Below are positions 1-64,000 of a DNA stretch of 64,000 nt, piece after piece. The notes beneath the pieces are model-generated. The model ran no database searches. It saw nothing but the letters and a program-made list of their open reading frames with translations, and was not told where the DNA came from. The position numbers and the translations under genes are program-made. The stretch lies in contig KL197718.1 in the NCBI GenBank assembly GCA_000697665.1, positions 937,099-1,001,098 of the forward strand. Direction: 5' to 3'. The stretch's first letter is position 1, and every line of letters starts with the position of its first letter. The stretch is from Jaapia argillacea MUCL 33604 (Eukaryota; Basidiomycota; Agaricomycetes; Jaapiales; Jaapiaceae).

Positions 1-1032
1 AAGAAAATTAGGTCACGAAAGAGTCGAAAACGTACCGGCGATAACCAAGACACCAGCCGCATGGCAAGTCTGAACCATCGCTTGATATTGTGATCTGCTT
101 CCTCTCTTCGAGCTGATCTGATACGAGACGGGTTGATAGTCTGTCCACCATTGTGGGCCTACACCACACCAAGTAATTCAGCAAAACCAGGCATGATGAT
201 GATGGACGCAGGGACAACCCACCTTGCACGTGTTCTTGGGCAGGGCTCGCTGTGGTACAAGGTGGAATTAATCGGCGAGCATATATTAGACACTTTGTAG
301 TATCCCACCTTGAACATAACCGTAGCCTGTGGGATCGCAACGAAGTCAGCGGGAGATAGTAGTAACATGACTAGAAATCTCGCACCAGCCGGCCCAAGAA
401 AATTTGTACATTCCGACGCAATGCTGTCCCTAAAGTAATTGCCAAGCGACGCGTCAATAGGGTGGCTACAAATTCGAGCGAATAACGTACCATGACCACT
501 GAAACATCTGCACGATGACATCTTACGGACAGCATCAGCGGCAGGTCAGAAACCACACTAAGAGGCTCTCACCTTTGTCTCCGATTCCCTCCCCCTCGAA
601 CGGTGCCGTCTGACTTGCAACGGCGACGGCAATCATAATGAGAAACATGAACGCCATCATTGTAAGCCAAAGATGCCCCTTCATAAAGTTCCAGCACGTT
701 CTGGGGCTATTCTTGATAACGAGTAGGATGCTCTGAAGACGGTTGATGCACTTCGTTGACCAGGATGTGGGAGCAGGGATAGGTTGAGGGATAAGCTGTT
801 CTTGGTCCTTTTCCGATGTTGGGGTAATGGGTAGAGAGAGCACACCCTTGTCGGGGAAGGGGGCTGGGGAGTCCAGTGTGGGGGAGCCGCGCGGGTGGAG
901 TAGATGGGGGGAAGATGAAAGAGTTGAACATCCTAAGGCTGTCTTATATGGATTTTGCAGACGGGGCGATTGACATCGAAGGAGGGCAAGAAGGAAGCAG
1001 AGTGAGGACGAAAGTGGAAACACATTTGCCAT
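1..1032 (-). CDS. unrecognised membrane-protein gene, 3' part uncertain
   Basis: The first exon opens at the ATG at 1032 and reads about 150 residues to a good donor near 572 (GGTGAGAG). It begins with a hydrophobic signal-like stretch ([18 protein letters not shown]). A Pro/Ser-rich region follows, then a clear membrane segment near residues 120-140 ([17 protein letters not shown]). Below 570 several short minus-strand exons are possible, including a hydrophobic Cys-containing stretch over 160-520, but I could not settle the splicing. The gene may continue past the left edge. I do not recognise the family. Signal-anchor plus one membrane helix is what can be seen; the rest is inference. Confidence 0.35.
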
Positions 1033-1386
1033 AAAAGGAAAGAAGCTGAAAGCCGATGACGAGCGCTGCAAGGGAACGTGGTAATTGTACAGGATTTGGG
1101 ATCACTTGGGCGAGTAATAGCGAGCTCAAAGAAAGATAGGGAGAGGAGAAGTGGTCAACTGAACGAGTGGATCGTACAAATTGGACAATTCTGAATCACT
1201 AGGGGGTGGAATGATGACCAAGAGACAGCGAGAGACATCTAACACAAGACTAATTAAGCACTTCACATAGGTCTACATGCCGCAAGGTGAGGAAGGTTAA
1301 GGAGCGAGCGATATGAAACCTACTCACACATTCTCAGAATGTTCCACCTCCTCCTTGATAATCAAGTCCTCAACCTCGTTCGCAGC

Positions 1387-2228
1387 CTACCGCGCGTCAT
1401 GGAAGTTCAATTCGCAGTGTGTTATCAAGACCCTCGTAAGTCCGGGAGCCAAATTGACTCCCCACCTCACAAGTGGCACCAGAGGCTTCAAAAAGCGATA
1501 GATATACTTGATGGCTGCCATCAGCCATTTCCTTCTCTCGATCCTCCATGGGGCCGCGAGCCCATGTCGCCTAATCAATTGACGGACTACCTCTGCGGAT
1601 TCCCGATACTCTTGGGGAAACCCTCTCTCCCTAGCCACAATCACGGCATGACCATCGAACGATAAACCATAAGACTCAAAGTTGGGTCCATTTTCTTCCC
1701 ACCATCTCTTCATCGCATCAGCGACGGGTTCGTCCTGATTGTCATCATCGCAGGCGTTCTCGCCATGTGTAACGACGAGGACCATGGGAACTTTCTTCTG
1801 GCAGAATCCTTCGTAGAACAACTTGTAGTTCCTTTCCATGATAGCGGTGATTCGGCCGAGGCGAATCACGAATACGAGTAGGTTTACGCCATCCTCAGGC
1901 TCCTGAATGAGCCTATAGAGGTTCGCATCGCATCTGGGGAGGTCATCGAGCCTTCACTACCTTCATTGAGGCCCGCAGTGTCGTGAACCCTGAAAGATGG
2001 GCCAATGGACTTCTCGTCGTAAGAATTGCTGCGAAATGTGCAGCCACGAGTACCATTTGAGGTTTTGGCCACTCTCTTGCCAAGAACCAGATTGATGACG
2101 GCGCTCTTTCCCACCCCAGTCTCACCAAAGACGACAACGTTTGGGACGGGTGCGGCTTTCGGCTGATTTGGTAGCTATTAGTGATGCGAAAGAAGAAGTT
2201 TCGTGGTTACTGACAGTTGACATCATAA
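1387..2228 (-). pseudogene. G-domain (AIG1/septin-like) GTPase with a frame break
   Basis: Minus-strand frames encode a fungal 'G domain-containing' P-loop GTPase. The first long piece has the Walker A motif (VVVFGETGVGKSAVINLVLG, about 2094-2146) and the G3 motif DTAGL near 1975. The second piece (1387-about 1940) continues with the family's NLYRLIQ-type segment, a QKKVPMVLVVTHGEN stretch in the G4 position, and a basic C-terminal tail. The two pieces lie in different frames. The junction sits on a 5 bp tandem repeat (CGCAT CGCAT, 1924-1934 on the plus strand), and counting it once would make the frames continuous. A short first exon (ATG near 2224, spliced to an acceptor near 2152) is likely. 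Either the allele is broken or the repeat is an assembly error. Confidence 0.6.
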
Positions 2229-3438
2229 CTACAGAGGATAGAAGAGACAAGAGTAGGTGATGTGTGGCAGATTGCAAGTGGGTAGAAGCCGCTTCTTGGA
2301 GGGGGGTGATAGGGAGGGTGACGGATGAGCGTAAGGGCACAAGGACGCAGAAGAGTGGGTTTACGAACTTATAGATGAGACTAAGCGCTTGTAGAAGCAT
2401 ACAAGGAGCATCAAAGTTTCGTCGATATGGCACATGAAAGGGCTTGTGATGGACGATAGACTCAGATAAATGCTCAGTACTGGGCTCATTCCGAAATGAA
2501 GAACACGCCCTGTCCGTCCCCGCCCATAAGAGAGTGAGCGCCCGTCCGTAGCATAACTCTGATGTTGAAACCTATGAAAGGGCAGATTGTCGTGCCCATC
2601 CGGCAGCATGGCCTCCAGGAATGGGGTAGATATCGCACCAAGTGGATCAGAGTTTCATCTTGGTGTAAGACCCTGTTGCTGAAGCGCCTGATAGCGGTAG
2701 GTTTCCGAACAGAGTGCAACTGTGCAAGCGCCCAAACATTGCCTGCGTATTATCCTGGGCAATCGATGCCTCGCCGCGCAGATGCCTATAACCCGTTGTT
2801 ATCTTTGACTTATCCAATAGTCATACACAGAACATTCAAGAAAGCTCACAAACGCGGAGTCGAAAGGTAGCACTTGCTACAAAGAGAATCCCCCCCCCCC
2901 CCCCCCCCAAANNNNNNNNNNNNNNNNNNNNNNNNNNNNNNNNNNNNNNNNNNNNNNNNNNNNNNNNNNNNNNNNNNNNNNNNNNNNNNNNNNNNNNNNN
3001 NNNNNNNNNNNNNNNNNNNNNNNNNNNNNNNNNNNNNNNNNNNNNNNNNNNNNNNNNNNNNNNNNNNNNNNNNNNNNNNNNNNNNNNNNNNNNNNNNNNN
3101 NNNNNNNNNNNNNNNNNNNNNNNNNNNNNNNNNNNNNNNNNNNNNNNNNNNNNNNNNNNNNNNNNNNNNNNNNNNNNNNNNNNNNNNNNNNNNNNNNNNN
3201 NNNNNNNNNNNNNNNNNNNNNNNNNNNNNNNNNNNNNNNNNNNNNNNNNNNNNNNNNNNNNNNNNNNNNNNNNNNNNNNNNNNNNNNNNNNNNNNNNNNN
3301 NNNNNNNNNNNNNNNNNNNNNNNNNNNNNNNNNNNNNNNNNNNNNNNNNNNNNNNNNNNNNNNNNNNNNNNNNNNNNNNNNNNNGAACCCCCCCCCCCCC
3401 CCCAACGTAAATGTACCGTCCCCCTCAGTAATCCACCG
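2229..3438. other. gap-containing intergenic region
   Basis: No gene is recognised on either side of the run of Ns. The sequence is interrupted by 473 unknown bases. Confidence 0.6.
2912..3384. other. assembly gap (Ns) flanked by poly-C
   Basis: 473 Ns, bordered on the left by an 18-base C run and on the right by a 14-base C run. Homopolymer C at both edges suggests the gap arose because reads failed in a low-complexity tract. Reading frames crossing it are meaningless. Confidence 0.97.
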
Positions 3439-4155
3439 TCATCCTCGCCGTTTCCCCCGTCTCTGTTTCGCGGCATAGTTTCGCCATTTCTGTATGTCTT
3501 CGCGTTCAAGCAATAAATCAACCGTATAGAAGTTGCGTGCAAGCTCTTCATTGGAAGCGACATGATGCACAGTAGAGTGGCAATGGCTGCCGCAAAACAT
3601 AAGTCTTGGTCGCGAGATTTTGACGCTAACCCAGAAAACTACTCACCGACACAGCCATGCAACACTCCCTAACATCTCCTCTCTGTGCCATCCCTTCTTC
3701 AATACCTTCGTATGGACGCTCCTCGGTATGAGGTGGTGATACGTCAAAGGCACGGCCCTCTCACAAATCTCACACTCGCTCTTCCTAGTCCCACTCCAGT
3801 TCGTTGGCGGAGGCTCGCAAGCCTCCTTCACATAGTCATCGAGGACCTTCTCGACGAACTTGATAACGTCGTCAGAGTCCCCAACCAATCCGTACGAGAT
3901 TAGACTATCGATGAAGGTGGGCGGGGTGAGGGTTTCGAAGGAGAGTTCATCAGTCGAAGGTATAGCGGTGTAGGAAGCGTTCCGTATGGACTCCGGGAGT
4001 GTAGGCCAGAGTTCAAGAGCGAGGTATGAGATAAAGTCTCCTAGTTCCTCAATACTGGAGTCCTCAGTATCGGGACCTCCAGCTTTGATTATAAGACGCC
4101 TCGCAAGACAATCCTTGAAAGTCAGGAATTGTGTGGTTTCGGGTTCAGCTTGCAT
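3439..4155 (-). CDS. HNH-type domain protein (Cys/His-rich C-terminus)
   Basis: Two exons, 3647-4155 and 3439-3586 (minus), joined at a GTGAGT donor and a GCAG acceptor, give about 218 residues. The C-terminal part has an HNH-like zinc signature: CEICER, then LTYHHLIPRS, then after the splice CRHCHSTVHH. This CxxC...HH...CxxCH order is that of fungal HNH-type proteins of unknown function. The N-terminal 120 residues are helical and acidic with no recognised domain. The start is the first in-frame ATG (4155); an extra 5' exon from ATGs at 4334 or 4389 is possible but did not splice cleanly. It is divergent from ARH1, with about 310 bp between the start codons. Nuclease activity is not shown; HNH-like motifs can be structural. 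Confidence 0.75.
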
Positions 4156-4467
4156 ATCCAACGGACTTGATGTACAACAGTAACGTTTATGACGAAAACG
4201 AGATTGGCCAGCATGTATATATGTCCACCTCTAGCGCACTGCCTCCAGGGTTTGCGGTCGTTGTGGTCGGGAGGGAAAATATGACGCATTTCGTAACGCT
4301 CCTGCTTTGCTGACTTGGCCGAATTCTCAGCCATCGTTCACTTGCAGAAATCTCCCGAGTCACTCTCTCCTTCCTCTGCTCCGACATGTTCTACCCGGTA
4401 CCCTAATCTGACAACTCACGCTGACTGGTCAAGGCAGCCCGAAATCTAGGATTTCGAATAGAGGAAG

Positions 4468-6293
4468 ATGAATCCGTTGAAGCTGGCGATTGTAGGCGGA
4501 GGGCCCTCCGCGTTCTACGTCGCGTCTCGTTTGCTCAATCTGTTGCCAGCATCGAGTATTCATGGAGCCAACATGAGGATACATATGTATGATCGAAGTT
4601 GGGCGCCCCATGGCCTGGTGAGGTATGGGGTTGCACCCGACCATCCTGAAGTGAAGGTGAGCAGTCGCGATTTTTCCGTATCCGGGTTCAGGAGTTCTCG
4701 TGTTGTTGGACGATTCTGTAATATCATGAGGCGTTGGAGGATTTGAGAATCTTATTGGGCTCAGTTGAATCCGACACTTTGTGACTTGGGGAGCTGGAGC
4801 TCACCGTGCTTGGTTTTAATGGAGTGGATCGTACTGGAATCTCTACGCATCATCTGTTACCTTTGTCTCTGACGCGACGTCTTCGCCAGAACTGCACCCA
4901 CAAATTTGACGAAGCTGCCACCGATCCTCGCCTCTCTTTTTTCGGAAACGTATCAATCACTTCCTCACAAAGCCAAAACTCGATACCGACATCCTCACAA
5001 CCAACTCTAACACAACCTCTCACCACTCTCTTCCAAAATTACACGCATCTCCTTCTCGCCACAGGGGCGCCAACCCCCGTCCTCCATTCCTCTCTACCGC
5101 CCTCCACTCACTGTATACCCGCTCTCTCACTCGTACACTGGTACACGGCTCATCCATCCTACACATCTAGTTTCACCACCGCCACGTCGTCTTCTCACCC
5201 CTTGCCCGTGCCATCGCTGGACAAAATCTCGCACGTGACCCTGATAGGTCAAGGGAACGTTGCCTTGGATGTAGCTCGCATCCTCCTCACACCAGTTTCG
5301 ATCCTATCCAAATATGACATCCGTTCATCCGTTCTCGACGTTCTCGCCACTTCGGCCGTGAAGCACGTCAGCATCGTCGGTCGGCGTGGTCCTTACGAAG
5401 CGGCGTTCACAACCAAGGAGCTTCGAGAGATGATCAACTTGACTGAGGCTTCTATGGTACCAATAGAGCCGGATCTGCTGAATCCATCGGAAGGGAAAGT
5501 GGTGACTAGACAACAAGGAAGAATGGTCGACTTGTTGAAGAAAGGAAGTAAGAACAAGTTTGGGACAACTGCGAAGACGTGGAGTTTAGACTTCTTCAGG
5601 AGTCCTCTAGGCCTGGAGGTTCCTATTGCCTCCTCCGTTTTGCCCCAAATCAAGGCAGTATTGACGCTGGGACACAACACCCTCGATCCAGTCACTTCTC
5701 GTGCAATACCTACCTCCCAGACGTCCACTCTCGAAACAGATCTGGTCGTCACCTCCTTAGGTTTCTGCTCCGAACCTTCCGCGCCATATTACGATCCAGC
5801 CCTCGGGCACCTCCGGAATGTCGGCGGGAGGGTTGTCAGTATATCTCCCGCTGAGGGAACTGGATATGGAAGTGAGGGCGGGAGGGTGCTGAAGAACGTC
5901 TATGCTAGCGGATGGGCCGCCAATGGTGCTAAAGGTGTATTGGCTAGCACGATGCTCAACGCGTATACTGTGGCCGACACTATCCTCTCGGATTACTTTG
6001 CCGCTGCACCTCCTGCGTCTTCTGACCCCACTCCAGTTCAGGCGACATCCATACCGTCTTCTCCTCCATCTCCAGAGGAGCTTGTCACAGAAGAAGTCAT
6101 GAACTGCTCTCCTAATCCCTCCGACCCTCCAACAGTAGTCACAGAAGCAGTTAAGGACGGACGGGTGTTGACTTATGGTGATTGGAAGAAGATTGACCAA
6201 GAAGAAATTAGGAGGGGTGAAGAGAACGGCAAGGAGAGGGAGAGAATGAACTGGGAAGAGGTTTGTGCCTTCTTGAGGAGGGTGGTTGGATGA
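4468..6293 (+). CDS. ARH1: mitochondrial NADPH:adrenodoxin (ferredoxin) oxidoreductase
   Basis: Two exons, 4468-4656 and 4890-6293, give 530 residues, close to yeast Arh1 and human FDXR. The splice joins GAA GTG AAG to AAC TGC ACC and restores the family segment PEVKNCTHKFDE. The N-terminus carries the FAD Rossmann motif (VGGGPSAFYVASRL). Mid-protein there is the NADP-binding GQGNVALDVARIL and the GRRGPYEAAFTTKELRE block. The C-terminal signature TYGDWKKID is present. In mitochondria the enzyme passes electrons from NADPH to ferredoxin for Fe-S cluster and heme A synthesis. No targeting presequence precedes the FAD motif, so either a 5' exon is missing from this model or targeting is internal. 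A Ser/Thr/Pro-rich insertion near residues 130-160 is specific to this copy. The 233 bp intron is long for this window. Confidence 0.92.
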
Positions 6294-8405
6294 CGAGGTG
6301 GTCTGTGGATGCATGGGAGGGGAACATATCGCCTTTCTCTGTCATACCTGGTAATCTTCCTAGCACCTCCGCTCTTCATTGTCGCACAGAGCTATCACAA
6401 CCGCCTGACAGTCACCAACAGTCGAGACTAACCGGCTCTCGCTCCGGGTTTTCTTGACTCCTGGAGTCACCGTCGCCTCTTTGCGTGGTGTGGGGACGGG
6501 GTCATGGAACCCTGCAAGTTACTGGATTCCTCGAGAAACAATTATCCATCCGCGTGTCGCCATACCAGCTTTCCCCCACTCAGGTGCCCCGGGTGAAGCC
6601 GCCCCGAGTTGGGTTTCTGACATTCGCCTTACCATTGAGATTGCAGTCGTTCCTCCCGAGATCGCTCCCGTTGGCATGGCTTGCTCATCACCAATGTTCT
6701 CATCTGTTCTCATTCGTGGTACCGATTGCGCCGTGGGGGTTCTGTACCCCCACGTTCTCCTCAGTGGCATGCGGAACGATGATCTTCGTCTCTATCATCG
6801 CTTCCCGGCCCTGCGGTACAAACACAGGTTTGTGGTGTAAGAATTTAGCCGGCCCCCTGAGCTGGAAGTTCGGACTTTTCTGTGGCGACAAAGGAACGTC
6901 TCGCAAGGAAACAAGTCTGATTGTCGAGGCCATCACCAGGATCGGCGACGAATATGACGCACCGAATGCTCCTTGATAAGCCAACCACTACATGGGTGGA
7001 CGGATCTCGCCTGAGTCTTCGCATCAGCCACCTGGTTCTCCTTTCTCTTCGACTACCAGGCTGTCACGGAGTCGACGCGGTGCCTTCACTCCTCCCCCAG
7101 GACCATATGCAACTTGACAACCTTGTGTTTTGGTCCATGTTGATGTGAAATTCGAGCTGGAGTCTCCTGCTAGCCGCACATGGTTCCTTTGTCCACTACC
7201 TATCCAACCTTTAGATCCGTGGGCCAATGAAGGGTTCTGGATGATCTCCAACCTCTGGTCTGGTGGGGGATTGCAAGCACATTGTGCGTGCTGTCATTGC
7301 AACGACCTTGCTTTCCCGTAACCTCACATTCCGCAGCGTGATGGAGGTGGCGTGACCCCTACTGCATTTATCCGCGCCTGCGACACCATATCAACAGATG
7401 CTCTTGCCTCGCATTGCTTCTTTTCTCAACAGGATTCATTTTCACAGCTGTCTACGAGCCCTCTTGCGTCCAGAGCCTCCGTTTTACTCCTTTTTTTGTG
7501 GGATATATTACAGAGGTGACAGGGGTGAGACCTTACGGCGCATCATGAATCCGGCCATATTTCACACGGGTTCTTTCAGACACACGGGCGGTTGAGATAC
7601 ATGTGGCTTAAGCTTTCGCGTTTGACCCCAGGATTCACATTAGAGCGATCCATGCTTTCCTGCCCTCTGTGCCATGATCAGTATGTTGGCTGTCTCTCGC
7701 AGCTAGCCCTTCACGCTACGCTACCATCCTTATCAACGATTCCACGAATACTTCAGCGCAGCAGGCCCTACGCCTGCAGGCGACTCGTCAGTATAATGGT
7801 ATCCAGGGCCATGTCTCCCTCGTTCTTGGGAAGAGATGTCTATGTCCGACGCGCTTCTCTCTTATCTTTCTCTTTTAGTTCAACACAACTTCTCCCTCGT
7901 CAGACGCCGAAATCTCGGCAGAAGAGCCACTTATGAGGAGAACCGGATCACAACCCATCGTCTGTACATCCACCATCGACTGTGTGGGAAGGATCGTTGG
8001 TCTTGATCCTGCTTGATCATGCGAGTTCCCCGTGGGGGAATCCGTCACTTTCAGATGGGCAACGTTAATTGGGTGCGCCGATTTCCCTTCAACGAATGCT
8101 ACTATGTAGGCTTTCTCCATCATAGCCTTACGATGATGATATGTTGTACAAGCGGATATCCAGCCTTCCGCGACCCAGACTCTGAGCTTCGTCTCACAGC
8201 CTTCAGATCCTCATCGTTCGATGGGAACGAGGTTCTCAACCTTCCTAATTGTGCAATTCTACCTATGACAGTGGCTTACTGTCTGGCCTTCCAATCCTTT
8301 TGGCTACTAGCCGATGAGGTCGACCTTTGTGATTTCATTCAGGTAAGTCTCACGGCTCCAGATCATGGGTATTTCTTACAACGTTGTTTCCTATTTCTAT
8401 TTCAG
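6294..8405. other. 2.1 kb without a recognised gene
   Basis: Several plus-strand open stretches exist (6454-6976, 7592-7936, 8013-8456) but none shows a known motif or a consistent exon chain. The last 60 bases lead into the duplicated block shared by the three protease copies. It may be a decayed gene or repeat; I cannot tell. Confidence 0.5.
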
Positions 8406-8452
8406 TCGTCCCAAACGCCGAACCTGTGTACCGACGTCTCATCCATTTTGAG
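8406..8452 (+). other. exon-like block conserved upstream of protease copy 1
   Basis: 47 bases lie between a polypyrimidine tract ending in TTTCAG and a GTGAGT donor. A matching block, with both splice signals, occurs upstream of protease copy 3 (28797-28844). A diverged one lies upstream of copy 2 (about 25441-25488), where the acceptor AG is lost. It may be a 5' UTR exon of the protease or the last piece of an unrecognised co-duplicated gene. Confidence 0.5.
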
Positions 8453-8970
8453 GTGAGTCTCCCCAAGCATTACCGCCAACGATGGGCGCTATGAATAGTC
8501 TGCAGTCTATCTGTTGAAAGAAGCCTCGTTTCATGTGGTGCCATTTATCCGTGATTATCCGCGGAATCCACGAGTGGCCCGTCGGGAAATGCAAACCTCG
8601 CGGAGCCCTCTTCGTCTGCCGAGTGTGATTGTCAGTGACCTTTGTACCCAAAGGTTGAGCCCAAGCCTCTCTTTGTGTGTATGGGTCTACAGCTAGAATC
8701 TCACAGGGCCCAAAAATATATTTCTCCTTCGTGACAATTCTCGTCCTCTTCTGCAAGATGCGAGGCTTCCTCGAAGACGTTGAGCTCCTGGTTGGCCCTT
8801 CCCAACCCTGGCTTCTATCTATCGCTGCCTTCTCTTTGTTCTTCTCTCAACTCATGGCCACACTGTTACTCACCATGTGCAGCACGCTTCGCAGCAAGAT
8901 GTACACCATCTGTAATCAAAATTGTCTTCGAAATGTCTCAAAATACGCCATCGACGTTGAGGGATGGACG

Positions 8971-8976
8971 TATAAG
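8971..8976 (+). promoter_or_regulatory. TATA box of aspartic protease copy 1
   Basis: TATAAG lies 101 bp upstream of the start codon, inside a block conserved with copy 3. Just upstream, both copies share the line TCAAAATACGCCATCGACG. This placement and conservation support a functional core promoter. Confidence 0.65.
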
Positions 8977-9071
8977 AGCAGCTCTGTTTTTTTGGAGATC
9001 ATCACCTTCGAGCCGGCTTCCCCTCGATCAGTCTTTTCCTTCAGTCGACAGCGCAGCAACCGAGTCTCAAG

Positions 9072-10740
9072 ATGTTCAAATTCTCCGCCCTTCTCTCGCT
9101 TTGCCTCGTCGCTCTCAGCGTCTCTGCAACACCCGTTCCGGTTGACTCCCCCAAGGTCACCATTCCCATCGCCAGGAGGTTCGCCGCTGATGGCAACATC
9201 GTTGCCGCTGATCGTGCTCGAATTGAAGCCATCAAATCCAAGGACTACAGTGGTGCTCCCCATAAGCGTGCCGCGTACTCCATCGCTGTCACCAACACTG
9301 CTGTAAGCATTGGTGCTGTTTTGATGTGGATCTGCGCTGATTTGTTCTGTTCAGGTCACCTACACTGCTCCCATCGGCGTCGGTAGCCCCGCCACCACTT
9401 GTAAGTACAAGTGTTAATTATATCCGTCACTCTTGGCTGAAGTCGCATAGATACCCTCTTGATTGATACGGGTAGCTCTAACACCTGGGTCGGTGCCAGC
9501 AAGGTATGCGCTTTCTACCCTTCTTTGATATACCGAGCTCCTAACCCGTAATATTCCAGGCCTACGTCAAGACCAGCACTAGCGTTGACACTGGTGATGC
9601 TGTCGTCAGTATCTACAGTTTATACCTCGGATTCAGGTTCCCTAATGGTCTTGTCGTGCTTAGGCTGTCACCTACGGATCTGGCTCATTCTCGGGCACTG
9701 AGTGTTAGTGCAACTACTCATTATGTGTCGTGCCTCCCTGACGTCAGGATTTAGACTACGATACCGTCACCATCTCTTCGAGCTTGGTCATCCCCAATCA
9801 ATCCATCGGTGTCGCATCCACAGCCACTGGCTTCAGTGGAGTTGATGGTATCTTGGGTATTGGTCCCACCATCCTGACAGAAGGTCCGTCTACACTTGTC
9901 TGATTTCGTTTCCGGTCACATGCGCTGACGTACATGCTGTTCACAGGAACTGTCACTGGTGTCACGGAGGTCCCCACGGTGTCCGACAACTTGTACTCTC
10001 AGGGAACTATCACGACTGAGGTTGTCGGCGTCTCCTACGCTCCCACCACCTCCGACGCTGACACCAACGGCGAACTCACCTTCGGTGGCGTCGATACTAC
10101 CAAATACACTGGTACCCTCGCCTATACCCCCCTCACCACAACCGAACCCGCCAGCTACTACTGGGGTATCAACCAAGACATCACTTACAACGGAGCGACC
10201 ATCTTGGCTACCACTGCTGGTATTGTCGACACCGGTACCACCCTCGTCTACCTCGCCAGCAGTAAGTTTTGGTTGAATGCTGCTCATCAGTCGCAACTTG
10301 CTCACACTATCTCGCTACAGATGCATACACCAAGTATGTCTCTGCCACTGGCGCTAAGCTCGACGCTACCACCGGTCTCCTCAAGGTCACCTCCGCTCAG
10401 TACGCCGCCTTGAAGCCTTTGGACTTCGTCATTGGTGGTGTCACCTATGCTCTGACCGCCAACGGTCAAATCTGGCCCCGTTCGTTGAACACCTACATCG
10501 GTGGAACCACCGGCAGCATCTACTTGATCGTCAACAACGTGAGCACTCTCCACTACTATCCTGGTGAATAGGTTGTGACTCTAACTATGATTAAACCACC
10601 AGCTCGGAACCCCCAGTGGCGAGGGTCTCGACTTCATCAACGGTTACACCTTCTTGGAGCGCTTCTATGCTGTCTTCGATACCACCAACAAGCAGCTTGG
10701 TTTCGCCACCACAACCTACACCACTGCCACCACTAACTAG
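9072..10740 (+). CDS. secreted aspartic protease, polyporopepsin-like (A1), copy 1
   Basis: Nine exons: 9072-9302, 9355-9400, 9451-9503, 9560-9604, 9664-9703, 9755-9883, 9947-10261, 10321-10538 and 10603-10740. Together they give 404 residues in one unbroken frame. The order is a signal peptide (residues 1-19, ending near VSA), a propeptide with a KR site near residues 57-60, then a mature pepsin fold. The two catalytic motifs are LLIDTGSSNTWVG and GIVDTGTTLVYLAS. The flap Tyr lies in TYGSGSFSGTEY. Family A1 enzymes cleave extracellular protein at acidic pH; secretion follows from the signal peptide. A conserved promoter and an AATAAA signal 97 nt after the stop flank it. Two paralogues lie at 23-28 kb on the opposite strand. 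Confidence 0.95.
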
Positions 10741-10836
10741 GTCGGTCTCTCGTTGCTGGAGGGAATCGGTCTGGGGAAATGGTGAAGAGTGTTGCAGTTT
10801 AAAATTATCACTATTTTTTGTTGGTTGTAGAGGAGA

Positions 10837-10842
10837 AATAAA
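10837..10842 (+). terminator. poly(A) signal of protease copy 1
   Basis: AATAAA in the 3' UTR, within a block conserved downstream of copy 3 (26250-26394). Only copy 1 keeps the canonical hexamer. Confidence 0.5.
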
Positions 10843-10869
10843 GTCGCATTATATACCCTCTCCATGATC

Positions 10870-13592
10870 CCGCGTGAATTTGGCGTTGCCGCCGCGGCGA
10901 GGCTGCACCCTCAGGACTGGGGAGATGAAAGCGGCATCTGTGCCAAATTTCAATCTTGCAAGTTGGGCGTGCCACAAGAAGTCGTCTGATTCAAGGGGAA
11001 ATTTTTCGGTAAGCGTTGACAGGTTACAGTGGGTTTTGATGACCTCTTCCACTAGTCGCGTGTCGCCTTAGCTATGTTCAAGAATCAAGATGGCGACTAC
11101 TCCGAGGGCGAAGGCCTTCAATTTCCATTGAAGTCCTGAGGCCTCGGAGTGGCCACGGGGCAGAATCGGAGTAATAGTGGCTTCGTTATCTTATCAGCTT
11201 CGCTTATAATAAATACTAATCTTATCGCTGCCTGGATGGCGAGTCCCATTGGTTGACCTGTCAGTGGATCTTCATAGCTCCTCCCCAGCTCTTCAGCCTC
11301 CGATCATGATTATGATCTTGCCAAATGCAAAGGACTTCAGTGTGAGCGATCTGCATTAGGATGGTATCGGACTTTAAGCATCAAGCATCTAGCTTGATCT
11401 GAGAAGCAGAAGGTGATTTGATCAAATTGATGTCAGTCGTACTTTCGAAACTGTCTACCAACAACACGGATCCTTGAACTTCCATGCGAAGCTTACTGCA
11501 CTTGAAGTGAGTCTGGCAAGTGGGGATTTCCTTGTAATCTGCCCGACACCTTCGCTGCCACTCTAGTAATCCCGATATCAGCCTAAGTTGGGTGCGTCAA
11601 CGCCACACGCGGAAATGCCAGTGAAGTACACAGGGAAGTTCTGGTTTGCGGAGTATTATACTACTGTGGGTGTCGCCTTTCGGACATGCTCAGTAGGTTC
11701 CAATAATCCTCAGACACATAAAAAGGAAATGAACAACTGCAAAAGGCTATCCAAGGCTGACACTGTTCCGACAGAGATTGGAGATCGATGGAAGCAATGG
11801 GGGTGACAGCGAAGATGGCGGTGATGGAGGTAGCATAGGCGGGTAATTCCGTAGGGAACATTCAGACATGAGGTAGGGAGAGAGGGGACTGCGTTGCTAC
11901 GATCCAAAGTGGATACTCTCTGACCTGATTCGAGGATGGTGCATCATGATCGGAAGCCATACTGGCGCACTGCGGCTTTGCAAGAAGCTGCTGATATATG
12001 TATCACTGGGAGCTGAGGGGGGAGTAGTAATCCGCAGGAGTACTGCGATACAACGTGCCTATGGCGTGCCGGTGTGCATTACCCGCAGGTATCACAGAGT
12101 CTGCACCTGAAACGAGATCTCATCACCATACTTCACCGGCCAATGCGTCAGCATGTTCGGGTTGGAGTAAGCAAAGCTAGAAAATTTAGAACAACGGAAA
12201 CCTTGGTCATTCAGAATATCTGCCGAAGCCGGAGATCATAGCGCAGCGCACGGTGATGCGATGCGCAGTGGATGGAAATTTTTGCTGGCCAAACTACCAG
12301 GGAATGAGATCTGAAGACGGAGTTAATCGCGGGGGAGAAGTTTTTAAAGCTGCGTTTGCGTGACACCGAAGTCACCTGATAGGATCACAGTATGGTTTGG
12401 AGGGGGGGAGATCAAAGGGAGATAGGCAGATACCCTTCTCCGAAACGCGGCCCTACCATCGAACCGTTCTGGGGCTGGGTCCGTCTCTCAGAGAAGAAAA
12501 GAGCAACGTGATATATCAACGGTTCAGAGGAGGCGACAATTGCCGAAAGTCGAGAAAGCGTCAGGAGAGGGTGTTGAATCGGAGGTAGGACCAAGACAGG
12601 AGGCGGGGCAAGAATTGAAGCAGCCCACTCGATTTTGATGAGTTATTTTTCGAGGCTGTCCAGGCCCACAATGAGACCTGTCAGATATGTGGGACTTGGG
12701 AACACCTAGTATCATTGATTTGGTTATGGGTACGCTTGCGTTCCTGGAACCGTCCGGAGTCAGCGCTCACTACTCAGTCCCGTTATATGCCGTAGTGAAG
12801 GACGGTGCTGGACAGTATAAGGTCCCAAATATGCCGGATAATCTGTTGGATCTCCAGAGGTTAAGCTGGTCAAATTCGATGGTCGTGTAACTACTATTTG
12901 GAACGTCAAGGCTGAGTGCTGGGCACTGACCTGTGAAGGCCAAGCTGGATTAGTAGTTGCCGTTCTCGACGCAAGCCAAATTACTCTCTCGCCTAAGCAA
13001 AATTGACGCGATTGTTCCGTCGGGAGGCTGCTGGGCATCAAAGCCCGAGGGAAGTCGTAAGCATCACTGAGGCACCTCATACGAGTGGATACAAGACGAT
13101 AAACCATTACGACAGCTATCTCCACTCGTCCTCCAAACAGATGCCCCACACGCGAGAATCCTACGCGCGAGGTTGTGGGATAGGGTGGAGAGAATAGCAT
13201 ACCACATGTAATCTAAGATGGCGACAGGACCGTATGGTACACTGGCACACTTCGTTGTCTCGTGGTGGGTACGGTGAAGTGGCTGGCGACTTGCTCCGCT
13301 CGGGTCCGTACAGTACGTAAAGTCCCGCAAGGTCTCGAGAGGGGTCCAACAAATGTGTTTGCGATCAAATTGAAATCCGACCCCGAACACCAGGCTATCG
13401 ACTTGCTCAAAGGACGATCGTCCAGATTCAGATCTGGGACCCCGTTTTAAATTTTGACGCACAAACCTAATTTCCCACAAGAGCGCTCGCCGGACTAGGT
13501 AATAAGAAAGGACTTCCATACAATTACATGGACTTGGGAGTATATAACCCTGGGCAACTCTGGGGTTGGTTTCTTTTCCCCCCACTTACACA
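10870..13592. other. 2.7 kb intergenic region without a recognised gene
   Basis: Short open stretches in all frames, no splice-linked chain and no motif. It contains one marked hairpin (11099-11150). Confidence 0.5.
11099..11150. repeat. perfect-stem hairpin in intergenic DNA
   Basis: Nine outer bases (ACTCCGAGG / CCTCGGAGT) and seven inner bases (CTTCAAT / ATTGAAG) pair around a 4-base loop, separated by small bulges. It is not close to a gene end. It may be a relic repeat end or a binding site. Confidence 0.5.
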
Positions 13593-15143
13593 ATGTCCCA
13601 TCGAGTATGTTTTGATTTACCCTCCATATGTGTGTCATAATATCTCGTCGTCTAGGCGCTTGTCGAAAACCTGGACGGGAAAGTTAGGGTGCACAGAACC
13701 AATTTTCCTTACGCCATCGGTCAATATGCAGACCTGTACCAAGGAAAATTACGGCCAGATGAACTGCCCGTCCGTCCCCATCTCTCTTCTGTTCAAAATT
13801 CTGCCATTGATTATCTCCCCAGGTCATCGTGAAGATCATCCGCGGCGTCCCAGTAAACGATGCAGCACGCGATGAGTTTCGCGAAGTGAGCCCCATACTT
13901 CCATTCCGCCCCATGGGTGCAGAGCCTCACATCGTCGCAGAAAGCAAAGAGCGCGCTTGCACCTTGGAGCTCACTCCATCATAAAAACGTCGTTCCATTC
14001 CTAGGAGTTCTCTACGAAATACCATACTACATAAGCGTCGTGACGCCGTTTTACAAACACGGGACGATTTTGGCATACATCAAGGGCCGTCCGGGAGATG
14101 GTCTTCTTCCTTTCGTGGGTCTCTTCTCCCACCTTCACAGGATCTATTTCTCACCTACCTTAGATCAAAGGTTGTGCCGAGGGCCTTCGTTTTCTTCATT
14201 CGAATGGTGTCATTCACACAGATATCCGGGCTGTGAGCTAACTCTCCTCTTTTCGCTTTGGTTTACAGCTCATCATCTCTTGAGTCGAATGTATTGATCG
14301 ACGATTCTGGGAATGCCCGGCTGACTGATATAGGCCTAGCTCCCCTCCTCAATAGCTCTTCTTTCACATCTGCCAATATAGCAGGTCCCTGTCGGTCCCA
14401 GGCACCTGAGGTAATCCAGTTTGAAAGCCAGGATGAGGATCAGTCTCCCTTCACTGAGAAATCCGACGTATACGCGTTTGCCATGCTCGTCGTTGAAGTA
14501 AGGATTTTCGTAACACTGACCCATCTTACTGCATGCGATGAATGGTTGACGGACTTATTTGCCCAGATCGTCACACAAGAACGGCCGTTCAATCACCGAA
14601 AATTAGACACCGTCGTCATCTTTGATGTTATCAAAGGAAGGCGCCCTCATAGACCTACCTCGCCTCCTGTTGTGGGGCAGGTGTGGCCAGTCGTCGAGCA
14701 ATGTTGGAGTCAAGAGCCCACAGAACGCCCAACCATGTCGGAAGTATGCCAAGTGCTGAAAGACATAAAGACCGAACAGAATTGTGAGTACCGAGCAGTA
14801 TTGATGATCGACGACTGTCGGATCCTTTGTATTCTACCATGAACTCACTTATATCCCATAGTTTGAGCTCTTCGGCGTCAATCTGCCTAACCTCCGTTCC
14901 AAGGTGTGACTGGGGTCATCCTCGCTCGTGGTCCGACTCTGAGCATGTCTGACGACGTTTATCCAGATTGACGCCGTACGTTCATTTTCCAGCGACAGTT
15001 CGCATGACGAGGTTATGGGCGGTGGATGGTGTACCGAACGAGGGCGTGACCTCATTAGCAAGCTATCTCATCTACAGACGGACACCACCCATTCTTCCAG
15101 ATCATCGATATCAGACTGTTTCTCTTCACGGAAGCCTAAATAG
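13593..15143 (+). CDS. TKL-like protein kinase with variant active-site motifs
   Basis: The model starts at ATG 13593 (12-base exon, MSHR), followed by exons 13656-13769, 13823-13885, 13941-about 14096, about 14162-14233 and later ones. Visible kinase parts, in order: an Ala/Gly loop (YAIGQYADLYQG), the ATP lysine (VIVKIIRG), LHHKNVVPFLG, the catalytic loop (SNGVIHTDIRASN), the DIG motif (LTDIGLAP) and the APE segment. SDVYAFAMLVVE and ERPTMSEVCQVL follow. The usual HRDLKxxN is HTDIRxxN and DFG is DIG; the catalytic Asp, Asn and Lys are all kept. A donor at 14904 leads to a last exon from 14967 with 58 Ser/Asp-rich residues ending at 15143; without that splice the protein ends at 14909. Agaricomycetes have many such kinases. 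The substrate is unknown. Confidence 0.8.
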
Positions 15144-15722
15144 AGTCTCATGTTTTTTTGCTCGTTTCAAGTCGTGGCTCGTACTTAGCATATACCCCTT
15201 GTGGAGTTTGTACTGTCAGTTCGAACTACTTAGAGGTACGCGGACATTCCAACGCATCGGCAGCTTTTCTTCGTTAGACGCCCGCCGGCGCCTCGCCATG
15301 AATACGACCCCGAATAACGTCACAAAGGTGCGCTCCTTTATGCTTGGGTTGGCGCATCTTCCATCGACTGCTGATGCCCATAGTTCTTCGGCCAGGTACT
15401 TTGATTCGCGTATCAAGTCACTGGCTTTCCTATGGAATCCCGTCGACTTCTGTTTCTGCGTGCGTCCCCGCCGGACTTCCATCTCTTCCGTCAAGCAGCC
15501 CTTCAATTCCGTTGGGGAACCTTGAAAGGGACTTCTGTTTCGCATTTAGGTTCGCTCCTGGTGGGGTTGGTCCAGAGTGTTCTCCGTTCACTAGAACGTG
15601 AATCACGACCTGACGACTTCATATTCCCGTATAGGTCAATTTAAAATCGTCAATACCCGAAAATTATCGGAAAACGGGTGTCCTTCAACTTCGAAGTCTG
15701 GCGTGGAGAAAAAGAACTCCAT
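15144..15722. other. intergenic, nothing recognised
   Basis: About 580 bp between the kinase and the 3' end of RRP45 (convergent). Overlapping open frames occur on both strands but no motif was seen. Confidence 0.5.
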
Positions 15723-17036
15723 TCAACTAACTTCGACCAGCTTCCTCCTCCCCTCCCAGTCGTCCTTCATTCTACTCTCGACAAATGCGTCTAATTCCCT
15801 CACTTTTGTCACCGCAACGTCTTTGATGAGCGGCAGAAGCTGGTCAAGCGCCAAGGGGACCCCACCAGCCTGGAAATGAGGGTAGTCAGGTTTCATTTCA
15901 CGTAGAAAATAATATAATAAGAGCGTGAAATGAATGAAGGCAAGGTCCCCAAAGGTTATTTTATGAACGGGAAGAATGGACTGAGAAATGGAACGAACTT
16001 TCTGCACCACGCACAATTCCCTCTGAGCATTCATTGCAACGTGTAAGAACCCGGTCGCGAGCCGATATTCGAGGAGTGACGGGTCGAGAATTGTGATAAT
16101 GACAGGTGTTGACGTCGAACTGGTGGATGAGGTCGATTCGGGGAAGAGAGCAAACGTCAAACAGAACGGGGTGTGATGAAGTGAAAGTGGCAAAGGTGCC
16201 CGCTCGGTAGCTGCATGCTGTGAACAGACAGGGTTAATGATGAGTAAGAACAAGAAGATCAAGGAGAACGTTAAATGAATCGCACCACAGTCACTTCATC
16301 TCCAATCACCTCAACTTCTGGTCGACGGAAATGTTTCAGTGCAACGATGCCCGCTAGACAAGCACAGTCAAGCAAGTTCCCTGCATCGGCTAGACAGTGA
16401 ATAGTCAGCCGTAACTGCCAGACCTGGCGGGTGCAAGATTCGCGGTAAGCTAGAAGTTCGTCCCTGGACCCTTCGTAAGTTAACACGCACCCTTTGACCA
16501 GCCAGAATACATAACGACTCTTTATCCACCACATCGCTCCTTCTCAAAATCTTGTCAAGGATTCTAGTCAAAGTGACTTCTTCGTCTGATGTTCTGTTTA
16601 TTTTACGCAATCCCAACAAGCGGGGAGGCGAGGCGTTTAGTTCACAACGTTCCGAGCATGCTCGGTGTGCACCTACCTACCGACCAACCTCGTATTCGCT
16701 CGAGGCCATAGGCGATATCTCAGATTGGATGGTGATGATACCTTCGAAAGGTCGTTCAGGTGGAGGTTTGACCATTTTACCGTCCACAGAGGCGATGACT
16801 CTGTTGGGCGAACCGACAGGATGTTGATCGAGTTGTAAGCGAGGAACGTGTACCAGGTGCAGAACGGGCACGCACCGTGTTTTACCCAATGAACACTCAA
16901 CCCATCCAAATTCAGGTCCGAAAATGAGGGAAGGCGTCCTCATTTCAAGAGGCGACCGTCCATCTAGTCGTAAAGATTGTTTGAGAGCAGTGAAGAGGAA
17001 CTCTCGCTCGGGTATCGACGGTGATGGTGGTCGCAT
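15723..17036 (-). CDS. RRP45: exosome core subunit Rrp45 (EXOSC9)
   Basis: Six exons on the minus strand: 16876-17036, 16681-16800, 16491-16593, 16286-16423, 15999-16217 and 15723-15869. Together they give 295 residues. The N-terminus EREFLFTALKQSLRLDGR is the hallmark of Rrp45. The RNase PH fold follows: MVKPPPERPFEGIITIQSEISPM, RILDKILRRSDVVDKESLCI, WQLRLTIHCLADAGNLLDC. It ends shortly after the core fold, without the long acidic tail of human EXOSC9. Rrp45 is a non-catalytic ring member of the nine-subunit RNA exosome in the nucleus and cytoplasm. Its start codon faces TRM112 across 187 bp, so the two probably share a bidirectional promoter. Confidence 0.93.
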
Positions 17037-17223
17037 CCCTAGCTGGATTCAAGAACTGAGCAGGTTTAAACTTGGTGGGACTCAAGATATCTGATGGCTT
17101 TTTGTGTTCGCTCCGGGTGAAGATCGCCGCTCAGATTGGTCGTGTTTGGCGCTTAGATCTTGATCTCCTCCCGTCGATTATTTCTCATTTTCTCCTCATT
17201 TTCTCAAACCTGGAGCATACACT
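17037..17223. promoter_or_regulatory. short bidirectional promoter RRP45 / TRM112
   Basis: 187 bp separate two divergent start codons. No clear TATA box is visible. The spacer must hold both 5' UTRs and core promoters. Confidence 0.6.
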
Positions 17224-17818
17224 ATGGTCCGACTGATCACACATAATCTACTTGCATGCCACGTAAAAGGATGCACCAGAAACAACTTTCCACTCCTGTT
17301 CGAAAATGTCCAAATCGAGATCCAGGAATCCGATTTCAATCCTGATTTTCTACGGAATTTCATGCCGAAACTTGAGTGGAAAGCTTTGGTCGACGCTGCG
17401 AGACAGGTGAGTGGGTACATTTACAAATGGTTCTGGGACTGATCTCAACCGTTTACTTTGTGATATATGGCTGATTCGACTATCAGTTGGGCGATACATC
17501 GTTACCGCTCGAACAACCGGAAATGGTGGATGAAGAATTCCTCAAGGCGTTACATCACGTCCTACTAGAGGTAAATTTCGACTAGCCCTCCCCCCTAGAA
17601 GTACAACTCACTCTGTGACTGTGATTAATCCCTTTCCTCCCCGGCCCCCTTAGATCCATGTCATGGAAGGAGCGATGGTCTGTCAAAATTGTAAGCACGT
17701 ATACCCCATATCCAACGGTATCCCGAACATGGTGAGTGATACGGTGGTACCGATGATTCGATCAAAGCTCTCATTCTCCGTTTACTTGCAGCTTTTGGCG
17801 GAGCATGAGATCGGCTGA
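17224..17818 (+). CDS. TRM112: Trm112, activator subunit of tRNA/rRNA/eRF1 methyltransferases
   Basis: Four exons, 17224-17406, 17487-17570, 17654-17731 and 17792-17818, give 123 residues, the usual Trm112 size. The start MVRLITHNLLACHVKGC, the FMPKLEW block and the C-terminal EGAMVCQNCKHVYPISNGIPNMLL are diagnostic. Cys residues near the N-terminus and the CxxC form the zinc site of the Trm112 fold. The protein stabilises Trm9, Trm11, Mtq2 and Bud23 in yeast, linking tRNA modification, translation termination and 18S rRNA methylation. The last exon is only 27 bases. Confidence 0.95.
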
Positions 17819-18409
17819 TCGTACTCTATTGCCGACGGAGGAGCTCTGCATGCCCGAGTAGTGCGCACCTAACCCTACGTACCTTTGCGGCCAACCCATT
17901 GGCAGAGCCATTTGTACGGTCTTTGGAGCCGCAGCCACCTGGGTGGTTGGTAAACTATCCTTGGCGGGGTTCAGCGTTGTCTCGTCCTTCCTGTATTGGT
18001 TGGTTCCTCCCCGGATGGGGGCTCTTGTACGCATTCATGTAACTCATTATCACTGATCTCCCTACCACATATTAGAATACTTATATCGGACTCGAGCAGC
18101 ACGTGGACCCTAACCCTAATTAGCAAAGCACCGAGGTGGTCCCCAGGGTCTTCCTCGCCTGGTCACACCGTCCAACGTTTGCAACTCGCCCCGATCTGCA
18201 GGTGCTCAGACCGTAATTCTGAGGGCGTCTACAAGGCTCTAAGAATACAGTTCACAGCATGATGCGTTCTGGTGAAGGTTGAGCGTATCAGAACGCTACG
18301 ATCACAACGAATATAATTGAAGGGTATATTAAGTCCCACTACAAACAAGGGATGGTGGAACCCAATTCAACTATCAGCCAATAATTGAGACAGCCAAGGT
18401 CACCGCTGA
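17819..18409. other. intergenic, nothing recognised
   Basis: Contains two adjacent CCCTAA units near 18107, too few to call a telomeric tract. Confidence 0.5.
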
Positions 18410-19786
18410 CTATTGTGCCGTGTGATCCATCGGTGTCGGAGATCGTCGGCCGTAGAACTCAAATGGAGGTGTCCAATAACAGTGAAACCGAAACGGCGCG
18501 AGGGTGCGAGAAGGAGTGACATTTGGGAATTGAAAAAACTTGTGGGGAGTGTAAGAAGATTTTCTGAAAGTTTCAAGGGGGGTGGCGTAACCTAACGGAA
18601 CAACCATAGAGTGGGACCGGACTGCGGTGGCAGGAAGCTGCACCCCATGGATGGAATGACGACAAATGACGACAGGCGAGTTGCAAGATGTTGCTGTAAG
18701 ATTACCACAAGGGTAGCAAAAGGAAAACCAGAAAGTTGGGTCATGGAATAACGCACGGTGACTCACCGGAATATAATACTGAAACAACTGCCTGAAGACG
18801 GTCCCGGGGAATGTTCTAGAACGGCGACCCTTGGGCGTTTCAGCGCTTCGGCTCTGATGAGCGTTCCCTGGCGCTTTACCACACGCTCAGGTGGATCGGC
18901 AGCTTTGATGTTTGAATAACACCCAGGGTTCTACGTCCTCATAGTAGAACTGTGGGAACTGGCATGGTCTCGTTTCGTTTCCAACGCATTGCAGACGAAC
19001 ACGCGTGAGTAACTCACCTACAAGGAACACTGACAACGGAGACTTGACATTGATTGCGGAGCAAGCTCCAGGAGACGGACGACAACCATCAGTTCTGGAG
19101 ACTGGTTTCGAATGCTTACCACAGTCGTCAACATGTAACAGCCTAGGTATCAATCAGAAATTAATTCTACTTACTGATCGAACTTGGCCAAAGTCGCCGT
19201 GGTATTTCCAGGAGATGCGGTTGTCGCATCGCCGCTAAGAGACATGATCCGCCCTCTGATGCGCTTGGGCAAAGGGCAACCTTTAGATGGCCGTGGGTTT
19301 CGATGAACGGAGCTCGACAGGAACAACAAAGGGGCCGATATGAGCTCTGTCGCAAATGTCCGGGGCGTAATTGGCAGACTTCATTGGGCGACAGAATGAG
19401 ACCAGCATCAGATTCGACGAAGGGAGCGGACGACTGCCAGATAGTGTCAGAGAGCAAAGACAGAACGTCGACAAGAGCATAAGGCCATGAGCTGTTAGAC
19501 GGGTCTTGTGCGCACTGTCGGGAACAGTGAGGTTAATTGAGCCCGCGTCAGCCATCGACAGCCAGACTTCGACAGGATATAGATCGGAGGCTTGGAGGTT
19601 GGCCGCATAAATCTCTGGCAAGTTACCCTCTGGACACTTTATATAAGGAGCTGAACAAAGGCTAAAGCGAAGAGGTGACTTACACTGAGACGTGGCCTCG
19701 AACTTGAATCGGTGCCGCGAAGGTTGATATTGGGTTAAGATGATCGCCTCCTCCACGTGACCCATTTGGTATCTGATTTTCATCAT
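18410..19786 (-). CDS. possible uncharacterised multi-exon gene
   Basis: Several minus-strand open segments are linked by plausible GT-AG sites, for example a GTAAGT donor near 19680 with an acceptor near 19640. The segment at 19540-19640 (CPEGNLPEIYAANLQASDLY, then PVEVWLSMADAGSINLTVPD) has coding-like composition. Later segments near 19000-19460 are Cys- and Pro-containing. I do not recognise a family and could not close a full exon chain, so exact boundaries are unknown. The segment would be divergent from the 5-oxoprolinase gene at 20050. Confidence 0.3.
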
Positions 19787-20049
19787 GATCCCGGCCCGCT
19801 ACTCTCCCAAATCCTCCCCTCCTGCGCGCTTCATACCGTCAAAACCTCGGAAAACTGGGTGTTAATCGACACAGCACTGTCCACGGAATTCAAAGACACC
19901 AATTCCGAAGGGTACAGCCATAATCACCTCATTCCGTATGGTTTCCGACACGACCAGTACAAAAGTACGTTCAGCGTCAGTAATGGAGCTCACAACTTCT
20001 CGCCTCCTCAAATAACACTCATATCGCACCTTCTCTGTTATCATCCTCG

Positions 20050-22965
20050 ATGGCCATCCAGTCGAGCAAAGTCCCTGACAGATCTATCAAGATTTGTGCG
20101 GATAGAGGAGGGACGTTCTGTGATATACATGCGTATGTGCTCCTCTCGTGACCTGAGATGTTTTGGCCTGTGATAATTGGGGACCTAGCGCGTATCCCGA
20201 CCCTGAGAATCCGAGCGAGACAAAGGAGGTCGTAGTGAAGTTGTGTGAGCGATTTGCTCGTTATGTGTTTACGATGGTGTTAATCTGGAGGTAGTATCGC
20301 AGGATCCCAACAATTATAGCGATGCGCCAACGGAAGGTATCAGGAGAGTATTGGAGATCGCTACTGGGGCGAAGATTCCAAGGGGCTCCATCTTGGAGAC
20401 TGATAAGATAGGTGCGACACCGGAGGTTGTTCATTCGGGCATTCGACTTCCCTGACCAAATATCCAGATTATATACGGTTATCCACAACCGTGGCCACCA
20501 ATGCTCTTTTAGAAAGGAAAGGCCAGAAACACGCCCTGTTAATCACAAAGGGCTTCAAGGACCTTCTCCTCATCGGTAATCAATCCCGTCCAAAGATTTT
20601 CGACCTCAACATTCGACGTCCACCACCTTTATATTCGACTGTAGTCGAAGTGGACGAGCGTGTGACGTTGGTAGGGTATACTTCTGACCCAAAGGCTGAG
20701 GAACATGCCCTCGAGTTTAACGAGGATGGCTCGGTGAAGAGAGGGTATAGAGGACGTGGGTGGGATGGGAAAGGTGACGCGGAGGGTCCTGGCGAGATTG
20801 TGAAGGGTTTGTCAGGAGAAGCTGTGAGAATCATGAAGAGACCTGGTGACTATCTTCTCTATCCCTAGCGTAATGTCATTCAAGTCTAACGGTCATCACC
20901 TTTGTAGATCTGGACACAGTGAAGCGCGACCTCCAGAAATTATACTCTGACGGGTACCGTTCCCTCGCCATAGTCCTAGTCCACTCCTACACATTCCCAG
21001 ACCACGAACTCGCCCTAGGCAAAATCGCTCGCTCAATTGGTTTCACCCAAGTCAGCGAATCATCCCAACTCCTCCCCATGATCAAGATGGTTCCCCGCGG
21101 AATATCTTCCACAGCCGATGCTTACCTCACACCCATCTTGAAACAATATTTGGATGGGTTCTTTAATGGTTTCGATGAGAAATTGAAGGATGGGAAGGTT
21201 ATGAGTCCGAGAGTTGAGTTTATGGGGAGTGATGGTGGGTTGTTGGATTTGAGGAACTTTTCGGGGTTGAAGAGTATTTTGAGTGGGCCTGCTGGGGGTG
21301 TTGTTGGGATGGCGTTGACTAGTTGGGATGATAATGAGAGACATCCTATTATTGGGTTCGGTCCTCTTCACGCTCATTCAATCCCCTGTTGCTTACTCGG
21401 TTTCATTCATTCATTCTAGTATCGACGTTGGAGGTACTTCGACGGATGTCTCGAGGTTCGATGGACGATACGAAGTTGTGTATGAGACAACTACCGCTGG
21501 TGTTACCATCCAATCACCACAGCTAGACATCAACACCGTAGCAGCAGGTGGTGGTTCATGTCTCAACTTCCGAAATGGATTATTTGCAGCAGGTCCCGAA
21601 AGCGCAGGAGCTGAACCTGGACCTGCTTGTTACAGGTTGGTTTCCCCCCCCTCCTTCTTTTCCACCTCCCTATATGCGTGCTGAATTGGGTTGCTTTTAG
21701 AAAGGGAGGACCACTTGCTGTTACGGATGCCAACCTCCTTCTCGGTCGACTCGTACCTGATTATTTCCCGAAGATATTTGGGAAGAGCGAGAAGGAGCCT
21801 CTCGATGCGCAGGCGTCGAGGAACTTGTTTGAAAGTCTGGCCAAGGAGATCAATGACGCTCATGAGAAGAAGATGTCAACGGATGAGATTGTATATGGGT
21901 ATGTCTTGTCTCCCTCATCCCTTCAACCTTCGTAGTCCTGATTTCGTCTAGTTTCATCAAGGTCGCGAATGAGACTATGTGTCGACCTATTCGTGCACTG
22001 ACTGAGGCGAGGGGATATGCGAGCTCCAAGCATATGTGAGTCGTCGTTATTCATACCTCTCCCTTTGATCTTGGATATTTATGGTCGTCTTTTCACAGAT
22101 TGGCGAGCTTTGGTGGGGCGGGGGGACAGCATGCTTGTGAAATCGCGAAACTGTTGGGTATCAAGACTATACTCATCCATCGGTATAGTTCTATCTTGTC
22201 CGCTTATGGACTTGCCCTTGCAGATCGGTAAGCCTTTCCTTCACACGAGTGACTTGGATCCGTTGACGAAGAATTGCTTATTTCATCTATCGTAGAGCTT
22301 TCGAACTCCAAGAACCGTCAGCTACATTCTACACCCCTCAGAACAAACAATCCCTCACATCCCGCCTCGACAAACTAGAATCGGACGTCTTGGCTGAACT
22401 CTCACACCAAGGTTTCGAAGGAGATCGAGTGAAGACTGAGAGGATGTTGAATATGAGGTTCGAAGGTACCGATACGGCGTTGATGATATTACCAGAGGAT
22501 AGAGATGGAGATGGGAAAGAAGATTTCGAGGCTGCCTTCCGCAGGGTTTATAAGGCTGAGTTTGGATTCTTGTTGGAGACTAAGAGTGTCATCGTTGATG
22601 ATATCAAGGTACGTTTTCGAATCATTCTCTCCTCTTCAAACCACATCTGATTCCTTTTCTTCTTCTATCAGGTCCGGGGCATTGGGAAGACATTCGACAC
22701 GCTCGGTGAATCCGTCCACTCCGAAGTCAAACGAATCAAACAACGGCCAGTAGACCGTTCATCCAAAGCTGACTACACCTTCAGCGTATACTTTGACGAG
22801 GTCGGTCGAGTGGATGACACCCCAGTGTATTTGTTACCCCATCTGGAGACGGGAGATGTGGTGAAAGGACCTGCTATGATTATTGACGATACGCAGACTA
22901 TTGTGGTCATTCCTGGAGCTACCGCGGTGTTGACTAGCAAGCATTTGTATATTACTCTCGAGTGA
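20050..22965 (+). CDS. OXP1: 5-oxoprolinase, hydantoinase-A half only
   Basis: The first exons are 20050-20132, 20189-20244, 20295-20411, 20468-20845 and 20908 on; further exons run to 22965, for roughly 800 residues. Motifs: an N-terminal actin-like ATPase motif ([11 protein letters not shown]), [73 protein letters not shown] and [17 protein letters not shown]. Fungal and animal 5-oxoprolinases (about 1,280 residues) continue into a HyuB half; here the frame stops right after the HyuA fold (SKHLYITLE). The 318 bp before the next gene hold no HyuB motif. The full enzyme opens 5-oxoproline to glutamate with ATP in the glutathione cycle; whether this half works alone is unknown. One inner junction (near 21350) needs a weak donor. 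Confidence 0.85.
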
Positions 22966-23282
22966 TTGGTGTAGGGGGCGGGTGTTTCATTGTAACAATA
23001 TGTTCAGAGTGTAAATCAATGTAGCAGATGACATGTGGCAATTGTCCTTGAATGGAGTTTCCTATCTGTGATGAGAGACCGAACAAAAAGTACGAGCGCA
23101 AGCACCGGGGAACCCAAGTCATGATTCCCCGCGATATACAGACAGAAACAACTGATATCCCAATAAAAAAGTCATCGACAGCGCAAACAAGGCTCCCGCA
23201 TGTTTTCGAAGCCCATACAGGTTCTCTACCCTCTAATTGAGGCGTCAACAGGCTGATTCCCTCAAGCAACGAGGGACTCGGT

Positions 23283-24970
23283 CTAGTTAGTGGTGGCAGT
23301 GGTGTAGGATGTGGTCGCAACACCAATACGGCTGTTGGTAGTATCGAAGAAGGAGTAAAAACGTTCCAAAAAGGTGTAACCGTTAATAAAGTCGAGACCT
23401 TCACCACTGGGAGTTCCAAGCTGGCGGTTGATCGCTGTTAAGCCAGATCATATTCACAAGGGGAGCAGTGACAAGTGCTCACGTTGTTTACGATCAAGTA
23501 GATGGTGCTGCTTGTACCGCCTATGTAGGTGTTCAACGAACGGGGCCAGATTTGTGCATTGGCGGTCAAAGTGTAGGTCGTTCCGCTGACCACAAAATTC
23601 AAAGGTGCCAAGGCAGCGTACTGAGCGGAGGTAATCGTGAGGAGGCCAGTGGTATCGTCGAGCTTGGCGCCAGTGGCAGAGACGTACTCGTTGTACGCAT
23701 CTATAGAGGCCGGAATTAGGATGAGGAACTTTTCCAGGAAATCTCGATAGAATCTCACCGCTGGCGAGGTAGACGAGCGTGGTGCCGGTATCAAAAATGC
23801 CAGCAGTGGATGCCAACACTGTCGCTCCATTGTAAGTGACGCTTTGGTCGATACCCCAGTAGTAGCTGGCCGGGTAGGTGGTTGTGATAGGAAAGTAAGT
23901 GAGAGTACCGGTGTATTTTGTCGCATCGGGACCACCGAAAGTGAGTTCACCGTTGGTGGTTGAGGTGTTGGTGGTAGGGGCGTAAAAGACACCAACAGCA
24001 TCAGTCGAGATGGTGCCTTGAGAGTACAAGTTATCGGTGACGGCGGCGACTTCCGAGACACCAGTGACAGTCCCTGTGAACAGCACGAGGATATTATTGC
24101 ATATAAAGGGCAATACTGATCTGACGAGTGTAAACGGACCTTCTGACAAGATGGTGGGACCAAGACCCAAGGCACCATCAATCCCACTGGGGAACCCCGA
24201 ATAGGAGGATGAAACACAAATAAATTGTTTTTTGACGACCAGTTCCGGGGAGAGGGTGAGGGTATCATAGTCTAGAAATATACATCAGCAGCATGCTGCG
24301 CATATATTCAACAATTGGACGTACATGCAGTTCCAAAGCACGAGCCCAATCCAGATGTAACTTCCTGCCGGCGGACAGATTGTCAGCAGAAACTGAATGC
24401 AGAGTAACAATTGCAAATACTAACAACAGTCTCGCCGGTGTCAACACTGGTATTCGTCTTAACATATGGCTAGGAAAAGTGGCGTTAGGGAATGCGGCAT
24501 AATGGATGTGATGGACTAATGCAAACCTTATCGGCACCGATCGAGGTGATGGCATTACCAATATCGATCAAGAGGGTGTCTATGCAAGGTCACCTACGAA
24601 TCATGTTGAGAGAATCGCGTTTGTGTACTTACAGTTGGTAGCAGGGACGCCGACGCCAACGGGAGTTGTATAAGCGATCTGCAATGACAGGCTCAGGATG
24701 GATGCAAGCCATGACGAGGGCTGAGACCTACAGCATCATTCGTGGCAGCGATGGAGTAGGAGGTTCGCTTGTGGGTAGCGGGAGCGACACCATAATTCTT
24801 GGACTTGATGGCATCAATGCGAGCGCGGTCAGCACTGACGACGTTGCCAGTGCCAGAACGGAACCTTGCCGTGAACGGGATGGTGACCTTGGGAGTGTCA
24901 ACCAACACTGGGGCGCGGTGGCGCTGAGGGCGACAAGGCAAAGTATGAGAAGAGCGGAAACCCTGAACAT
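23283..24970 (-). pseudogene. polyporopepsin-like aspartic protease copy 2, decayed
   Basis: Homologous to copies 1 and 3 along its length. From the ATG at 24970 the signal peptide (MFRVSALLILCLVAL) is intact, but the propeptide (VDTPKVTIPF) continues in another frame, so there is a one-base-type shift near 24915-24925. The first catalytic motif reads LLIDIGNAITSIG instead of LLIDTGSSNTWVG: the aspartate stays, but Thr, Ser and Trp are lost (24554-24565). The second motif FDTGTTLVYLAS, TYNGATVLASTAG and the C-terminus NTYIGGTSSTIYLIVNN are kept. Substitution of the DTG threonine normally disrupts the pepsin active site. The promoter is also degraded: TATAAG has become GATAAG. It lies tail to tail with the half-length 5-oxoprolinase. 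Confidence 0.8.
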
Positions 24971-26394
24971 GTTGTCCCCGGTTGCTATTCTGTCAACTAC
25001 AGGACCGATTGAGGGGAGAGGCGACTCGAGGTGACCATCTACAGAGAACCAAGGTTGCCCTCTTATCCTCCCGAGGCTTGCGCCGAGGACGTATTTTGAG
25101 ACATTTCAGGGCCATTTTGGACTAGAAATGATGTAGGAAGGGCGTTGCACATGGTGAGTAGCCATGAGCTGCACGGGAAACATAACTTAAAAAGAAGTCA
25201 GCGATAGGTAAAACCGGGGTTGAGATACGATGAAGCTCAACCTTCGCGCATGAATACCATTCGTCAATCCACTCAGGACCCAGCAAGGCGTCCGTCACTC
25301 CGTGGATCCCAAGTGGATTTCACGGATAATTGTGGACAGGTAATACGGCATGAAATGACGCTTCCCTCAACATCAATGGATAAACAGCAGACTATTCATA
25401 GCGGGCGTCATTGTTGGCTATGGTACTTGGTGAGACGCACCTCGTATTGGGCGAGCGATCAGTATCAATGGTTCGGCGCTTGTGAGAAATGGAACAGAAA
25501 TAGATTATAGCTAAGTGGTAGTAGCAGACGCTATGATCTGGAGGCGTGGGACCCACCTTGGAATTCGTAAATGGAATTTGACCTATACGATGCCAGAGAC
25601 CAGTTAAAGAGAAGTCAGTGAACTCGATTGGCATTGGCTCGAGTAAAGAGTGAATTTCTTCATGTGGAAGGAACTTTGGATTCCTACGAATCACATTCAA
25701 CACGAAGAAGAGAAAAGAAAAGACGCCCCTCCTAAGCGGCTGCAAGAATCTAGGCTGGTAATGGTGTCTCTCAATCAACTAGTATATGTATATATGATTG
25801 ATACCCTTGATTTACATGGGTGTTGATAAAGGCGTCGACCCGAAACAGCGACAGTCATGATGCGGCCAGGTGAGAGACGTGGTGAACGAATAACAGAGGA
25901 TAGATATGCCACTCCCTAGATCGACGCGAAGCAGAGTACAGGCCAAAACGCTTGCACTTTCCGGTCCCCCGATGTGGACTCTGCACTCAGAGAGAAAACC
26001 GAGGCGAGGCGCCGGTAGTAACGAACAAGTCAGGGTTTCCCCGATGGGGGACGCATCTACCGCATCCACTGGCACTGGCCGCACCCGGCGTACTAGTATT
26101 CCTATGGACCCACTGTTACATGGAAGGTTCCTTCGAACCGTGTCGTTGACATTACGCACGATCTTTGTATCTCCGGACCAAGTCCGCGCTTTGCATCGCT
26201 GCGGATCCCGGATGAGAATACTCATGACCACAGCCGACGCTTTCATCGCAAGTCACGGTGGATCAGTGAGAGGGTATAAAACAGAATTTATGTCTTCTTC
26301 AAGTTCACAACCGGTAAAAATAGTGATAATTTTAAACCTCAGGCACTCTTCACCATTTCCCAGACCGTTTCCCTCCAGCAATGAGAGACCCGAA
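24971..26394. other. spacer between protease copies 2 and 3
   Basis: 24971-25490 is the diverged upstream block of copy 2 (promoter and exon-like element). 26250-26394 is the 3' UTR of copy 3, similar to that of copy 1. Between them (25490-26250) open frames exist on both strands but no motif is seen. Confidence 0.55.
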
Positions 26395-28058
26395 CTAGTT
26401 GGTGGTGGCAGTGGTGTAGGATGTGGTGGCGAAACCAAGCTGTTGGGTGGTGGTGTCGAAGACGGAGTAGAAGCGCTCCAAGAAGGTGTAACCGTTGATG
26501 AAGTCGAGACCCTCGCCACTGGGGGTTCCGAGCTGGTGGTTTCATCGTAGTTAGAGTCACAACCTACTCAACAGGAGAGCAGTGGGAAGTACTCACGTTG
26601 TTGACGATCAAGTAGATGCTGCCGGTAGTTCCACCGATGTAGGTGTTCAACGAACGGGGCCAGATTTGGCCGTTGGCGGTCAGGGCGTAGGTGGTGCCAC
26701 CAATGACGAAGTCCAAAGGCTTCAAGGCAGCGTACTGGGCGGAGGTGACCTTGAGGAGGCCAGTGTTCGCGTCGAGCTTGGCACCAGTGGCAGAGACATA
26801 ACTGTCGTATGCATCTGTAGGGAAATAGTGTAAGCAAAGCACGACGGATGAGCAGCATTCAATCAAAACTTACTGCTGGCGAGGTAGACAAGGGTGGTAC
26901 CGGTGTCGACAATACCAGCAGTGGTAGCCAAGATGGTCGCTCCGTTGTAAGTGATGTCTTGGTTGATACCCCAGTAGTAGCTGGCGGGTTCGGTTGTGGT
27001 GAGGGGAACATAGGCGAGGGTACCAGTGTATTTGGTAGTGTCGGCGCCACCGAAGGTGAGTTCACCGTTGGTGTCAGATTCGGAGGTGGTGGGAGCGAAG
27101 AAGATGCCGACAGCTTCAGTCGAAATCGTACCCTGAGAGTACAAGTTGTCGGACACGGTGGGGACCTCCGTGACACCAGTGACAGTTCCTGTGAACTATA
27201 TCAGTACATGTGACGGGAAACCCAATTAGACGAGTATGGACTGACCTTCTGTCAGGATGGTGGGACCAATACCTATGATACCATCAATGCCCTCGCCGAA
27301 TCCCTCAGATGTGTCTGCAACACCGATGGATTGATTGGGGATGACCAAGCTCGAAGAGATGGTGACGGTATCGTAGTCTAAATCCTGACGTCAGTGAGGC
27401 ACGACATATGATGAGTAGCTGCACTAACACTCAGTGCCCGAGAATGAGCCAGATCCGTAGGTGACAGCCTAAATATGACAAGACCATTAGCGAATCTGAA
27501 TCCGAGGTAAAAATTGTAGATACTGACGACAGCATCGCCAGTGTCGACGCTAGTGCTGGTCTTAACGTAGGCCTAGATAGATAGAGGTTAGGAGCGCGGT
27601 GTATGTGAACGGGATAGCCACGTACCTGGTAGGCGCCGACCCAGGTGTTGGAGCTACCGGTATCGATCAAGAGGGTGTCTAGGGAAACTCAGCTGAGATT
27701 TGTGGCTCGAAAGAGTACCTGGACTTACACTCGGTAGCGGGGCTTCCAACGCCGACGGGGGTGGTGTAGCTGACCTGAAAGGAGTGGATCGGTATCAACG
27801 CGCAATCACAACAACTCCGATACATACAGCATCGTTTGTGACAGCGATGGAGTAAGAGGCGCGCTTGTGAGCAGCGGGAGCAGCACCGTAGTCCTTGGAC
27901 TTGATGGCAGCAATACGAGCACGATCAGCAGCAACGATGTTGCCACCAGAGTTGAACCTCGCGGCGATAGGGATGGTGACCTTGGGGGAGGCAATGGGGG
28001 ACGCTGAGACGCTGAGAGCGACGAGGCAAAGGGAGAGAAGAGCGGAGTATTTGAACAT
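26395..28058 (-). CDS. secreted aspartic protease, polyporopepsin-like (A1), copy 3
   Basis: The minus-strand gene starts at ATG 28058 and stops at 26395-26397. It has the same nine-exon plan as copy 1 and about 400 residues. It has a signal peptide (MFKYSALLSLCLVALSVSA), a propeptide with a KR near residue 60, then both catalytic motifs intact (LLIDTGSSNTWVG and GIVDTGTTLVYLAS) and the flap TYGSGSFSGTEY. It is the closest relative of copy 1; promoter and 3' UTR are also conserved between them. Differences cluster after the flap (VADTSEGFGEG versus VASTATGFSG in copy 1), a surface loop. Likely an active secreted acid protease. Confidence 0.93.
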
Positions 28059-28146
28059 CTTGAGGCTCGGCTGCTTGAGGGGACTGAGGACTGATCGAGG
28101 GGAAGGTTGGCTCGAGGGTGTCGATCCACCAAAAACTACAGGTGCT

Positions 28147-28152
28147 CTTATA
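28147..28152 (-). promoter_or_regulatory. TATA box of aspartic protease copy 3
   Basis: TATAAG on the minus strand, about 90 bp upstream of the ATG. It sits in the same conserved context as copy 1 (GGTATAAGAGC after an ATACGCCATCGACGTTGAG stretch). Confidence 0.65.
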
Positions 28153-28796
28153 CCTCCAGCTCTCAACGTCGATGGCGTATTTTGAGAGATTTCAGAGTCA
28201 TTCTTGATTACAGATGGTGCACAACTTGCTGCGAAGCGTGTTGCACATGGTGTGCAGCAATGTAGCCATGAGTTGACAGAAAGAACAACGGGAAGTCAGC
28301 GATAGATAGAACCAAGGTTGGGAAGGCCAACCAGCAGCTCAACTTTCTTGCAGAAGAGGACGGTAATTGTCACGAATAGAACTATATTTTTGGACCATGT
28401 GAGATCATAGCTGTAGAGTGGTACACAAGGAGAGGATTAAGCTCAACATTGGGCGCGAAAGCAACTGGGGGTGCCGACCGCCGTTGGGAATCAGGGTGGG
28501 ATAGACGCTCGTGGCCATGGCGGGTCGAAGGGGGATGCGAGGCGTCAGGATCAATCTGATCTTCCACTACTAAAGCCACGGCTCGCCGCGACTCCCATTG
28601 AGCTCCCCGTTTGCTTGACCATTACACTCGGCAGACCACCAGGATTCCGCAAGGATTGCATTACCCGACGGCCACTGGCGGATTCCACGGACAATCGCAG
28701 ATGCGCGACATCACATGAAACAATGCTTCCTTCGACAGAGAGGCTGCGGAATATTCATAGCGGCCGTCATTGGTAGTGGTACTTGGGGAGACTCAC

Positions 28797-28844
28797 CTCG
28801 GCAAGGGTGAGACCTCGGTATGGAGGGCACGGCGTTTGTGAGAA
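28797..28844 (-). other. exon-like block conserved upstream of protease copy 3
   Basis: 48 bases bounded by TTTCAG and GTGAGT on the minus strand; counterpart of 8406-8452. In the same frame both encode a short S-x(4)-x-T-(E/D)-x-S peptide, so the block might be coding, but no upstream partner exon was found. Confidence 0.5.
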
Positions 28845-29871
28845 CTGAAATAGAAATAGAATATAAACTGTGAGAAAGTAGTCATCACTTGGAGACGTGA
28901 GAACCACCGGAACAACAAAGCAGAACTCAGCGTCGTCAGGTTGTAACCAGAGGGATGAATGTGCACGATTGGTTGAAGAGAACCTACAAATTCGATTACA
29001 TAGCGTTGCTTACAAGTGAACGATGAATTCCCCAAGGCGGCGGCACCCGAAGGTAGGATTCGACTTCAGGATCCCACTGCAGCATCAGCGCCATACAGAT
29101 CAACTGGCTACATGGCTTCAATCGATTCCTAAGAATTCTGTGTAAGTATAGCATATACGAAAGGGATGAACAAGACGGACGTTCGCATTTGACCCAAGTC
29201 GTGGGCACCGAACTTGCGCCGAACATATGTTTATAGCCTCGGCATGTCAAGGGGATCAGCTACTACTCACCAGCAGTTTGCAAGGCGGCATCACACCTTT
29301 CGACACCATCCACTCCGATTTCGTCAACAAATCTGGTTCCCGCATTGAACATTCCACTGACCGTCAAGTCTTCGAGGAGAAGGAGCACAACGGCTCCCGC
29401 ATTTCCAAAGCCAACTCACCGCGACGACTATCATGCAAAAAAGTGAAGATGAGGCTGAAGAGAGAAAGACTACGATCGTTTAGAGGGACCATGACCAGAC
29501 GATTGACTCTCGGTATGGGTTGTGGCAAGCACGTTGACGCGAAACAGAGAGTGTCAGAATGCAGTTCTCTAGACGAGACGGCGCACTGAACAAATATCAA
29601 AGGATGCCTGCGCTCCCTAGACCGAGGGGTTTAGGACATTCAACTCCATGGGGGTCGACAGACGATGGAGTTGGGGGAGGGGGATAGCACTCCGAGAACA
29701 ATGATGCAGCAACAAAATCTATAGCAAGAAAGCGAGGGTTCGAAGTGATTAAACTTTCCGGATGGGTGTCAGGTGGTTGTGCCATTACTTGGTGAGGGGG
29801 TAGAGCTTGACGAAAATCCAGGAGTCAAGCATTCAATTCGAGTTGTGCGAGGTACACTCATAATCAACTCT
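28845..29871. other. intergenic, nothing recognised beyond the protease duplication
   Basis: Similarity to the copy 1 upstream region fades near 29040. The rest has only short open frames. Confidence 0.5.
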
Positions 29872-30230
29872 TTACTCGTCATCAAAACCCTCCACAGGTC
29901 TCCGTGGTCGATTGGGTACTACAGGCGAGGACCGAGTTGAGACGATCTTGCAATACAGACCAACAGGAGAACTCACATGGATAGGAAGTTGGGATAGGTT
30001 CGGAAGGTCTCCATCCAAGCTTCCAGCGAATGGGAGGCACGGTGAGTACCATAATAGGCCCAATTGCGCCCAGCACGCAAGAGAAGAAGATGGTCGGGTT
30101 TTCGTGTGCTTGACGTTGCTGTCGTGACGTTTTCAAATCATCTTCAGATACGCATTTCTGTGCCCGAGAAACCAGATATACATACGAGGTAACGATACGT
30201 TCCACGGAACGGAGAAAACGACGCCGCCAT
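29872..30230 (-). CDS. nuo9.5: NADH:ubiquinone oxidoreductase (complex I) 9.5 kDa subunit
   Basis: A 77-residue protein from three small exons on the minus strand: 30186-30230, 29977-30118 and 29872-29918. The start MAASFSPFRGTYRYL joins QRQAHENPTIFFSCVLGAIG, giving the family's RYLQRQAHENP core. One membrane helix follows (FFSCVLGAIGPIMVLTV), then VPPIRWKLGWRPSEPIPTSYP and the C-terminus RPRRPVEGFDDE. This matches the fungal NI9M/9.5 kDa accessory subunit of mitochondrial complex I, which is anchored in the inner membrane. The size is normal for the family. It is divergent from the PfkB kinase, with 423 bp between. Confidence 0.88.
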
Positions 30231-30653
30231 TGTTGAGTCTGTAGTTTGGTGTTGCGAAGTTAGCCTGGAACAGAACGGCTTGAACGTTGTGGCTGATATT
30301 GTTTGTGCGGGTTGATGGCCCGAGAGGGGCGAACGCCACCTTGTTAGCGGCGAGGCAGATGATTCATGCCTCTCATATTTTCCTGTTTTCCTTGATATTC
30401 TCTGCGAACTGTGGGTTCTGCCTCGATACCAAGATCATCTAGTTGGCCTCTACTAGCTTCTCTCTGTGATTTTCACCCCAGGAGTCCATGAATAGAAGCA
30501 CCTGACCACCAAAATCTCGAGTCTTATACCCAAATATACCTTCTAAAGTGCATATAGAGGGTTCAGCGGCGCATAAACACGGAGGAAAGAAGTGGTCGAG
30601 TGAGGTTCCGAAAGGCACTCACTCTGATTCCCCACATCTGGAACACAGTAGTC
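30231..30653. promoter_or_regulatory. shared upstream region, complex I subunit / PfkB kinase
   Basis: 423 bp between two divergent starts. No single motif stands out. Confidence 0.4.
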
Positions 30654-32601
30654 ATGTCTCGGCTTCGTCGTGATACCCAAGAGACGATACCCCCTCAGCG
30701 GCCTCTGCGCATAATTGCTTCAGGGACTCTGTTCGTCACGCATACCCTCGGCCTGCCGACTCAGCCAACACCCACCACCATGAATCGCGCACATTCTGTG
30801 TCGGCCACTCGAGGAGGTTCTGCGAGTAACATCACCTCCTTACTTGCGCAATTTCCAAATGTAGATGCGATGCTGGTTGCGCCGCTTTCTGGGAATCGGG
30901 ATGGGCAGATGATCCTTCGCGATCTGGATGTTGAGGGAGTGAATACGAAGTACTGCAAGATTTGGGAGAAGGCAGGTGTGCCAAGCGCTTGGGTTTTGCA
31001 ACCTGGTTAGTGTTATTACCACTTGGCTTCACAAGTAATCGAGTTCGATCGAGAAATTTCTGAGGTGTTTTCGCTGAAATTTCCAGTTCTCCGATCATAG
31101 TGCTCACTGAGAAATTATCTAGATGACAGCGATACTCGAACGGTAATCAACCACAATCCACTACCTGATATCACGCACGAAGAATTCGTCTCACTTCTGG
31201 GGCCACTTCTAGCCCCAGAGAACTACGCCTTCTTATCCTCGCCTCAAACCACCGCGCCCTCTCAATCTCCTCCTACGTCCAACCCCAATCCTGCAACTCT
31301 TGTGGGATCACCAAATGGAAACAACACCCCCCGGACTCAACCGGGTCCACCGCCGCCCGCAATACAGAGACCACCAGTGCTTAATCCCAACAGTCCAGCC
31401 CCATTCGAGTGGCTCCATTTCGAAGGAAGGTCGGTGAAGACAACCTTGAATAACATGCTTGGCGTGGATGGCCTCGCGCGAGAGAGGAAATGGAGAAGTC
31501 ACTGTGTTTTTAGTGTTGACGTTGGGAGAAGGGCGAGGCAGGGTGTCGAAGCGGTGTGAATTCTCCCTCTTCTCACAGCCGAGATCAGGGATACTCAACC
31601 GATTGTTTTTCTTCGTGCCAGCTGATCCCTCACGCGGACGTTCTATTTCTGAACAAACATTATGCACAAGCCCATTCTCCCCATTACTCTGCGACACCAC
31701 GAGCCTTCCTCCTCTCCTTGACGCAGCTTGTCCCACAACACGCTCTCCTGGTCGCCCATTGGGGGACAGAAGGCTCCGCCCTTCTATCTCTACCCACAAG
31801 AGAATATTTCCAAAGTTCCGGATGGGTGGATCACTCCAGTGATAATGGCGCCTCTAGCGGTGCTGGCCAACACAATATGGCAGGAGTTGGAGCTGGTGGA
31901 AACCACACCAAGTGGGCCAGTGGGGCGCCAAGATCTCCTGGACAACCCGTACGCGATGATGAGATCGAGAGCGATGTCGAGGGCGTTCACTCTGTTCGAA
32001 CAGGGAGCGACTTCTGGGCTGGCAGTCACTCATCATCATTCTCGACGACGTTTACAGCCAGAGAGGGAGAAAGTATTTCGGATTTCAGTGGTATGGGAGG
32101 ACCGTCGACGCCGTATGGACGTGGTCGACATCATGGCAGGTCTCATAATCGGTCATCAAGTTCTTCATCTCAAGATACGGAAATCGCTTCAGATGATCGT
32201 ACACCAAATAATAGATCTGGTCCCTCAGCTGCTCCTCAACAAGGTGGTGGTGGTGGGGCGGCTCGAGCGAGTGCTGCGCAAGAAGAGTTTATTGATGAAG
32301 TTGGTGCTCAGGATGCGTTTGTTGCTGGGATGATCTTCGCGTTGAGTAGGAGGATCGTCCCTGGTGCGCCATACACCCCGTCTGCTATCACCAAGGATGG
32401 CCCGATTGTGAACAAGGAAACTGAAAAGGGGAGATGGAGGTTAGAGGAATGTTTGAGGTAAGTTGAACTCGATGAATGTTTACGCTTCCTGAATCTTGGT
32501 GTCACAGATTTGCGACGGAACTTGCTGGTAGGAAGGCAAGGCGGAGAGGATGGGATGGGTTAGCGGGTGAGATGGTTAGAGCTGGATGGTTTGAGGGTTG
32601 A
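30654..32601 (+). CDS. PfkB sugar kinase, ketohexokinase-like, with a long insertion
   Basis: Four exons (30654-31005, 31123-31553, 31622-32457, 32508-32601) give 570 residues, almost twice the usual 300. Recognisable PfkB parts: RIIASGTLFVTHTLGLP at the N-terminus, SATRGGSASNITSLLAQ (substrate and nucleotide), FEWLHFEGRSVKTT, LIPHADVLFLNKHYA, VAHWGTEGSALL, then FIDEVGAQDAFVAGMIFAL and LRFATELAGRKA...GWDGL. These last match ketohexokinase. The anion-hole motif GAGD reads GAQD: the catalytic Asp stays, the middle Gly is Gln. About 150 Ser/Gly/His-rich residues lie between the acid loop and this motif. The start is the first ATG in a frame open from 30600. It probably phosphorylates a sugar or similar alcohol, but the changed anion hole leaves activity uncertain. 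Confidence 0.82.
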
Positions 32602-33110
32602 TTGGCAACATGGGTGTGTCCAGTGTGCTATGGATTTTTTGGTCCTATGGACGGTTCTTTGCATTGTCTAATTCTGTTTCTTCGATGTATCTGTTCGACT
32701 CCCGGAATCCATACCTTCGACCCGTCGCCTCACCAGCGCTGACGCGACTGATGAGAAGATGAATTTCTTCGCATACTGTCCAACGGGAGAAGCGACATGG
32801 AACTTCTCTGTGCCATCCCCCTAGTGGAAAAGTTGCTTGCTCGTCGTCAAAACCCTGATGAAAATGGGTGCAGGGTCGTCGTACCCCACCAGTCGGAGGT
32901 GCTGTTTTAGCGCGATCGGTTGCCGAACGTGACAAGTAAATTGCTGTGACACGACGCGTTTATTGGACATTTCCGCCTCTGGGCTTCCGTCGCCTATCAA
33001 TCTCTTTCCTCCTTTGTCGTTCGAAATTTGTTTATAACCATCGCGCCATCGCTTTGCCTCCCTTTAGACTTTGCTACACTCCCTCCCTCCAAACCCCTAC
33101 AAAACGCGTC
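32602..33110. other. intergenic, promoter region of the peroxiredoxin
   Basis: About 500 bp. The last 100 bases are pyrimidine-rich (CTCCCTCCCTCC-like), as is common before strongly expressed fungal genes. Confidence 0.45.
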
Positions 33111-34077
33111 ATGGTTGCCATCGTTCAGCGCCCCGCCCCAGCTTTCAAGGCTACTGCCGTCGTTGATGGCCTTTTCAGGGATGTCTCGTTGGCAGACTTC
33201 TTGGGCAAATGGTCAGTCCGTGGAGACTTGGTATTTCGCCTAACTGGTACTCACTCCCGCCCTGGGCGTATTCCATTAGGGTCGTATTGTTCTTCTACCC
33301 CTTGTAAGTGTCCAAGATTTCACCTGGGCCCCAACAAATATATATCTATCTGTCGTTCATTCAGGGATTTCACCTTCGTCTGCCCCACCGAGATCTTGGC
33401 ATTCAACGATGCACTCTCTCAATTTCATGAGCTTCAGACCGCTGTTCTAGGTAAACTTGTTGTCATCTTTACTCCATTTCCTCCACTCACTACTTGTTTG
33501 CCTGACAGGCGTATCCACAGACTCCCACTTCTCCCATCTTGCCTGGTCCCAATCGCCTCGCAACCATGGAGGGCTGGGACCCGACCTCAAGCTGCCACTC
33601 CTTGCTGACACCAATCACAAGATTGCAAAGGACTATGGCGTCTTGATTGAAGAGGAGGGCATCGCTCTCCGGGGCTTGTTCATCATCGACCCCAAAGGTA
33701 TCCTCAGGTAGGTGTGATTCACATTCGCAGAAGGAGCTCGGCATACTGACAGTCCGGCACCCTCAAGGCAAATCACGATCAATGACCTCCCCGTTGGCCG
33801 ATCCGTGGACGAGACCATCCGTCTTATCAAAGCCTTCCAGTTCACAGTACGTCATGAGTTTCCGGTTCCATTCCGCCCAGTCATGGCCTTGACTCTCGGC
33901 GTTTCTTTTTGCTTTCAGGAACAATACGGTGAAGTTTGTCCCGCAAATTGGACTGAAGGCAAGAAGACCATCAAGCCTGATCCCAAGGGCTCTCTCGATT
34001 ACTTCGCTACCTCAGTTAACGGAGTGAATGGCGAAGCTACCAAGGAGAACGGTGTGAAGAGGCCCAGGTCTGATTGA
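33111..34077 (+). CDS. TSA1: typical 2-Cys peroxiredoxin (thioredoxin peroxidase)
   Basis: Six exons (33111-33211, 33280-33303, 33365-33450, 33509-33707, 33768-33846, 33919-34077) give 215 residues. The peroxidatic Cys lies in [14 protein letters not shown] and the resolving Cys in [34 protein letters not shown] is the AhpC/TSA core. A 23-residue Asn/Lys-rich tail (ending NGVKRPRSD) follows the usual family end. The enzyme reduces hydrogen peroxide and alkyl peroxides with thioredoxin in the cytosol. The tail's KRPR could act as a nuclear signal; that is inference. The second exon is only 24 bases. Confidence 0.95.
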
Positions 34078-35068
34078 TTTAATTACTATCAAATGCTTCT
34101 ACCCTCTCCCATTTCTGAAAGCGCGGAGTTGCGCGTGGATGACGAGTGAATGGGCGGGCATGGCGGAGGATGTCGTTTGCCTCGCTCTCATTTATTTCCG
34201 ATATCAAAGCAGTCCAAGATCGTATACTTATCGATCCTTTCCTTCCTTAGACTTCACTAGAATCACCATATCTCCTAGAGTTTTCTTGATTAGACGAGAG
34301 AAGTTACAAGTAGAAGGTACTCGGAATCCGTTATCTGGCATATAAACCTGCGCTCATCATCAATCCATCCCCTTCCCGTCGCCTCACCCAGCGGAAACCA
34401 TTCGGAATTTCTGTCATCCCCCAAGCGATCGACAGCCGTTATCTCTTCCTTCAACCCAAGGCCATGTTTCTTCTCTCGTCGACTATGCATCGATACCCGT
34501 CATCCCCTTCCTTCTGGGCCCTCAGGCTTCATCGCTATCGTGTTTACATCCGTTCGTACACCCGCAAAACTTATGATGTACCTAATAATCCCACCCACCT
34601 TACACTGTATATTGCCATTCTTGTCGCTACGCCTGTACTATCATCCCTCAATTTCATCGCTTCGCTTCTCAGTCCCGTCTTGCAAGCTCCGCGCGCGGTG
34701 TCGCTCTTCAGCTCATCCGATGATAAAGATTCGTGGGCAGCGAGGGTATATAACGTTCCAATTTACATCCAGCCTATTGATTAATACAAAGGTACAACGA
34801 TGTGCAGCGAGTTGAGAAAGCAACAGAATGTCTGTTATGGGCTCCGAGGTACGATACAGCCAGCCAGCGGGACGTCTGCATGTCTATCAAAGATAGCAAA
34901 TGGGATTAGTATTGCATATGGTACGGATAGACAACGATGAAATGTGATGGCTCCGAGTCAAGCAGCAGCGACAGGCAAGGGATGATAAATCCCAGAAAAC
35001 GAAAGCGTAGCCGAACAAACGAGTGATGTGATGGCCCTTGTGCGAAGAGCGAAGAATTATGGCCGTCG
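34078..35068. other. convergent 3' intergenic region
   Basis: About 1 kb between the peroxiredoxin and F-box gene ends. Open frames at 34464-34815 lack motifs. Confidence 0.5.
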
Positions 35069-37069
35069 TCAATTCGCCTTCCTCATACCAACAAACAACC
35101 ATCTTCCCTTGACCTTTCCTCTTCGACCCAAGGATGAGCAACCGGCGATTGTGAGGCTGAGGTTCCAGTGAGCCCCAGATGTGAAGGTTACATTCGATAA
35201 CGTTGGGCAATACTTCGACCAAGATGATAATATCGCACGCTCACGGCCATGCCGAACGTCAGGCTCAGGCTCAGGTTCCGGCGGCGAGGGTGGGTCATTC
35301 AAGCTGGGAACAGGCTTTCGCCGAATTGGACGCTTGGCGGGGGTGGAAAAGGGTGACGATGAGGCGGATGAAATGGAAGCTGTAAAGGATGTGGCGCGAG
35401 ACGGAGCTGGAGAGAGAGACAGGGCAGATGAGGGTGTGGTTGGCGAGAGCGCAGGAGAAGTAGGAGACGGAGGTGAGGTGTAGGAGGAAGGAGGGATGAG
35501 GGAGAGTGAGGGTTTTTGAAGTATTGCTGGGCTTGTCTGGAGTTGAAGTGTTTGTAGAGACGTCAGACGGGGTAGAAGGGACGATACTTGCTTATAAAGG
35601 GCCTGAAGATGGACTTGTCAATAGTGGATGGATGCAAAGAGAATTGTGAGACCAACCTCATTGTTGTCTCCGAGACCATCCCACTTCACCATCAACTCCT
35701 CAATGGTACTTCCAGTCTCCTTTCCAACAGCCCCAAGGACCTTCTCTACAGTCCTCTTATCCATGTTCGCCCCAAAGACAACACCCAGGTGCCGAACCTC
35801 TAAACTTCTTGCGTCAACCATGAGTTCCGCGGGTCGGAGACCGTCGTAAAGAGTCTTTACGACGTGCAAGGTAAGGGAGTGAAGCGATGAAATGGATGGA
35901 CGGAGGATGGGGAATAACGTCGAGGTAACAGTAAGTTCGTTCAAGGAAGGGAATTTAGGACATGCTGAAGGTGGGCAGGACAGCACAAGATTGGGGAGGG
36001 AGAGGGAACGGATTTGAGTTTGCGATGAAAGGAACCCGAGGAGTGTATTTTGGTCCTCCTTGCATAACGCCGACTCGAGGAGTGACAAGGACGTGAGTTG
36101 GAATGGGAATCGATGTCGGGGAACCCAAACATATGAAGACCAAGATGAGAGTGACAACTCTCTCAGCCGCGACAGCCTCTTCAATACCCGGTACAGCGTT
36201 TCCTCCATCTCATCTTTGAAAGGACAAGTGAATGACCGCACCTCCCCCGCAAGCCGTTCATTCTCGATCAGCGATCGCAGACACATCCTCGACTTCTCTC
36301 GTGAGAGACCCGTGAGATCCACAGAGGCGTATAGCGCCTGGTTGGCAGCGGTTTGGAAGGGGCGGGAAACGCGAGCTACAGTGGGGAGCGAAGTCCGAGG
36401 AAGGACTGCAACAACGAGGGGTATGATCTCGGAGGGGATTGGGATAATGCGTGGCGGTGGAGGTCTAGTCGGAAATGCCAGCTGTTGTTGCCGAAAACCG
36501 GCTGAAGCCACACGCCTGTGGGACGGCTGCAGCAACACCTGGGAGGGTGAGCTGATGCATCTCGGACGTAGCTCCGCTCTTTGCTTATCCAAAGGCGTCT
36601 CCTCCTCCTCCTCCTCCTCTTGTGGTTCTTCCGTCGGACTGGATGCCAATGGTAAAGCGAAAGAATGTCGATAGAGGACTTGCCCTTCGAAAGGTGATGA
36701 GCTCCGTGACGAGGTAGGCGAGTCCGCTGGCGGACCCAACCCGCTCGGCCTTCGGATGGTGAGCGACGGCTCGTATTCCTGACTATCCGAACTGATGTTC
36801 CAAGGCTGAAACGGGATGGGAGGGCACGTCCCACGAGGAGCGTAATTGACGATACCGTTTCCCCGAGTTTTGTAGGTAGGTTTTTGGTTCTTGTCGGATT
36901 TCCGAGGTGAGAACATGGTGGCGACTCTGTTGACGAAGTTGTGAGACTTTTTGTCTTTGGTGGAGGGTGTAGACGTCTCCGCGGATATGGAGGTGGAACG
37001 ACTGTGGATTGTTGCAGAGTCGGTTTGCGAAACTACTCGGGAGCGACGGCGGGTGGTAAGGAACGACAT
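35069..37069 (-). CDS. F-box/leucine-rich-repeat-like protein
   Basis: Two exons on the minus strand, 35657-37069 and 35069-35602, give 648 residues. The first 200 are Ser/Pro/Arg-rich with an acidic run (EEPQEEEEEEET). An F-box-like segment follows near residues 210-250 (PIPSEIIPLVVAVLPRTSLP, then TVARVSRPFQ). After it come leucine-rich strands (LRELSLSSW, LTSLSLLESALC, IRSLSLPNLVLS, LNELTVTSTLF). The second exon is Ser/Pro-rich and ends with WSKYCPTLSNVTFTSGAHWN, a C-terminal signature often seen in basidiomycete F-box proteins. F-box proteins of this kind are predicted SCF ubiquitin-ligase adaptors; the target is unknown. An unusual GTTGGT donor is needed at the exon junction. Confidence 0.8.
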
Positions 37070-37628
37070 ACGAAACGATAACGAAGGAGCGACAGCGACC
37101 AGCGAATGGTCGAAGAAATATAAATGGTGTGCCAGAAACCAGTGTAGAAATAGACGACGAGAAAAAAGTCAGGATGAAGGTGGAGTAGACTCGGTCACAT
37201 TTGGCGGCAATTATCAGCCAATTTACGCGAAGCGTTGTGGCACTTCTCCCACCGGCCCTCATAGATGCCGACCTTCAGCGAATCACAAATGACTGTCACA
37301 TTACAGTATACCAGGCGGGAGACAAGCAGGAGAAATGGCAGTGGTGGGCAAAATGTGTGGGTGTACATCAGGAAAAAAGTGAGACGGTACAGGAGCGATG
37401 GTATGTGCAGAAACGGACGGAACCATACCAACGTATTATACCACCTGGCGAATTTACTGATGTCGACTAAATATGGATGTTCTAACCTCGGTGATTGGGA
37501 AAGGAACACGTCCTGCGTACGGTAGAAACGAGGTGGGCGCATAAAATAAGATGTGGTTCCAGCTGGAGGGACGTAGAAGTCAACCCTGAGAATAGGAGGA
37601 CACAAGGAGTAGGAGACTCACAGTCGGC
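37070..37628. other. intergenic, upstream of the F-box gene
   Basis: About 560 bp between the DUF262 gene's end and the F-box start, both on the minus strand. No feature recognised. Confidence 0.45.
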
Positions 37629-40191
37629 TTAATGTCTTCGAGACCTACGAGTACCCGCATATCCGCGATCACGGTCGCGATCGAGATAGTCACCACCTGT
37701 TCGAACAGGTGAACGATTCCTAGTATCGCGACCTTCCCAACCTCTATCAGAATAATCCCTTGAATCCCTCCTACCACCAACATAGTCCCTCTCCCGATCA
37801 GGGGAAAGTGGGCGTCGAGCACTCCTATCCCTCTCTCGATCTCTCTCATCCCTGTCTCTACTACCAAAGTTCCAAACTGCATCCCGGCCCGAGGTAGGTT
37901 CCGTCTTCACCGCAGACAATGGAATAGGAATTCGGTCTGGTCCTTCCCGCGGCAAAGGAGGATGGGTGACACCATTACCATTCGGATAGGCAGGCGGACC
38001 AGAACTAGCAGTATCGATGGACATCTTCCGCATCAAAGACGCCTCCAACGAGTCCACACGTGGGGGTGGTTGAGCTCCTGGAGGAGGTGGGAAAATGGGT
38101 GTTCCAGGTAACGACGCCGTCTGTGGTCGGGACGGAGGGCCCATTTGGGGTATTGCGGGAGTAGAAGCAGCACTGGGCGACGTAGAATTCGATACATTGG
38201 CTTTAGCAGCTAGGATAGCAGCCAGTCGATTTGCGGGAACGGGTGGCGGTCCGGAGGGCGGAGGGGCAGCCGTAGACTTCTGGGTGTTGGAGGACGCCAC
38301 CGTCGGTGTAGGCACTTGACCAGGGACGGCCGGTGACTGGGGCGGCGGCATGGAGTCCTTCTTCGACTGCGACCCAACAGCTTTCCCATTTGTCTGGCCA
38401 GCGATTTTGGGGGTTGGTGGCGCCGAGTCTTTAGGAGAAACCACAGGCGATTCTTTGACTTTGTTCTTGAGTTTCCCTCGACCCGAACCTTCCTCTTCTT
38501 CGGCAGAAGATCTCTTCCTCTTGCCAGTCTTGCCCTTTTTCCCAGCAGGTTCTCCACCATCAGATTTGACTTTCGTGGGTTTAACAGCTCGAATGAAATC
38601 CATCATGCTTCTAGCCACCCTGTTGTTGAGCCGGATATCCTTGTGGAGCGAGCGGACATCTTTCCTCATGTCTTCAATGAGGCCGGCCAGCTGACCGAGT
38701 GAGAGCTTATCCTTATAGACTGCGATCAGCAAGCTAATCATAACAAACTCGAGGGGGGCGACTTTGGCGGGGGATTTGAGGACTTTGGTGTGTTTCTTGT
38801 CCTTTGCGAGGTCTAAGAAAATGGAGTATGTGCTGTGGGCCTTTTCGCAGAACTCTTCGCTGGGAGGTTCTGACGAATGTAACCACTTGTCGAGTTGTTG
38901 TACGGTTGCTACGGTCTTCTGGTCGGGGAAATTTTCGAGGCTTTGGAGAAACTGGGCAAGACATCTGAAATCCGACCCTCGGGTGATTGACCAGTCCAGT
39001 GTTGCACCAACCAGACCATCCTCACCAAGGTACGCGTTTTGAAGGTCCCGGACAAGGGCGGCACGTGGACTCGAAATCGCTTGGAGCTTTTCTAGATTGG
39101 GAAAAGTTTGAGATGTGTGTCCCCAAAACCAGAGAATTTGACAGAACCTGCTGGTGTTAAAGCCATGCCGAGCTGTACTCTCTGTAAAGATAACGGAGTT
39201 AGCTTGCCGTAAGGTCGGCATAAGGTTATTCTCACTTGGAAAATCTCTCGCTCGTCATCTTGAGTGATATCCTGATATTCGACACACACAATCTGTTTGT
39301 TTGCGAATAGTCTCCGATACTTCTCAGGCAGGATGGTACGTCGAACACCCTTGGTTCCAAGATCTTTGAACCACAACTTCTCGCTGCAAGTCCTATAAGG
39401 AAAGTCAGACCGCGGATCGTTATTACGTGGAAACTGATTACTAACGGATCTTTGTCTGAAAGATAAGATTGTATGGTTAGTACCTTACTCCTGTCAGGAT
39501 ATGGAAAGACAGACGAGGGATCTTCATAGCCATAAGTAGAGAATCGATGTAACAGTGGAAACATGACGTACCAGACCATCCATAAACCTGGAATGACAGG
39601 GCGAGAGGGTCAGGCTGTGTGTCAAAGACCGTAGATCACACACACCTGTAAATCGAGGTGAGGCGTTGCTTGCCGTCTATACATGTCCTGTGCTCAGAGC
39701 CATCTTCCTCGGTTCGTACAACTGGAGGGTGGTCAAGTAGCTATTGAGGGATAAAGGGATGGCAGACAAACCAAAAATAACGGGAGGAATGTAAAAGTTC
39801 CGGAACACAGAATCGATGAGGCCAATCTGTTTATTTTCCGGCCAAACAACGTCTATTCCGCTCGGCACGTCAGGGGTCATTCCGAGACAAGTGGGTCACC
39901 CCAGTGGCACCAAAACAACTAACCTCGTTGGTACTCAGGATCCAGGTCGATGTCGCTGCTATGGATCTGATCTAAAGAAAGCATAAGCGCCCTAACGCCA
40001 GGCACGAAGACTCAGAACTGACCGTAAAGCGATTGAGCAGTGTAAGTGGTAGCTCTGGGGACCTTCAATGCATTGTGGATAACAAAGCCAGACTTTCTGT
40101 CCGCCTTTTTCTTCTGTCGCGGTGCAGCCTTGTAGTCATCTTCGTCATCGTCAATCTCTGTCAAATCAGACTCGTAGTCGTCGTCGTCCAT
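37629..40191 (-). CDS. DUF262 (GmrSD-N/ParB-like fold) protein with RD-rich tail
   Basis: Multi-exon minus-strand gene from ATG 40191 to 37629. The N-terminus is acidic (MDDDDYESDLTEIDDDEDDY) with basic KKKADRK. The DUF262 core is assembled from small exons: SSDIDLDPEYQRDVVWPENK, QIGLIDSVFRNFYIPPVIF, then TCIDGKQRLTSIYRFMDG. This is the DGQxR-like motif, here DGKQR. A helical region follows (EKLQAISSPRAALVRDLQNA). From about residue 390 on, the protein is Pro/Ser/Lys-rich and ends in an Arg/Asp/Ser tail (RDRDERDRERDRSARR). In bacteria DUF262 occurs in GmrSD-type modification-dependent restriction and other defence proteins. The fungal versions have no established role; the tail suggests nuclear or RNA-associated location (inference). 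It is divergent from MAD1. Confidence 0.85.
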
Positions 40192-40377
40192 ACTCGAAAC
40201 AGTGGTATGGGGGTGAGGAGAAGGCGCGTCCGAAACCAAGTCAAGTGATGTCGTAAAAAGGCAAAGATCCCTCCGGCCCACGCCACCGGCGCGAGTTCTC
40301 TTCCATTCCGACCACCAAGTAAACAAGCGTGGCGTGCTGAACGCACCCCCACTTACTCCACTTTTCACAAGACCAGA
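40192..40377. promoter_or_regulatory. bidirectional promoter DUF262 gene / MAD1
   Basis: 186 bp between divergent start codons; no obvious TATA box. Confidence 0.55.
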
Positions 40378-42955
40378 ATGGATGGAGACCGATATTCTAC
40401 CCCGGTCAGTAATGTGAACAGATTTATCTCATCCTCGAGGGCTACGTCAGTTAAAAGGGACTCCCTAACCGCCGAATTGGAACGAGGTAAGCCAAAGTTT
40501 GACACCTGGTTCATCTTCTTGACATGGGGCAGGGAATGGAGTACTTTTCGATCTTTGCTGCGTGCTGACGATACCATGTTCTTTCTCGTGCCTTGGTGAT
40601 AAGATCCTGAATTATCGACGGCCAAGCGCCAACAAAGATCGCAGGCTTTTACGTCCCACATGGCACATGCTTCCCTCGAACGTCAACTGGCAACTGCACG
40701 AACCGCAAAAGTCGAATTGGAGTCAAAACTACGCGAGAAGGATGTTTTGATCGAGCGTCTGGAGAGAGATCGGCGCTGGTTGGCTGAGCGAGAGAAGGAA
40801 GAGAGAGAAGAGAAGGAGAAGGACAGAGCGGAACACGAGGAGGATAAGGTGAGCACAGATTCTTCTCTCTGCAACAAACTTGCTAATCGCCTGTAGCGCA
40901 AATCTGACAATGAATTACGTTCCCTCAGAGCCTCTCTCAGATCTCTCACCGAGCAACATGCGGACTTGGGGGAACAGCACACTGAACTATCTCGGAGTAC
41001 CTCACAAATCATCGCGACTCAAAAGTCTCAGCTATCGACCCTGGAGAGGCAAGTGAGGTTGTTAGAGGAGGAAGCTTCCGAATTCAGACACATAGCAGAG
41101 GAACGCAGCCGGACCATTCAAGAAGTCCAAGATCGATTTGACGAACTGACGATGTCTCAAGACACCTATACTCGAAACGGATCTGACGATGAAAATTGGG
41201 CAGTAGTACGCGAAGAGCTCCACCGTCAAGCCAATTACCTTCGGACACTCGAATCTTCCAACGCGAAACTGAATCAGGAGCTAGCAGTATTCCGGGAACG
41301 ACACGTGAGCATCGAAGTGCTCAGGGAGGAGAAGCGAGGTCTCGAGAAGAAGCTGCACGGCGCCGAGGAACTGAGGGAGAGAGTAGTTCGTCTTGAAGCC
41401 GAAGTTGAAGCATCTAGAAAGGAACGGGAGGCATGGTAAAGTCGCCTGTCAACTCTCATTTGTCTCTTTCTCATTCTATCTCCAGGGCTTCCAAGGCCGC
41501 TCCTTCAGATACACCTTCCAAGACTCCAGTCTCAGTTACGCAAAGCTTGTCGTCTCTTCGAATGGCTCATGCTCGCCTGCTCGAGGACCATGGTGCGACC
41601 TCTGCTCTTTTACGGCAACGCGAAGCAGAGCTTGCGGATGCGCAACGTCGCGAGTCCGAATCCCACGGCTCCCTAGAGAAGTTGCAGAGTGAAGTACGTG
41701 TCTCGAAGGATATCATTGCCAAGAAAGACCACAAGGTTACGTTGGCCGAAAGGGAGGTTGGATTCTTGCAAGCACTAGTTGTACGTTATCTGTCCTCGTC
41801 CCCTTTTGTCCCTTTTTTTGAAGTGCATTGTCCCGGTGACGTCTAGGCCAGTTATAGCGCAGAAGAGGCTGGACAGGAAGACGGAAACGTGGATGAAGCC
41901 AAGACGCAGCATATCCAGGATCTCGAAAGCCTGCTGGCCGAATTTAAGACGAGGATTCGGGTCCTGGAACGTGAAATCGACTCTCTTGGTGGTGACCCCG
42001 CGCTCCTAGGGAGTATACGAAATATTAAAGAGGTACAGAACGAGGCGGAACGAGAGAAGGCGGAAAGGTCACGAGTTGAGCAAGGTATGACCTCTATTTC
42101 AAACCGTCTTCGTTGCGTGCTCCGAACTCACCTTTCACTTCAGAATTGCAAGAGGTGCAAAGCGCCTCTGAGAAACACCTCGAGAAGATTGAAGAACTGG
42201 AGCAAACTCTATTTGAACTCCGAGGCGAGGTCGGCGGAGGTCGGCACGTACCTCCTGGCATACGCGTTCTGTCACTCAGGGATAACCCCGCGCAGCAATG
42301 GGCAGACTTACGTCAAGAAGTTATGGATCGGCTGAAGAGTGAAAACGAGGCCTTGATGAAACGTTTGAAGGAGTTGGAGGAGAGCGGAGCCGGAAGCGGC
42401 AAGGCGCAGCATAATGCAGATGAGGAGTTAGTCCCGCGGGAGAGTTGGGAGGTTGTCAATAAGGAGAAGAAAGAGCTTGAGGACGTCGTGAAGCAGAAAG
42501 AGAAGCGATTGTTACGTTTGCAGCAGGTAGCTCTTTTATCTAGTCTGTGTTGGCCTCCAAGTCCTGACGTCGTGTCATCCAGGTGTTTGCGTCGAAGAGT
42601 GCCGAGTTCCGTGAGGCTATCGCTTCGATCCTCGGCCTCAAGTTTGCATTCTATCCAAACGGCCAAGTTCGAGTCACATCGCAATACGATCTATCTGCCT
42701 CCTTTGTGTTCCAGCCCACTCCCAAGGCAGAAGGTGGAGGAGCGAAGATGCAACTGATTGCGCAGGGAGAAGGAGGTCCGATTGATTTGCCTCAAATGAT
42801 GCAATATTGGGTGCAGACCGAGCAGTGTATTCCGGGTTTCTTGGCTAGCGTCACTCTTGAGTGCTACGACAAGTGGAAGAGAGAGCAACAAGAAGGTGTG
42901 TCGAAACGTTTTTGTGAGGATAATCAGAATTAACGGATGTTCTGTTGTAGCGTAA
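40378..42955 (+). CDS. MAD1: spindle assembly checkpoint protein Mad1
   Basis: Multi-exon gene starting at ATG 40378 (exon 1 to 40486; exon 2 40604-40848; others follow). Nearly the whole protein is coiled coil: ERQLATARTAKVELESKLRE, TLERQVRLLEEEASEFRHIA, LEREIDSLGGDP and so on. The Mad2-binding and C-terminal region follows. The C-terminal fold is clear: VFASKSAEFREAIASILGLK, then FAFYPNGQVRVTSQYDLSAS and IPGFLASVTLECYDKWK. Mad1 recruits Mad2 to unattached kinetochores and sits at nuclear pores in interphase. The best 3' end uses a GTGTGT donor at 42896 and a last exon with only CG-TAA (42951-42955), ending KREQQEA. Reading through instead adds 12 residues. Confidence 0.9.
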
Positions 42956-43658
42956 CACGAGCTTGGTTTATATCGAGAGCCAGAGATCGGCAGGCTTCGT
43001 TTAACTTCGCCTCTCTTTCGCCTGAGGCCTTACAATTTCCTGCGTGGAACCTGCCCTCAGGCTTCTGATACGCCGCGAGTCGGTGGGTTTTGAAGCGAGC
43101 GGTTGGAAGGTACACTTGCCTCTGGAACGTGTTGTCCGTGTGGTACCAATTCCGAGTTTCTCTACACGTGTATCCTACGTTTTCATGATCATCAAGTCGA
43201 CGTCCAGCTCCTGGGTGTGGTTTTAGATGTCATTTTTATCGTGATGGTCGGTCGTAGCTAGCACCTAGGGGCTGTTTGGGCGCTCCATTCCACAACTTTG
43301 TTCCCTGAGCGCTGAGAAGTGATCGGAAGTCTGTTCTTCAAAAAGGTTATTATGTTCCTCGATTATTTTCCAATTGCCGGTGCCGATGTCTGGGGCCAAA
43401 ATGGTGCATTTTGGACCGCGTAGATTGTGCTCTCATCTGCTTCGCCGAAGCCCTACTGGTGTTCGCTTTCTCCAAGACATCGCAACCGCTCCAACTTGAT
43501 TTAGTCCGACCATTCAACCGTTTCCTCTGCAATTTCTTTGGAGCCAGCATAGAACCGAACTTCAGGCTGTCGCCTTGTAACTTTGCGGTGTGTTTACAGA
43601 ACCGTATCAGGGGATCTCCTATGCTGATCTTTGGGATAGGAGCCTCACAAAGATATCA
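42956..43658. other. intergenic, or 5' UTR of the Cys4-repeat gene
   Basis: About 700 bp without a convincing gene. A splice-like TTTACAG at about 43594 opens into the frame of the next gene, so a 5' exon may lie here. Confidence 0.45.
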
Positions 43659-46600
43659 ATGTTGACTGACTTGACTGTCGTCAGTGCGCAACCCAAGCCA
43701 GTCTCGGTTGGGCGTTCTCTTCCTTGGGCATCCTCTCAGCCTCGGAAATGTTTACAACCGCACTGCAGAAATGTGATCCATCCTGGATGGCAACTGGACA
43801 CCTGTCTGCCATGCTTACACCTACAGCAAGCAAACCATCAACCTCCTGTCAAGGCAATCAATCTGTCTCGATCACACACAAGGAAGGGTCACCATGATTT
43901 GGTAGACATTAGTAGAACGCAGAGGTTGAGCAACAAAGGTACTACCCACGACTGCCATTTATATCGGAATTTCTAAATTTTGGCTTGAAGTAACCCCTGC
44001 ATTCGCTGCCCCACTTGTTCCTGTGCCTCCACCTCAAGCTTTTCCTCACCGATCTATTGATGGTCGATCCTTCCCGAACACCATGATACCGCACTATAAT
44101 GCGAGAGGAGAACTCTTCGAAGTGGATGAAGTAAGAACCCGTTTTCGAGATTCTAATCATGCGGGTTTTCAATTCAACCAATTTCAGGATGGCAATGTCA
44201 TATTGGATCCTCAAACCCTCATAAACACCAGTGATAAGGGGAAGGTTATCGATTCCCGTTCGCCTTTGGAGCCGGTAAGTTTGACTTACACTATGAAGCT
44301 CCGCTCCCTCCCTGACATGGTCTTCAATAGGGTCAAAGTAAGTTTCGTCAAGTGTCTAAATTCTCTGAGACATAAAACAACCCGCACTTGACAGAGCCTG
44401 CAGGTTCTTCGGTTACCTGCGTAAGCTACGGTCCACATCAGCACCTTGTACGCGTCTGACTGTACCGTATGTAGGCCATTCCTGTCGAGCAGGCGGTAGA
44501 CTCCACAACATCTACTGCAAAAGTGGTCATTCCCCAACGAAAACGGCCTCGCGAAGACGGTCGCCGCCACAATTCTTCTGTTTTTCCTGTCGCGATGGAC
44601 GTGAGACCAGTGCCCATGGACTGGCCAGAGGACCAAGTCTCACCTTCAACTCCATTAGAAATGGTAAGCTGAATAGCCTGCCCCTCGGATCACTGCATAA
44701 ACATATTCTTGCAGCGCGTCTGTGAATCGGAAGGATGCTATGAGATGCTGCCGCACGACACGAAATGGCCCAGGTGCAGTAGCTGTAGCTTACGGCGTTG
44801 GAAATCTCGTCGGGCACTCCGTCAAGACGAGGTCGCGTTGCCTTCTACCTCCCCCAACAATAGTGTTGCCGTTGATCAACCCGAACCCCCAGCTGACTCC
44901 CACGTAGCCGATACTACCGGGCTCCAGGGTTCGGTCGAGGAGACTCCCGTCAACATCATCCTTGCCAATGCGACCAAGGGAGTTGAATCAAGGTCAGGGA
45001 TCGATGCTCGCGGCGAAGTTGCTCCGCACGCCGACACAATACCAGCTCAATGTGAAGACCAACTGCTTGCCAGAAGCGATGGGCCCTCATGTACCGACCC
45101 ATCTGACGTTGACATGAACGAGTCCCTACCGCCGAGGACGAGCTCACCTGTACCGGATTCAGATGTCGAGATGTCGGAACTCTCTGATCTCACCTCTCTC
45201 TTAGATAGCGGCGAGTCAGAGGTTGATCTGGCCAGTAACGCCGATGAGACGGAGGCTCGGCATACTAAGGTTCGCTGCTCATTCCCCACTTCGGCAGGGA
45301 GGGTGCTCATGAAAAAATTTTCTGGCCTCTCCATCAAATGTTTTGTGTCCTTAACAGCAGCCTTCAGATGGTTTGACCAAGACTTGTTCAAGAAAACTAT
45401 GTCATAATCTCACGACAAATCGGTGGAAACTGTGTCAGCAATGTCGAGAGCGGGCTCGTCAATACATCTCCGAGAAGCGAAATGGGCTCAGACCTCCCTC
45501 TGCCCATATGCATCGCTCTGATGGTGACTCCGGCTCTGAGGTACGATGTTTTACTTGTCCCTCTCCATCCCGCGAATACACAATATTGACAAGCGTGTAA
45601 TCCTACCCTTAGAGTGAATCGAATCTAGCGGTCGACCCCTCCCTATTCGTAAGTTTTCCCTGGAGTAAACGCACCCTGCCGGCGTCGAGCTGATCTTCTC
45701 TAACAGGTTCCATCGGAATATCGCCGATGCAATATCAAAGGATGTTGCAATCATGTACCTCCCCAAGTTGCATACCGATGGAAACTCTGCCAGTCGTGCC
45801 GTCGTCGCACCAGAGAATATCAGCGTCATCGGCGAGGCGTCTCATCCCAACCAAATAATGCTGTCGGGGCCAGCGGTCCAGACGATCGGAACAAGATACC
45901 GTCATCTGACCAGGGGCGGGCAGACAGTGATGACGATTCGGATGTCCCGCTAGCGACGAAGGCCGCAAGACGAAGCTCCGTCAAATCAAGCCCGTCTCGC
46001 CCTCTATCCGGAATTATGATCAGGATAAAACGACCCAAAAAGATAGTGGAGCCTCCCGTAGCCAAAACTCCTAGAGGAAACCAACGTTCGGGTGTCCGTC
46101 AATTTCATCACACTATCGCCCGCCCACGCGCTGACTGATATCCCCTTTCTAGAATCCTGACCGCCCGCTGGCACCCCTGCCTGTATTCCAGCATCTGGGA
46201 ACTCTGCTTCGCACTTTTCGCCATCACCTTTCAAGCTTCACTCAAGCTCAGTCCCACTATCTGCAGTTCAAGCTCACGCACAGTGGGGACGCGAAAGGGA
46301 CAGGCAAAGCCCCAAGTTTCGACCTCAAACCAATGGTTTTTGGTTTCGATGGAGAGTATTCAGTTGTTGCTGATCCTTCGAGAGGGTTGGGTGATGTTCG
46401 AAACAGAGTAGAAGACGTCAAACAACAAATTGCGAGTGTAGGAGGTTGGAATTTCAGGTACCTGACGTCCTCTTCATAAAGCTCCACAGGGAAATCTTAC
46501 AATTGTTTTCGATTGATTTTTACAGCCGCCTAGGCTCGTTTCTCGTGAATGGCGGTGCGGTTGTCACCCGGTTCAGCTGTCTACACGAGATAGTTCTCCA

Positions 46601-46997
46601 ACACCCGATTTCCCCTGCGTCGAGCTCGGAAACTTCTGGACCAGTTGCAAACACAAACCCGGAAGAACTCAAAGGAAATGAGCCAGCTCCGCCAGAATCG
46701 TCGTCAGATGTAAACGGGACGAAGACAGTATCCCCTCAACAGGTCGACGGGCAGCCACCATGCGACCCTCAAATGAACGTCGACTTGCCGCCGAAAGCCT
46801 CCAAATCGGATGGACCACCACTCCCACAAACTTTGGAAGGCAGTGTGCCTACTGCACCTGGAGTTCCTGAACCTCTACTAGGCGGTATTCTGGTCAAAAG
46901 GATGACGGGTGAACTTGAAGTTGGGGTTGTAGCTGATATTACACATCGGTTCTTCCCTGGTCAAAGAATCGTTGTTAGATTTCGGTTGGTCGGTTGA
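43659..46997 (+). CDS. undescribed protein with four Cys4 (Cx4C..WxnCx2C) modules
   Basis: A chain of about nine exons from ATG 43659 to the stop at 46995-46997, estimated at 750-850 residues. Four spaced modules share one pattern. Module 1: CLQPHCRNVIHPGWQLDTC-LPC (about 43750). Module 2: CESEGCYEML...WPRC-SSC (44716). Module 3: CSRKLCHNLTTNRWKLC-QQC (45379). Module 4: CNIKGCCNHV...WKLC-QSC (45728). After each CxxC comes a basic helix (RRWKSRR, RERARQYISEKR, RRRTREYQRHRR). Between modules are acidic Ser/Pro-rich linkers and a basic patch (RIKRPKK). The C-terminal 300 residues hold TLLRTFRHHLSSFTQAQSH and an end domain GGILVKRMTGELEVGVVADI. Four cysteines per unit suggest zinc binding; the basic helices suggest nucleic-acid contact. 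I do not know a named family. Confidence 0.72.
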
Positions 46998-47203
46998 CGA
47001 GGTTTGGGGATGGTAGTTGGACGTTGTACTTATTAATGATCTATTACTACGAACGAGAGCTTTCCAGGAGTTGTGCTTGTGATGATGGTTAAGATGGAAC
47101 TGGCAACATTCAACCTGTACAATTATAGAGAGCTCTAAGCGTAAAACAAAACAGGACAATACTCCGCTGCGTCTTCACCCAAACGACTTCCCTGTATGAC
47201 GTA
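46998..47203. other. short convergent spacer
   Basis: About 200 bp between two gene ends; no feature recognised. Confidence 0.4.
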
Positions 47204-49181
47204 TCATCGATCAACCCCATGCACGACCTCAATGCCCAACTCCTCGCACGCTTTCCGCCCTCTCTCCACCCAAAACTTCATGGTATCCTGGTGATGGAAC
47301 CATAACTTAGTCTCTGGGTCAGGCTCGGAAGGACCAGTCGTCGCGGGCTCCACAGTCATAGTAAGATCGTTCCCGGGAGTAGGTGGATCGAGAGGTAAAG
47401 AATCTCCACGGGGTTTGACTCGCTTCCCTTGATGCCCGTCCTCCACTCCGGGTGAAGACTCGCGTGAACTCTGCTCTTCATCAACGCCATCAACGGCTCC
47501 CGCTCTCACCTCCTTCCCTTCAACCACCCCCTCACCACCAACCCCCTGGAACAACCCCCCATTCCTGATCCACCCGGCAACGTTACTCTGATACTTGATC
47601 TCATCCAATACACCAATAACGGCCAACAACGTCTCGTCGTATTTCTGCCCCGAGGTGGACTGGGTTGGTTTCTTTTTGTTTTTTGGGCGTTTGCGTTTCT
47701 TGGTTAGGGGGAAAGTGGCGTCAACTTCTTGTGGGGTAGGGGAGGAGGGGTCACCAGTTATCACAGCCTGCTCAACATTCACCCCCTTCGCTTTCTCTAG
47801 TTCATCGACCAACTCTTTCGCTTTCTCGGCCTCTACCTCCTTAGCCAACTCTAACTCCCTCTCCCTATCCCTCTCCAACTCAACCAACTCAACGTCCCCC
47901 CTCCTCAATTCCTGACTATACTCTTTGATACAAACGTGGTTGTAAGGTTGGATTTGGGCTTTGAGGGGTGAGTCGTCGAGGAGGAGGGTTGTTAGAGCCG
48001 AGTGGATTTGAGGGGAGGATGTTGGGGCGATTTGGGATGGAGGGGTGGGTGCGGAGGGCGTGGATGAGTCGGCGTCGGAAGTTGGTTCCGTGGGCGGTGA
48101 AGAAAGGGAAGAGAGATGCGCCCATGGTTTGGTCAGGTCTTTCGTCGTTTGGGTCTTCCGATCTAACACAATCCGAGGATACCGTCAGCCTCCCAACCCC
48201 AACCAAAAAGAAGCACGAGAATAAAGGAAGGAGGGACGTACGGTATTGATTAGGACTCAAACCCAACGTATCTCTCGCCCAAACAGCTTTCAGCTCTCTT
48301 CTATGTTCGCCGAAACATTTTTCTACCATGTCGTCGACGCTGTGTGGTTGGGCGGAACTCCATACCATTGTGTCTAGCCAGGTTTGGGTGGAGGGATGAA
48401 AGAGGTAGTTGCGGAAGGTTTGCATGTAGGGTCGGGGGTGGACTGGGCGGAGGCGCGGGCCTGAGGGGTGGGGAGGCCGGGAGTTTGGGTGGGAGGTTCG
48501 GGGGGCGGAAGGAGCTTGGGAGGATGAGAGTTGGGCAGACGAGGGAGGAGGTAAACCTTGCGAAGACGAGGAAGGAGGTAACGGTTGTACTGGGAATCTG
48601 GAACGGGATTGATGAGCTGCTCGGATGAGGAGTGTCCCGTTCAAATCTAAGATCAGGAGTTTGCGTGTCGATGTTGGCTCGGATAGACGGGATGATGGGA
48701 GGAGTGTCGTGGCGAGATATGTAGGAGATGGAGGACGGGTTGTTGGAGGTTCCAGAGGGGTGGGTGATCGTTTGGGTAGCGAAGGTACTGGTAAATTGAG
48801 GGAGGGCGGGACAACCAGAGGACGGGGTGATGATGATCTTGATCGTGCTCGGGATGGGGATGATGAACTTGGGTCGTGAACGACGTATTGGTCGTAGTCG
48901 TTGTAAGACGGCGAAGGTCTTCGTTGACGGTAAGAAGGTCCATTGCCACCCCCACTTCGTCCGCCAGAGTCTACCGATTGGTTGTTTCCGTACGTCCGGT
49001 TATCATAGCCATACCCAGAGTATGACCTTCGATAAGTACGATTTGGGTCCCAGCTGTCATAGTATGAAGACGAGGAGGCCTGGGATGAATAGTTCTGGTA
49101 GTCGGGATCGTAGGGATTTGGATAGGTTGGTTGGCTTGGGTTGTATCGACCACGGTCGGAGCGACGATGATAACCTGACAT
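47204..49181 (-). CDS. FCP1-homology (NIF-like) protein with DLNGTL motif
   Basis: Two exons on the minus strand, 48242-49181 and 47204-48162, give 632 residues. The first 150 residues are low-complexity, Tyr/Arg/Ser-rich (SGYGYDNRTYGNNQ). The FCP1/NIF domain then starts with RKLLILDLNGTLLIRA. It continues with RPYMQTFRNYLFHPSTQTWL, MVWSSAQPHSVDDMVEKCF, WARDTLGLSPN and, after the splice, LTKPWAHL, LLLDDSPLKAQIQPYNHVCI. A Glu/Lys coiled-coil and a basic KKRKRPKNKKK stretch follow. FCP1-type phosphatases use DxDxT; here the motif is DLNGT, so the acid-base Asp is Asn. DLNGT versions may be pseudophosphatases. The GTACGT donor at 48241 and TTAG acceptor at 48163 fit. The start is the first ATG, as the frame upstream lacks one. 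Confidence 0.85.
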
Positions 49182-49574
49182 TGGTTTCAGCCTCAAAGGC
49201 TTGAAAAAGCGTTGAAGTCCCGACACCTTTGGATACCAGTGCTGGAAAGCCGGTGGAATCGTCGGATACCTGTTGTAGGGAAGCGGAATGGATGCAAGAT
49301 CGAGCAGGCGGAGGTCAAAAAAAGAGTCTGATCAACGTGGCTTCGCCAGCCTTTGTCGCCAACCACCAGCATCGGGACATTATTGGCACACACACATTTC
49401 CTTCTCTACCGCCGAGAAAAACAAAGAGGCGGTCAATCGTCTCCTTTCACCCAGCACAGATAGCCCATTGCTTTCAACACTATCGTTTGCGGCGTTCCGC
49501 GCGACGAAGACGGGACATCATATCTCCCATGGTACGTACCTTCATGTTGATGTTCTCGGCGAGAAAACCCTCTG
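49182..49574. other. intergenic upstream of the FCP1-like gene
   Basis: Plus-strand open frames at 49229-49603 lack a motif. Confidence 0.4.
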
Positions 49575-50250
49575 ACAACATATCATCGTCAGAACGTAAG
49601 TAGGGCGCTGACCATTCGTGTACGTTGAACTCCTTGCACAACTTCGTCAAAGAGTTTGACACACGGAACAGCTGGGCTACTCTCAACCCCATTTTCGAGG
49701 CGAAGCACGACCCCCGATTTTCCTCTCAAGATTGCTACTCAGGGCCGGTTGGTACTGTATCGAGAAACATGCCTCCTTTAGGTTACTTGGTGCGGTATGT
49801 ATCTTCAGATTCACGTCCTACCAAACCCCACTGACAAGATATACTCGTTAGAAGGCAAGTCCGGCCCTGGCGATTCGTGTGTGTATAGCTTTTTGCGTAA
49901 CCCCATGGTTTCGCCAAAGAGTTTTGCACACATGGGACAGTTGGGCTCCTCTTAAGACCATTCTTGGGGTGGAGGATCGCGACCGATTTTCCGCTCAAAT
50001 TTCCTCCTTCACACGCAGGGCTGGTTGGCACTTTGTCGAGAATCGTGCGGTCTTTAAGTTTCTGGATACAGTATGTGTCTGTCGGTTCTCTCGCTAAGAA
50101 ACCACGCTGACAACATATACTGGTTAGAAGGCAATTAGTGCCCCACGATTCGTGTGTGTGAATCTTTTGGCGGAACCCCATGGCTTAGCCAAAGAATTTT
50201 ACACATACGGGACAGTTGGGCTCCTTTTGCACCTGTTGATGAGGTGAACC
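49575..50250 (+). repeat. three tandem ~260-276 bp units, coding-like
   Basis: Each unit opens with a GACAA(C/G)ATAT...GT(T/C)AGAA line, at about 49573, 49832 and 50109. It then contains TTGTGTGT/TCGTGTGT, a line like CCCATGG(T/C)TT(C/A)GCCAAAGA, and GGGAC/GAACAG(T/C)TGGGCT. Successive TTAG junctions lie 259 and 276 bases apart. A shared peptide (FVKEF.T..SWA.L.PI) can be read in unit 1 and, less well, in units 2 and 3. This may be a tandemly copied exon of a lost gene or a minisatellite-like local duplication. Confidence 0.65.
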
Positions 50251-52007
50251 TTCGGGATATGACCACCGATTTTTCTCTCGACGTCACTGCTGCTTCACGC
50301 ACAGCGATGATTCACAGTTAGTGGGAAAACTTTCCATCACACCGACTCCGATCCCCAAACAACTTGATGTTCGATCTTGTTTTTCACTACGATCTTCCAT
50401 CGTGGACGGATACCCTTATCCAATCTTGATTCTTTACTGCACAACATTGTATGGTGCTAGCTCTGGAATAATGATATTCATCACTCCGTAGCTCGCCGTC
50501 CTCAAAAACTGTGGGTGCTTCGATCAAGAAAACCTCCTTCAAGTCAACGTATTGTGTCATACAGCACAGTGCACGATGGGGTACGGAACGTTCGACAATG
50601 GTGCTCCAACTCTCCCAAAGGTGATATCAATACCAAAAAGATCACCATGGGCGACGTACTGATTTCGCCCGAATAAGGACATACAGAACCACCATGACTG
50701 GATTTCGTGTTAACGACAACTTAGCAATATGCAAAGGGCATTCCAGCACGACACTGCCTGAAAGACCCAAGAGCTCGGTTAGAGAAGTTCAGCAGCGATA
50801 CGAAAGGATGGAAGATGTGTAATCACGTACGGACAAGTCGTCGGCAGCCGACTCCCTATCTTCAAGATAACATATTCTCACTGATCACACAATGACAAGC
50901 GAACTTGATAGACGTAATGTCGCCTCCAGAGCCTTTTGGTGCCTCTGTAGTCCTTGCTTTGGCATCTTGAGGATGGTCTAAGCGAATGTGAGTGATTGTA
51001 AAATCAAGGATGAAGTCAAGGTGAAGCCGTGACCACGCCCTCCGCCGAACCTTCTGGTGCATGCTCATTCCCGAGAATAGGGTGGGTAGGCATGGCCTCC
51101 TCTAGCAGCTCTGGCTTGATATCAACAGGTGGCATACCTATAGGCCCAGTGGTCCTTCATCTGTACTAGTATCCCACTTCTGACGGCCCAGGATCTCCAT
51201 GTTACCAGTAAGGGGAGTCGTGTAGCGAGTAAGGGGGGCCATTGTGATCCACGAGAATAGTTAATGCGTCATCCATAAGGTCTCTGTATGAGTATATGAG
51301 CAAGTGGCTCACCTAAGGCGCGCGTGGTGCGGAAAAGGGACGAGTGCTAGTGGTAGGCAAAAGTCGGTTTCCTACGATATGGAGAATGGGTACAAGTTGC
51401 AAGATTTTTCGTAGGGGAAGTACTCTGCTATTTGTACGGGGGTGAAGAGGTGCGCACCACCCTCCTACGAGAGTCAGATGCGAAAGCAAGAGTATCGTTA
51501 ATATCGGGGATCTGACAACGTGCACGTGCCAGACCAGTGCCCTAAGCACAATCTACTGGTCGTCCTTTACATGTCACAGCGTGACCACGTGCCTGAACCA
51601 GCATCCACCATCATCTGGGTACGACCACAATCTAATTCGATCGCCATGTTTACTTACGTCTGGAGGACCCTCCTTTGCGCATTCTTATTACCAGAATTGT
51701 AGATCCTTCACCTTCGCCCCTCGATCGAGCCGTCATCACACGTTTCCAGTCTTCGATGCCTCCTCGTGAGCCTCAAACCCACATTCTATGACTACCAGAT
51801 TTTCATTGACATCGTTTCCGCTCCCCGTCACGAAGATCCCTTGGCGTTGCTACGCGACGCTTCTCGTTTGAATTCACCTTCCATCATCCAGAACATAGAT
51901 CTCCTCGAAGAGCAACTCCACGCCGAAGAAGATATTGTTTCTCTTGAAGCTCAGATCATCGAGCTCCAGGAGAAACTACAAACTCTCAATCGAGAAGTGC
52001 AGCGCGC
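50251..52007. other. 1.7 kb without a firm gene
   Basis: 50251-51750 holds nothing recognised. From 51766 to about 52010 one plus frame encodes an F-box-type N-terminal coiled coil (LLEEQLHAEEDIVSLEAQII) but lacks an ATG and is out of frame with the F-box gene below. Confidence 0.5.
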
Positions 52008-53432
52008 ATGCGAAAGGGATTGGCCAATTCGCTCTCCGCCTCTCCTATCCGCAGGCTTCCTCCTGAGGTTCTTGCTAGGATATTTATGGCAGCCAGATCT
52101 GATAAGATCGAATACCGTACCGATGTCCTCGATCCATTCCTCCACGTCTGCTGGCATTGGAGACAGGTGGCTTTGAATCCAGCCATTTGGTCGACCATCT
52201 GTGTGGAATACTATGCCAGTGACGAGGATCCCGCCATGCTAGTCATAGCCCTAGATCACCTCCTACGCCAATCTAACGATTCTCGTTTGGCTATTTCCGT
52301 GGATTTCCCCCCTTGGCATATATACCGGGAAGCGACTGTCTTCAGCGTCTTTTCTCCACACGTTCATCAACTTGGAAGTGTCGACCTTCGAAATATACGA
52401 CACACGGATGACATGGTTTTACTCCTCCGCGCTATGGCAAGTGGTAGTCCGAGACTCCAGTCCCTCGCGTTAAGCCAGTTGGATCACGAAGTAGACCTGT
52501 CGGGATCATTTCAAGACATTCGGTCCTTCATAGCCCCACACCTTCGAACCCTTGCGCTTTGTCAGTCATGGCATCCCAACTGGTTGCCTTTCCCATGGTC
52601 CCAGTTGACGCACTTTCGATTCGAATACGACAGAGCCTCACATTATTCGGTGGACAGCCGCTTTGACGTGCTCCGACAGTGTGTCCAACTCACTCACTGT
52701 TGGATCTACTTCCAGGCCAGATACACTCTGCTTCCCATCTTCGGAGCAGAGACCCCGTCCCAGGACCAAAATCCACCGTCCATCAATAACAACCCCATCA
52801 TTCTCCCGAAACTTCACTCCCTCACTGTAGCATTCACGCCCGATGATCACCTTCTCTTCGAAAGGCTCATAGCTCCGTGTCTCGCAGAGCTTACCTATAT
52901 TCCTCATAGGGGCCCCAAGACGATGAGAGGTTTCAAGAACTGGCTCATGTCTTCGTGCCCACTCAAAAAGTTGGTTCTGCATCTACAGAGGGGATGGATG
53001 GAGTTCCTGGATTTATTTCCCACAGTTATCGACCTTCAGCTTAACGTACAGCTTCCTCTACTTGCCGAAGATCGAGCAGTCCTCGAAGCTCTCCAGTTTT
53101 CGCAAGATAGCCCTAACAGGTGTTATATGCCTCAGATACAAACACTTACGTTTGTATATTGTGCTCTTTCTCGGGAATTCCTGTCGCTTCAAGAGACAGT
53201 GGACGCAGCGATTTCCCTCATCGTTTCCCGCTGTTCTGCATCGTTGACTGAACAGTCAACTTCTTCCCCTTCCATGGATACCATCTCGTGTGTGCGATAT
53301 GTCCGTTTTGACGTACCAGATTTTACGGGGCTTCGGGATTATGTAGAAAATTGTCTTGCAGATTGCATCGCTAGAGGCCTCCGAGTGAGTATTGAGACCG
53401 TGAGTACGGTTGACGAGCATGGTCAGGTCTAG
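52008..53432 (+). CDS. F-box protein, single exon
   Basis: From ATG 52008 the frame gives 474 residues. It opens with the F-box segment SPIRRLPPEVLARIFMAARS, then HVCWHWRQVALNPAIWSTI, the standard basidiomycete form. LRR-like strands follow (LGSVDLRNIRHTDDMVLLLR, LQSLALSQL, LTHFRFEYD, LHSLTVAFTPDD, LKKLVLHLQ). In related proteins a coiled coil of about 60 residues precedes the F-box. Here a matching coiled coil sits just upstream (51880-52005) in another frame, with no intron consensus between. The original N-terminus may therefore be lost by a frame shift while the rest stays open. It would act as an SCF substrate adaptor if expressed. Confidence 0.8.
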   Translation: MRKGLANSLSASPIRRLPPEVLARIFMAARSDKIEYRTDVLDPFLHVCWHWRQVALNPAIWSTICVEYYASDEDPAMLVIALDHLLRQSNDSRLAISVDFPPWHIYREATVFSVFSPHVHQLGSVDLRNIRHTDDMVLLLRAMASGSPRLQSLALSQLDHEVDLSGSFQDIRSFIAPHLRTLALCQSWHPNWLPFPWSQLTHFRFEYDRASHYSVDSRFDVLRQCVQLTHCWIYFQARYTLLPIFGAETPSQDQNPPSINNNPIILPKLHSLTVAFTPDDHLLFERLIAPCLAELTYIPHRGPKTMRGFKNWLMSSCPLKKLVLHLQRGWMEFLDLFPTVIDLQLNVQLPLLAEDRAVLEALQFSQDSPNRCYMPQIQTLTFVYCALSREFLSLQETVDAAISLIVSRCSASLTEQSTSSPSMDTISCVRYVRFDVPDFTGLRDYVENCLADCIARGLRVSIETVSTVDEHGQV

Positions 53433-54115
53433 TTTTGGGGAGAGGCAATGACATCCGAAAAGCCCAAGAAAAGTGTGCCGGTGGCTGAGTATGGTCGTGT
53501 TTTGACGGACACCAAATAAGGAGAAAGAAATCAAGAACGCAAAGACAGCTGTCAAGGAAGGGTGATGGCAAGGTGATGGCCCATCAAAGCCCATCACGAT
53601 TTGTGGGTCCAAAATGGTGCTTTGATGTCACTAATCAAAGAGCAAAAACCACGTAGGGCTGATGTAGCCTCATAGAGCAAGAAATAGGCTTGGTTGTTGC
53701 AGGGGGGATGGTAGTAAATCACCAGGAGAAATGATTGTTCAGGCCAGAATTTTTTCGATCTCGCTCTGTCCAACCTAATGAGCAAATTAGTGTGTGTGCA
53801 GGCTCATAGCACAAGGATAGAGACATGATAGAGAAATCTGTCCCAAACGATTTCGTCTTCAAGGTCATCCTATTGGGATCCCAAATTTACAGGGACATCG
53901 GTTGGCGTGAAGTGAGCCTACGAGACAGAATGTGCAAACGAGCAATGCACTGATTTCCCGATTTGGCTCAGCTGCCAGATTGGCAACATCTGAAATACTT
54001 GTGTGGATGGGTCGCTCAGCTTGGTGGCGGCCGACAGTCAATGGAAGTTGAGGAGGATGAATAAAAAAATAGATTATATTAGTTCAACAGCAGGGGGCAG
54101 GGGTGGGATGGTAAA
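53433..54115. other. intergenic, nothing recognised
   Basis: A short inverted motif (GTGATGG / CCATCAC, about 53575-53600) is the only structure seen. Confidence 0.4.
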
Positions 54116-54260
54116 AGCGTTGAAGGGTGGCTTAGTGGTAAAAAAAAAAAAGAATTGAAAATGATGAGTAGCTCTAGGAATCGAACACACAGATGACAGT
54201 TCATGAAAGCCAAAATGGCAACATCGAAACCCACTATGCCAGAATGTCCTGAAGAGTTAT
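54116..54260 (-). repeat. tRNA-like Pol III unit, possibly a SINE head
   Basis: On the minus strand an A-box TGGCATAGTGGG (54230-54241) is followed at 42 bases by a B-box TGTTCGATTCC (54177-54187). A run of 12 T (54140-54151) then serves as a Pol III terminator. A to B spacing is longer than in an intronless tRNA (about 32) and the cloverleaf does not fold cleanly. A tRNA-derived SINE or a decayed tRNA gene is likelier than a working tRNA. Confidence 0.5.
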
Positions 54261-54666
54261 AGCAGCAGTGGATATATGACATAGATGGCACCCAACCACT
54301 TATCAACTAACCTCATCTCCGTACTGATTCTCTCTGCTCACAAAATATCGACTTTCATCTCCAAAAGTTTCCTCACTCAGTGTGAAGCAGATGCATTTGT
54401 GCTAATCTTGCCAACAAGGAAGAATGATGGTATGAAATTCATATCTGAGATTTGCGTGATCCCATCACCTCCATTTGGACGCTGACAGCATATTCACACG
54501 ATGCCACTGGCACACATTTTGAACTGGCATTGCCTCTCCCCACTAGTTTTTTGCTCGTGAGTTCGAATTGTGCCCTGGCCAGTATGGAATATTCTGGCTG
54601 GACCTGCCACTGTTGCTTCGGGTGGTTACTTGCTATGTCCTTATGCCCTCTGCTCCAGAATTCCAG
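54261..54666. other. intergenic, left of the hAT insertion
   Basis: Open frames are present but no motif is seen. This DNA and that after 59498 would be contiguous without the transposon. Confidence 0.4.
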
Positions 54667-54674
54667 GCAGTACG
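54667..54674. repeat. target-site duplication, left (GCAGTACG)
   Basis: Eight bases immediately outside the left inverted end, identical to 59491-59498. Eight is the hAT hallmark. Confidence 0.93.
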
Positions 54675-54693
54675 TAGTGTTGCTGGCGGTTCG
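54675..54693 (+). repeat. hAT left terminal inverted repeat
   Basis: TAGTGTTGCTGGCGGTTCG, identical in complement to 59472-59490. Confidence 0.93.
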
Positions 54694-54768
54694 GTCACGG
54701 TTTGGTTTCAGTTCGGACTGGTTAGAGATTCTGGGGGGAGTTGGTTTTGGTTTTGGTCTCGATTGTAA

Positions 54769-54890
54769 CCAGTTCTCAACCAGTCCCAAACTGGTCTCAA
54801 CCGGTTGAGTGGCGGTCAGCTCTTAACCAGTTGAAACCAGTTCCAAACCAGTTTAAACCAGTCTAAACCAGTTTAAGTCAGTCTGCAGAC
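54769..54890. repeat. hAT subterminal motif array, left
   Basis: About ten close copies of AACCAGT or its complement ACTGGTT/AACCGGT, spaced 8-15 bases. Likely transposase binding sites. Confidence 0.7.
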
Positions 54891-54943
54891 ATAAGTTTAT
54901 TGAGATATACTCAGGTAAACGAAGAAACATCAAACGGAGTGGG

Positions 54944-57900
54944 TCACGGGTCAGCCTCCGGAAAGAACACCTCCGCATCATCATAGGTATCATCTTGCCA
55001 GTTCTCCTCATCGATCATACGCAAACGCTCAGCTCGTAGGGTGTCCTTCTCCTTGGCTGTTAGCTTTCGGGCACGTCTCCGCCGGTACCCTGCTTTGAGG
55101 AATTGCAATGCCTCCAATCGTTTGGGTGATAGGCGATTTCTCTTCTTCATGTCCGTAGCGCCGGCGCTGCTCCAGACGCGCTCGACGGGTGTGGCAGAGC
55201 CTTGGATAGCAAGATAGTCCAAGGCCATCTGCGACAGTGAAGGAAACTGAACCCAGGCCTCCTATGACAACATCAGAAACAGTACAAATAGAGCCAGCAT
55301 ACGGCACATACCTGCCAGTATTGAATGGCATTCCTCCTGTGATTGGATGGATGTGGTTCCAATGGCGCTTTCAGGTACCTCTCCACCTCGGATTCAAGTG
55401 GCGCGACTGGTGCACTGAATAAATCACCCCATACAGTGTGTGCAGTTTCGGATGGGGTAGGCTGTGGTGACTGTGCGTAGAGGCTCTCGTACTATAGCCA
55501 GGTCAGTTGAGAACGTGAGGACAACATATCTACGAACCTTTGCCTTGAAACAATCTGATGCTTCTTCCCAGAGTAGATTGCCTTCTTTCAACTTGTCCGT
55601 CCACCACGTCCGGAGATAATGAAGTTTCACATATGGAGTTAAGACTAGGTATGGGTGAGCAAAGAATAGAACAATGTGGAAGAGTACCATACTCATCGAG
55701 ATAGAATATGAATCGCTATGCTCCATCTTCAGGTAATAGTCAGCAAGTTTCGTGAGGCCTGCTTGGATTATAGGTCGATAAGGGTCATCCTCAGGGAGAG
55801 AATCTTGAATCTTCTCCCACTCGGATTGGAGGTACTCGATGGCAGGGATGGCGAGATGAAGAGTGGGATACTTGTCAGCTGAGAGGAGCTGTTGCCCGAT
55901 GTGAGCTTTCTGCAAGGGAATGAATGAGCAATGTACTAGAGTGAAAAGCCACAAACATACCTCAAGGATATCGATGAGGGATTTGATTCGCAACCATCCC
56001 CGAGCATTAATCTTGAACTTGGCAAGAGCATCAGCGTAGTCGGTTGAGGCCGCGACAAGATCTAGTGCCTGATGTTCTCTGTCAGTATCAAGCCTATACA
56101 GTGTTGAAGGCATGGAATTCTGACCTTGCGCAACTCATATGCTCGTCGCAACATAAAGTATGTACTTGACCACCGTGTTCGGACATCAAGCATTAGTTCC
56201 TTAGCTCCAACCCAATCGCCATTGGCGTTCTTCGACAAACCGTACTCAACAGCTTGTGCCTTGTGAAATGCCTGTTTGCGCAGAGACAATGTCCGTAACT
56301 AAGGAGTGCGAGTTAGATTTGAAACTGGAAGTTGTGGTGGCAAACATACCGCTGCAATGAGGCCTCGGATCGCAACCACTGGATCCCTCAAATCATCTGC
56401 AGTATACTCAACCTCAGTTGCAGCAATTGCGTCACGGAAGGGCTGCTTCGTGAGGGCCTTAACGACATCGCAAACAGCGAGGTTGTAAATATGGGCCATA
56501 CACCTATCAAAGCGGAGTTTACAAAATGGAGGAGGAACATGGGGATCAACCTTACCTGACGTGGTTGTTGGTTTGCGAGAATTTGATTTCCGGAATGTTC
56601 TTCAATCGAAGAAGTCTTTCGAGCTCTTGCATCATGGTCTCATTGTTTGATGCATTGTCGATCGTGACAAAACCAATCTTTAAAGAGGTTAGTAACCGAG
56701 TCCGAATCACAGGAGATGGTAATGAGCTGACCTTATCAACAATGCCAAGGTCTTCCATCACTTCCACCATAAGCTTCGCCAATTTTACTCCCGTGTGAGG
56801 TCCACGAATGAGTTTGAAACCAATGAGGTCCTCTTGTAAAGCCCAAACTCCATCCACAACAGCAAAATAGTGGCCGGTGATGCCAAAGTACGAATCCATG
56901 GAGTCGGACGACCAACAGTCACACGTCATACTAATGGATCCAAGAGCAGCCTGTCGTGATCCTAGCATCAGGATACTGATGGCATCTATTGGATGGAAGA
57001 CCTACCTTCAAACGCCCTCGAAGCTCCACTTTCTCCCTCTCATACTCCTCCATCGCAAGATCAGATATCTTTCCTCAACCAGGGAGGTCCATACGCTGGA
57101 TATCGGGCCGTAGTAACAACAACAGATCACGGAATTCAGGCAAATCTACAGTTGAAAGAGGCTGGTTGAGATAATCAGTAATTGGGCAATGCCAACTTGG
57201 AGAGAGAGACATTGTACAACGCACCAAATCGCAAGCAGCAATAAGCCGGAGGCACGCAAGAGCAAGTCGCTGAGCAGAGAATGGAACATGGGGCTCCTTT
57301 TCTACCAGGTGACCATTTAGCGTGCCATTTCGGAGTCCGTCAATCTCAGGACCAGTCCCATTCCTCGCCTCCATGACTTTCTGGTGTGCCTTAGGGTGGT
57401 TCATCTTCAGATGGCCAAAAAGGGTTGAATTTCCTGATCGCGGCGCATACGAGACAATAACATGATCAGGGTCCTTTTCGTTCATCTTTCTGGAAAGGAA
57501 GAAAATCATTATCAACCTAATACGAGGAAAGTGATGTGATCTTACTGGCAGACTCTACAGTGCCTTCAACCCCCCTCATCATCATTACCAGGTGTGAAGA
57601 ACATATGAACAGCTGCAGTCTTTCGCCTTGACTTGATACCTGAAGGATCAATATTTGGCTCTTCATCTGGCAGAGGAGGATCAGAATCGACAGTGTCACG
57701 AATTGGATCAGGCGTTGTCGATTGGGTGCTTGAGGATCCTCTCGCTGTGAATATATAAGTAAAGACCAACAGAAGATGAACAATATAAAATACTTTGGCT
57801 GGTGGCTTGTTTCGTCTTTGTCTTTTTCTTCGTTCGCTTTGTTGGTGCCTTCATTTTCCCATTACCCTTAGGGTCCTCTGTATCTGCATCTGAGTCATCA

Positions 57901-58455
57901 ACCACGATGGGCCCCTCTTCATTATCAGTGCCTAGAGACTAGGATCAATGGCGAGAATAAGGATGATTGTACCAACAAAAACCAGCATACCATTCCTTGA
58001 TTTTTCGCTATCACTACAATCAGATCGGGTCCGCTTTTTCTTTCTGGATGGACCAGCAATACTATTAGTGGCACCTCCCAACAGGGGAACATGGACATGC
58101 AATGCTGAGAGTAGGCCAACACCATGTGCGGCGAGATTGGCACTATCAGGAAGTGGAAGCGAAGATGAATTAAAATAAACTGAATATTTGAGGTGGCTGG
58201 GAAGACCTGTGAGGCACGCGATCTTCTGACGAAGAGTTGAAACTGTTGTCTCGCCGTTGATTACTAGAATGCGGTGGTTAACGAAACGGAAGGGAACAAA
58301 GGAAGTCACTCACGAATGCAAAGATCCTTTGATTGGTTGGGTAAGCCGCGAACTTGGACTGTAAAGTCCGTCGAGTGTGTCTCAAGCAGCCGTCGATAAC
58401 AGCGACGGGACAGAAAAGAAGGATGAGTACGCCGACGGCGGGGTGGAAAAACCAT
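54944..58455 (-). pseudogene. hAT transposase with N-terminal ubiquitin-like domain (two in-frame TGA)
   Basis: About a dozen exons on the minus strand. From ATG 58455, exon 1 gives MVFPPRRRR and TDFTVQVRGLPNQSKDLCI. A GTGAGT intron joins this to LINGETTVSTLRQKIACLTG, LPSHLKYSVYFNSSSLPLPD and LLSALHVHVPLLGG. The order of strands and helix, the length (about 75) and the GG end match a ubiquitin fold. A basic linker follows (PSRKKKRTR, KRTKKKTKTK), then a BED-type finger (CRVC ... GHLKMNH). The transposase core has CDCWSSDSMDSYFGITGHYF, FVTIDNASNNETMMQEL, TRWSSTYFMLRRA and the hAT dimerisation end YLAIQGSATPVERVWSSAGA. TGA codons in frame lie at 57566-57568, just before the finger, and 57075-57077; both fit CGA to TGA changes. 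The protein would excise and insert the element by DDE chemistry. Confidence 0.85.
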
Positions 58456-59339
58456 ATCAAGGAAGCTTCGATACAAGAGCACCGAGCCATTCGCTACGCA
58501 ACAAGCCTCGATGAGAATGACATCACGCAACGAGATAATTGAGAACGTACCCCATGTGAGAGTGATTGGAACAAGGAGAAGGAAGAGTGTCCATGTCAGA
58601 GTGAATGCGAAAGAGTGAACATCGGGGTGCCCAGAAATACAAGTTGGCAAGGATGAGGAAGAGCAACCCAATTCAACTTTCCACAAATTATATAAATAGG
58701 GTGACGAAACGGCAAGCAGAGCCACAAGAACAGAGATGAAATAACAGAACTCAGGGCCTTCGAAGTTGCTCTGGGATCGCCCATACGGCGAGAGTGCACG
58801 TCGAGGAAATGGGAACTAAGAACACTAATTGTGATCTAGAGACACTTCGCCCTTGCTTTATATACCTCTGCGAGCATGCCAGCATAAATCAAGCCGAAGC
58901 AACGGGCAATATATTTGAACATTCCACTCACCATTTTCAAGACATCCGCAATGTCAATCAGACATTGCAAATCTTGATTGTCGGAGGTGAGTAGCGGAGG
59001 GCATCGCTGGGGCGAGGAGAGGCAGGTGGCGACATCAGACACACCGACGTGAAACATATTTGACCACAGACAGATATTTACTATTGAGAACAAACAATTG
59101 TGTCCTTAAGACGTGAAGGGATGATCACCCCGATTTTAAACACCAGGAGTGGGATGGATCCAGTGCCGAATAGTGGAGGAACGCAACGATTGATGTTGAT
59201 GACTGCCAGCAATCAGCACCCAAAAATTGTGTTTGTTGGTGTCTATTTGACTTGCTTCTTGGCTTCTGGACTTCTTCCCATCATCCCAGAGAGCGACATC
59301 TCAACATTATAGTGATACCCACGAAACATAGGTTGGGAA
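58456..59339. other. hAT 5' non-coding region
   Basis: Between the transposase ATG and the right-end motif array. The minus frame stays open to 58725 with hydrophobic residues, but no start context or motif makes it a likely coding extension. Confidence 0.45.
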
Positions 59340-59471
59340 CCGGTTTGCTGCTGGTCTTAACCAGTTTCTCAAACATGACCGCCCCCTACGACAGTCGGTC
59401 TTGGTCTCGGTTCCGGAACTAACCAAGACTGCTTGAAACCGGTCTCATAACCGGTCTGAACCAGTTACCCT
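59340..59471. repeat. hAT subterminal motif array, right
   Basis: Several AACCGGT / AACCAGT units, the same words as in the left array. Confidence 0.65.
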
Positions 59472-59490
59472 CGAACCGCCAGCAACACTA
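59472..59490 (-). repeat. hAT right terminal inverted repeat
   Basis: CGAACCGCCAGCAACACTA, the complement of the left end. Confidence 0.93.
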
Positions 59491-59498
59491 GCAGTACG
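59491..59498. repeat. target-site duplication, right (GCAGTACG)
   Basis: Identical to 54667-54674. Confidence 0.93.
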
Positions 59499-59617
59499 AA
59501 ACTCCATGGACCTCAGCCATCTTGCTATTTTCTATATTATCTGTACTTTGGGTGTACATGTGTGCCATGGATGTCATGTCCACCTCCAAGGAAATCATGA
59601 CAAAACTGAAGGCCCTG

Positions 59618-60262
59618 ATACCTTAAACAGACCCAGCTGTAAGATGGTAGAATATCCTGAATATGATCCTTTCCATTGCCTCAATTTATCAAAGGGGTTT
59701 GGGGTGGGAATACAGTCGACAGCTAAGTCAAAATGTGATAACAGGTTTGACGAGACCCCATAGCTGATGCTCAAACTCTGAATTTGTCACAACCGACCAA
59801 ATTTAGAATTTAGCAGTCAGATAAGTGGCTTGGCATATTCTGACACAAATGCAAAGTATTGTCACAGCAGCATAGACAAAGTGAATGCTGATCTTTTTGT
59901 TTACCTTTGCTGCAGTTGCATACCCTTTGTAACCATGACAACACACTGAAGAATAGGATATGTGGCCACAGCAAAGGTAAACAAAAACATCAGCTTTCAC
60001 TTTGTCTATGCAATGGTGACAATACTTTGCATTTGTGTCGGAATATGCCAAGCCACTTATTTGTACACCAAATTCTAAATTTGGTCCATTGTGGCAAATT
60101 CAGAGTTCGAGCATTGGCTGTGGGGTCTCACCAAATCTGTTATCACATTTTGACCGAGTTGTCAACTTTATTCCTGCCCCAAATCCCTCAACAAACTGAG
60201 GCAATGGTAAGGATCATATTCAGGATATTCTAACATCTCACAGTCAGGTCTGTTTAAGGTGT
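59618..60262. repeat. large imperfect palindrome (foldback element)
   Basis: Two arms of about 300 bp, roughly 59618-59925 and 59955-60262, face each other across a short centre. By eye about 85% of bases match. Shared lines include CTTAAACAGACC at the outer ends, AGAATATCCTGAATATGATCC, GTCAAAATGTGATAACAG, AAATAAGTGGCTTGGCATATT-like and TTTGTTTACCTTTGCTG near the centre. No terminal target duplication was found. It could be a foldback or MITE-like element or an inverted duplication. Transcripts would form long hairpins, a possible small-RNA source. Confidence 0.85.
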
Positions 60263-61397
60263 GATGTCGAAAACCTGTTGTGATGTCTTCATCTTCTTTG
60301 CCAACCTATGTTGCCATCAGCTCAACCTTCCTTGTCATCAACTCAACCCTCCTCGTCCTCGACTCAATCTCCCCAGATCTCCCAAGCACCTCTCCTTCCC
60401 ATCTCAGAAACACAGCATGCAGCATCTCTCCCTGAACCACCTTGTGATCTTGCATCTATGCCACTTCCAGCACCACCACTACTAATACCTATGCCCATGC
60501 TGACATCAATATCAGATCAACTTGTCTCTCTGAAGCCTTCCGGAGGACATCCAAGAGTCCTATTTGTCGTAAAGCATTCAAGTTGAGGATCATGAGAGTG
60601 TGGATTCCAAGTTGATCTGAGGCTTATGAACTTCTGGGGGTGTGTGAGGAGTGTTGTAATGAGACTGAAGGTCTGACGAGCTGTTTGCACAACCCCTGCC
60701 CAGGAACATTGATGGTGAGTAGTAGAATTTCTTTTGTTGAACGAAGCAACTTTGACATTCTTGTGGAGTCTGGTGAGCATGTATAGATATTGGTGGATCT
60801 TGACTTGAGTAATGATGCACACAACGTTTTGATGATTCACCTCAGAATAAAAAACTTTGCATTCCTATTATTCACTTGTGTCATCATTGTTACAAACTCT
60901 CATTAACCTAGTCCTCTTTAACACAGGCAACTGGTCTTATTCCTTCTCATTTATTCATGACAATCATCTCTATCAATGCTTGTGCCATGATCAACGCCAC
61001 GCACACAACCCACACCTTTTGATTTTTTGTTAATCTCCTAAGCCTACCCCCACTTGCGTTACCACTCCTTAAGCAAGCCCTTTCATCAAACTCAACCACA
61101 CCCATTTCCTCATCCAATACCAACCCTCTGAACCAGTCAAGGAATTCATCCTTGCAATGCTCAAATATATCACGAGCGCAATGTTTACCCACTACATGCT
61201 ATTGGGCACTATCGAGTCTGTGACAGTAGGGACATTAGTCCAGTGTGGATGAGCAATTAAGACAGCTTTATTGAGAGAGAGACTATGATACTGCATTGAC
61301 AATAGTGATTAGATATGAGTTAGGTCAGGGGAATCTACAATAAAATTATCTTCTTGAATGAGGCAGGTATGATGAGGCAGTTATGGGGAGGGAAGTA
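60263..61397. other. intergenic, no firm gene
   Basis: A plus-strand Ser/Pro-rich open stretch (60308-60586) and a minus-strand 81-residue frame with a C-terminal hydrophobic segment (60947-61192) are present. Neither is linked to a recognised family. Confidence 0.4.
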
Positions 61398-64000
61398 TTA
61401 CTCCTCCAGTTCAGGAGATACAATGGTACCTGTGATGAGGGGTAAATCCAAATGGTACTCTGGGTAGATTAGAGGGAGCATACAAATGTTCATAGCAGAA
61501 CGGCCACATGTCCTTGTCTTATGGGGTGAAGGCAGAGATGAAGCTGGGTTGGAGTGCTCCTGATCCAGCTTCAGCTTTTGACAAATCACATTGCACTGAT
61601 GGTTTGCAAGGGATGTGTTGGTTGCATGTCATCCACAGTTGCAAAACCCATTGCTGTAGTCCCAATTGCTGGTGGTACTGTTTCAGCATCAAATCGAAGA
61701 ACAGTGAGGCTAGGACATATGTATGAGCTTGGGGATCAAATAGCACAACTTCGGTTGACATGTCATGATTGGACGTGAATTCTATGCCTGTAAAAGTCCA
61801 GAACAGTCAGAAACCAGTGAAGGGAAAGGTAACTACCATGGGTTGATACCTTGCAAATCAACAAAGACACATGAGTAGTGGGTGGCAACAACAACATGAG
61901 GGGCAAATGGATCTAAGACATGTCCAACTACATCTTTGTTGTTTCCAAAATATTCATCCCCAGCTGAATCATTACCAGAATACTTCTTCTCGACACCATC
62001 CTCAGAAGACAACAGTGGAGCGGCTAAAAAAAATAGAACTGATTACGCTCTGATTGTCAGGCTCCGTGAAGGAGGAGACAGGTTCAACGAGCTGGCCAAC
62101 AAAAGCACCATCGGTGTTGAATCAGAGTTCTGCATGGGTGATTAGTTTGTGATTCAGGAGACTAAAAGTGGATTTCTTACTGGGGAGGTTGTTACAATTG
62201 AAGATCTTGGCATGCCATTCAAATTCTGCAGTCAAGAAGTTGCCAATCTTGAGTAGCAGCAACCTGTGTCACAAGTCGCGCTCATTGCATTGCTCAGCAG
62301 ATGGAGAGGGGTCACCGAATGTGTGCATCTGGAGGATAGCGAGGTGGGTGTTTGAGGCAGAGAGACGGCCCTACGCAGTGTAAGATGTCAGACTAGATCA
62401 CAAGCAGCCATAAAGCAAAACAAAACCATCCTTACCTCAAAGGCAATCTTAGATAAGCCGCAGCCAAGGTAAGTCCCATATGGAAGTGAAACGTCCAAGC
62501 CAGCCTTCTCCATCTCCCGGTGTCGTCTCATGTCAGCCTGCCAGTCCCTGGCGACTAAGATAACTTCTGCTTCATCATCTTTGGAGATGGTTGGGATCCC
62601 TTTGCTGTTGACCTCATAAGAAATTTGCTTGAATGAGAACTGATCATAGATAACTTGGGGACTTGGAGGATCATCTTCAGGATCATCCTCAATGGGAGTG
62701 GTCTTCAGTTTGCGCATTGCACTGATGTAGCGCATTGCAGGTGGTGAAAATGTTGATGCAGCTGGAAGTCTTTGATGAGCTTTGCAAATGGCCAAGATAG
62801 GATGAACAGACCTGCTCAGCGCTTGCACTTTGAGGGCAATTGACAGGGGTAATCATCCTCCTCATCTTCTGACTTCTGAATTACTGTAATAAGTAGAACA
62901 AAGGGGGGGGTCTTTGTATTGAACATACAGGAGGGATCTCATATACATAAAGACAGAGGCTCAATTTATTCCCTTGTGAATCCTGGGACAATAGGCATTG
63001 ATGGTCATGGCAGGCTTTGTGAAACTGCAGTAGACCCATCATCAAATTGTCATTTCGGATATGGTGCAATTTGTTGGTGGATTTCACGATCTGAAATTGG
63101 ATCTTCTCTCTGCAAGAAGGGACCATGTTACCCATAGTTTCCGTCATCATGTGCAGTCCACTTACTGTTCAAATATCAACCTAGGATACTGATCTTTACA
63201 TGCAGAGTTCTTATAAAGTTTGCCAGCGTCTGTGAGGAGTGAGTCTAAAACAGAATCAAGCCCATCATTGATACCAAAAATGTTGGAGATGGATGCAAGG
63301 GGCAACTAGCAATGGACTTTAAGTAATGGACAAGATACCAACAGTTCACACACCTTGTGTGGTCCTTTCTTACTGCCTCCAATGGGCAACGGATACAGCC
63401 AAGGTGTTGCAGTGACACTCATCAACTCGTTGGCTTGCAACATCTTCATCATGTTTATCTTCTGCTTCATGGCTGTTGCTTTGCTAGCGTTTGTGTTTTG
63501 AGTCCAAGGTCACAGGCAAAACTGGGATGCTGACTGCTCGTGGTGGAGGCAACGTTCATTGACTTGTGAAAGGAGCGGATGGTCATTGCCACTAGCTGAT
63601 TTGAACATTAGTCTAAACATTTGATGGCGTTGTGATCATGTACTGGTGTCAACATCTTGGCGTGCTGATGGGGCTGAAGAACATTACCAGAGATACATCT
63701 GTGGTGCGTTGAGAGCAATAGATGTACACATACCTGTCCCAATTCGATGCTGGCAGGCAGGACAAACCACAGACAGAACACCAATGCAACCACATAGAGT
63801 ACATTGGAGAAGTTTCTAGAGATCATTCAACTGGTGAGGATCATGATCAAAGCTTCACCGTGCATGTTCTTACTTACATCTATCAGTGAGATGTCACCTG
63901 GCAACATACCCTCCTTCTTCTTGCACTTGCTACACAAAGGTTTTGAAGGATCACCATAGGGAAATGTTTGACCACAAATGCCTTGGCACTCCAATAGCCC
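61398..64000 (-). pseudogene. alpha-type (eEF2K/MHCK-like) protein kinase with Cys-rich N-terminus, runs off the right edge
   Basis: Minus-strand exons, 5' end outside the window. The rightmost exon encodes ECQGICGQTFPYG and PLCSKCKKKEG; the next (about 63720-63820) CTLCGCIGVLSVVCPACQHR. Together these form a Cys-rich, probably zinc-binding, N-terminal region. The alpha-kinase domain follows: YDQFSFKQISYEV, AEVILVARDWQADMRRHRE, the glycine-loop-like PYGTYLGCGLSKIAFEGRLS, FAPHVVVATHYSCVFVDLQG, VVLFDPQAHT, then NGFCNCG and NHQCNVICQKLKL. The last piece matches the HxCNxxC zinc motif that closes alpha-kinase domains. A TGA (61629-61631) falls between NCG and the HQCN motif in the aligning frame, and exon joins near 62100 are unclear, so this copy is probably decayed. 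Alpha-kinases are expanded in Agaricomycetes; substrates are mostly unknown. Confidence 0.6.

What the first reader, a model, noticed from the sequence alone, without database searches (positions are those of the whole stretch)
54944..58455. Ubiquitin-like domain fused in front of a BED/hAT transposase
The spliced N-terminus reads TVQVRGL...KDLCI, LINGETTVSTLRQKIACLTG, LPSHLKYSVYFN, then ALHVHVPLLGG. Length, strand/helix order and a terminal GG are those of a ubiquitin fold, followed at once by a basic linker. A transposase carrying a ubiquitin-like head with a possible GG cleavage site could be processed by host deubiquitinases or interact with proteasome or repair machinery. I know of ubiquitin fusions in other mobile elements but not as a described hAT class.
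Basis: partly seen in the sequence, partly recalled or inferred. Interest (0 to 1): 0.75.

Follow-up and report, generated by a model that had tools for sequence, protein, structure and literature searches.

The report
Ubiquitin-like head on fungal hAT transposase
A jumping gene, apparently of a fungus, encodes its cutting enzyme with what looks like a ubiquitin-like protein fused to the front, which suggests that the element may plug into the host's protein-tagging machinery, although only this one, now broken, copy could be examined.

Summary
The gene lies inside a complete hAT element (54675-59490, minus strand) with perfect 19-bp inverted ends and an 8-bp target duplication. Fourteen hand-placed exons with GT-AG introns join into one 930-residue frame. 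Residues 31-111 match Pfam ubiquitin (E = 1.5e-4 trimmed, 7e-4 untrimmed; 21.9 bits, below the 25.4 cut-off). Against a small ubiquitin profile, 0 of 10,000 shuffles reach its score, and exon 2 gives the best of 1,642 six-frame window pieces. The domain ends in GG where ubiquitin does; a basic linker, a C-x2-C/H-x4-H finger and a hAT core follow. So this reads as a Ubl-BED-hAT transposase. The copy is dead: two in-frame TGA codons. Weak points: fold not confirmed; exon 1 weakly supported; no relatives found in the viral, prokaryote, plasmid and phage collections searched; no transcripts; GG cleavage untested, and ubiquitin's R72 and R74 are P and L here. Ten searches of an open-access library found no such hAT. 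New variant of a known kind.

The parts
54675..59490 (-). complete hAT element, 4,816 bp
   Evidence: perfect 19-bp terminal inverted repeats TAGTGTTGCTGGCGGTTCG
59491..59498 (.). target-site duplication, copy 1 (CGTACTGC read on the minus strand)
   Evidence: identical 8-mer outside both ends
54667..54674 (.). target-site duplication, copy 2 (CGTACTGC read on the minus strand)
59472..59490 (-). terminal inverted repeat at the 5' side of the gene, 19 bp
54675..54693 (-). terminal inverted repeat at the 3' side of the gene, 19 bp
54717..54881 (.). subterminal AACCAGT/ACTGGTT repeats (two more at 59359 and 59459 on the other side)
   Evidence: 10 of the 16 copies in the window lie in the element, 8 near one end and 2 near the other; families D1-D3
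54944..58455 (-). transposase gene, 14 exons, 930 codons plus stop, first in-frame ATG at 58455
   Evidence: 13 GT-AG introns of 46-78 nt, placed by hand, one frame throughout; true start not established
58073..58365 (-). ubiquitin-like domain, residues 31-111, split by intron 58313-58264, ending GG
   Evidence: PF00240 E=1.5e-4 when trimmed to the domain; shuffle controls
58264..58313 (-). intron 1 (50 nt) inside the Ubl domain
   Evidence: GTGAGT...TAG; in-frame join
58025..58045 (-). basic stretch RKKKRTR after the GG, nuclear-localisation-like
   Evidence: read from the translation; motif recalled, not tested
57873..57911 (-). PIVVDDSDADTED, resembles a SUMO-interacting motif
   Evidence: read from the translation; motif recalled, not tested
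57566..57568 (-). in-frame TGA (codon 244) just before the finger
57396..57559 (-). BED-like finger C-x2-C ... H-x4-H, split by intron 57545-57490
   Evidence: read; no Pfam hit
57075..57077 (-). in-frame TGA (codon 368)
54944..57074 (-). hAT catalytic core and C-terminal dimerisation region; candidate catalytic residues D at 56920-56918, D at 56659-56657, E at 55183-55181
   Evidence: Dimer_Tnp_hAT 7.7e-14; Hermes transposase 4.4e-8; residue assignment recalled from hAT family knowledge, not tested

Best explanation
This is one insertion of a hAT cut-and-paste transposon whose transposase was built as a single protein: Arg-rich leader, ubiquitin-like domain ending in GG, basic then acidic linker, BED-type finger, hAT core, dimerisation region. 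SHOWN: element ends, target duplication, an open joined frame, hAT homology, ubiquitin-family sequence signal. INFERRED: the splicing; that the head is a folded beta-grasp domain; and that it does not work as a chain-forming ubiquitin (K48, K63, R72 and R74 are replaced) but as a docking or stability module, coupling the transposase to host ubiquitin/SUMO, proteasome or repair factors. Removal at the GG is the main rival (about 25%). The present copy can no longer make the whole protein.
For: Element ends and target duplication. Ubl lies inside the ends and in one frame with the transposase through 13 GT-AG introns. Ubiquitin signal: PF00240 E = 1.5e-4 trimmed, 7e-4 untrimmed; 0 of 10,000 shuffles and top of 1,642 window pieces; 20 of the 26 chains in the PDB sequence listing are ubiquitin, ISG15, FUBI or FUBI-eS30 records, the best at E = 0.052; the domain aligns end to end with ubiquitin, with a 2-residue and a 3-residue insertion, keeping the strand-1 pattern, GxP after the helix, LH in the last strand and GG at the end. 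hAT. Precedent for ubiquitin-pathway domains on transposition proteins: Ginger1 with OTU or Ulp1 (PMC2836005) and Helitrons with VTD or OTU domains (PMC9741609).
Against: The Pfam score is under the curated cut-off. No PDB chain is significant alone, and 6 of the 26 listed are unrelated. AlphaFold models are low confidence; one of two structure searches shows no ubiquitin among the 50 rows listed. Exon 1 support is weak: 87 of 2,000 shuffles equal it, and codon usage prefers another frame there. The splice sites were chosen by hand to keep the frame. Only one broken copy was seen; no relatives were found, in collections that are not fungal and mostly by a method that finds close relatives only, so selection on the head could not be measured. 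No transcript evidence.
Confidence: 0.5

Rival explanations
1. Ubiquitin-fusion transposase: host deubiquitinases cut after the GG, releasing a free Ubl and a transposase that begins with ATNSIAGPSRKKKRTR, in the manner of ubiquitin- or FUBI-ribosomal protein fusions; the head aids folding or yield.
For: GG at the ubiquitin end position, followed at once by a basic linker; closest of three compared Ubls is FUBI, which ends MLGG and is made as a fusion to eS30 (chain names).
Against: R72 and R74 of ubiquitin are P and L here, residues that ubiquitin enzymes usually need (recalled). A GG pair could be chance in one sequence; its conservation could not be tested.
Confidence: 0.25
2. The Ubl is a captured host exon without present function: a passenger fragment joined to the transposase by splicing.
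For: Ubl score is modest and exon 1 weakly supported; only one, decayed, copy.
Against: The whole domain is kept end to end in an open frame; codon usage favours the stated frame in exons 2-4, though not in exon 1; both stops fall outside the Ubl.
Confidence: 0.13
3. Chance resemblance: a stretch that is not a ubiquitin fold.
For: Poor fold models and no ubiquitin among the rows listed for one of them; Pfam score below cut-off.
Against: 0 of 10,000 shuffles reach the profile score; 0 of 20,000 reach the pairwise score with ubiquitin or FUBI; 20 of 26 chains in the PDB sequence listing are of the ubiquitin family.
Confidence: 0.07
4. Two genes: a small Ubl gene and a separate transposase gene inside the element.
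For: Neither the start nor the splicing of the transposase has been mapped by transcripts.
Against: Exons 1-4 join in one frame up to the TGA in exon 4, and that frame is the one that continues through the finger in exon 5 and the hAT core, with introns like those in the rest of the gene.
Confidence: 0.05

Closest known systems
hAT superfamily transposases (Hermes, Ac, Tam3)
   Same: 8-bp target duplication, short inverted ends, hAT dimerisation region, similarity to Hermes
   Different: N-terminal ubiquitin-like domain ahead of the finger, which I recall in no described hAT and did not find in 10 paper searches
Ubiquitin family PF00240; FUBI-eS30 and ubiquitin-ribosomal protein fusions
   Same: full-length domain alignment, GG end, N-terminal position in a fusion with a basic stretch next
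   Different: below the Pfam cut-off; VPLLGG tail, no K48 or K63; fused to a transposase
Ginger1 transposases with OTU or Ulp1 domains (PMC2836005, passages seen) and Helitrons with VTD or OTU domains (PMC9741609, passages seen)
   Same: DNA transposons carrying a ubiquitin/SUMO-pathway domain on the transposition protein
   Different: those carry proteases that act on ubiquitin or SUMO; here the modifier-like domain itself is carried, in a hAT
KAONASHI MULEs with a ULP protease domain (PMC2528002, one passage seen)
   Same: ubiquitin-like pathway domain in a DNA transposon
   Different: Mutator-like, a protease, in reverse orientation to the transposase gene in KI-MULEs (other ULP-bearing MULEs have either orientation)

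Membership tests
hAT superfamily | 8-bp target-site duplication | tested here: met
   CGTACTGC at 59498-59491 and 54674-54667
hAT superfamily | short terminal inverted repeats | tested here: met
   19 bp, 100%; begins TAGTG, which fits the hAT end consensus as recalled
hAT superfamily | hAT C-terminal dimerisation region | tested here: met
   PF05699 E=7.7e-14, 51.7 bits, above the cut-off of 21.4
hAT superfamily | similarity to a solved hAT transposase | tested here: met
   Hermes 6dww_A E=4.4e-8
hAT superfamily | BED zinc finger (common, not universal) | tested here: inconclusive
   C-x2-C...H-x4-H seen; no Pfam hit and no PDB chain
hAT superfamily | intact transposase (autonomous copy) | tested here: not met
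   two in-frame TGA
Ubiquitin family PF00240 | profile match above Pfam's gathering score | tested here: not met
   21.9 bits (trimmed) and 19.8 bits (untrimmed) against 25.4, though E=1.5e-4 and 7e-4
Ubiquitin family PF00240 | beta-grasp fold | tested here: inconclusive
   pLDDT 47.6 and 57.5; ubiquitin top hit at E=0.51 for one model, absent from the 50 rows listed for the other
Conjugable ubiquitin-like modifiers | C-terminal GG exposed by processing and activated by an E1 | not testable with these tools
   GG present at the right place; R72 and R74 replaced
Ubiquitin itself | chain-forming lysines K48 and K63 | tested here: not met
   both are L in the multiple alignment; K11 and K29 positions kept

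The most novel reading that the evidence does not exclude
A lineage of fungal hAT transposons makes its transposase as a self-supplied ubiquitin-like fusion, released by host deubiquitinases at the GG, so that each transposase made also yields one free transposon-encoded modifier that could act on host silencing or repair proteins.
Probability: 0.15. Interest if true: 0.8.

Novelty: new variant of a known kind. Interest (0 to 1): 0.52.

Why it matters
DNA transposons are known to carry enzymes that act on ubiquitin or SUMO (OTU, Ulp1 and VTD domains in Ginger, Mutator-like elements and Helitrons; PMC2836005, PMC9741609, passages). A transposase that carries a ubiquitin-like fold itself would be the complementary case, and would make the proposal that the ubiquitin pathway takes part in transposition (PMC2836005) directly testable: remove the head or mutate the GG and measure excision.

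Tried and rejected
A frameshift in exon 4 was my first reading (recorded in my notes); it was wrong. With the splices set out fully, exon 4 carries a TGA codon and the frame is kept into exon 5, which also reveals the CRVC half of the finger (corrected). A slip of one base at the end of intron 10 was corrected. A further intron near 55694 in exon 12 was considered and left out; the frame is open without it.

Searches for relatives led nowhere. No whole genome is held for this window. Viral contigs with the Ubl, a core piece, the dimerisation piece, the finger piece and the inverted end (5 of 8 scans), genome contigs with the core and dimerisation pieces and plasmids with the core piece gave none; the contig scans start from exact peptide words and find close relatives only. 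One unannotated faecal phage record matched the Ubl at E = 0.02, not significant and not followed. No second copy of the element was found in the window. NCBIfam gave nothing for the first 243 residues. In Pfam, the weak second matches of the N-terminus were NAGLU_N (E = 0.041) and OTU1_UBXL (E = 0.14); five of the six unspliced transposase pieces given in that call matched nothing.

Literature: ten searches found no paper on a ubiquitin-like domain in a hAT transposase; the library is open-access only, so this does not show absence from print. Papers seen beyond the listing, passages only: PMC2528002, PMC2848206, PMC9741609 (12 of 29 places), PMC2836005, PMC8616336.

Full report
WHAT IS THERE. 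On the minus strand, 54675-59490, lies a complete hAT element: 4,816 bp, perfect 19-bp inverted ends (TAGTGTTGCTGGCGGTTCG), flanked by the same 8 bases CGTACTGC at 59498-59491 and 54674-54667. AACCAGT/ACTGGTT repeats lie in both outer parts: 10 of the 16 copies in the window are inside the element, 8 near one end and 2 near the other.

THE GENE. Fourteen exons, separated by 13 GT-AG introns of 46-78 nt, join into a single frame of 930 codons plus stop, from the first in-frame ATG at 58455 to 54944 (upstream frame). I placed the splice sites by hand with the frame in view, so the open frame is partly built in; the other two frames of the joined exons hold 28 and 65 stops. The frame contains two premature TGA codons, at 57568-57566 and 57077-57075, so this copy cannot make the whole protein. 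The true start is unknown.

THE TRANSPOSASE. The part after the second stop matches the hAT dimerisation region (PF05699, 7.7e-14, cut-off passed) and Hermes transposase (4.4e-8). The part around the first stop shows C-x2-C and H-x4-H as in a BED finger, but neither Pfam nor the PDB sequence search matches it, so the finger rests on the motif alone, which I recall.

THE HEAD. Residues 31-111 match PF00240 (ubiquitin) with E = 1.5e-4 and 21.9 bits when trimmed to the domain, and E = 7e-4 and 19.8 bits within the 139-residue N-terminus, over profile 5-69 of 72; the curated cut-off is 25.4. In the PDB sequence search 20 of 26 listed chains are ubiquitin, ISG15, FUBI or FUBI-eS30 records, the best a ubiquitin-eL40 fusion at E = 0.052; the other six are IpaH7.8 and fluorescent-protein chains. 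None is significant alone. Against a three-sequence ubiquitin profile the domain scores 18.5 bits, the best of 10,000 shuffles 8.2; among 1,642 six-frame pieces of the window the piece holding exon 2 ranks first (15.5 bits, next 6.6). Pairwise, 0 of 20,000 shuffles equal the score with yeast ubiquitin, 0 of 20,000 with FUBI, 9 of 20,000 with NEDD8. In the multiple alignment, K48, K63, R72 and R74 of ubiquitin are L, L, P and L; K11, K29, G35, P37, H68 and the final GG are kept.

LIMITS OF THE HEAD. Exon 1, which supplies the first strand, raises the profile score from 16.5 to 18.5; 87 of 2,000 shuffles of its 17 residues do as well, and codon usage learned from most of exons 5-14 favours the stated frame in exons 2, 3 and 4 but not in exon 1. 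The fold could not be tested properly: spliced protein may not be sent to the fold tool, and two contiguous stretches folded without relatives gave mean pLDDT 47.6 and 57.5. Foldseek on the first, which begins with about 15 intron-coded residues, ranked ubiquitin first at E = 0.51 among 35 matches; on the second, with about three intron-coded residues, no ubiquitin is among the 50 rows listed of 574 matches. Neither is evidence of weight.

HOW IT MAY WORK. Most likely the head is a docking or stability module that ties the transposase to the host's ubiquitin/SUMO, proteasome or repair machinery (inferred). The GG followed by ATNSIAGPSRKKKRTR would suit release by a deubiquitinase, as with FUBI-eS30, but the loss of R72 and R74 speaks against recognition as ubiquitin (recalled). 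A PIVVDDSDADTED stretch in exon 3 looks like a SUMO-interacting motif (recalled, untested). DNA transposons with OTU and Ulp1 proteases have led authors to propose that the ubiquitin pathway may take part in transposition (PMC2836005, passages), and Helitron VTD deubiquitinases have been suggested to protect proteins needed for transposition from the proteasome (PMC9741609, passages).

WHAT COULD NOT BE DONE. No genome is held for the window. The collections searched hold viruses, prokaryotes, plasmids and phages; nothing related was found. Hence conservation of the head and of the GG, the key test, is open. The source organism is not identified; short introns and gene content suggest a mushroom-forming fungus (inference, not tested).

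VERDICT.

Noticed in passing
59620-60260: A 641-base palindrome, about 82% self-complementary (arms of 234 and 84 nt reported separately), lies about 120 bases beyond the hAT end: a foldback or MITE-like element.
   Followed up: partly
2912-3384: A run of 473 N, with proline-rich translations on both sides: an assembly gap or masked stretch.
   Followed up: no
58836-59105: An 89-codon open frame on the minus strand upstream of the transposase ATG, with GTGAGT right after an internal ATG; it could be an alternative first exon.
   Followed up: no
phage record MT835652.1, 21440-21640: An unannotated faecal 'Bacteriophage sp.' record matches the Ubl domain at 36.8% identity, E = 0.02; not significant.
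   Followed up: no
57566-57568 and 57075-57077: Both premature stops are TGA; with intact ends and an exact target duplication this suggests a fairly recent insertion hit by point changes rather than by deletion (inference).
   Followed up: partly
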